From NCBI GenBank assembly GCA_023131835.1, contig JAGLZA010000031.1:1-32943 (forward strand): a DNA stretch of 32,943 nt, given 5' to 3'. The notes beneath the pieces were generated by a model that saw only the letters and a list, made by a program, of their open reading frames with translations, was not told the origin of the DNA and searched no databases. Made by a program: the position numbers and the translations under genes. The stretch comes from Caldifarciminota bacterium. GTDB lineage: Bacteria; Hydrothermota; UBA3072. Numbering within the stretch: position 1 is the first letter of the stretch; the number at the start of each line of letters is the position of its first letter. This document shows, in pieces, positions 1 to 32,943 of this stretch.

Positions 1-120
1 ATTATTTTTCTTTGTGTCCTTTGTGTCTCTGTGGTGAACATTCTTCAATCTTCATTGGAGCGGAGCGCCTATCTGTGTTATCTGTGTCAAAAAAAGAGGG
101 GTATTAGGTGCATTTTAACC
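1..120. repeat. Repeat-bearing leader before the first operon
   Basis: No gene is visible. Positions 10-34 hold the 9-bp-period phrase CTTTGTGTC, CTTTGTGTC, TCTGTGG. Positions 71-89 hold two copies of a related ATCTGTGT phrase. Between them, ATTGGAGCGGAGCGCC (54-69) resembles ATTGGAACGAAGCGCC at 14905-14920. These phrases are reverse complements of, or close relatives of, those in the other gene-free gaps. Confidence 0.6.
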
Positions 121-148
121 TTGACAAACACTTATATTCTTTTATAAT
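121..148 (+). promoter_or_regulatory. Sigma-70-type promoter of the purM-tsaD operon
   Basis: TTGACA at 121-126 and TATAAT at 143-148 are separated by 16 bp, which is near-consensus for the housekeeping sigma factor. Transcription should start near 155. The Shine-Dalgarno AGGAGG follows at about 161, giving a very short 5' leader before the ATG at 171. Confidence 0.85.
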
Positions 149-170
149 ATATATAAATTAGGAGGGGACA

Positions 171-1718
171 ATGAGACGGATATTGTTTGCTAGTATATAT
201 ATTATATTTTTGGTAAATGCACAAAGCCTTAGAAGGGAATCTTATATAGATATTCCAACAGCTCATCATAAAGAAGGGGTATTTTTGAATCTGAACGGTT
301 CTTATCCTGTAGGTAGTGAGAATGAGGTGAGAACGGACATCAACGGAGGACTTGGTGTTTCCTTGAATCAGATTGATGCAACTCTCAAGTGGTATAGTGG
401 AGCTGATTTTTCACTTGATATATCATATCAAATACTCAAACAAAAGAATAATTTACCCAGTGTATCTGTGGGACTTGATAATCTTACCTATAATCAGTAT
501 ATTTCTCCGATAGGTCATGATACCGTCACTTATGCAGATGAGGGATATGTCCCCAGGCCACCAGAGGTAGCATCAGCCTATATTGCTGCCACCAAAACAT
601 TTACCGAGTCATTTGAAATGACCTTTGGACTGGGAAGGGGTAAATACGTAGGGTATGGTCCTCGCAGCCATCTACTCAATTTTGATGCCTTTTTTGATGA
701 GGAACATGAGAATATCGTTTTTGGTCTATTTGGAGGGTTGAAGTTCAGTGTTCCCGGAGGAGGCCCCTCCTTCATTATCGAAACCGATGGTCGTGACGCT
801 AATCTTGGGATACAATACGAAACCGGAATATTTAAAGGGACTCTGGGACTTCTCAAATTTGAGCATTTTATTGTCGAAGAAGCTCATACTCTTACGCCAA
901 GAATCAATGGTAGTTTCTCCTTTAAAGTCAAATCATTTGAAGCAGTAAAACCAGGTCAGATAAACATACGACTCCTTGCTGAAGAAACAGGAAAACCGAT
1001 TCCAGGTAGACTCATCCTTGCAAATGGAGGTAAAAAGATAGTTGATATCCCTTCCACCGGGAAAACAACCGTTACTCTTGACCCTAACACCTATATGTTC
1101 ACAGTGAGTGCGCTTAATTATAAGATGAAAAAAGCAAGGATAACTGTTCGTCCAAATCAGACCAAGAACCTAGTTATAAAGCTGACTAAGAAGTATACAC
1201 CGAATATGTTATCATCAATGAAATACACCCAAAAGGGAGCGGCGCATTATAAGGAAGGTAAGCTCATAAGAGCCAGAAAGGAACTCAAGGCAGCTCTTAA
1301 TTTGTATCCTGAGAATAAGAAAGCAAAGGAAGGGCTTAAATTAGTTAAAAAAGCGATTCAGGATACTGTGTATAAATTAAGAGAAAAAGCAATAACCCTT
1401 GAGGGTTCAAAGCCCAATGAAGCACTTTCACTCTGGCAAAAAGTACTGGGTTGGGAACCTGATAATGCAGAAGCAAAAGAACATATCCGGAAATTGGAAA
1501 CCCGTAAAAAAGTAACCACACGACCTAAGAAAAAGGTAGTGAAGAAAAAAGCCAAACTAACTCCTTCTCAAATTGCAGATTTATATAGACAGGGAGCCAA
1601 GGAATACCTGAAAGGTAACTATCGCACTGCCGCAAGTTATTTTAAAAGGGTTCTTCAGGCCGACCCCAATCATAAGGGAGCAAAAGTCTACTTGAAGAAG
1701 GCAACCGCAAAATTATAG
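171..1718 (+). CDS. Secreted YjbH-like / PEGA / TPR envelope protein
   Basis: Probable envelope protein of 515 residues. Residues 1-17 form a signal peptide ending VNA. Residues about 25-250 are rich in alternating beta-strand sequence, with a phrase ETDGRDANLGIQYE that resembles YjbH-type outer-membrane proteins. Residues about 260-340 look like a PEGA domain (PGQINIRLL through the closing VIKLTKK). Three TPR-like helical pairs follow at about 350-395, 400-445 and 463-510, with a very basic linker (KKKVVKKKAK) before the last. The start is supported by AGGAGG and an upstream promoter. The purM start codon directly abuts its stop, so the two are surely co-transcribed. No enzymatic motif is visible. 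A role in envelope architecture or polysaccharide export is inferred from domain style only. Confidence 0.8.
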   Translation: MRRILFASIYIIFLVNAQSLRRESYIDIPTAHHKEGVFLNLNGSYPVGSENEVRTDINGGLGVSLNQIDATLKWYSGADFSLDISYQILKQKNNLPSVSVGLDNLTYNQYISPIGHDTVTYADEGYVPRPPEVASAYIAATKTFTESFEMTFGLGRGKYVGYGPRSHLLNFDAFFDEEHENIVFGLFGGLKFSVPGGGPSFIIETDGRDANLGIQYETGIFKGTLGLLKFEHFIVEEAHTLTPRINGSFSFKVKSFEAVKPGQINIRLLAEETGKPIPGRLILANGGKKIVDIPSTGKTTVTLDPNTYMFTVSALNYKMKKARITVRPNQTKNLVIKLTKKYTPNMLSSMKYTQKGAAHYKEGKLIRARKELKAALNLYPENKKAKEGLKLVKKAIQDTVYKLREKAITLEGSKPNEALSLWQKVLGWEPDNAEAKEHIRKLETRKKVTTRPKKKVVKKKAKLTPSQIADLYRQGAKEYLKGNYRTAASYFKRVLQADPNHKGAKVYLKKATAKL

Positions 1719-2711
1719 ATGCTGTACAAGAATGTCGGAGTTGACATCAATAAAGCAGAGAAGGCTCTGGCAGGAATAAAATCAGATATACAAAAGACAC
1801 ATAATAAATATGTTTTGTCCGAGCCTGGATATTTTGGGGCAGCATACCAAATACCTGAATCTTACAAGAATCCTGTTCTTATTAGCAGTATTGATGGGGT
1901 AGGAACAAAGATATTGGTAGCGATAGAGGCGGGTAAGTTTAAGGGATTGGGAGAGGATATAGTTAACCATTGTGTTAATGATATACTTACAATGGGAGCA
2001 AAACCCCTGTTCCTGACTGATTATTTTGCCTGTGGAAAATTAGATGAGAATGTGATTACATCTATTGTTCAGGGAATAACCAAAGCGTGTAAGGAAAATG
2101 ATTGTGCCCTTATCGGAGGAGAAACGGCTGAAATGCCAGATATGTATCCTGATGAACTATTTGACCTCGCAGCTTCGATTACGGGCATTGTTGAAAAAGA
2201 TGAAATCATAGATGGACATAAGATAAAGAGTGGAGATAAAGTCTATGGTTTAAAATCATCTGGATTTCACACCAATGGCTATTCGCTAATACGCTCTGTA
2301 ATTTCCAATATGGCAAAACTCTCTCTGGATAGTTACATCCCTGAGATGGAGGATACACTGGGAGAAATACTCCTTCGCTCACACCGTTCCTATTATAAAA
2401 TACTCTGCCCCTACCTTGATTCCATCACCGGTCTGGTTCATATCACCGGAGGAGGATTCTATCAGAATATTCCAAGGGTTATCCCTGAGGGCCTTAGTTG
2501 TCATATAGATATAAAGAAGTGGGATATTCCTTACATCTTTAAATTCTTCGCGGATAAAGGAGATATACCTTCAGTAGAAGCATTTAATGTTTTTAATATG
2601 GGTATTGGAATGATAGTAATTGCGAAAGAACTGGATATCGGGGTTGAAATTGGCGAGATCTGTTGTGGAAAAGAACCCGTAGTATTAGATGGCATTGATG
2701 CAATTCTATAA
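1719..2711 (+). CDS. purM: Phosphoribosylformylglycinamidine cyclo-ligase (AIR synthase)
   Basis: Catalyses the ATP-dependent ring closure of FGAM to aminoimidazole ribonucleotide, in the cytoplasmic purine pathway. The 330-residue protein has the family landmarks: DGVGTK at 59-64, the HCVNDIL segment at about 84-90, and the signature GGETAEMPDMY at 133-143. The C-terminal half carries KSSGFHTNGYSL and HITGGGF. It is slightly shorter than the usual 340-350 residues but complete at both ends. The ATG abuts the stop of the upstream TPR gene, and only a weak purine-rich stretch precedes it, so translational coupling is likely. No other purine biosynthesis gene is adjacent. The grouping with a YbbR-like protein and tsaD looks like a housekeeping operon rather than a pathway operon. 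Confidence 0.95.
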   Translation: MLYKNVGVDINKAEKALAGIKSDIQKTHNKYVLSEPGYFGAAYQIPESYKNPVLISSIDGVGTKILVAIEAGKFKGLGEDIVNHCVNDILTMGAKPLFLTDYFACGKLDENVITSIVQGITKACKENDCALIGGETAEMPDMYPDELFDLAASITGIVEKDEIIDGHKIKSGDKVYGLKSSGFHTNGYSLIRSVISNMAKLSLDSYIPEMEDTLGEILLRSHRSYYKILCPYLDSITGLVHITGGGFYQNIPRVIPEGLSCHIDIKKWDIPYIFKFFADKGDIPSVEAFNVFNMGIGMIVIAKELDIGVEIGEICCGKEPVVLDGIDAIL

Positions 2712-3273
2712 CAGGATTAGAAACCTTGCTCCTTTAATTATTTCATTATCACTTGGTACAGCATTCTGGTTTTATGCTAAAACAGATAGTGTTATTACCA
2801 CTTATATGAAATTTCCTATAAAGGTTGAAACTTCAAGAAATCTTATTGTAACAACTATCTCTCCGGATTCACTTACCCTGAGGGTGACAGGGAAATTACG
2901 ACTTCAACAAATTTTGCAAAATACTGTTCCGCGAATCAAAGCTTCTTACAATCATACTGGAATGTTCACAATAGCACTTGAGGAAAACAGCCTTCGGTTT
3001 CCGGTATGGTTAAGAGTCAAAGAATTTGATATTATTGAGCCCGATTCTATAAAAATTCACCTGGATTCCCTGATTCAAAAAAAAATACCTGTTATTCTGA
3101 TTGAAGGACTTCATAGCAGCCCAGGGGAAGTAACTATCAAAGGGCCAAGAAGTATTATTGAGAATATCTCCTACATAAGCCCTGATTCCATTCCAAAGGG
3201 CAATATAACAACTATTACAATAGTAGATAAACTTATTGAGGTTAAACCGCGCAGGATAAGAATAAAAAGGTGA
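2689..3273 (+). CDS. YbbR-like membrane-anchored protein
   Basis: A 194-residue protein with one N-terminal membrane helix (about 13-31, LAPLIISLSLGTAFWFY) and an extracytoplasmic beta-rich region. The phrases WFYAKTDSVITTYMKFPIKVE and PDSLTLRVTGK resemble YbbR/CdaR repeats, and a second, partial YbbR-like unit starts near 125 (KIPVILIEG, then VTIKGPRSIIENI). In Firmicutes, YbbR proteins sit next to and regulate c-di-AMP cyclases, but no cyclase is visible here. The frame opens at 2689, 23 bp inside purM; a second in-frame ATG at 2698 is an equally possible start. Neither has a clear Shine-Dalgarno, which fits translational coupling. The stop overlaps the tsaD start in a GTGA. Confidence 0.7.
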   Translation: MALMQFYNRIRNLAPLIISLSLGTAFWFYAKTDSVITTYMKFPIKVETSRNLIVTTISPDSLTLRVTGKLRLQQILQNTVPRIKASYNHTGMFTIALEENSLRFPVWLRVKEFDIIEPDSIKIHLDSLIQKKIPVILIEGLHSSPGEVTIKGPRSIIENISYISPDSIPKGNITTITIVDKLIEVKPRRIRIKR

Positions 3274-4247
3274 CGATCTTAGGGATTGAAACCTCCTGTG
3301 ACGAAACAGGTGTGGCTTTACTTAAAGATGGGGAAGTCATAGCAAATAATATTTATTCTCAGATCGTCCATACCAAATTTGGAGGGGTGGTTCCTGAATT
3401 GGCTTCAAGAGAACACATAAAGAAACTATTACCTATGGTCAAGAAAATACTGAGTGAAAATCAAATCTCTCTTGAGGATATAGATGGGGTGGCTGTAACC
3501 TATGGCCCAGGACTTATATCCTGTCTCCTGATAGGATTGAACTTTGCTAAGGGGTTATCTTACTCTCTTGATATACCCTTTATCGGGGTTAATCATTTAG
3601 AAGCGCATATCTATTCTCCCTTTATAACGAACAAAGAATTTAAACCCCCATTCCTTTCGCTTCTGGTATCGGGTGGGCATACTCAATTAATCAAGGTGAG
3701 AGGGTTGGGAGATTACGAAATACTCGGTAGCACACTGGACGATGCCTGTGGGGAAGCCTTTGATAAGGTATCAAAACTTATAGGTACTGGATATCCCGGG
3801 GGACTTGCTATTGAGTTCTGGGCAGAGGAAGGTGATCCCTTTGCCTTTGATTTTCCCGTACCTGATCCCAGAGGACTGGATTTCTCATATTCCGGGTTAA
3901 AAACGAGTGTCCTTTATACCTATCAAAAACTTTCACAAAAAGAATGTGTTGAACGAATCAAGGATATTGCCGCGTCTTTTCAACGAGTAGCAATACAATC
4001 TCTTATCCTTAAACTCAAAAGAGCAATAGATAAAACCGGGATAAAAACCGTATCAGTATCTGGTGGGGTATCTGCCAATAAACTCCTTCGAATGCAACTG
4101 AGTGAATTATCCATTGATTGGGCAGTTCCTGAGCCTGGATTTACAATGGATAATGGGGCTATGATTGCTTTCCTTGGTTACAAACTCCTCTGTAATGGAT
4201 ATAGTTCGAATTTCAATCTCCACGCAAACTCGAATTTAACCCTTTGA
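3270..4247 (+). CDS. tsaD: tRNA N6-adenosine threonylcarbamoyltransferase
   Basis: Transfers threonylcarbamoyl from TC-AMP to A37 of ANN-decoding tRNAs (t6A synthesis), acting with TsaB and TsaE. The protein opens with ILGIETSCDETG (3-14). It carries the metal-binding HLEAH at 109-113, the nucleotide loop SGGHTQL at about 134-140, an AFDKVSK segment, and SVSGGVSANKLLR and MDNGAMIA near the C-terminus. At 325 residues it is slightly shorter than typical. The start is a GTG that overlaps the previous gene by 4 bp, and the protein register fits the family N-terminus exactly. The 3' end overlaps the convergent NTPase gene by 12 bp, leaving no room for an intergenic terminator. Confidence 0.95.
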   Translation: MTILGIETSCDETGVALLKDGEVIANNIYSQIVHTKFGGVVPELASREHIKKLLPMVKKILSENQISLEDIDGVAVTYGPGLISCLLIGLNFAKGLSYSLDIPFIGVNHLEAHIYSPFITNKEFKPPFLSLLVSGGHTQLIKVRGLGDYEILGSTLDDACGEAFDKVSKLIGTGYPGGLAIEFWAEEGDPFAFDFPVPDPRGLDFSYSGLKTSVLYTYQKLSQKECVERIKDIAASFQRVAIQSLILKLKRAIDKTGIKTVSVSGGVSANKLLRMQLSELSIDWAVPEPGFTMDNGAMIAFLGYKLLCNGYSSNFNLHANSNLTL

Positions 4248-4766
4248 TTTTCCGGATTCCGCACTAGACAGGAGTAGCTCTTCAAGCCCTTTCTTTGTCT
4301 TCTTATATAGTTCATCTCTGTTCATAACTGTAAGTTGATAGAGTTTATCTGGCTCTGATACAATATGCTTCATCCTCATATGCAGGATAGCAAGCAGATT
4401 TTTGTCGGATTTCAGGATTTTATTTACAGCAATCATAAAGTCAGGATGTTTCATTTCCATAGGACCTATCTCATCAATAATATATAAATCAGCCTCTCGT
4501 CTGATTACCTGAATTCCCTGTTCGATTCCTCCAATCTTAACATAATACCTTCCGAATTGGATTCCAGGTGGAGTTGTTGAGGAGAGTAAAAATTTTTCTT
4601 TTTCGGGTAAGGTTGTAATTCTAAATCCTGTTCTTTTTCCATGTTTCCGCATCTCTTCTGTATGAAATCCCGTAATCCTGCTCTCCTTTTCCATTAGCCA
4701 GGATGTTAGTTTCTTGATAAGTGTTGTTTTTCCTGTCCCTGGTTTTCCGGTTATGAAGATTCTCAT
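4236..4766 (-). CDS. THEP1-like nucleoside-triphosphatase
   Basis: Small P-loop NTPase of 176 residues. Walker A is GKPGTGKTT at 7-15. Walker B and the family signature are LYIIDEIGPMEM at 94-105, as in the archaeal/thermophile NTPase_1 (THEP1) family that hydrolyses NTPs in vitro; the cellular role of that family is not settled. A central GFHTEEMR and a RTGFRI segment also match family style. No Shine-Dalgarno precedes the ATG, but a TATAAT lies only 15 bases upstream, so the mRNA may be almost leaderless. The 3' end overlaps tsaD on the opposite strand. Confidence 0.85.
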   Translation of the reverse strand: MRIFITGKPGTGKTTLIKKLTSWLMEKESRITGFHTEEMRKHGKRTGFRITTLPEKEKFLLSSTTPPGIQFGRYYVKIGGIEQGIQVIRREADLYIIDEIGPMEMKHPDFMIAVNKILKSDKNLLAILHMRMKHIVSEPDKLYQLTVMNRDELYKKTKKGLEELLLSSAESGKSKG

Positions 4767-4773
4767 AGTTGGG

Positions 4774-4797
4774 ATTCAAGGATTATAAAATTCAAGG
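4774..4797 (-). promoter_or_regulatory. TATAAT -10 box between two direct 8-bp repeats
   Basis: Read on the minus strand, TATAAT occupies 4787-4782, 15 bases from the ATG at 4766. Two exact copies of CCTTGAAT (plus strand ATTCAAGG at 4774-4781 and 4790-4797) flank it with a 16-bp period. No good -35 box is seen at the expected distance. The arrangement could be an operator for a regulator binding across the -10 box, or coincidence in AT-rich DNA. Confidence 0.4.
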
Positions 4798-4889
4798 TAC
4801 TTAATTATTAGTCTTCTCCAGTCTTATCCTAGGTTACCTTCTTTCATTTTTATCGAGGCTGGGAAGTTTCTCCCACATTTATTCTTAAT

Positions 4890-5462
4890 CTAACCTTCCA
4901 GTATTATCTCATCCAGGGGTCTTTTGGGGACATGATGAACATTGTTCTCATCTCGCCAATATTTTATATCACCATCAAGACCTACTGTCTCAAGGACTAT
5001 GGTCTCCCTGGGCTTCCCAAGTGCAATGATAAGGAGTATTTTATAACGGTCTGGTATTTGGAGAACCTTACGCAGTCCTTCCCGGTCGATAGAACCAATC
5101 ATACAGCCAGCCAATCCCTTCTCTGTTGCTCCCAGAAGAATGCTCTGTGCCGCAATCCCGTGGTCGCAACCAGAGGATTCAGCAATTTCGGTATCTCTGA
5201 GTATAATGATATATGCAGAAGGTCTTTCTCCTTCAAGAGGTCCGGCCCAGTCCGAAAGATAGCCGGCCCATTTAGTATGCGGGAATATCAGTTCATTCTT
5301 ATCAGAATCAGAAGATAGTATGTATTTTAGAGGTTGTAGGTTAGCTGCTGATGCAGAAAGTCTCGCAAGATCAACCAATTCTCTCAATGTCTTAAGATTT
5401 ATTTCAACTTCTTGATGAAATCGCCGATAGCTCCTGTTCTTTAGTATTAAATTCCTTATCAT
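4890..5462 (-). CDS. Nitroreductase-family FMN protein
   Basis: A 190-residue member of the nitroreductase (NfsA/FRP-like) fold, typically an FMN-dependent NAD(P)H oxidoreductase. The N-terminus NRSYRRFHQE (9-18) is the usual Arg-rich FMN phosphate-binding start. The segment SASAANLQPLKYIL at about 36-49 and the later GCDHGIAAQSILLGATEKGLAGCMIG are the family's second and third landmarks. The C-terminus (ALGKPRET, then KYWRDENNVHHVPKRPLDEII) matches the usual GyP-x-E plus trailing arm. The start has a good ribosome site, AGGGGAGG, just upstream. Substrate cannot be told from sequence. The 123-bp gap to the NTPase and 111-bp gap upstream hold nothing obvious apart from a weak CTCTC/GAGAG hairpin near 5505. 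Confidence 0.85.
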   Translation of the reverse strand: MIRNLILKNRSYRRFHQEVEINLKTLRELVDLARLSASAANLQPLKYILSSDSDKNELIFPHTKWAGYLSDWAGPLEGERPSAYIIILRDTEIAESSGCDHGIAAQSILLGATEKGLAGCMIGSIDREGLRKVLQIPDRYKILLIIALGKPRETIVLETVGLDGDIKYWRDENNVHHVPKRPLDEIILEG

Positions 5463-5573
5463 ATTTACCTCCCCTTATATTCCTGCTACACTACTCTCAT
5501 TATTCTCTCGTAAAGTACAAGAGAGGAATTAATCACTCATCCAATCAACAACTTAATGATTCGACTATTCTAC

Positions 5574-7397
5574 TTATCTTACTACAACAAATTTTTCGGT
5601 TTGACTCTCCTTTCCACAACTCACATTGATAAAGTATATGCCTGCCGGGGAATTCCTCATGTCCAGAGATAGATGATAATATCCGGGTTCCTGATTTTTG
5701 CGGACTACCCTCTTCATTATTCTGCCAGCGACATCGTAGACCTTGAATGTTACATCAGTCTTTTTGGGTAGGGCATAGAAAACATCCAGAGAGTTTCTTG
5801 TCGGATTTGGAGAGAGTGCTGATATATTGAAAAATAAAGGAATATCCGCTTCTTCTATGCCTGTTCCTTCGCAGTATGCATTCATTGATAGAGTGTCATC
5901 CAGGGAATATTCATCCTCTGCTAAACCAGTATAACTGACAAATCTATATGTACCATACTCACTGCATTGCCAATCGCTGAATTGGACAGTGTCTGTTGAA
6001 TCAGGCATCAAGTTCAACACCTCAGAACTATCACTATAGATAACATAATCAAGGGAATCATAGATTATGAAATAGGTATAAAAGTCCTCGGCAGCATTAC
6101 CAAGGTTTGCACAAATTGCCTCAGGGGTATAAGTGGAGTCTTTTTTTAAGGAATCAGGCGGTGATGTTATAGCAAGGAGTGATCCGTTTTTGGAAAAAGT
6201 ATACCGGGTATATATATCGCTGTGGCTATCTTTTTCATAGACAACCCATAGATGTCCGGTAGAATCAAAAGCAGCTTCTGGCCAATAGTTATTTCTGGTA
6301 TCATCTGTTATCTTTTCTTCAGGAGACCATGCAGACCCATTCCATGCAGACATGTAAAGTTGATATTGTGCATTTTCGTCCTGCCCGCACCATACAACAA
6401 CCGGATTCTGAGTAGATGGCTCAAATGTAATCGATGGGAATTTATCATTGAGTGTATCGGGTGTATTCACAATTTCCGGTGTTGACCATGAACCGCCAGT
6501 ATACCTTGAATAATATATCTCTCCCCATTTACCAATCCAGTACCCACCACCGTCAATTTTCTTGAGGTATTTATACCAGACAAGCCACGGAGTGCCATCA
6601 GGTGCAATCTTGACCTGAGGTCGATATTCAATACAGGTATCCTGTGTAATCAATGATTCGGGTGAGAAGCCAGAACCTGTCCATCTGCTAAAGAATATAT
6701 CGGTTGTAGTATCAGAATTTGCATCCTCCACATTATTATACCATACCACCAATGGATTATCTCCATCTAATACGATAGAGGAATGACCACTTGATAAATC
6801 CCCGGTGTTTACATATCCGGTAGTCCAGATACCTGTCCAGCGCCACCAACCTATTCTTGAGCCTTTGTCTGCAACAATCCATGTTTCTCCACTTGTAGAA
6901 TCAACTACTATGCTTGGACTCATTCTTATTCCATCTGAATCGACCGTATCCGATGTCCATCCCGTACCATCAAGAGAAGTTCTTATTAATCCAGTTAATG
7001 CACGGGGATTATCCTTTACAACACAATCATATCCAATCCTTTCTTCATCTTCTATAAGTAATTTACGTCCATCCTTTTTATCATAGCACAGACTGGGCCA
7101 GGCTACAGAAGGATAACCGTGTTGATTGAGGCAAGCGCCAAAGGCAGAACCACAAGAATTGTCTATTTGGGCTAAAAGACTCTCTGGTGAGAAGGCGTCA
7201 CCCAACCACCTTGCATGGTAAAAATTGATAAAAGTTCCGACACCGTACCAGAAAACCCAGGTTGTTCCATCCTTATCAACCACTATCTCCGGTACCCTAT
7301 CCGAATATCCATCAGGGGCTGTAACCCTGATTTCCGGTGACCAACCAGCATAGATAGTTAAAGAGAATATCAATAAAACAAAGATAAGTTTTCTCAT
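5574..7397 (-). CDS. Secreted beta-propeller protein with type IX-like C-terminal sorting domain (paralogue 1)
   Basis: A 607-residue secreted protein. Residues 1-17 are a signal peptide (MRKLIFVLLIFSLTIYAG). Residues about 20-400 contain repeated blades of the form PEIVVDKDGTTWVFW, PQVKIAPDGTPWLVW, PSITFEPSTQNPVVVW and PEAAFDSTGHLWVVY, which suggests a BNR/sialidase-like propeller without visible sialidase catalytic residues. Residues about 405-515 form a CARDB-like beta-sandwich (SPPDSLKKDSTYTPEAICANLG). The last ~80 residues (PNPTRNSLDVFYALP, YDVAGRIMK, SPAGIYFI, closing KFVVVR) are a Por-secretion/FlgD-like sorting tail. AAAGGAG precedes the ATG, and only 11 bp separate it from the upstream paralogue. 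Function unknown; probably surface-bound or released. Confidence 0.85.
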   Translation of the reverse strand: MRKLIFVLLIFSLTIYAGWSPEIRVTAPDGYSDRVPEIVVDKDGTTWVFWYGVGTFINFYHARWLGDAFSPESLLAQIDNSCGSAFGACLNQHGYPSVAWPSLCYDKKDGRKLLIEDEERIGYDCVVKDNPRALTGLIRTSLDGTGWTSDTVDSDGIRMSPSIVVDSTSGETWIVADKGSRIGWWRWTGIWTTGYVNTGDLSSGHSSIVLDGDNPLVVWYNNVEDANSDTTTDIFFSRWTGSGFSPESLITQDTCIEYRPQVKIAPDGTPWLVWYKYLKKIDGGGYWIGKWGEIYYSRYTGGSWSTPEIVNTPDTLNDKFPSITFEPSTQNPVVVWCGQDENAQYQLYMSAWNGSAWSPEEKITDDTRNNYWPEAAFDSTGHLWVVYEKDSHSDIYTRYTFSKNGSLLAITSPPDSLKKDSTYTPEAICANLGNAAEDFYTYFIIYDSLDYVIYSDSSEVLNLMPDSTDTVQFSDWQCSEYGTYRFVSYTGLAEDEYSLDDTLSMNAYCEGTGIEEADIPLFFNISALSPNPTRNSLDVFYALPKKTDVTFKVYDVAGRIMKRVVRKNQEPGYYHLSLDMRNSPAGIYFINVSCGKESQTEKFVVVR

Positions 7398-7408
7398 CTC
7401 TCTCCTTT

Positions 7409-9226
7409 TTATTTAACTACAACAAATTTTACGGTTTGGCTCTCCTTTCCACAGCTGGCATTGATAAAGTATATGCCTGCCGGGGAATCCCGCATGTCCA
7501 GAGATAGATGATAATATCCGGGTTCCTGATTTTTGCGGACTATCCTCTTCATTATTCTGCCAGCGACATCGTAGACCTTGAATGTTACATCAGTCTTTTT
7601 GGGTAGGGCATAGAAAACATCCAGAGAGTTTCTTGTCGGATTTGAAGAGAGTGCTGATATATTGAAAAATAAAGGAATACCCTCTTCTTCTATACCTGTT
7701 CCTTCGCCGTATGCATCCATTGATTGATTATCGTCTTGAGAATATTCATCGCCTACCAATGAGGTATAACTGACAAATGTATATGTACCAGGCCCACTAC
7801 ATTGCCAATCGTTGAATTGAACAGTATCTGTTGAGTCAGGCATCAAACTTAAGACCTCAAAACTATCGCTGTAGATAACATACTCAAGGGAGTCGTAAAT
7901 TATGAAATAGGTATAAAAGTCCTCGGCTGTATCACCAAGGTTTGCACAGATTACCTCAGGGGTATAGGTGGAATCTACCTTTAGCGAACAGGGTGGTGAT
8001 GTTATAGCGAGGAGTGATGCGTTTTTTGTAAGAGAATACAGTGTATATATATCACCGCTGTAATCTTTTTGGTAGACAGCCCAAAGGTGTCCGGTAGAAT
8101 CAAATGCGGCTTTTGGCCAATAACTTTTCCTGGTATCATCTGTTATCTTTTCTTCAAGAGACCATGCAGACCCATTCCATGCAGACATGTAAAGTTGATA
8201 ATTGGCATTTTCGTCCTGCCCACACCATACCACAACCGGATTCTGAGTGGATGGGTCAAATGTAATCGATGGGAATTTATCATTGAGTGTATCGGGTGTA
8301 TTCACAATTTCCGGCGTTGACCATGAACCACTGGTGTACTTTGAATAATAGATCTCTCCCCATTTACCAGCCCAGTATCCATCCCAATATTTCTTGAGGT
8401 ATTTAAACCAGACAAGCCAGGGAGTGCCATCGGGTGCAATCTTGACCTGAGGACGATAGTCAAGGCAGGTATCCTGTGTAATCAGTGATTCGGGTGAGAA
8501 ACCAGAACCTGTCCATCTGCTGAAGAGTATCTCTCCTGTAGTGTCGGAATTTGCATCCACCATATCGCTATCCCATACCACCAATGGATTATTACCCTCT
8601 AATACGATAGAAGAATGGTCACTCCATACGCCTCCGGTGTTTACATATCCGGTAGTCCAGATGCCTGTCCAGCGCCACCAGCCTATTCTAAGACTTTTAA
8701 CGGCAGAAATCCATGTTTCTCCACTTATAGGGTTAACTGCTATGCCTGGATACCAGTTAACATTATTTGAATTAACCGTATCCGATGTTCCTCCCGTACC
8801 ATCAAAAGAAGTTCTCATTAACCCATATAATGAACGGGGATTATCCTTTGCAACGCAATCATATTCGATCCTCTCTTCGTCCTCTATGAGTAATTTACTT
8901 CCTTCCTTTTTATCATAGCACACACTGGGCCAGGCTACAGAAGGATAACCGTGTTGATTGAGACACACACCAAATGAAGAACCACAACTATTGTCTATAG
9001 GACACAGAGCACTCTCTGGCGAGAAGGCATCACCCAACCACTTTGCGTAGTAAAAATCATAAGATCCTCCATCGTGCCAGAAGACCCATGTTGCTCCATC
9101 CTTATCAACCACTATTTCCGGCCAATTCTTCATATATCCATCAGGGGCTGTAACCCTGATTTCCGGCGACCAACCAGCATAGATAGTTAAAGAGAATATC
9201 AATAAAACAAAGATAAGTTTTCTCAT
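7409..9226 (-). CDS. Secreted beta-propeller protein with type IX-like C-terminal sorting domain (paralogue 2)
   Basis: Tandem duplicate of the gene at 5574-7397, with the same domain order: signal peptide, BNR-like propeller, CARDB-like sandwich, sorting tail. The first 31 residues are identical and about 78 of the last 84 match, while the middle diverges more. The reading frame is open to 9283, but the ATG at 9226 is the real start: it begins the shared signal peptide and has AAAGGAG a few bases before it, and the longer frame would run into the upstream gene. Eleven base pairs separate it from that gene, so all three secreted proteins form one transcript. No catalytic residues are recognised. 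Confidence 0.85.
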   Translation of the reverse strand: MRKLIFVLLIFSLTIYAGWSPEIRVTAPDGYMKNWPEIVVDKDGATWVFWHDGGSYDFYYAKWLGDAFSPESALCPIDNSCGSSFGVCLNQHGYPSVAWPSVCYDKKEGSKLLIEDEERIEYDCVAKDNPRSLYGLMRTSFDGTGGTSDTVNSNNVNWYPGIAVNPISGETWISAVKSLRIGWWRWTGIWTTGYVNTGGVWSDHSSIVLEGNNPLVVWDSDMVDANSDTTGEILFSRWTGSGFSPESLITQDTCLDYRPQVKIAPDGTPWLVWFKYLKKYWDGYWAGKWGEIYYSKYTSGSWSTPEIVNTPDTLNDKFPSITFDPSTQNPVVVWCGQDENANYQLYMSAWNGSAWSLEEKITDDTRKSYWPKAAFDSTGHLWAVYQKDYSGDIYTLYSLTKNASLLAITSPPCSLKVDSTYTPEVICANLGDTAEDFYTYFIIYDSLEYVIYSDSFEVLSLMPDSTDTVQFNDWQCSGPGTYTFVSYTSLVGDEYSQDDNQSMDAYGEGTGIEEEGIPLFFNISALSSNPTRNSLDVFYALPKKTDVTFKVYDVAGRIMKRIVRKNQEPGYYHLSLDMRDSPAGIYFINASCGKESQTVKFVVVK

Positions 9227-9237
9227 CTCTACTCCTT

Positions 9238-11175
9238 TTATTTTACTATAACAGATTTTACGGTTTGACTCTGATTCCCACAACTCACATTGATAAAGTA
9301 TATGCCTGCCGGGGAATCCCTCATATCCAGAGACAGATGATGATATCCGGGTTTCTGATCTTTGCGGGCTATCCTCTTCATTATTCTGCCAGTAACATCG
9401 TAGATTGTGGCTGTTACATCAGCCTTCTCCGGTAGGGCATAGAAAACATCCAGAGAGTTTCTTGCCGGATTTGGAGAGGGTGCTGATAGATAGAAGGATA
9501 AAGGAATATCTGCTTCTTCTATGCCTGTTCCTTCGCAGTATGAATACAATATTATGGAATCATTTCCTGCATATTGGTCTCCGTCAGTATAAGCATATAT
9601 CAGTCTTCTATACCAGCCATAAGCGCTACATGTCCAGTTGCTAAAAGCCACTTCTCTTACCCAGATAGGAAGCAGGTTGTATTGTTCGGATGAATCTTTG
9701 TATATAAGAACGTCCAGAGAATCATATATCTCAAAGTAAACCATAAATGTATCTATTGCTCCGCTTCCTATATTCATATATCGAGCCGTTGGGGTATAGT
9801 CCCCGATTTCTAAACTATCTGGCGGGCTTATTACTTTTTGAGCTGCAATGTCCTTCAACACCTCTTCGCCTATATGTATGCAATATATCTGACCACCCCT
9901 TCCAAATTCGTATATATTTATAGCCTTACCAGATGCACATGCCCATTCACCAGCTGTATCTATGTCAACCCATGTGATCGAACCGGGTTCTTCATTATTT
10001 GTTATATGTAGAAATGGTATACTATCTGATGTATTATAGATACAAACAACATCACCAGCAGGTGTAATAGAAGATTTTCCTACACAACCAACAATACCTA
10101 TACTTCCGTCAGCGGACAATCTACAAGATTTAATATCTTTATGATATGGAGAATTGGATTTCCATTTGAGTGTAAATCCTCTTTCATCTTTGAAACAAGC
10201 TGCATAGTTATCCTCATCTATATAACAACTTGAACCCATAAGCACGACCTGCCCGTCATCAGAAATATCAACACCATCTACCCACGAATAGTAACCGCCC
10301 GATGAGGGAACATGATGTGAGTATATCTGAGCATAATCAACACCAAACCACTGATAAATCCTCATATCACCATCATAATCTCCTGTTACCACTCGTTGAC
10401 CATTGGCTGAAATGGCTGGAGGAAACTGCCATCCGTCAAGGGGAAGTCCTTGCCCGAGTTGTCCACCAACATTAAAGATATAGACAGAATCGTAGGTTGA
10501 GATAGCTACTGTGTCTCCATGAGGGGTGCAATCAAAACCCTGGGGATAGCCATCGAATTCATATTCCCAGAGTGATGCATAGGTATTTGCATCATAGACA
10601 CTGATTTTTCCATTTCCGGTTCCACTGTTGTAACTAAGGTAAAGAACCTTACTCCCATCCCTTGCAACCTGTGCTCCTCTTATATCATTAGAGCCAAAGT
10701 TATAAATATTCAATGGAGCACCAGAGTATTTATTCCACTGATAGCCTTTATTGAGCTCTCCTGCAGATACTATGTTACCATCAAAAGAGATCCCCACCTG
10801 CCCTTGAAATTCATCATCTGCATCATATTCCCAGATTGGTGGCATTCCCGGAGATAAGCAAGATTGATAGAGTGAAGCCCTTTCGTAATTCAGTTCCCAG
10901 TTGACAAATATATACCTTCCATCCCCTGATATTGCACAGTGTCTGGCTATTGCGTCAGCATCCTCATCGATCTGAACATATACTGTCTCTGCAACCTGTC
11001 TACTGCATCCGGGGTCTAAAAATTCACTCTCTCCCTTTTCAATCCGTACTATCTTTCCATCTATTGTTTTTCTGTATTGAACTTCTCGTGATACGAGTTC
11101 ACCTGATTTTGATATTCGAACCTCCTCTTTGACCCCAACAAAACTTACAACTAACGCAACGCATATCAAGAACAT
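9238..11175 (-). CDS. Secreted WD40/PQQ-like propeller protein with type IX-like sorting domain
   Basis: A 645-residue protein, first gene of a three-gene secreted cluster. A hydrophobic N-terminus (MFLICVALVVSFVGV) acts as a signal peptide, though it unusually lacks a basic n-region; an in-frame stop just upstream excludes an earlier start, and AGGGGG serves as ribosome site. Residues about 70-430 carry repeated blades (AISGDGRYIFVNW, QVARDGSKVLYLSY, AISANGQRVVTGDYDG, DISDDGQVVLMGS, RLSADGSIGIVG) typical of WD40/PQQ-like propellers. Residues about 440-550 are the CARDB-like sandwich shared with the two downstream genes, and the last ~80 are the same sorting tail (PNPARNSLDVFYALP, closing KSVIVK). 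The propeller differs in family from its neighbours, so the cluster shares a delivery cassette rather than whole-protein ancestry. Function unknown. Confidence 0.8.
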   Translation of the reverse strand: MFLICVALVVSFVGVKEEVRISKSGELVSREVQYRKTIDGKIVRIEKGESEFLDPGCSRQVAETVYVQIDEDADAIARHCAISGDGRYIFVNWELNYERASLYQSCLSPGMPPIWEYDADDEFQGQVGISFDGNIVSAGELNKGYQWNKYSGAPLNIYNFGSNDIRGAQVARDGSKVLYLSYNSGTGNGKISVYDANTYASLWEYEFDGYPQGFDCTPHGDTVAISTYDSVYIFNVGGQLGQGLPLDGWQFPPAISANGQRVVTGDYDGDMRIYQWFGVDYAQIYSHHVPSSGGYYSWVDGVDISDDGQVVLMGSSCYIDEDNYAACFKDERGFTLKWKSNSPYHKDIKSCRLSADGSIGIVGCVGKSSITPAGDVVCIYNTSDSIPFLHITNNEEPGSITWVDIDTAGEWACASGKAINIYEFGRGGQIYCIHIGEEVLKDIAAQKVISPPDSLEIGDYTPTARYMNIGSGAIDTFMVYFEIYDSLDVLIYKDSSEQYNLLPIWVREVAFSNWTCSAYGWYRRLIYAYTDGDQYAGNDSIILYSYCEGTGIEEADIPLSFYLSAPSPNPARNSLDVFYALPEKADVTATIYDVTGRIMKRIARKDQKPGYHHLSLDMRDSPAGIYFINVSCGNQSQTVKSVIVK

Positions 11176-11317
11176 ACTAACCCCCTTTTTCGTTTACAAT
11201 TTCACTTGTCGAGATAATCAAGTTTGTTATCCAGTCCATTTATTTATCAATGGAATAATATAAGGAAAAATGCATTTGTAAAGGGGAAAAATTTACTCCT
11301 CCCACCTCCCTTTTTTT

Positions 11318-11347
11318 AACCGCAGATGGACGCAGATAAACGCAGAA
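11318..11347. repeat. 10-bp-period phrase (GCAGAT type)
   Basis: Three units of a 10-bp repeat: GCAGATGGAC, GCAGATAAAC and GCAGAAC, introduced by AACC after a run of seven T. A near copy with GCAGATAGGC, GCAGATAAAC, GTAGAAC lies at 14561-14591. Confidence 0.75.
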
Positions 11348-11411
11348 CCCAACCACTACCCCTAAAATTTTGTAATTATAGAGATAGCCCACTATCCTCC
11401 CCTCATTTTTT

Positions 11412-11471
11412 AACCGCAGATGACACGGAGGAAAAGTAGTTGAATGGTTGAATGGTTAAATAGGAACGAAC
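11412..11471 (+). repeat. Left half of composite element, copy A
   Basis: AACCGCAGATGACACGGAGG is followed by AAAGTAGTTGAATGG and an 8-bp-period stretch (GTTGAATG, GTTGAATG, GTTAAATA), then GGAACGAACC. The same modules in the same order occur at 23276-23343. Confidence 0.75.
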
Positions 11472-11606
11472 CTAACAAACTTGATGAACCCAGCAAATAG
11501 TCATTGCGAACTCTTCTTCCTGCTCTGCTCCGTGAAGCAATCTCTATCTTCTTGCTCGACCCCGGTGAAGCAACCTCAGAAGGGTTCTGTGCTGGGTTTC
11601 CAACCC

Positions 11607-11646
11607 TACGAACCCCACGAACTCTATGAACTCAATGAACCCTCAT
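11607..11646 (+). repeat. 9-bp-period GAAC repeat
   Basis: Units GAACCCCAC, GAACTCTAT, GAACTCAAT and GAACCC follow each other with an exact 9-bp period. A related run (GAACTCCAC, GAACTCAAT, AAACTCAG) lies at 23415-23440. A hairpin with arms GGGTT and AACCC stands immediately before it at 11594-11606. Confidence 0.7.
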
Positions 11647-11648
11647 TA

Positions 11649-11732
11649 ATTTGCAGATTTTGGAGTAGCAGAGCTTACTCTGCGTTTCCCGGAGCGCGAA
11701 ACTTGTAGTGGCAATTCATGAATTGCCACTAC
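11649..11732 (+). repeat. Bipartite hairpin module, copy A (AGAGC hairpin plus 28-bp palindrome)
   Basis: GGAGTA leads into a hairpin with arms GCAGAGC and ACTCTGC around TT (11668-11683). Then GTTTC and GAAAC bracket a 9-base spacer, and CTTG introduces a perfect 28-bp palindrome at 11705-11732 with half-site GTAGTGGCAATTCA. The leading 36 bases (11649-11684) match 32895-32930 in reverse complement with one difference. Confidence 0.85.
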
Positions 11733-11778
11733 TCCATTATTAATCAATGTCAACAAACAAGGGTTCAAGTGGGGTATT

Positions 11779-11795
11779 GCGGTTTTAGAAACCGC
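11779..11795. repeat. Hairpin with arms GCGGTTT / AAACCGC
   Basis: A perfect 7-bp stem with loop TAG, followed by TTCTAC. On the minus strand it reads GTAGAAGCGGTTT and so starts with the same GTAG as the other palindromes. Confidence 0.7.
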
Positions 11796-11801
11796 TTCTA
11801 C

Positions 11802-11836
11802 AAAAAACCGAAGGGCTCGGCGCGCCGTACCCCTAC
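11802..11836 (-). terminator. Hairpin plus T-run at the end of the deiminase gene
   Basis: On the minus strand, a decayed GTAGGGG palindrome with a perfect 10-bp core CGGCGCGCCG (11818-11827) is followed by a small CCGA/TCGG hairpin (11820-11808) and six T (11807-11802). This is the only stem-plus-T-run arrangement I see near a gene end. The gene's TAG stop lies inside the GTAGGGG arm at 11830-11836. Confidence 0.45.
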
Positions 11837-14409
11837 TTCAGATAAACACACTTCAGAACCTTTTTATATTTGTCAGTGTGAATCCTTACGAAGTATAACC
11901 CCTGGGGTAGTCTTTCCGGATTTAAAGTGATTTCTCCTCTGTTGTTAAAGGATGTAGTCGTAGAGTACACCCTTCTTCCTGATACATCGAATAGGTCTAT
12001 CTCTCCTTTACCGCTTGCTTCATATCCGAGAAGGATTGTCCCTATTGCAGGATTGTTTTTAAGGTAGAAGAGAGGACCTTGCGGTTTTTCCGCTATTTCA
12101 ATTCCTGCTTGTATCTCAAAGAAATCAAGGATTTTTTGCACCAGGGTATCCCTTCTTGAAACACCAGTCCCATCTGTCAGGCCACCGAGTTCATAGGAAA
12201 GCCCTGCTGTCTTATATCCAGAGGATGAATTTGCCACTCCCCTTCCTGTGCTGGATGTGTTGAAGATGTCAAATCCCGAACCTGTTGGAGCAATCTCATC
12301 TATCCAGTTATTCTCGCCCGTATAACCGAAAGACATCCCCTCGGTGAATGTGCCGGAAACCCCGCTGACAGGTGTTGACATCGTTCCCCCATCATCCTCC
12401 CCGTTTATCCCGAAATACGGATTGTATATGCTCCTTGATGCATCGTATGCCCAGCAGTCCCCACCCTCCATATAGATTCTTCCACTATCCTCAAGATAAT
12501 TAACAATCGCATTGGCCTCCGAGTTGTTTAGAGCAGTATTGTTTGAATATATTCCAAGGAGTATAAAGAGGCTATTATAATCTATGAACTGTGTGGAATC
12601 AAAGGTTGTTGTATAATTATGGGAAATACCCATTTCATCAAAGAGGGAATCAAGGAATAAACCTGTGAGAGGGGTATCATCAAGGTCAAGGATGAGAGTT
12701 TCTATTTTTCCAATAATAGAGAAACTATAATAACCCGAGACCGGAGAATATGATACATTATGATTCACTGAGGCATCCCTTGCTATTATCCTGTAGAAAA
12801 CCTCATCCCCTATATTAACACTTCCGGTAAAATCTGCAGAATACACATCGGTGTGACTCGATTCCTTTACCATTGGTATTGTATCAGATGGAAAGGCATT
12901 TATGTAAAATTCAAGAAAGACAGAATCTATTTCGAGATTATCTGTAATGGTTGCACTAACCGTAGCTGGCCAACTATTCACAGTTTGATCGGAAAGTGGG
13001 TTATGCACAATATCCGGAGGCATAATATCTTCTATAACAGTGAATGAATAGAGATCATAAGGGGTATTTAAGGGCGTTGTTTTAACAAAGTTAGATGTAT
13101 CCCGTGCTTCTATATAGTAATATATGGTCGTTCCAACTGATTGTGATGGAATATCGCACTTGAAAAGACCCACTGTGTCATTATCCTCAACCATAAAAAC
13201 CTGATCGAAACTGGAAGAACCATCTGTATTCCAGCATAATATTACTGAATCTGAATTTGTTTCTATACTGGAGAATATCATTACATCTGTTGGATAAGGA
13301 TTCCCTGTGTACTCAACATTTCCAAAAGGATGATGGGTGAAGAATATCTCTGATATATGATGAACCAACTTCGATATACAATGGACGGCTCCGCCCGAGC
13401 CTATAATACCTGAACAGTCAAACGGATAAATATTATAGTCAGGCAGTACTGCCTGGTATATGGATTCTGCAACAGCATCGTATGAATGACCATATACTGG
13501 CATGAGTACATTTTTATTCACTATCAATGAATTTGTATAAGTTCTGTGACCGCCGGTCACAGGAGGTGAAGGGATCCTTACTGTATCAAAATACACTCCG
13601 TTTCCGTTCTTCAGGTTTGCTATGGTTGCCGCATGCTGATTCAAAATGTCGTGATTGGGATCACCTTCCGGATACCAGGCAACAAGGAATGTATGGTCAT
13701 CAACCAATTTCCCCCACATATCGATGTGCCCTGTATATTCGCCGTTTATTCTCTGAAATACAAAGAGTGTATCCAGTCCCATATAATCATACACCTCCTG
13801 TTGAACCTCCTGATGAGAAAGAGAAGGATTCTCTTCATATATCAGATTCGAACAGAATCCCACACCCTGTCCATCTACCATAAAATTACCGCCCGTGTGC
13901 ACAAGTGATGTTGTGTATACAGGAATTCCCCAGTCAGAACCAAGCCATATATTAAGGGTATCGTCCTGTGGTCGTGGTCTGTTATATGTCCAGTCCGCTA
14001 TCCCTCTGGTCCCATCCTCATGATAGATCCACCAGGGTCCGTAATCCCTTATCCAGATAGTATTTGTACTCCTTATGACGAATTCAACGCTATCCAGGGG
14101 AACCCCGTTGCTCTGTAGGGTATTTGCTATACTTGTAGAATCACTGGTGGAATTGCATACAAGATATACCTTTGTGAAATTGCTCAGAGTATCAACAAGA
14201 GCAATATATAACTGCTGAAAAGAATTACTCCATCTTAATAGCACTCCCCTTGCGTGGTCATATTCTCCTGGTGCGTAAACAGTTACTATAGGAGGAGCAG
14301 TGGGAGAAGTATATGTCCCTATTTCATCCAATCTTCCCTTTTCTTCTTCTGTAAGATATATTGGTAATTCGCTGGTAGCAGATAAAAGAATAAGTAAAAC
14401 AATATACAT
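11833..14409 (-). CDS. Secreted peptidylarginine/agmatine deiminase-family protein with sorting tail
   Basis: An 858-residue protein of the Porphyromonas-type deiminase (PPAD) family, which converts arginine side chains to citrulline. The frame opens at 14439, but the ATG at 14409 is chosen: AAAAGGAG precedes it, it starts the signal peptide MYIVLLILLSATS, and a promoter -10 box lies at 14436-14431. Catalytic residues (numbered from 14409) are Asp122 in WIRDYGPWW, His228 and Asp230 in GHIDMW, Asn293 in YTNSLIVN, and Cys344 in SGGAVHC. A motif NRPRPQDD at about 143-150 matches the two arginines that PPAD uses to bind a C-terminal carboxylate. Two Ig-like domains (about 380-565), a ThuA/glutamine-amidotransferase-like domain (about 570-760) and a type IX-like tail ending VLKCVYLK follow. 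Exact substrate unknown. Confidence 0.85.
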   Translation of the reverse strand: MYIVLLILLSATSELPIYLTEEEKGRLDEIGTYTSPTAPPIVTVYAPGEYDHARGVLLRWSNSFQQLYIALVDTLSNFTKVYLVCNSTSDSTSIANTLQSNGVPLDSVEFVIRSTNTIWIRDYGPWWIYHEDGTRGIADWTYNRPRPQDDTLNIWLGSDWGIPVYTTSLVHTGGNFMVDGQGVGFCSNLIYEENPSLSHQEVQQEVYDYMGLDTLFVFQRINGEYTGHIDMWGKLVDDHTFLVAWYPEGDPNHDILNQHAATIANLKNGNGVYFDTVRIPSPPVTGGHRTYTNSLIVNKNVLMPVYGHSYDAVAESIYQAVLPDYNIYPFDCSGIIGSGGAVHCISKLVHHISEIFFTHHPFGNVEYTGNPYPTDVMIFSSIETNSDSVILCWNTDGSSSFDQVFMVEDNDTVGLFKCDIPSQSVGTTIYYYIEARDTSNFVKTTPLNTPYDLYSFTVIEDIMPPDIVHNPLSDQTVNSWPATVSATITDNLEIDSVFLEFYINAFPSDTIPMVKESSHTDVYSADFTGSVNIGDEVFYRIIARDASVNHNVSYSPVSGYYSFSIIGKIETLILDLDDTPLTGLFLDSLFDEMGISHNYTTTFDSTQFIDYNSLFILLGIYSNNTALNNSEANAIVNYLEDSGRIYMEGGDCWAYDASRSIYNPYFGINGEDDGGTMSTPVSGVSGTFTEGMSFGYTGENNWIDEIAPTGSGFDIFNTSSTGRGVANSSSGYKTAGLSYELGGLTDGTGVSRRDTLVQKILDFFEIQAGIEIAEKPQGPLFYLKNNPAIGTILLGYEASGKGEIDLFDVSGRRVYSTTTSFNNRGEITLNPERLPQGLYFVRIHTDKYKKVLKCVYLK

Positions 14410-14430
14410 ACTATCTCCTTTTTGAAGAAA

Positions 14431-14459
14431 ATAATACATTGGGAAGGATGATTAGTCAA
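14431..14459 (-). promoter_or_regulatory. Sigma-70-type promoter of the deiminase gene
   Basis: On the minus strand TTGACT (14459-14454) and TATTAT (14436-14431) are separated by 17 bp. The predicted start near 14424 lies just upstream of the ribosome site and supports ATG 14409 over the longer frame. Confidence 0.75.
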
Positions 14460-14491
14460 TGGGTAAAGTATTTCCACCCCACCCTTTTATT

Positions 14492-14591
14492 AACCACAGA
14501 GGCACAAAGGACACAAAGGAGATTATTGTTTTGTTTTCCCCACACCACCGCCCATTTTTTAACTGCAGATAGGCGCAGATAAACGTAGAAC
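14492..14591. repeat. Two short-period phrases side by side
   Basis: At 14492-14521, AACCACAGAGG is followed by CACAAAGGA twice (9-bp period). At 14561-14591 a 10-bp-period phrase has GCAGATAGGC, GCAGATAAAC, GTAGAAC. Each starts with AAC after a pyrimidine/T-rich run. Confidence 0.7.
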
Positions 14592-14676
14592 ACTTCTCAT
14601 CCCCCGAGTTTTTTAATTTAAAAAAGAGAAAAACACACCACTACCCTCGTTTTTCTCACAAAGGGAGTTCTTCTTT

Positions 14677-14702
14677 GTAGGGGCAACTCGGTGAGTCGCC
14701 CC
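14677..14702. repeat. GTAGGGGC palindrome, core ACTC/GAGT
   Basis: GTAGGGGC opens the element. The arms GGGGCAACTC and GAGTCGCCCC pair with one mismatch around GGT. The right GTAGGGG arm is lost after CCCC. Confidence 0.75.
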
Positions 14703-14741
14703 ATTAAATAGTAAACATTTCACGGGGCAAGCCCAGAATGT

Positions 14742-14759
14742 AGGGACAAGGCATGCCTT
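14742..14759. repeat. Decayed GTAGGGAC palindrome, core AAGGCATGCCTT
   Basis: A 12-bp perfect palindrome AAGGCATGCCTT (14748-14759) follows TAGGGAC. The expected right arm GTCCCTAC has drifted. Confidence 0.65.
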
Positions 14760-14765
14760 TTCTGT

Positions 14766-14839
14766 GTAGGGGCGTTCAATTGAACGCCCCTACAAGTTTC
14801 GTGCAAAAGAAAAGGGCGCAGAGCAAGCTCTGCTACTCC
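14766..14839 (-). repeat. Bipartite hairpin module, copy C (inverted)
   Basis: Read on the minus strand: GGAG and TA, a perfect hairpin GCAGAGC-TT-GCTCTGC (14833-14818), about 20 bases, GCACGAAACTT, then a perfect 28-bp palindrome (14793-14766) with half-site GTAGGGGCGTTCAA. The order and spacing match copies A and B on the plus strand. Confidence 0.85.
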
Positions 14840-14984
14840 CTTTTAATCATGTAGAACAGACAGACTCCCTTTGCGCGCATTTGTAGTTAATGAATTAAAA
14901 TCGCATTGGAACGAAGCGCCGCCGCTGTCTCTTTGGTAAAGGGGATGAAAAGTCTTTTTACCACAGATTAAAATTTTTTTCTCT

Positions 14985-15038
14985 GTGTACTCTGCCTGCC
15001 CCGTAGGGAGGAACGACCGTATCGGGGTGCCTCTGTGG
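14985..15038. repeat. CTCTGTG phrase interrupted by a small hairpin element
   Basis: CTCTGTGTACTCTG resumes as TGCCTCTGTGGC after about 35 bases that start CCTGCCCCGTAGGG and end ATCGGGG. The inserted piece has CCCCG and CGGGG ends and looks like one small element sitting inside another repeat. Confidence 0.5.
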
Positions 15039-15043
15039 CAATA

Positions 15044-16048
15044 TCATTTTACCGCTGTAATCATCGGGTCATCACCTATAGGTGCTTTCATCTGGACAAC
15101 AATCTTAACAAGAGGTTTCAATAATTTATCTATTGTATCCATATCCTTCGGGCGATTCTCTTCCGAAAATTGGTCAAATAATTGACCTGCAAACCATGCT
15201 CCACTATGTGTTGAAATTACCTTTCGAAAACCAATATCCTTTAACCACAACAGGAAAGTTCTTCCGGAAGGATGAGTGAGTGAACAGAACCGTGCTTCAG
15301 TAATTGCCGATTTGAGCTTTTCCAGAAGTGGAATGGTTAACATATCCAATGATAGAGAATTTCCATCTCTGGAAAAATAATTCATTATCTCGTTACAGGG
15401 CTTTTTAAACATTATACTATACATTCTTGCATACTCTTTTTCAATATTACGGTCATATATTATGAGTCTGCAAGTCTCTTTATTTTTCTCATCCAGTGCG
15501 ATTTCTTGCTCCTTGCCATTCCGGTACATATTAAGAGCTTCATAGTTAATCCGCAGTTTTCCACCCGGGCGTAAAACCCTGAATAACTCCTTCAGGGTGA
15601 ACCCTGGATCCGGTGTTTGTTCCACAGAAGATGCAGCCATTACCTCGTCAAAGGTGTTATCAGGAAATGGTAAAGATTTTCCTGGCTCAACATATATAAA
15701 TCTTGCATTTGAAATGCCAAGATGTTTTGCATTTTCCCTGCAAACATTGATACGCCGATGGGAACCTTCAATCCCAATAACTTCTCTCACAAAAGGTGCT
15801 ACAATCAAAGAAGGCCATCCATCGCCGGGTCCGAAATCCAGTAATTTTCTATCTTCTCCATTGGTTGAAAAGAGATAATCGAAGAGTGAGCCTCTATCTC
15901 TCCAATGTGCTTTCTTGCTTGCATCGAATGGTTGATATATTATTGGCAAACAATAATCCGACTGGGATTCCATTTCATCATAAAAGAACTCTTCCGAATT
16001 ACAAACCTTCGGTTTTAATTCTTGTTCAATCCAATTGAACAATTTCAT
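15044..16048 (-). CDS. Class I SAM-dependent methyltransferase
   Basis: A 334-residue protein with a Methyltransf_11-type core. Motif I is LLDFGPGDGWPS at about 93-104, followed by an acidic ribose-binding Glu in EVIGIEGS. The DNTFDEVMAASSVEQTPDP segment and the LKELFRVLRPGGKLRINYE segment match motifs II and III. Residues 1-80 and about 200-334 lie outside the core and are unrecognised; they probably shape the substrate site. The start codon lies 23 bp inside the preceding methyltransferase gene, so translation is probably coupled. Substrate unknown. It is the last gene of a five-gene transcript from the promoter at 17912-17940. Confidence 0.8.
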   Translation of the reverse strand: MKLFNWIEQELKPKVCNSEEFFYDEMESQSDYCLPIIYQPFDASKKAHWRDRGSLFDYLFSTNGEDRKLLDFGPGDGWPSLIVAPFVREVIGIEGSHRRINVCRENAKHLGISNARFIYVEPGKSLPFPDNTFDEVMAASSVEQTPDPGFTLKELFRVLRPGGKLRINYEALNMYRNGKEQEIALDEKNKETCRLIIYDRNIEKEYARMYSIMFKKPCNEIMNYFSRDGNSLSLDMLTIPLLEKLKSAITEARFCSLTHPSGRTFLLWLKDIGFRKVISTHSGAWFAGQLFDQFSEENRPKDMDTIDKLLKPLVKIVVQMKAPIGDDPMITAVK

Positions 16049-16685
16049 TGTTTGGTTTGATTGCCCATAACACCCAACTTACAGGGGTGAACTGCTGTGA
16101 ATTCAACTCCATCCGCAGTTCTCTAAATACAGGGCGGATTTCTTCAATCCGTGTAAAACATTCCTCTTCGAGCCAGTTATATTTAATTAAAGCCTCTTTT
16201 TCAGTTTTTTCATTCAGAAAGACCAGGTCACCAAGTACCCATATTCCACCGATTTTAAGGACCCTGACCATTTCACGCACACAGTCTCCTTTAAGGAAAT
16301 GAGGAATATGATGGAACGCATAGGTGCTTATTACAGCATCAAAAGAAGCATCAGGATAAGGAATATTCAAAAACGGTTCAACGACCTGCAGAAATTCCAC
16401 TTTTGAATCCGTGCCAACTTTTTCCTGAGCCTTCGCCAACATATTTTTAGAAGGATCAAGGCCAACAACAGAAACGCCTCTAGCAAGGCAGCGAGGGATG
16501 AGGCTTCCTGTCCCGGTTCCTATATCCAGAACTCTCTTACCAGAAGAGATATTTGCAGTCTCCACCACCTTATCAAGGACTTCTTCATACCGTGCGTAGA
16601 GCAGGGAATCAGAGGAGACTGCCTCGTCATAACGATCTGCCCACCTGTCAAAATCCCATATTTTTCTGTTTTTATTCCCCCTCAT
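16026..16685 (-). CDS. Class I SAM-dependent methyltransferase (UbiE/YrrT-like)
   Basis: A 219-residue methyltransferase. It opens with WDFDRWADRYDEAV, a phrase usual in the UbiE/YrrT group. Motif I is VLDIGTGTGSLIP at about 54-66, the acidic residue is in VVGLDPS, and DAVISTYAFHHIP and REMVRVLKIGGIWVLGD supply motifs II and III. It starts 14 bp inside the DUF4342 gene and ends 23 bp inside the next methyltransferase, a tightly coupled arrangement. Substrate unknown; a small molecule or quinone-like acceptor is plausible but unsupported. Confidence 0.85.
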   Translation of the reverse strand: MRGNKNRKIWDFDRWADRYDEAVSSDSLLYARYEEVLDKVVETANISSGKRVLDIGTGTGSLIPRCLARGVSVVGLDPSKNMLAKAQEKVGTDSKVEFLQVVEPFLNIPYPDASFDAVISTYAFHHIPHFLKGDCVREMVRVLKIGGIWVLGDLVFLNEKTEKEALIKYNWLEEECFTRIEEIRPVFRELRMELNSQQFTPVSWVLWAIKPNNEIVQLD

Positions 16686-16962
16686 CCTTCGTGCGGACTA
16701 TCTCAACCTTTACTTTTGCAAGCAATGCTGCCATTGCACCCAGAGCTGCCAGCACCGGGGCGAAAATCGTTACTGCACTACCGACTGCCACACCCGCTGT
16801 TAATGGTATTTCCAGTAATAAATCGCCATTTGTCTTTCGGATAATCAGTCGGCGGACATTACCTTCTTGAATCAACTCCTTTACCCGGTCAACAAGTTTT
16901 CCTGCTTCTATTTCTATCTTTTCTGTCCAGGTCCGTTCTTCCTTATTTTCTTTATCACACAT
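16672..16962 (-). CDS. DUF4342 protein
   Basis: A 96-residue protein matching the DUF4342 pattern: TWTEKIEIEAGKLVDRVKEL (11-30), GNVRRLIIRKTNGDLLLEIPL (34-54), then a Gly/Ala-rich hydrophobic stretch (about 55-82) that could sit in or on a membrane. The tail is charged. The function of the family is unknown. The ribosome site AGGAGAT precedes the ATG, and the gene sits 12 bp after the flavodoxin-like gene. Confidence 0.8.
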   Translation of the reverse strand: MCDKENKEERTWTEKIEIEAGKLVDRVKELIQEGNVRRLIIRKTNGDLLLEIPLTAGVAVGSAVTIFAPVLAALGAMAALLAKVKVEIVRTKDEGE

Positions 16963-16974
16963 CTTATCTCCTTA

Positions 16975-17496
16975 TTACATAGTTTCTGTTTTTAGTATAG
17001 AATTCAACCAGGCCAGGATATTATTGGTTAATGAATTTAATTTATCCATTTTGGAAGCAGAGGTGATAATCTCGATATCATAATTCTCTGTCTTCCATTT
17101 GCCAGTACCGGAGGTTGTTATAAGCATAACCTTACTCAAGTCCTTCGCACGGTCAACGTATTCCTTTACATTGGGCTGTAATCTGGATTTCTCGGTTGTA
17201 TGTATAAACACCAGAGCATCCCACTCATCTTCATTGACCTCGGATAATGCAGAAACATCCACCACTTTTATATAAATGGATTTTTCCTTCAAGTCTTCTG
17301 TGAGGCTTTTCACCAGAGCATTCTTGAAGTCTCTCCCCTGACTGGCGATTAATACCTTTTGTTCCAGTTCGGGACTGCCCACCTCAAACGATTCTGCCTC
17401 TCCCTGAATATTGAGGAGTAGATGAATACCAAAGGTAATGAGAAAAACGACGATAATAGAACCAATTACTATCAATGCTATCTTTAAAGCTTTCAT
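16975..17496 (-). CDS. Membrane-anchored flavodoxin-like protein
   Basis: A 173-residue protein with an N-terminal membrane helix (about 5-28, IALIVIGSIIVVFLITFGIHLLL) and a soluble alpha/beta domain. The order KVLIASQGRDFKNALVKSL, YIKVVDVS, DALVFIHTTEKSRLQ, KVMLITTSGTGKWK resembles a flavodoxin fold, with TTSGTGKW in the position of the third FMN loop. The usual T/S-x-T-G-x-T phosphate loop is replaced by ASQGRD, so flavin binding is uncertain. AGGAGGG precedes the ATG. It lies within the operon that also encodes a 2TM protein, DUF4342 and two methyltransferases. Confidence 0.65.
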   Translation of the reverse strand: MKALKIALIVIGSIIVVFLITFGIHLLLNIQGEAESFEVGSPELEQKVLIASQGRDFKNALVKSLTEDLKEKSIYIKVVDVSALSEVNEDEWDALVFIHTTEKSRLQPNVKEYVDRAKDLSKVMLITTSGTGKWKTENYDIEIITSASKMDKLNSLTNNILAWLNSILKTETM

Positions 17497-17572
17497 ATCA
17501 CCCTCCTTTTAGTTGAAGGTTAAATAGTTGTTAGTATTTGAAGTATCAGGTTTATCAACTATACTAACTCTT

Positions 17573-17854
17573 TTATTTTTCTTTATTTTTATCTTCTCCC
17601 ATTAACTCTTCAATCTTCCTCTCTTCCCAATCTCTCAAAAACCTTTTAGTACCGAAGACAGTAAATCCATGAATAAGCAGTCCAATTCCCCACCCGAATA
17701 GAGGCCAGTAGAACCATAGGGAATCTGGTGCGGTCAGAATATTTATCAGGAATAAGGCAAGGTTTACTATTATATAAACAAAAAGATGACTATAGAACGA
17801 TTTTATTTCCTCGACTCTCTCTTTTGCCCTTCTATATCTTTCGTTTTTATCCAT
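17573..17854 (-). CDS. 2TM-domain membrane protein
   Basis: A 93-residue protein of the 2TM-domain type: a charged N-terminal helix (RYRRAKERVEEIKSFYSHLFVYI), two membrane helices at about 24-44 and 49-68, and a conserved-looking GWGIGLLIHGFTVFG loop and helix followed by a charged tail (RDWEERKIEELM). These domains occur alone or fused to histidine kinases; no kinase is present. A strong promoter and AGGAGG precede it, making it the first gene of the 17854-15044 transcript. Confidence 0.8.
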   Translation of the reverse strand: MDKNERYRRAKERVEEIKSFYSHLFVYIIVNLALFLINILTAPDSLWFYWPLFGWGIGLLIHGFTVFGTKRFLRDWEERKIEELMGEDKNKEK

Positions 17855-17911
17855 TTCATCCTCCTTTATTTATGCCTTTTTAAGTAAATTGGAACATTGA
17901 TATATGTTTAA

Positions 17912-17940
17912 ATTATACAAATTAATATCACATATGTCAA
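17912..17940 (-). promoter_or_regulatory. Consensus sigma-70 promoter of the 2TM/DUF4342/methyltransferase operon
   Basis: On the minus strand, an exact TTGACA (17940-17935) and an exact TATAAT (17917-17912) are separated by 17 bp. It faces the 2TM gene with a leader of about 50 bases. Confidence 0.9.
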
Positions 17941-17976
17941 GTATTTTGTTTTCACCTCTATGCCAGTATCAACTAA

Positions 17977-18942
17977 TTAAACAGCCTCTATAGTTGATGG
18001 TGGTTTTTTGGTTATGTTATAGGTGACACTTACAACACCTGGTACTTCTGTTGTTATCCTTTCTGCCAATTTGTATAAAATATCATACGGGAGTCTCGTT
18101 GGTGAACCTGTTATTGCATCTTTACTCTCCCAGCATCTTACTTCAATCTGCAAACCATAATCTCTTTTTCCTTCTCTCATTCCAGTAACTTTATCCTTAT
18201 GTAAAATTGCTAAATACTGAAACGCATTAGTAGTATGTAATTCTTCTTCAACAATTGTTGTAGCCTTTCTTATTGTTTGCACTCGCTCAGGTGTAACTTC
18301 TCCTATTATCCTTGCTGCAAGGGCAGGACCCGGGAAGGGTGGTTTATTATAAATCTCCTCTGGTAGACCCAGAGCTTTTGCTACTTTTCTTATTCCTGTT
18401 TTCCTGAGTTGCACTATAGGTTCTATAACTATATATCCATATTGTTCTTCTGTGTCGATTCCAATCTGTGCTAAGATATTGTGTTGTCTTTTGATACCCG
18501 CGACTGTTTCTTCTACATCAGTATAATTTGTGCCCTGCATGAGATATTTTGCGCCACTTTCTTTTACTAATTTACCAAAAACATCCTTGTAAAAAGTTCT
18601 GGTAATCGCTTCTCTTTTTTCTTCCGGGTCTGTTATACCTTTTAGGGCATTGAAAAATTGTTCTTTGGCATCAAACATTTCTACATGTATACCTAAGTTT
18701 TCAAATAGATAAACAATCTTTTCCCCCTCCTTTTCCCTCATCAAACCATTTTCGATAAAATATGTTTTGAGTCTATCGCCCAGAGCTTTGTGACCTAATA
18801 TAGTAACGACTGAGGAATCAACACCGCCAGATAATGCATTGATAGCCAATCCACTTCCAACGGTTGAAGAAATCTCTTCTACTGATTGTTTTATAAATCC
18901 TTTAGGATCCAATTTCTCTGTTTTTATTTCTTTTATCTCCAT
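17977..18942 (-). CDS. GuaA-type ATP pyrophosphatase (GMP synthase subunit B-like, divergent)
   Basis: A 321-residue protein equivalent to the ATP-pyrophosphatase plus dimerisation domains of GMP synthase, without the glutamine amidotransferase. The PP-loop is LSGGVDSS at 37-44, and QGTNYTDVEET and PFPGPALAARIIGEVTPERV follow in the GuaA order. In two-subunit GMP synthases a separate GuaA-A supplies ammonia; none is nearby. Several positions that are nearly constant in bacterial GuaA differ: TADWARLPYE is TGSPTRLPYD, and the usual terminal TIEWE is TIEAV. It may therefore be a paralogue acting on another nucleotide or acid. AGAGGAAA precedes the start, 48 bp after the TPR lipoprotein gene. 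Confidence 0.7.
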   Translation of the reverse strand: MEIKEIKTEKLDPKGFIKQSVEEISSTVGSGLAINALSGGVDSSVVTILGHKALGDRLKTYFIENGLMREKEGEKIVYLFENLGIHVEMFDAKEQFFNALKGITDPEEKREAITRTFYKDVFGKLVKESGAKYLMQGTNYTDVEETVAGIKRQHNILAQIGIDTEEQYGYIVIEPIVQLRKTGIRKVAKALGLPEEIYNKPPFPGPALAARIIGEVTPERVQTIRKATTIVEEELHTTNAFQYLAILHKDKVTGMREGKRDYGLQIEVRCWESKDAITGSPTRLPYDILYKLAERITTEVPGVVSVTYNITKKPPSTIEAV

Positions 18943-18990
18943 TTTTCCTCTCTTGTTAATATTATAATGAACTTATGTACCATTACATTT

Positions 18991-19929
18991 TTAATCGCCA
19001 AGCTCTTGTAGCCTTTTTAATCTTTCAGGTTGATTGGCTTGCAACCATTTATCTTTAGAAAGCATATCATATGCAATTTTAAAATATTTACGGGCTTCTT
19101 CGTCCTTTTTGAGTAGCAACAAACATTCTCCCAATTCCTCATAAACATAACCATCAGTGTCAAGGCCTTTTTCTATAATTTCTTTTTCTAACTCTCGCTG
19201 GATTTCAAGGGCTTTATCTATTCTCTCAAGTGACCTATATGCTCTTGCAACACACCATTTAGCAATAAATATACCTTTTTCATTATTTTTTTCCTCTTGC
19301 CATTTCAAAGCCTTCTCAAACATTTCTAACGCTTTATCATACTGACCTAAATCGTGATATGTCCAACCAGTGTTATTATATAACGAACCTAACCATTTTT
19401 TCGCTCGTTTATCTTTTGATTTTTCTGCCATTTCTATTGCTTTATTAGCCCATTCTAACTGCTTATCTGGTGGTTCGACGATTTGTAGCATATGTATTGC
19501 ATCAATGGCATAGTAATCTTCGTTATTCAATCTTGCAAACTCCCATGCCTCTAAAAAGAGTGGTTTGGCTTTATCCGGATGCTTTGAGGAATTATACACC
19601 CTTCCTCTTTCAAGTAGATATCTAACTCTGGCAACTATTAGCTTATCGGTTAATAAGGATTTTACAGTATCGAGGGTTTTATGAGCATCTTCAAACTTGC
19701 GCTGTAATCCTTCGGTTCTTGCTATTTGTGTTAACAATTGGGCATAATAAGACATATTGCTTGATTCCTTTGCCAATGGGAGTAATTCCCTGAATTTTTT
19801 CTCGGTTTGTTCGGGATTACTATAATCCCATAGAGTATCAAAATCAGGTAAAGGTTTTGCTTCTTTTTTTGGTTTCATCAAACACCCTCCTATTGTTAAA
19901 ACGGTTAAAAGAATAAATATCTTATTCAT
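18991..19929 (-). CDS. TPR-repeat lipoprotein
   Basis: A 312-residue predicted lipoprotein. The frame is open to 19950, but the ATG at 19929 is chosen because AGGAGG lies six bases before it and it begins a compact lipoprotein signal, MNKIFILLTVLTIGGC, with Cys16 as the lipidation site. The rest is nearly all paired helices with TPR spacing, clearest at GSLYNNTGWTYHDLGQYDKALEMFEKALKWQ, then EKGIFIAKWCVARAYRSLERIDKALEIQ, then YVYEELGECLLLLKKDEEARKYFKIAYDM. It is probably a periplasm- or surface-facing scaffold. It follows the toroid gene by 10 bp, in the same transcript. Confidence 0.8.
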   Translation of the reverse strand: MNKIFILLTVLTIGGCLMKPKKEAKPLPDFDTLWDYSNPEQTEKKFRELLPLAKESSNMSYYAQLLTQIARTEGLQRKFEDAHKTLDTVKSLLTDKLIVARVRYLLERGRVYNSSKHPDKAKPLFLEAWEFARLNNEDYYAIDAIHMLQIVEPPDKQLEWANKAIEMAEKSKDKRAKKWLGSLYNNTGWTYHDLGQYDKALEMFEKALKWQEEKNNEKGIFIAKWCVARAYRSLERIDKALEIQRELEKEIIEKGLDTDGYVYEELGECLLLLKKDEEARKYFKIAYDMLSKDKWLQANQPERLKRLQELGD

Positions 19930-19939
19930 CTGTTTCCTC

Positions 19940-20749
19940 CTATTTTTCATACAAAAGTATTACTTTTATAGCCTCAAGGGTTGCATTGACTGCAAACTCA
20001 TCTCCATCCTCAGAAGCAAAATCTCCATTCTTTCTTTGCCTCTTTATGAGTTCCTGGAGCATTTTTCTGACAAATGAATTGTCTTTTGGACCATCAGCAA
20101 TCACAAAACACCATAGCATCCAGCTGATCTGTGAAGCAACCCATTTGTCTGAGTCAACATCGTCCAAATATTTGATAGCCGTTCTAACCCTATCGGACTC
20201 CCAATCTTCGACCATAGCAATCACTGAAGCTCCGATCCGCGTACTGTGCAGGAATCCTTCAAACCTTCCTGATTCATTCTGGTATTCAATGAGAAAGTTA
20301 TACGCTTTCTTAAAAGATAGGCTTTCCCTGTGTCCACTAATTCCAAGCCAGAATGCAGAGTAAGTAGTATCGTATACTATTGTTTTCTTATCCCCGGGTA
20401 TCATCCAGACCGGGGGATTATAACTTGATATTTCAGGATTCTCATCCCAACTTCCGTTTTCTTTTTGTAATGAAATGAGGTGCTTAATGGCTTTCTTGCC
20501 TATATCTGAGTCCAGCATTTTAAGGTCATTTAACCATATAAGTGCTACCGTTGTATCGGAAATAGTAGATGGTTTTCCCTTTTCCATATTGTAAGGAAAA
20601 CCTCCATCTTTATTTTGTAGATTTGCAATCATCCGAATTACACTTTTTACTGGTTTCTTTCTACCCAGAATTACATCCAATCTTGCTTTTTCAAGAATAT
20701 TTCCATTCTTACATACGAAATCTATCGCTTGTTTCATATTAATCTTCAT
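19940..20749 (-). CDS. Prenyltransferase/terpenoid-cyclase-like toroid protein
   Basis: A 269-residue all-helical protein with at least four QW-like repeats: IANLQNKDGGFP, LISLQKENGSWDE, LIEYQNESGRFEG and LIKRQRKNGDFASE. This is the alpha/alpha-toroid pattern seen in squalene cyclases, prenyltransferases and complement-like proteins. The DxDD-type cyclase acid motif is absent and there is no signal peptide, so a binding or scaffold role is more likely than cyclisation. The ribosome site is weak, and a second Met at residue 5 is an alternative start. It lies 12 bp downstream of the uracil-DNA glycosylase gene and 10 bp upstream of the TPR lipoprotein gene. Confidence 0.7.
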   Translation of the reverse strand: MKINMKQAIDFVCKNGNILEKARLDVILGRKKPVKSVIRMIANLQNKDGGFPYNMEKGKPSTISDTTVALIWLNDLKMLDSDIGKKAIKHLISLQKENGSWDENPEISSYNPPVWMIPGDKKTIVYDTTYSAFWLGISGHRESLSFKKAYNFLIEYQNESGRFEGFLHSTRIGASVIAMVEDWESDRVRTAIKYLDDVDSDKWVASQISWMLWCFVIADGPKDNSFVRKMLQELIKRQRKNGDFASEDGDEFAVNATLEAIKVILLYEK

Positions 20750-20761
20750 CTTATTATCACA

Positions 20762-21523
20762 TTAGTAATTGCTTAATTTTTTGTCTATGCTTCCGTCAGG
20801 GAGCATCCAATCCGGATGATACTTCGCACTTTCTTCTAAGTCATATCTTACACAACTCAACCAATCCCCTTTGCAATAAAGTTCAATCCACTTTTTATCC
20901 AGAATCCCCTTTTCATAATATCTCTTCATCGGACATACCGGATACCACTTACAATCCTCCATTAAGGTTTTTATCTTTCTATAATCTTTTATCATTTCAT
21001 CTCTTATTGAATCGTTGAAAAGTAGAGCAGTTGGATGTTTTAAGGGTAGTATTTTTCGCAACTCAGATAGAAAGAGTCTACCGTAGAGATTCTGAAATTC
21101 TTGTTTGGTTTCAGGGGTTGAAAGAGTGTATTTCTCAAGGATATATCTGGTGGCGTAATAACCTAATGGGACTAATGTATCAGGGCTAATTAATTCTATT
21201 TCTTTATTCAAAAACTGAGTGCAGATTTCGATTTCATCCTGTTTTGGTTTTCTATAATCCGGAAGCAAACACTTAATCAGATTGGTCATATAGATTTCAT
21301 CTTTATCTACATTAATTTCTTTGAATAGCTCGTCCAATACGCCTCCTGTGGGGCCTATAAACATTTTCCCGACACTGTCCTCTTTTTCCCCTGGTGCTTG
21401 AGCGATCAACATAACTTTAGCATTTAGATTTCCTTCTCCCGGGAGTGAATTAGTTCTACTTTCGGATAATCTGCACTTTTTACAATCCCTTATCTCTTTA
21501 TTCAAATCCTCAATTTTATCCAT
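20762..21523 (-). CDS. Family 4-type uracil-DNA glycosylase with extra four-Cys tail
   Basis: Removes uracil from DNA in base-excision repair. Numbered from ATG 21523 (253 residues), the 4Fe-4S ligands would be Cys14 and Cys17 (RDCKKCRLSE), Cys85 (NLIKCLLPDYRKPK) and Cys101. Motif 1 is AQAPGEKEDSVG at about 41-52 and motif 2 is KHPTALLF at about 162-169. A C-terminal extension of about 60 residues adds four more cysteines (191, 197, 217, 224) within CKWYPVCPM, LYCKGDWLSCVRY, and then HPDWMLPDG. An in-frame GTG at 21538 is an alternative start. Neither start has a Shine-Dalgarno. The upstream side abuts a hairpin island rather than a normal leader. Confidence 0.85.
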   Translation of the reverse strand: MDKIEDLNKEIRDCKKCRLSESRTNSLPGEGNLNAKVMLIAQAPGEKEDSVGKMFIGPTGGVLDELFKEINVDKDEIYMTNLIKCLLPDYRKPKQDEIEICTQFLNKEIELISPDTLVPLGYYATRYILEKYTLSTPETKQEFQNLYGRLFLSELRKILPLKHPTALLFNDSIRDEMIKDYRKIKTLMEDCKWYPVCPMKRYYEKGILDKKWIELYCKGDWLSCVRYDLEESAKYHPDWMLPDGSIDKKLSNY

Positions 21524-21832
21524 AGAAACAGATGTCACATTTAGGTAGAAATGTCCATAGGAATTGAATTGGATTCCAGGAATCAGAGCCAGAGGATTTG
21601 CCGCTCCGATGCGCGTCTCGGAGGGTGAGCGGGCATGGTTCGTGAGATTTTAATCTCACGAGAGCGAGCCCGAGAGCCGAGCGGCAATTTCCTCGCTGGG
21701 GAAATTGACCGCGTCTTTTCGTGTGGCAAGTCCGAATGGCTGGTGAAAATATGACATTAGATTTAATGATAACATGTGACATATTGCTTTGGAATAACAT
21801 CTCAATACTAGCCTTTTTGACATTTTCCCCCC
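21524..21832. repeat. GC-richer triple-hairpin island between two minus-strand genes
   Basis: Three hairpins stand in a row. The first has arms CTCCGA/TCGGAG (about 21604-21622). The second is nested, with outer arms CGGGC/GCCCG (21630-21634, 21668-21672) and inner arms CGTGAGATT/AATCTCACG (21641-21660). The third has arms CAATTTCC/GGAAATTG (21685-21707) with outer GCGG/CCGC. The local base composition is visibly richer in G and C than the flanking genes. A 106-codon frame crosses the island but reads straight through every hairpin, so I do not call it. Confidence 0.75.
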
Positions 21833-22408
21833 TCACTCCTTAACCACCACATTCGGATATGAAAACTCAATTGGGTCTGAGCATACAGTCCGATTTCTTA
21901 CTGTGACCTTTATCTGAATATCCACCTTTCCCATAAGTTTATGGAAAGATTTGACTTTGATGTAGGGTGAAAGGCTTCGATTTGTTACATTTAATACCAG
22001 TTCCTTTTGACCCCGGGAATCTATTCTAAGATTGCCACTCTTCTGGAACAATCCCTGAATGCTGAATTTATTCTCTTCATCACCGATAAAGACAATATCT
22101 GCATATTTTTCCAGGACGACGGTTTTACCATAGTTGTATATGCTAATCGGTATAATGAGCAATTCCAGTTTCGGACGAGTTTCTTTTTTTCGAATCTCCA
22201 TTTGTTTGTTAATATCAACGCGCAGGTCCACTTCCTCCTTGTATGGGACGACAAGCGAGACCCAGATGAGTATACCAAGGGTTACCAGTGATACAAACAG
22301 GGGTACCCAATCATGGATATAATCATCTAACCCTTTCTTCTTTTTTATACTCTTGCCTAATTTTTCATAAAAGTCCTCAGGAAAATCAAACTTCATTTTA
22401 TCATCCAT
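21833..22408 (-). CDS. Single-pass membrane protein of unknown function
   Basis: A 191-residue protein with a charged N-terminus (1-30), one membrane helix at about 35-54 (WVPLFVSLVTLGILIWVSLVV), and an external-looking beta-rich domain with short strands (KLELLIIPISIYNYGKTVVLE, ELVLNVTNRSLSPYIKVKS, VDIQIKVTVRNRTVCSDPIEFSYP). The last part reads like an Ig-like or CARDB-like sandwich. I do not recognise a family. GAGGAGAT precedes the ATG, and it follows the LPP20-like gene by 16 bp, so the two are likely co-expressed envelope proteins. Confidence 0.7.
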   Translation of the reverse strand: MDDKMKFDFPEDFYEKLGKSIKKKKGLDDYIHDWVPLFVSLVTLGILIWVSLVVPYKEEVDLRVDINKQMEIRKKETRPKLELLIIPISIYNYGKTVVLEKYADIVFIGDEENKFSIQGLFQKSGNLRIDSRGQKELVLNVTNRSLSPYIKVKSFHKLMGKVDIQIKVTVRNRTVCSDPIEFSYPNVVVKE

Positions 22409-22424
22409 ATCTCCTCACCTCTTA

Positions 22425-23195
22425 TCACTCTGGCTGATATACAATTCTATTCCACTTATAACTCTTTCCGTTCTCACATTCTACCCTATCTACCTCTTTT
22501 ATTTTGATAACCGACCCGGGGATTGAGACCTGTCCGCATTCCTTACATGGTTCGAGATCCACCAGGAAGAATCCTGGATTCTGGGGGTCTACTCCTAAAT
22601 TTACCCCTTCGATTATTGCCGTTTTGTAAGGATAATCCGACCTGGTTATCCAGACTCGTATGAGATTACCCTGAGAATCTTCAAAAGTAATCAATCCCTC
22701 ACCAGGTGGTGAAGTGCTAAGAAGGTATTGGTTTAATGCGCTAAAGCCCCACTCTATATCCTTTTCTAAACCTTGCTTACTCAACTTCATCAGTATATAG
22801 TAGAATCCTCCTTCGATGCTGTCAGTTTCTACTATTTCCATTCTATCAACCACAGATTCTTCAATTTCCTTCATTAAAATCTCTTTGTAATCTTTTGGTA
22901 AATTTGATTCCCGTGGGTGATAGATCTTGATATAACATCCCAATGTTTGGATAATGGCTCCTCTGGCTTTTCTACTGGCTACTTTCAGGGATTCCCTGGA
23001 AGTTCCCTTACCATAAATAAAAGACTCATTATCTTCAGGGATCTCTAAATACCACTCGGGCACTGGGTGTTCCTTTTTTAAGGTTACACAACCAGTTAAG
23101 AAAATAAGGAAGACCAGAACAAGAAGAGTTTTCAGCGATGAAGCTTCCCATCCTGCTATTTTATCTAGTCTCTTCTGTTTATCTGTTCTTTCCAT
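22425..23195 (-). CDS. LPP20-like lipoprotein
   Basis: A 256-residue predicted lipoprotein. A long polar n-region (1-20) precedes the hydrophobic TLLVLVFLIFLTGC, which gives Cys36 as the lipidation site. PVPEWYLEIPEDNESFIYGKGTS, then LKVASRKARGAIIQTLG, resemble the LPP20/SLBB-associated fold, in which a W-Y-hydrophobic phrase is followed by a G-x-G-x-S and an Ala-rich helix. The last ~90 residues contain two CxxC-like cysteines (PCKECGQV) and are unrecognised. The ATG is preceded by a usable AGGAA/GAGGA site. A probable promoter lies at 23214-23242. Confidence 0.75.
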   Translation of the reverse strand: MERTDKQKRLDKIAGWEASSLKTLLVLVFLIFLTGCVTLKKEHPVPEWYLEIPEDNESFIYGKGTSRESLKVASRKARGAIIQTLGCYIKIYHPRESNLPKDYKEILMKEIEESVVDRMEIVETDSIEGGFYYILMKLSKQGLEKDIEWGFSALNQYLLSTSPPGEGLITFEDSQGNLIRVWITRSDYPYKTAIIEGVNLGVDPQNPGFFLVDLEPCKECGQVSIPGSVIKIKEVDRVECENGKSYKWNRIVYQPE

Positions 23196-23213
23196 TCCTC
23201 AATTTCCTTTTTT

Positions 23214-23242
23214 ACCTTATCCCAAAATCATTCAAAAGTCAA
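23214..23242 (-). promoter_or_regulatory. Probable promoter of the LPP20-like gene
   Basis: On the minus strand TTGACT (23242-23237) and TAAGGT (23219-23214) are separated by 17 bp. The -10 box is weak. The TTGACTTTTGA start is shared with the promoter at 29625. Confidence 0.45.
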
Positions 23243-23275
23243 GGGTCTTTACTGTCTCCCTCCCCCCCATTTTTT

Positions 23276-23343
23276 AACCACAGAGGGCACGAAGGAAAGT
23301 AGTTAAATGGTTGAATGGTTAAATAGTTAAATAGGAACGAACC
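23276..23343 (+). repeat. Left half of composite element, copy B
   Basis: AACCACAGAGGGCACGAAGG is followed by AAAGTAGTTAAATGG and 8-bp-period units (GTTGAATG, GTTAAATA, GTTAAATA), then GGAACGAACCC. The module order is the same as at 11412-11471. Confidence 0.75.
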
Positions 23344-23369
23344 CTATGAACCCATATCCCATACCACAT

Positions 23370-23395
23370 ATCACTTATCACTTATCACTTATCAC
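23370..23395. repeat. 7-bp tandem repeat
   Basis: The unit ATCACTT is repeated three times from 23370, with a partial fourth (ATCAC). Degenerate relatives (CATACCACTTAT) follow. Confidence 0.75.
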
Positions 23396-23497
23396 ATACC
23401 ACTTATAACCCTATGAACTCCACGAACTCAATAAACTCAGTACCCTAAACCCCAACCCCTAATATATGCCACGGTTCCCTCACAGTTTGAGATAGAT

Positions 23498-23518
23498 GTA
23501 GGTGCGAGGTTTCCTCGC
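23498..23518. repeat. GTAGGTGC hairpin, core GCGAGG/CCTCGC
   Basis: GTAGG precedes a perfect 6-bp stem GCGAGG (23504-23509) and CCTCGC (23513-23518) around TTT. It starts like the GTAGGGGC palindromes but has T at the fifth arm base, and its right arm is lost. Confidence 0.65.
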
Positions 23519-23563
23519 TCAAACGCATAACGCTATCAACGCAATGAACGCAAAAGACACAAT

Positions 23564-23660
23564 GGAGTAGCAGAACTTGTTCTGCGTTTCTCGATCGCAA
23601 AACTTGTAGGGGCAAGATATATCTTGCCCATCTATAGGGGCACGGAGCACCGTGCCCCTA
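23564..23660 (+). repeat. Bipartite hairpin module, copy B, with two palindromes in tandem
   Basis: GGAGTA leads to a perfect hairpin GCAGAAC-TT-GTTCTGC (23570-23585). GTTTC, a short spacer and AAAACTT follow, then GTAGGGGC with the 20-bp palindrome half-site GGGCAAGATA (23610-23629). A second palindrome follows at once (23635-23660), with arms TAGGGGCACGG and CCGTGCCCCTA around AGCA. Confidence 0.85.
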
Positions 23661-23733
23661 CTCCTCAAGGTGGGCGAATGCGTTTTGTCCCTTCAAATAT
23701 CCAATTGCTCTCTCTTTTTTATTTATTTAGCCC

Positions 23734-23761
23734 TTGAATATTTTTGCTTAAACCCTATTTT
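23734..23761 (+). promoter_or_regulatory. Possible weak promoter of glnA
   Basis: TTGAAT (23734-23739) and TATTTT (23756-23761) are 16 bp apart, just upstream of the ribosome site. The boxes are poor and the leader would be only about 12 bases. Confidence 0.3.
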
Positions 23762-23778
23762 AGAAAAAAGGAGGTGGA

Positions 23779-25092
23779 ATGGACAGAACTGAAGTTCTTT
23801 CTTTGGTAGAATCAAAAGAAGTAAAAGCAATAAGATTATGGTTTACCGATATCCTTGGCAGGGTCAAAGGATTTTCAATGAGCCCTGATGATGTAGAAAG
23901 AGCCCTTGATGATGGTATTAATTTTGACGGCTCTTCCATAGAAGGGTTTGTGAGGATAGAGGAGTCCGACCTCATTGCAAAGCCTGATCTCAATTCAACA
24001 TATCTTATACCCGAGGAAGAGGGAAAGAAATCCCTCATCTTTATTTGTGATATTTACTACCCTGATGGAAAACCCGTGGAGTCTTCTCCCCGCTATATTT
24101 TGAAGGAGATACTTAAAAAAGCTGAAAAAATGGGATTTAAATATTTTACGGGTGCTGAACTTGAATTTTTCTATTTTTCTGACAAGGGAAAAATTCAGGT
24201 AGGGGATATGAAGGGATATTTTGATATCGTTCCATACGACCTCTATGATGGGACATCCGAGGAAATTACCAAAAGGTTAAAGGGGATAGGTATTGAGATT
24301 GAAATGGAACATCACGAGGTAGCAGAGAATCAGCATGAACTTGATTTAAGATACGAAGAAGCTATAAAAATGGCTGACCATCTTCAGGTTACAAAGTATG
24401 TGATAAAAGAAACTGCTCGAGAAAAAGGGGCTTTTGTAACATTTATGCCCAAACCCATATTTGGAGTCAATGGTTCGGGCCTTCACATACATCAATCACT
24501 ATTCAAGGATAATCAGAATGTATTCTTCAAAGAGGATGAAAATTATCATCTCTCAGAGATTGCCAGGTATTTTATTGCAGGGGTATTAAAATATTCAAAG
24601 GAGATTACATCTGTAACGAATCAATGGGTAAATTCCTATAAGAGGCTTGTTCCTGGTTATGAAGCACCTGTTTATATCTCCTGGGGGAGGCAGAATCGTT
24701 CAGCATTATTGAGAGTTCCTTCTTTTAAGCCACATAATCCATCTTCCTGTAGATTTGAATACAGGGCGCCGGACCCTGGCATAAATCCTTATCTCTGCTT
24801 TTCAGTTATGCTTGGAGCAGGACTTAAAGGGATAGAGGATAAACTCCTCTTAACTGGACCCATTGAGGAAGATATATACACAATGTCCGAGGAGAAAAAG
24901 AAAGACCTTTGTATTGATATTCTACCGGATTCTCTCTATGCTGCCATTATTGAAACCGAAGGTGGTGAATTGGTAAAGGAACTCTTCGGAGAAATATTCT
25001 TCCGGAAATACATACAGAATAAAAAAACAGAATGGGAGAACTACAGGATTCAGGTAACGGATTATGAGAGAGAAAAATATATCTCTCTCTGA
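23779..25092 (+). CDS. glnA: Glutamine synthetase, type I-alpha
   Basis: Makes glutamine from glutamate, ammonia and ATP in the cytoplasm; the main ammonium-assimilation enzyme. The 437-residue length matches the GSI-alpha group (Bacillus/Thermotoga type). Landmarks are GAELEFF (metal Glu) at about 120, EMEHHEVAENQHEL at about 175-188, NGSGLHIHQS (ammonia/ATP region) at about 231-240, GYEAPVYISWGRQNRS at about 293-308, and FEYRAPDPGINPYL at about 323-336. Arg59 in SIEGFVRIEESD matches the Arg of GSI-alpha enzymes that mediates glutamine feedback inhibition. The adenylylation loop of GSI-beta is absent. AGGAGG precedes the ATG. The gene stands alone between repeat-bearing gaps, without glnB or glnR-type neighbours. 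Confidence 0.95.
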   Translation: MDRTEVLSLVESKEVKAIRLWFTDILGRVKGFSMSPDDVERALDDGINFDGSSIEGFVRIEESDLIAKPDLNSTYLIPEEEGKKSLIFICDIYYPDGKPVESSPRYILKEILKKAEKMGFKYFTGAELEFFYFSDKGKIQVGDMKGYFDIVPYDLYDGTSEEITKRLKGIGIEIEMEHHEVAENQHELDLRYEEAIKMADHLQVTKYVIKETAREKGAFVTFMPKPIFGVNGSGLHIHQSLFKDNQNVFFKEDENYHLSEIARYFIAGVLKYSKEITSVTNQWVNSYKRLVPGYEAPVYISWGRQNRSALLRVPSFKPHNPSSCRFEYRAPDPGINPYLCFSVMLGAGLKGIEDKLLLTGPIEEDIYTMSEEKKKDLCIDILPDSLYAAIIETEGGELVKELFGEIFFRKYIQNKKTEWENYRIQVTDYEREKYISL

Positions 25093-25174
25093 GTAACATC
25101 CCTACCCCTTTAATTTCTCGTAAAAGGTCCGGGAGACCGCAAAGAAAAAGGTTGGTGAGCTGGTCGGTTAGTCA

Positions 25175-25202
25175 GTAGGGGCGTTCAATTGAACGCTCCT
25201 TC
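25175..25202. repeat. GTAGGGGC palindrome between convergent genes
   Basis: The left half GTAGGGGCGTTCAA is identical to that of 14766-14793, followed by TTGAACG, but the right arm has drifted to CTCCTTC. It sits between the convergent ends of glnA and the CapA-like gene, where a hairpin could help end both transcripts, although no T-run follows. The preceding phrase (25150-25171, GGTTGGTGAGCTGGTCGGTT) is nearly repeated at 29340-29359. Confidence 0.75.
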
Positions 25203-25225
25203 TAAAATAGAGGCGAGGACAGTGG

Positions 25226-26245
25226 TTATTTCTTCAGAAATATCTCGTCTGTGGTTCCAAAGCAAGGAGAGGTATCAGGGAAGTCCTCCCGAGAGAGTTT
25301 TTTCATCAGTTTAAATACCATTGCTTCTGTATCCCTTTCTGGGCCTGTTTCAGAGTCCTGTCTGAATGAATGGATCTTGCCTGATAGGAACTTCCCATCC
25401 CTGTGTAGATTAACCCATAAAAGGGGTGCATAACCACTTACCCCCTTCACCTTTATTCCCTTATAGGTACAAAAGTTACCAAGACTGTAGGCAATGAGTC
25501 TTCCATTATATATCTCCAACCCCCGTGGAACATGGGGCCCATGCCCGATAACAAGGTCTGCTCCGGCATCAATGACAGAATGAGCGAATTCTACTACATT
25601 ACCCCTTGATTCTCCATAGTAATATTCCGGTTTATTCCTGACATGAAGAGCATTTTTCCCTTCCCTGCCACCATGAAAGGATACCACCACTATTCCATAC
25701 TTTTTAGAAAGGTCTTTTATTTTTATCTTTGCTGAGTTTGTATTTAGTAGGGAATTTTCACAACTTCCATAATAGAATCCTATAAAGGCAATATCCATAC
25801 CGTTAATATTAAATACTGCTATCTTTCCATCACAATCCAGATAATCTATTTTTAGGGATTCTAAGGTTTTCTTTGTAGAACTCTCTCCATAAGGGCCAAA
25901 ATCCCGTGCGTGATTATTGGCAAGGTTCATTACATCAAAGCCTGCATCTTTAAGATTCACCCCAAAAATTGTAGGTGTTCTAAAGGCGAAATAGTATCCT
26001 TTATTTATATCCTTACTACACCTTCCTCCGTCACAAAGGGTTCCTTCCAGATTCCCAAAGGCTATATCTGCATTTTTTAAGATTTCGGCTGTTTCCTTAA
26101 ACAGCATTCTTCCGCTATCTTGTGGCAGTCTCGAAACAGGATAGGTCGACCCCATCATAATATCCCCTACAGCTGCAATGCTTAATGTATCTGCATGAGA
26201 GGACATTATCCCTAAGATAAGTATAAGAGTTAATCTAATTCTCAT
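25226..26245 (-). CDS. CapA-like (PGA_cap) metallophosphatase-fold protein
   Basis: A 339-residue secreted protein of the CapA/PgsA family, related to the poly-gamma-glutamate synthesis protein and to calcineurin-like phosphatases. Residues 1-18 are a signal peptide. The metal-binding style motifs are AAVGDIMMGS (24-33), FGNLEGTL (63-70), MNLANNHARDFG (106-117), VVSFHGG (about 188) and GHGPHVPRG followed by SLGNF. Solo CapA-like proteins are often of unknown activity; a role in polymer release is possible but not shown. Four cysteines are scattered through the protein (positions about 71, 76, 141 and 166). Start site AGGAGC is 16 bp from the upstream gene. Last gene of the 29217-25226 unit. 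Confidence 0.85.
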   Translation of the reverse strand: MRIRLTLILILGIMSSHADTLSIAAVGDIMMGSTYPVSRLPQDSGRMLFKETAEILKNADIAFGNLEGTLCDGGRCSKDINKGYYFAFRTPTIFGVNLKDAGFDVMNLANNHARDFGPYGESSTKKTLESLKIDYLDCDGKIAVFNINGMDIAFIGFYYGSCENSLLNTNSAKIKIKDLSKKYGIVVVSFHGGREGKNALHVRNKPEYYYGESRGNVVEFAHSVIDAGADLVIGHGPHVPRGLEIYNGRLIAYSLGNFCTYKGIKVKGVSGYAPLLWVNLHRDGKFLSGKIHSFRQDSETGPERDTEAMVFKLMKKLSREDFPDTSPCFGTTDEIFLKK

Positions 26246-26261
26246 TTTGCTCCTAAATTTG

Positions 26262-27554
26262 TTACTTTACCATCGGGTGATTATAATCCGTATTATCAAT
26301 CACTAAATCACTTCTCTTCTTCGGTAAATACTTTTCTATATACCTTTTCTGGATAGGTATGTATTTATTCTTGTATTTTCCTAAGATTTCTTTACCAAAT
26401 CTTGCCTCATCACGCAGTCCTGCTCTCTTTAGCACTTCTTCAAAGTCAATATCCAGATAGACCCTGTAATCAATAAATTCATCAATAGGCTCTCTATATA
26501 ATAATGTCCCTTCTAAGATTACTATGGTTTGATTGTCAATATGATAATGTTTTTGATTTATAAAGGAATCGCTTTCTAAATCAAGCAATGTCAATTTCTT
26601 ATCAATCAATTCCCCTTTCTTTGCAGGGGAGAGGATTTCATCTTTAAGAAGTTTTAAATTAAAAGCATTGTTTATGTAACTATCTATTTCGTTCTCTCCC
26701 TGTTCTCTAAACCTTTTAGGATTATGAAAATCATCCAGATGGATTAACAAGGTCTTATAGCCCCTGCTTTTTAGATACCTTGAGAGCAAAATGGAAAATT
26801 GTGTCTTTCCTGAAGTATCTACACCATTAATCCCAATAATAATGGGACTTTTTAGAATAAGGCCGAAGGCCTTTTTTTCGATTTGAGCAAAGATACTACA
26901 ACAGGTGATATGACTTACAATTTCATTCGGGCTTTCTGCAATAAAATCAGCCTCTAACATCTCATCTCCTCCGTACCCATACTTAGCCCCTATACAGGGT
27001 AGATTATTCTCCCTTGCAGCATTGATATCGTGCAGTCTATCTCCAATTACAATTGCGTAAGAAGGCTTTGACATAGTTAATATATCTTCGATTTGTTCTC
27101 CTTTACTTTTTACCGGGTGTCTTGCCTTTATATATTTGAATAGGTTTTTGATACATAACGAACTCAAAACCAGATCAATATAATCTCTATGTCCGTTAGA
27201 ACATATTGCCAGAGTATAACCAGAAGAGACCAACTCCTTCAATACCGCATTCATACCCTCATAAAGTTTAGCTTTGCCGGACATTATTTCCCACTCATAA
27301 GCCCTGATTCTTTCTATCAGGATTTCCTTTTCTTCGGGAGTTGAGCCTGGCATGAGTTCCTTGCAAATATCCTCCATTCTATCCCCAATCAAAGACTTGA
27401 TTTTTTCCTCTGACGGTATGGATGAATGTAGGTCCCGAAGAGCCTTTTGGATAGCTTCTAATGATACATTATCTGTTTCATACAATGTCCCGTCCAGGTC
27501 AAAGATGACTAATCTTTCATTTGAGAATCTTTCATTCGAGAATGTTCCATTCAA
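26262..27554 (-). CDS. HAD phosphatase / uridine-kinase-like P-loop kinase fusion
   Basis: A 430-residue two-domain protein. Residues 15-210 are a HAD-superfamily phosphatase: FDLDGTL (18-24, nucleophile Asp19 and Asp21), CSNGH (118-122) for motif II, and IGDRLHDINAA (170-180) for the acidic motif. Residues 225-430 are a P-loop kinase of uridine-kinase/phosphoribulokinase style: GINGVDTSGKT (241-251), HLDDFHNPKRF (272-282) and VILEGTLLYRE (345-355). The start is TTG, with AGGAAG six bases before it; the next in-frame Met is residue 60, beyond the HAD motif. The N-terminal codons fall in three 15-bp repeats (27511-27555), encoding NGTFS, NERFS, NERLV. Substrate unknown; a nucleoside or sugar phosphate cycle is inferred. 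Confidence 0.8.
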   Translation of the reverse strand: MNGTFSNERFSNERLVIFDLDGTLYETDNVSLEAIQKALRDLHSSIPSEEKIKSLIGDRMEDICKELMPGSTPEEKEILIERIRAYEWEIMSGKAKLYEGMNAVLKELVSSGYTLAICSNGHRDYIDLVLSSLCIKNLFKYIKARHPVKSKGEQIEDILTMSKPSYAIVIGDRLHDINAARENNLPCIGAKYGYGGDEMLEADFIAESPNEIVSHITCCSIFAQIEKKAFGLILKSPIIIGINGVDTSGKTQFSILLSRYLKSRGYKTLLIHLDDFHNPKRFREQGENEIDSYINNAFNLKLLKDEILSPAKKGELIDKKLTLLDLESDSFINQKHYHIDNQTIVILEGTLLYREPIDEFIDYRVYLDIDFEEVLKRAGLRDEARFGKEILGKYKNKYIPIQKRYIEKYLPKKRSDLVIDNTDYNHPMVK

Positions 27555-27555
27555 G
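27511..27555. repeat. Three 15-bp tandem repeats at the start of the HAD-kinase gene
   Basis: Units AATCTTTCATTTGAG, AATCTTTCATTCGAG and AATGTTCCATTCAAG (plus strand) differ at a few positions. They cover the TTG start codon and the first ~14 codons on the minus strand. Confidence 0.85.
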
Positions 27556-27621
27556 GTATTCTTCCTTTGCCAATAGAGGAGATGAATCCCATCCCCTCTG
27601 ATTTAAGGTTAAAGTCAGTTT

Positions 27622-29217
27622 CTATTCTTTATCTAATAGCGGTTCCCAGATGCCAAATCCTTCCACATTAAAGTTTGTCTTTGCGTCGTAGTTTCTAATC
27701 TTTTCGTTAAAATTATAACTCCAATCAAGATACTCGGAATCCCCTCCACCTATAGTTGTTATGAGATAACTCTTTGGTCTATGTCCGATTGCAAGTGCCT
27801 TCCTTCTTGGCGCTGGAGAATCTGCTACTCCGGGGTCTACAGGGACCCATCCGTATCCTGGTAGATATACCTCTATCCAGCGGTGGAAAACCGGGTCAAT
27901 ATATGCACGATCTCCTCTCTCTGAGACTGAACCCACATACCTTGTGGGCACACCAGCTGCCCTCATCAGGGAAATATAGACAAATGCATATTCGGAGCAG
28001 GAACCCTTTCCTCTCTTTAATACCTCTGGAGCAATATCCCAGCCTCCTTTTAATTCATAATCGATCTTATCTGCCACATACTTTAAAACCTTTCTTGCAA
28101 TCCAGTATGGATTCTTTTCTTTGCCAATAGCATTTTGAACAGCCTTCCGGATAAAGGGATCCTTTATTCTGAACTTTTCACTATCCTTAAGATAGGTCTT
28201 TCTTATCTCTTTCGGAATGTCGTTCAGGTTTTTTACTCTCTCCGGAAGGATGAAGTAATTTACAGACGAAAGTTGTGCATCTATTACTTCCTTGACTATT
28301 TTGTTCTGCATTGGTTGTATGTCCTGAAAGTGATAGTATGCTACCTTCTGTCCGTATTGGTCAGCAAGGATTTTATCTGGTTCCGGAATAAATTCCGGCT
28401 CTTTTAATAAATGCTGATTGGGTAAATCGCGGGGGATTGCAATATAAACCTTGACATCACCTATATTCCCAGGGCCTGAGTTTGCTATCTCCCATTGAAG
28501 AATTATCCGTGTTTTCATCGAATCCTCTTTGACGATGAAATCCCTGGTTGGGAATGGAAGTAGAAACAGACTATCTTTCTCGAAGTCCGAAACATATATA
28601 TTATTATCCATTACGAAGATTCCGGAGGGATAGGGACCGGGTGAGGGAAGAATATTGATTACTTCTCCGTTTTCCGGTTCTATCATATATATCTCATCTC
28701 TGTATCGGCTTGTTGTCCATAGATAACCCTCTGAATATGAAAGCCCGTTGATCCTTCCACCAGGACCTTCTAAGGTTTTTATGATAGTTCCATCGTTACT
28801 GGAAATGCAATAAATTTCACCCTTTTTATCCGCCACCCAGATATAATCTCCATCAGGGGCAAGCCCTTTAATAAACGATGCTGGAGAGTATATGGTTCTA
28901 ATGATATTCCCGTCTTCACCAATGAAGCATATTTCATCTTCATTTGAGACAACCAGGGTATCTTTGAATACAGTAACGCTGTATGGAGAATATCCGGGAG
29001 ATGGGATGCTCCTTTCTTTTTCCCCACTTCTCAAGTCGTAAACATAGATACTGTCAGACAGGATATCCACCTGCCATATTTTCCCCTTCCCTAGAGTTAT
29101 ATCCCCTGAGTATGATGATACAGGTATACTCTTTACAGGTTCAAACTTCGCATTGGAATCAAAGGGGAAAATAATAGTTGTTAAGATTGCGATAACAGAT
29201 AACGACAATTTTTTCAT
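27622..29217 (-). CDS. Secreted propeller plus transglutaminase-like protease-fold protein
   Basis: A 531-residue protein. Residues 1-23 are a signal peptide. Residues about 25-225 form a propeller with repeating blades (GKGKIWQVDILSDSIYVYDL, PDGDYIWVADKKGEIYCIS, SEGYLWTTSRYRDEIYMIE). Residues about 226-315 look like a linker beta-domain. Residues 350-470 are a transglutaminase-like domain with the Cys407-His445-Asp461 triad in GSCSEYAFV, FHRWIEVYL and VPVDPG. Such domains act as cysteine peptidases or crosslinkers; the reaction here cannot be assigned. GGAGG precedes the ATG, and a promoter lies at 29250-29277. It is the first gene of a unit that continues with the HAD-kinase fusion. Confidence 0.85.
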   Translation of the reverse strand: MKKLSLSVIAILTTIIFPFDSNAKFEPVKSIPVSSYSGDITLGKGKIWQVDILSDSIYVYDLRSGEKERSIPSPGYSPYSVTVFKDTLVVSNEDEICFIGEDGNIIRTIYSPASFIKGLAPDGDYIWVADKKGEIYCISSNDGTIIKTLEGPGGRINGLSYSEGYLWTTSRYRDEIYMIEPENGEVINILPSPGPYPSGIFVMDNNIYVSDFEKDSLFLLPFPTRDFIVKEDSMKTRIILQWEIANSGPGNIGDVKVYIAIPRDLPNQHLLKEPEFIPEPDKILADQYGQKVAYYHFQDIQPMQNKIVKEVIDAQLSSVNYFILPERVKNLNDIPKEIRKTYLKDSEKFRIKDPFIRKAVQNAIGKEKNPYWIARKVLKYVADKIDYELKGGWDIAPEVLKRGKGSCSEYAFVYISLMRAAGVPTRYVGSVSERGDRAYIDPVFHRWIEVYLPGYGWVPVDPGVADSPAPRRKALAIGHRPKSYLITTIGGGDSEYLDWSYNFNEKIRNYDAKTNFNVEGFGIWEPLLDKE

Positions 29218-29249
29218 TAAAACCTCCAGTTTTTTGAAAGCATAGTTTC

Positions 29250-29277
29250 ATACTACTAATAATGCTCTTTATGTCAA
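29250..29277 (-). promoter_or_regulatory. Promoter of the transglutaminase/HAD-kinase/CapA unit
   Basis: On the minus strand an exact TTGACA (29277-29272) is 16 bp from TAGTAT (29255-29250). Confidence 0.65.
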
Positions 29278-29369
29278 TATACCAGAATACCCGATCCCCC
29301 TATTTTTCACGCAAAGCTCGCAAGGAGCGCTAAGAAGAAGGCTGGTGTGTTGGTCGGTTAAGGAGGATA

Positions 29370-29390
29370 GGGGCACGATGAGTCGTGCCC
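29370..29390. repeat. GGGGC palindrome, core ACGA/TCGT
   Basis: Arms GGGCACGA (29371-29378) and TCGTGCCC (29383-29390) pair perfectly around TGAG. The flank at 29340-29359 (GGCTGGTGTGTTGGTCGGTT) resembles that of the palindrome at 25175. Confidence 0.75.
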
Positions 29391-29400
29391 TCTGGATAAT

Positions 29401-29455
29401 GTAGGGGCAGGTCTTGCCTGTGGGTGCGGGCTCGCACGCAGACAGGCACCTGCCC
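29401..29455. repeat. Nested GTAGGGGC palindrome with three stem tiers
   Basis: Outer arms GGGCAGGT (29405-29412) and ACCTGCCC (29448-29455) enclose GCCTGT (29416-29421) with ACAGGC (29442-29447), which enclose TGCG (29425-29428) with CGCA (29433-29436). It looks like one palindrome nested in another. Confidence 0.75.
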
Positions 29456-29459
29456 ATTT

Positions 29460-29512
29460 GTAGGGATTTGATTCATCAAACCCTCTGTAGGGACGAGATA
29501 TATCTTGCCCTA
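29460..29512. repeat. Two adjacent GTAGGG palindromes
   Basis: The first (29460-29483) pairs GGG-A-TTTGAT with ATCAAACCC, the A being a bulge. The second (29487-29512) pairs AGGGACGAGATA with TATCTTGCCCT, allowing one bulge and one G-T pair. Its core GAGATATATCTT matches the AAGATATATCTT core at 23614-23625 apart from the G. Confidence 0.7.
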
Positions 29513-29624
29513 TTCCCCAGGGAGGTCCTGGTTAAGACCCTAAATCCTATCTTCGACTCACGACTGCTGACTATAAACTAATGACTAACTCACCAACCGA
29601 CTAACTGCACAAACCAAAAATATC

Positions 29625-29653
29625 TTGACTTTTGATTATTCTTACTATATACA
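29625..29653 (+). promoter_or_regulatory. Promoter of the PH-like membrane protein gene
   Basis: TTGACT (29625-29630) and TATACA (29648-29653) are separated by 17 bp, about 90 bp before the start codon. The leader between holds no obvious hairpin. Confidence 0.6.
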
Positions 29654-29744
29654 ATTAATAATAGAGATTAAAAGTGTGGGAGAAAACCAGGGTAAGATAT
29701 ATACGAGTTAAGAGGAATCGCTTTTAAAAGGAGGTGCTATAAAA

Positions 29745-30161
29745 ATGTACAAACATATACAAAGCGGCTGGCTTCTACTAACATTAGTTGGTTTAGGAAT
29801 TCTATTAACTGGTTATCTCGGAATCTTGTGCTCAAATTGGATTGCACTGACAGTTTTTGGGATGCTTGTGATTTGTGCTATCTTGTTTGCCAGCCTGACC
29901 GTTACGGTGAATAACAATTTTGTTGAGATTAGATTTGGAGTAGGGGTGGTCAGAAGGAAATTTACTCTTGAAGAGATTAAATCTTGTGCAGTTGTTAGAA
30001 ATCGTTGGTGGTATGGTTGGGGAATCAGAAAAATCTCTAAAGGTTGGCTTTTCAATGTGTCTGGATTGGATGCAGTAGAGTTAGCAATGAGGAACGGAAG
30101 AGTGTATCGGATTGGAACTGATGAACCACAAAAACTCTCCGAAACTATCCGAAAAAAATAA
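29745..30161 (+). CDS. Membrane protein with bacterial PH-like domain
   Basis: A 138-residue protein with two membrane helices at about 8-28 and 31-50, and a cytoplasmic beta-rich domain. The latter reads VTVNNNFVEIRFGVGVVRRKFTLEEIKS, then YGWGIRKISKGWLFNVSGLDAVELAM, then GRVYRIGTDEPQKL, the strand and helix order of small bacterial PH-like (YdbT/DUF304-type) domains. Function unknown; probably membrane-associated regulation or scaffolding. AGGAGG lies 10 bases before the ATG, slightly far. A second ribosome site and small ORF follow within 15 bp. Confidence 0.75.
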   Translation: MYKHIQSGWLLLTLVGLGILLTGYLGILCSNWIALTVFGMLVICAILFASLTVTVNNNFVEIRFGVGVVRRKFTLEEIKSCAVVRNRWWYGWGIRKISKGWLFNVSGLDAVELAMRNGRVYRIGTDEPQKLSETIRKK

Positions 30162-30175
30162 AAGGAGGTTGAATT

Positions 30176-30334
30176 ATGTCTAACAGCCATAATGCTGTTT
30201 CGGGCGGGGCTCAACTCCCAAAGGAGTTTTTCACTATTCCTACCTTTGGGACGTTGGGTGGATGTGCCTTAGTTACCTGGGTTGTCTCAGGTGTGCTCAG
30301 TGGAGCAATCTCATTTGTAATTCCTTGCTCCTGA
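30176..30334 (+). CDS. Small membrane ORF (52 residues)
   Basis: An ATG frame of 52 codons with AAAGGAGG seven bases upstream, 14 bp after the PH-like protein gene. Residues 1-22 are polar (MSNSHNAVSGGAQLPKEFF). Residues about 25-49 are a Gly/Val/Ser-rich hydrophobic helix (LGGCALVTWVVSGVLSGAI) fit to cross the membrane, and the peptide ends IPCS with a second cysteine. I recognise no family. The strong ribosome site and position in an operon favour a real gene, but it is short and has no known homologue that I can name. Confidence 0.55.
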   Translation: MSNSHNAVSGGAQLPKEFFTIPTFGTLGGCALVTWVVSGVLSGAISFVIPCS

Positions 30335-30465
30335 AGATGGCTTCCTTTCGGCTAACGACTGATACTGTCACAAAGTCAGCCCCCGACCCATAAACATAAA
30401 GCAAATTTCAAACCATTATTCAGAAGATTAGGGAAAAGTTGAGTGGTTATCTCTTTCAATTGCCC

Positions 30466-30551
30466 CTATTTAACCATTTATCTATTTAACTAATCCCCTT
30501 TGCGGGCTTTGTTAGCTTTTACTCCCTTTGCGGACTTTGCGTCTTGGCGAG
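30466..30551 (-). repeat. Short-period phrases, inverted
   Basis: On the minus strand, CGCCAAGA, CGCAAAGTC, CGCAAAGG and a second weaker run (CCCGCAAAGG) are followed by the 8-bp-type phrase TAGTTAAATAGATAAATGG and TTAAATAGGGGC. The order (A-rich CGCAAAG phrase, then GTTAAATG phrase) matches the composite elements at 11412 and 23276. The rest of the 30335-30571 gap shows nothing else that I can support. Confidence 0.6.
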
Positions 30552-30571
30552 ATATTTAATGGGTAGGGAGG

Positions 30572-32230
30572 TTACCATCCTCCTCCGCCTCCGCCACCAC
30601 CGCCTCCTCCTGAACCTCCGCCGCCACCGGAGAATCCGCTGGAGCTACTACTCGGTGCGGACATAGAAGCAGTCATTGCACTCGCCATGCTATTCACAGA
30701 ACTGGAAATGTAACTTGCAGCTATTATATTTCCTGTAATACCGGAAGAGGCATACCAGTCTGGTGCTTGAAGTGCTATCCCCTCAAACCTTTTGGCCCAT
30801 TTATCCACGACCCCCAGAGCAATGGCAGAGGGTAGAAAGTCATAGAATAGTGTAGGATTTTTCTCCAGCAATGCATTAAGCCTTGGCTTTTCTACCCTTG
30901 TTAGAAATTCCCTGAACCCCAATATTTCCCCCAAGCAATTAGCTCCCTTCCTGGTTCTCCTGGGCATACCACTGCTAAAGAGTAGAAGAATAAAACCCAT
31001 AATAGTAAAGGATAGACTCCATTTAAGAGAGAAAAGATGTAATGGGAACAGGATAAAGGCTATTACAATGATGAGAATACCTAAAGAAGCATATTTAGCC
31101 CTTATCAACTCTGGGTTTCCTGAGAAATATCCGCCCTTTGTTAGATTCTTGTAAAGACTTTTCTTTACCTTGGAGACCGTGGTGTAGAATTTCTGTTTGA
31201 GTTCGCTCATTAAGAATTCGTCACCAAACTCCTTAAGTCCAGAGAAGAACTTCCTTTCATGGTCATTCAGTTCATCTATATCCTTTTTCAGGATATATAT
31301 TTTATAATCCTTCTTTTTTATCAATAATACCCTTGTTTCAATTTCCTCTAATCTGATATATCCCTTTTTTGCAAGAGAAAATAGGATGGAAACAACATCC
31401 TTATTATCTGCCTTCTCATCGAGTATTGTTCCAAACTCAGAAGCGTCTAATCCTTCGGGTGGCTCATACCGTGTAACAATAGTTTCTACCTTGCGTTCCT
31501 TTCCTGTTTTCCACCATTTTACAAACATATATATAAAGAAAATAAAAACCAAGAAAAATGGGACGTTGTTCTTTAATCGAAGGAGAAACATACTCGAACC
31601 AGATGGTTTTTTCAGATAGCCTTTTGGAAGTCTTATATCAATGGTGACACCCTGTCCAGGGTAAAGCATCCATGAGCGGAGGTAAACTTCCTCATTGGTG
31701 AACTCTATAGAGCCTTTCCTTCCTTTTTCATCTCTTTTTCCTGTATAGAATTTGATATCTGATTCATCCAATTTAATAGACTGTGGGAAGATTACGGTTG
31801 CAAAGACCGAATCAATGAGGATTTCCCACTCGTCCCCTGTTATATTCCAATACAATTCATCGTAATCTTTAAAGTATCTGGTGCCGAGAAGGACATAGTA
31901 TGTTATTTCATATCTGTGAACCCCTGTGACACGGATCTTGGGATCGCCGATCCTTATCTTTAGATATTTCCTTCCGTATTTCTTATAGTAAGATTTCTTT
32001 ATGGGTACCGCTTTTCCATCCATTTTTACATCTTTTACACTGAACCCCAGCTCATGGGTTCCCAACTTACCTCCAAGGTCAAGGGGTATTGCTCTATATA
32101 TTCCATGATGGGGTTGATTCGCAAAATCAGCGAGGATGCTCTCATGGATGAGTAGTGACCCATCTGCATTTAGATTGATGGTCGAATGAAAATCTTGTAT
32201 ATGCCAGGAAAGTAGAATCAGAATTAACAT
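30572..32230 (-). CDS. DUF2207 membrane protein
   Basis: A 552-residue protein of the DUF2207 family. A short signal-like N-terminus leads to an extracytoplasmic domain (about 15-215; IQDFHSTINLNADGSLLIHES and GIYRAIPL are typical), a membrane helix at about 222-240, a cytoplasmic segment with EPPEGLDASEFGTILDEKADNKDVVSIL, two more helices at about 382-421, and a C-terminal tail of nearly pure glycine ending GGW, a known feature of the family. Function is unknown; it commonly sits beside lemA, as here, and its ATG overlaps the lemA stop by one base (TAATG). Translation is therefore coupled to lemA. Confidence 0.9.
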   Translation of the reverse strand: MLILILLSWHIQDFHSTINLNADGSLLIHESILADFANQPHHGIYRAIPLDLGGKLGTHELGFSVKDVKMDGKAVPIKKSYYKKYGRKYLKIRIGDPKIRVTGVHRYEITYYVLLGTRYFKDYDELYWNITGDEWEILIDSVFATVIFPQSIKLDESDIKFYTGKRDEKGRKGSIEFTNEEVYLRSWMLYPGQGVTIDIRLPKGYLKKPSGSSMFLLRLKNNVPFFLVFIFFIYMFVKWWKTGKERKVETIVTRYEPPEGLDASEFGTILDEKADNKDVVSILFSLAKKGYIRLEEIETRVLLIKKKDYKIYILKKDIDELNDHERKFFSGLKEFGDEFLMSELKQKFYTTVSKVKKSLYKNLTKGGYFSGNPELIRAKYASLGILIIVIAFILFPLHLFSLKWSLSFTIMGFILLLFSSGMPRRTRKGANCLGEILGFREFLTRVEKPRLNALLEKNPTLFYDFLPSAIALGVVDKWAKRFEGIALQAPDWYASSGITGNIIAASYISSSVNSMASAMTASMSAPSSSSSGFSGGGGGSGGGGGGGGGGGW

Positions 32231-32778
32231 TAAAAGCTCACCTCAGGAACAGCCCTTTCTCTTTCTTCTATCTCGAAGAATTCACTCTTTACAAATTTGA
32301 AGAACATAGCAATGAGGTTAGAAGGGAAGGATTCAACCTTTATATTCAAATCCCTGACGATCGCATTATAGTATCTCCTTGAATTCTGGATTGCATCTTC
32401 AATATTTGACAGTTCATCCTGAAGGTCAAGGAAATTCTGATTTGCTTTTAATTCCGGGTAGTTCTCAGCAACTGCGAAGAGTTGTCTCAATGCACCTGTC
32501 AGTAGATTCTCCGCTTTAGCCCTTTTCTCTGGTGTTGTGGCTGCAGTTGCTTCTGCTCTTGCCCGGGTAACATTTTCAAAGACTGTTTTCTCATGAGAGG
32601 CATAACCCTTTACAGAGTTTACAAGATTGGGAATCAAGTCAGCCCTTCTTTTTAACTGGACATCAATATCACTCCAGGAATTATCCACGAGATTCCTCAA
32701 TCTTATGAATCCGTTATAGGTTGCTACTACCCAGAGAAAAATGATGACAATAATGATTAGTATTATAAGCATAGCCAT
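32230..32778 (-). CDS. lemA: LemA family protein
   Basis: A 182-residue LemA protein. Residues 3-21 form a membrane helix, followed by YNGFIRLRNLVDNSWSDIDVQLKRRADLIPNLVNSVKGYASHEKTVFENVTRARA, the family's hallmark start, and then QLFAVAENYPELKANQNFLDLQDELSNIEDAIQNSRRYYNAIVRDLN. LemA proteins are helical bundles with an external N-terminus and an unclear function. AGGAGG lies five bases upstream of ATG 32778; a second Met at residue 3 is a minor alternative. A consensus -35 box with TAATAA lies upstream. Confidence 0.95.
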   Translation of the reverse strand: MAMLIILIIIVIIFLWVVATYNGFIRLRNLVDNSWSDIDVQLKRRADLIPNLVNSVKGYASHEKTVFENVTRARAEATAATTPEKRAKAENLLTGALRQLFAVAENYPELKANQNFLDLQDELSNIEDAIQNSRRYYNAIVRDLNIKVESFPSNLIAMFFKFVKSEFFEIEERERAVPEVSF

Positions 32779-32810
32779 ATTATCCTCCTTTTTTGTGTCT
32801 TGTTATTCTT

Positions 32811-32839
32811 TTATTATGTATAAATCGCCATTTTGTCAA
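32811..32839 (-). promoter_or_regulatory. Promoter of lemA-DUF2207
   Basis: On the minus strand an exact TTGACA (32839-32834) and TAATAA (32816-32811) are separated by 17 bp, with the ribosome site about 25 bases further on. Confidence 0.7.
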
Positions 32840-32894
32840 CACTTTTTTTGTCACACCCCCCATTTTTTTAAACCGAGAGATGAATGAAAGAGAG

Positions 32895-32930
32895 CGCAGA
32901 GCAAGCTCTGCTACTCCAAAATCTGCAAAT
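32895..32930 (-). repeat. AGAGC hairpin module at the right window edge
   Basis: On the minus strand this is ATTTGCAGATTTT, GGAGTA and a perfect hairpin GCAGAGC-TT-GCTCTGC. All 36 bases match 11649-11684 but one. No GTAGGGGC palindrome follows within the window on its expected side. The preceding 32850-32890 holds AAACCGAGAGATGAATG, a degenerate phrase. Confidence 0.8.
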
Positions 32931-32943
32931 AAATGGTTGGGTG

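Follow-up and report, generated by a model that had tools for sequence, protein, structure and literature searches.

Shared order of repeats in two intergenic gaps of a Caldifarciminota genome: a probable stack of a short-period repeat block, a GTAG-tagged REP dimer and a phrase spaced from putative promoters

Two gaps upstream of leftward genes in a 32,943-nt stretch of Caldifarciminota bacterium DNA (the window; contig 235 of a 537-contig, 3.89 Mb genome, labelled G000) carry the same succession of short repeats and hairpins, which raises the question of whether a single composite element has been copied and has decayed, as the original prediction proposed, or whether several repeats have accumulated in the same places. 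The named modules are indeed present in copy A (11412-11732) and copy B (23276-23661), in the same order and at the places assigned to them. In A they run from the phrase AACCGCAGA (from 11412) through 8-bp GTTGAATG units (11439-11463), GGAACGAACC (11463-11472), 9-bp GAAC units (11606-11642) and GCGCGAAACTTGTAG (11694-11708) to a palindrome (11705-11732). Local alignment of A and B scored 72, the maximum in 300 dinucleotide shuffles being 30, and a gap-tolerant scheme gave 215, with shuffles (n=200) reaching 99.7. Rfam returned no match above the gathering score in either copy, the single sub-threshold match in the window (17085-17137) lying outside both. An inverted copy of the right half had been placed at 14766-14839 and is there, with a palindrome core (TTCAATTGAA) unlike those of A (AATTCATGAATT) and B (AGATATATCT); of the inverted left half placed at 30466-30551, which is a weak case, only the array of 8-bp units (30466-30492, minus strand) was recovered, along with a different phrase. 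Three features had been overlooked, namely a second inverted hairpin copy (32895-32935), the first phrase of A (11311-11345), which precedes the start given to that copy, and the -35/-10 sequences adjoining the phrases.

Seventeen module types were located in a sample of approximately 0.79 Mb that could be read from the genome of the window, short contigs there being represented by N; most of the contigs sampled had been selected for hits to the finding itself, and the others, mostly short, were taken arbitrarily. The modules include P1 (the AACCrCAGA phrase), T8 (the 8-bp GTTrAATr units), T9 (the 9-bp GAACyC units), GC (the GCCACGGTT phrase), H (the GTAG hairpin) and K (the CGAAACTTGTAG piece). 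Their 590 hits in this sample fell into 174 clusters, and only 12 lay inside predicted genes, none of these 12 being a hairpin. Genes are predictions throughout, and promoters were recognised from sequence only. Several contigs of this genome (C13, C15, C104, C142, C218 and others) end less than 100 nt from a hairpin copy; assembly thus probably breaks at the repeats, whose copy numbers are minimum values. Among the genes of the window, three successive ones within 5574-11175 encode proteins of 607-645 aa and have a 300-nt stretch in common, whose second and third copies match the first at 94% and 88% identity; the two tested (5574-7397 and 9238-11175) encode a C-terminal Por_Secre_tail domain. 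Gene 11833-14439 encodes a protein of 868 aa that combines a peptidyl-arginine deiminase domain of the Porphyromonas type with, again, a Por_Secre_tail. For one flanking gene, most protein relatives in named genomes come from Eisenbacteria, WOR-3 and TA06 assemblies, which suggests that the host probably belongs near these groups.

Elsewhere in the sample, the order and orientation of the modules are kept within the left block and within the hairpin pair, but not between the two halves. Counting one vote per cluster, T8 and GC share a strand in 28 cases and oppose each other in none, the corresponding ratios being 19:3 for T8/T9 and 20:3 for P1/T8; on the same strand, T8 precedes T9 in 19/19 cases and P1 precedes T9 in 9/9, pairs that are not neighbours being still ordered, and H precedes K in 18/18. 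Overall, 964 module pairs lie on the same strand versus 650 expected (maximum of 716 in 1000 random-strand trials) and the majority order holds in 80% of same-strand pairs (shuffle maximum 68%), part of this agreement being built in by modules cut from contiguous stretches of the left block. Across the halves, the hairpin and the left-block core are on the same strand in 8 clusters and on opposite strands in 8, and for the hairpin with any left module the figures are 13 and 12. Common outer ends, as supposed for the whole unit, were not found; the ends of copies pile up instead at the internal boundary 11643|11644, and most copies of either half occur without the other. With the relative strand of its halves random and this boundary inside it, the stretch 11412-11732 is not one composite unit but several repeat layers, the left block being an ordered composite in itself.

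A single element made of the left block and the hairpin pair, copied as a unit and then decayed, would nonetheless account for the common order of A and B and for locus L116:14343-14487 (contig C510 of the same genome), one other copy with the left/REP junction of A, where the left block and the REP may have been copied jointly. It would also account for the position of the REPs, which, unlike their strand, is non-random: in same-strand cases they always lie downstream of the left module (P1 before H in 8/8, T8 before H in 7/7). A left block whose 5' edge is fixed to a gene, with the hairpin farther out, fits this last observation as well. In A and B alike the left block is antisense to the leftward gene and has its 5' end at that gene's putative promoter, an orientation that produces a common order without joint copying with the REP, and the order shared by A and B is largely explained by this gene-imposed orientation. 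In tandem gaps, left modules are likewise antisense to both genes (core 20:6, P1 15:3). Given the 8:8 split between hairpin and left-block strands, the prevalence of solitary halves with ends at their junction, and a hairpin that spreads in relatives together with a transposase of its own and is also present in other families of the phylum, we regard the single copied element as very improbable. The evidence as a whole is probably best explained by three independent families, a REP dimer, the left block and a promoter-anchored phrase, which would have spread separately and become stacked in an intergenic gap that precedes a leftward gene.

The hairpin pair at 11662-11735 is a GTAG-tagged REP dimer. 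In A the right unit, delimited by comparison with other copies, covers 11644..11740 on the plus strand, with an end at ~11732-11740, and consists of a first REP (11662..11684), GGAGTAG plus the hairpin CAGAGCttacTCTGC, and half of a second REP (GCGCGAAACTTG) joined to the palindrome GTAGTGGCAATTCATGAATTGCCACTAC (11694..11735). The dimer partner is GGAGTAGCGAAACTTGTTTCGCG, whose second half is replaced by GTAGTGGCAATTCATGAATTGCCACTAC in A and by other palindromes in B and in the inverted copy. Copy B has its first REP at 23564..23586, followed at 23594..23661 by the second REP half, the palindrome AGATATATCT and a second GTAG-type palindrome, all on the plus strand, and the minus strand carries the inverted right unit (14766..14839) and, at the contig end, an inverted first REP with its left flank (32895..32935). 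Folded as single-stranded DNA, the right units give z scores of -6.6 (11655-11742), -7.0 and -6.1, the last for the inverted unit. The unpaired GTAG tag stands beside a short hairpin (GGAGTAG CAGAGC..GCTCTG), opposed dimers (GGAGTAG / CTACTCC) occur in the C104 copy and in two related genomes (L251/L252), and the pattern GTAGCAGArCnnryTCTGC has, at <=1 mismatch, 74 matches in the 3.89 Mb, versus 0 for the reversed-pattern control, so that copy number is high and, as seen in the sample, extragenic. As in published GTAG REPs, of which 24 families are described, GTAG precedes the hairpin, and the repeats form dimers, are intergenic and reach high copy number, a likeness judged by these features (PMC3733652, PMC2817692). 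Unlike those, the second REP is here fused to a perfect GTAG...CTAC palindrome that is interchangeable, and larger stacks of non-palindromic repeats enclose the dimers. The REP mosaic, alternating orientation and variable spacers also recall BIMEs; these are, however, built of REPs, whereas the left block has no stable hairpin and is made of short tandem periods. At another locus (L133), a GTAG...CTAC palindrome lies within the core of the second REP (GCGAAACTTG...CAAGTTTCGC), resembling the insertion of a REP into another REP's loop.

The exact 19-nt hairpin (GTAGCAGAGCTTGCTCTGC) occurs in 9/147 genomes of the phylum, the richest three holding 41, 36 and 22 copies, and in two related genomes it flanks a transposase gene. 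A gene for a 178-aa protein lies between two exact copies of the hairpin, the first REP of copy A, in L251 (G001) and L252 (G019), and a 70%-identical protein is flanked by close hairpin variants in L266 (G098). The G001 and G019 proteins score 90.9 and 94.7 bits against the NCBIfam model for REP-associated tyrosine transposases (NF047646; cut-off 80), and the former matches the solved TnpArep chain 4er8 (E 5e-10). A RAYT gene flanked by its own REP, with a product that passes NF047646, is the arrangement of published REPtrons (PMC3733652, PMC2817692). This association in the relatives suggests that the REP dimer is a non-autonomous element that would be moved as a single strand by a RAYT of the HUH/Y1 type. 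A search of the window's own genome detected no RAYT of this subfamily (E 1e-10 or better), which leaves the REPs of that genome either orphaned or served by a gene in unassembled or masked sequence. That genome does have five Y1_Tnp genes of ~300-320 aa, two of which (L062:1437-2370 and L063:1446-2385, ~310 aa) are bounded by long terminal inverted repeats ending in AATGTCAAAATGTCAAGCACCGACCC or a close variant. In length, and in the terminal repeats of both flanks examined, these genes resemble TIRYT/TIRtrons (PMC3733652); the flanks of these two of the five are unrelated to the GTAG REPs, and a role for these two as drivers of the hairpin pair is neither evident nor supported.

The left block, a separate repeat, is interspersed and non-palindromic, and its short-period arrays follow a fixed order. 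In A (11434..11643, plus strand) it comprises the 8-bp units, GGAACGAACC, a ATTGCGAA...GCAATCTC segment with a ~32-bp tandem duplication, and the 9-bp GAAC units; the core of B (23297..23440, plus strand) has the 8-bp units, GGAACGAACC, an inserted CACTTAT-type array (23353-23406) and the 9-bp GAAC units, and it continues at 23443..23556 with a CCCTAA phrase, GCCACGGTT, a GTAG hairpin (GAGGTTTCCTC) and AACGC units, a series found again in L117 and L076. There are >15 dispersed copies with sharp ends that keep internal order and strand, and other copies in the genome repeatedly end at 11434 and at 11642-11643. The first 150 nt fold as DNA with a z score of +0.8, forming no stable hairpin. From this copy structure we infer that the block may have spread as a unit and then been trimmed, expanded and exchanged piecewise. 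No empty site was found for it, gene order around glnA not being conserved in relatives, and no target duplication was noticed in the flanks read by eye. The module at 11500-11577 (ATTGCGAAC...GCAATCTC) recurs in C122, C81, C306 and other contigs, its ~32-bp tandem duplication being present or absent by copy, and a similar ATTGCGA...GCAATCTC string is seen in another genome (G014; L089, L115). Long 9-bp GAACyC arrays of roughly 20 copies occur in a genome of the same family (G003; L088, L102, L114), which suggests that these arrays can expand on their own.

Short tandem repeats in intergenic regions are known in cyanobacteria as STRR. The units described here are likewise short, tandem and intergenic (periods of 7 and 8 in the copies; the 9-bp units were read directly), and they share with STRR and with the TAACTGA repeats of Beggiatoaceae (PMC4679880) the few-copy arrays, the patchy distribution among lineages and the location upstream of genes. 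Among the repeated families seen, the units were GTTrAATr, CACTTAT and GAACyCnAy, and none was TAACTGA. In the Guaymas Beggiatoa, TAACTGA arrays are mostly found just a few nucleotides ahead of start codons (MacGregor 2015, PMC4679880), whereas the present repeats combine several unrelated periods of 7-11 bp in a fixed order and have an edge phrase ~30-38 nt from a -35 box.

This edge phrase, AACCrCAGA, appears to belong to the neighbouring putative promoter and not to the left block or the REP. Upstream of gene 9238-11175 a putative promoter (11254..11284, minus strand) has a -35 of TTTACA (11277-11282) and a -10 within 11254-11265, and next to it lies a unit (11297..11345, plus strand) with a C-tract, a T-tract and AACCGCAGATGGACGCAGATAAACGCAG, its 5' end toward the gene start; the phrase that the original prediction took as the first module is a second, tandem copy (11405..11431, plus strand). 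TTTACA is imperfect as a -35, and for this reason the site of the gene that starts at 11175 was left out of the TTGAC-anchored count. Comparable units, all on the plus strand, adjoin the starts of three further leftward genes of the window, at 14439, 23195 and 29217. For gene 11833-14439 the unit (14440..14500) has TCTGTGGTT 32 nt before TTGAC; for gene 22425-23195, that of copy B, it has AACCACAGAGG, a T-tract, a C-tract and GTCAAG, which would be the -35 (23234..23286), with 33 nt from phrase to TTGAC; and for gene 27622-29217 the phrase TTTGCGTG lies 30 nt before TTGAC (29218..29330). Read towards the gene, the order is phrase, A-tract, G-tract, often TAGTGTG, and CTTGAC, and the phrase slot can be occupied by unrelated sequences (TCTGyGGTT, TTTGCGAG, TCTGTGGTG, ACCGTGGCT).

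The same spacing recurs across the genome. TTGAC is found within 110 nt in 52/78 gene-upstream regions holding a phrase, with a peak 30-38 nt after it, and over all gaps the 28-38 nt interval contains TTGAC 32 times and the reverse box 3 times. Genome-wide, CTGyGGTTAA occurs 60 times at the anchored spacing and once when an equally wide offset spacing is used, and for TTTGCGAGAA the counts are 40 and 0. All 38 anchored boxes of the sample read into a gene start, and a -10-like box accompanies 31 of them, versus 32 of 190 random positions. The phrases thus lie ~30-38 nt upstream of a predicted -35 at roughly a hundred sites genome-wide, and the phrase unit, whose position is directly observed, would end roughly 10-15 bp upstream of the -35 of predicted sigma-70-type promoters. 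Among the G-tract matches listed, those beyond this genome are only in G001 and G005, apart from one doubtful case in G077.

The position of the phrase unit can be read as insertion guided by the edge of the polymerase, as a functional upstream module or as mere tolerance. Our preferred reading is that the upstream edge of the RNA polymerase footprint is where phrase units insert, or the only place where they are tolerated, and that later repeats may accumulate outward from them. It is tempting to speculate on a repeat family that inserts via promoter-bound RNA polymerase, ~10-15 bp upstream of the -35 and in fixed orientation, at ~100 promoters, the others piling outward, a proposal that is tentative and, as formulated, rather doubtful. 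The fixed spacing at about 100 promoters could instead be held by selection, with no insertion preference, if the phrases formed a functional upstream promoter module, that is, a site for an activator or for alpha-CTD or a boundary against upstream transcription; a phrase period of 9-11 bp would be roughly helically phased. A-tracts upstream of the -35 resemble UP elements, a further point for such a module. Nevertheless, four or more unrelated phrases occupy the slot, wide gaps (>=150 bp) with -35/-10 sequences include 28 with a recognised phrase and 40 without (several of the 40 having unrecognised variants), and the arrangement is near the chance level outside the window's own genome, G001 and G005, so that we consider a functional module possible but short of probable. 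Alternatively, repeats might enter gaps at any position and persist only where promoters stay intact, which would leave their edges just outside the promoter; the scarcity of module hits within genes (12/590) and edges just past the expected polymerase footprint agree with such a passive refuge. Pure tolerance, however, predicts a lower limit with a long tail, whereas hardly any phrases occur at the offset spacing (1 against 60 anchored, 0 against 40), and, read towards the promoter, the phrase favours one strand. Tolerance alone is of the three the least able to explain the narrow spacing together with the preferred strand, and we judge it unlikely.

No modules were found in 279 kb of named genomes from other candidate phyla, nor was the phrase pattern found in the viral contigs searched. 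Among the papers listed in a literature search by repeat sequences, the only match was to GTAGGGGCGTTC, mostly in Leishmania assay papers. The REP dimer is a known kind of element, and the left block and the phrases resemble known intergenic short repeats; among the papers listed on insertion upstream of promoters none was similar, and for the promoter anchoring we found no match. Our findings resolve what looked like a puzzling composite into identifiable components, a REP/RAYT pair and a repeat unit spaced from putative promoters at about a hundred loci, and place the former in a lineage known from metagenome assemblies. They also advise caution in interpreting ordered repeats in two gaps, which can come from layered insertions with an orientation imposed by the genes. 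Finally, the promoter-spaced unit makes it possible to ask whether the transcription machinery can target bacterial repeats or recruit them.
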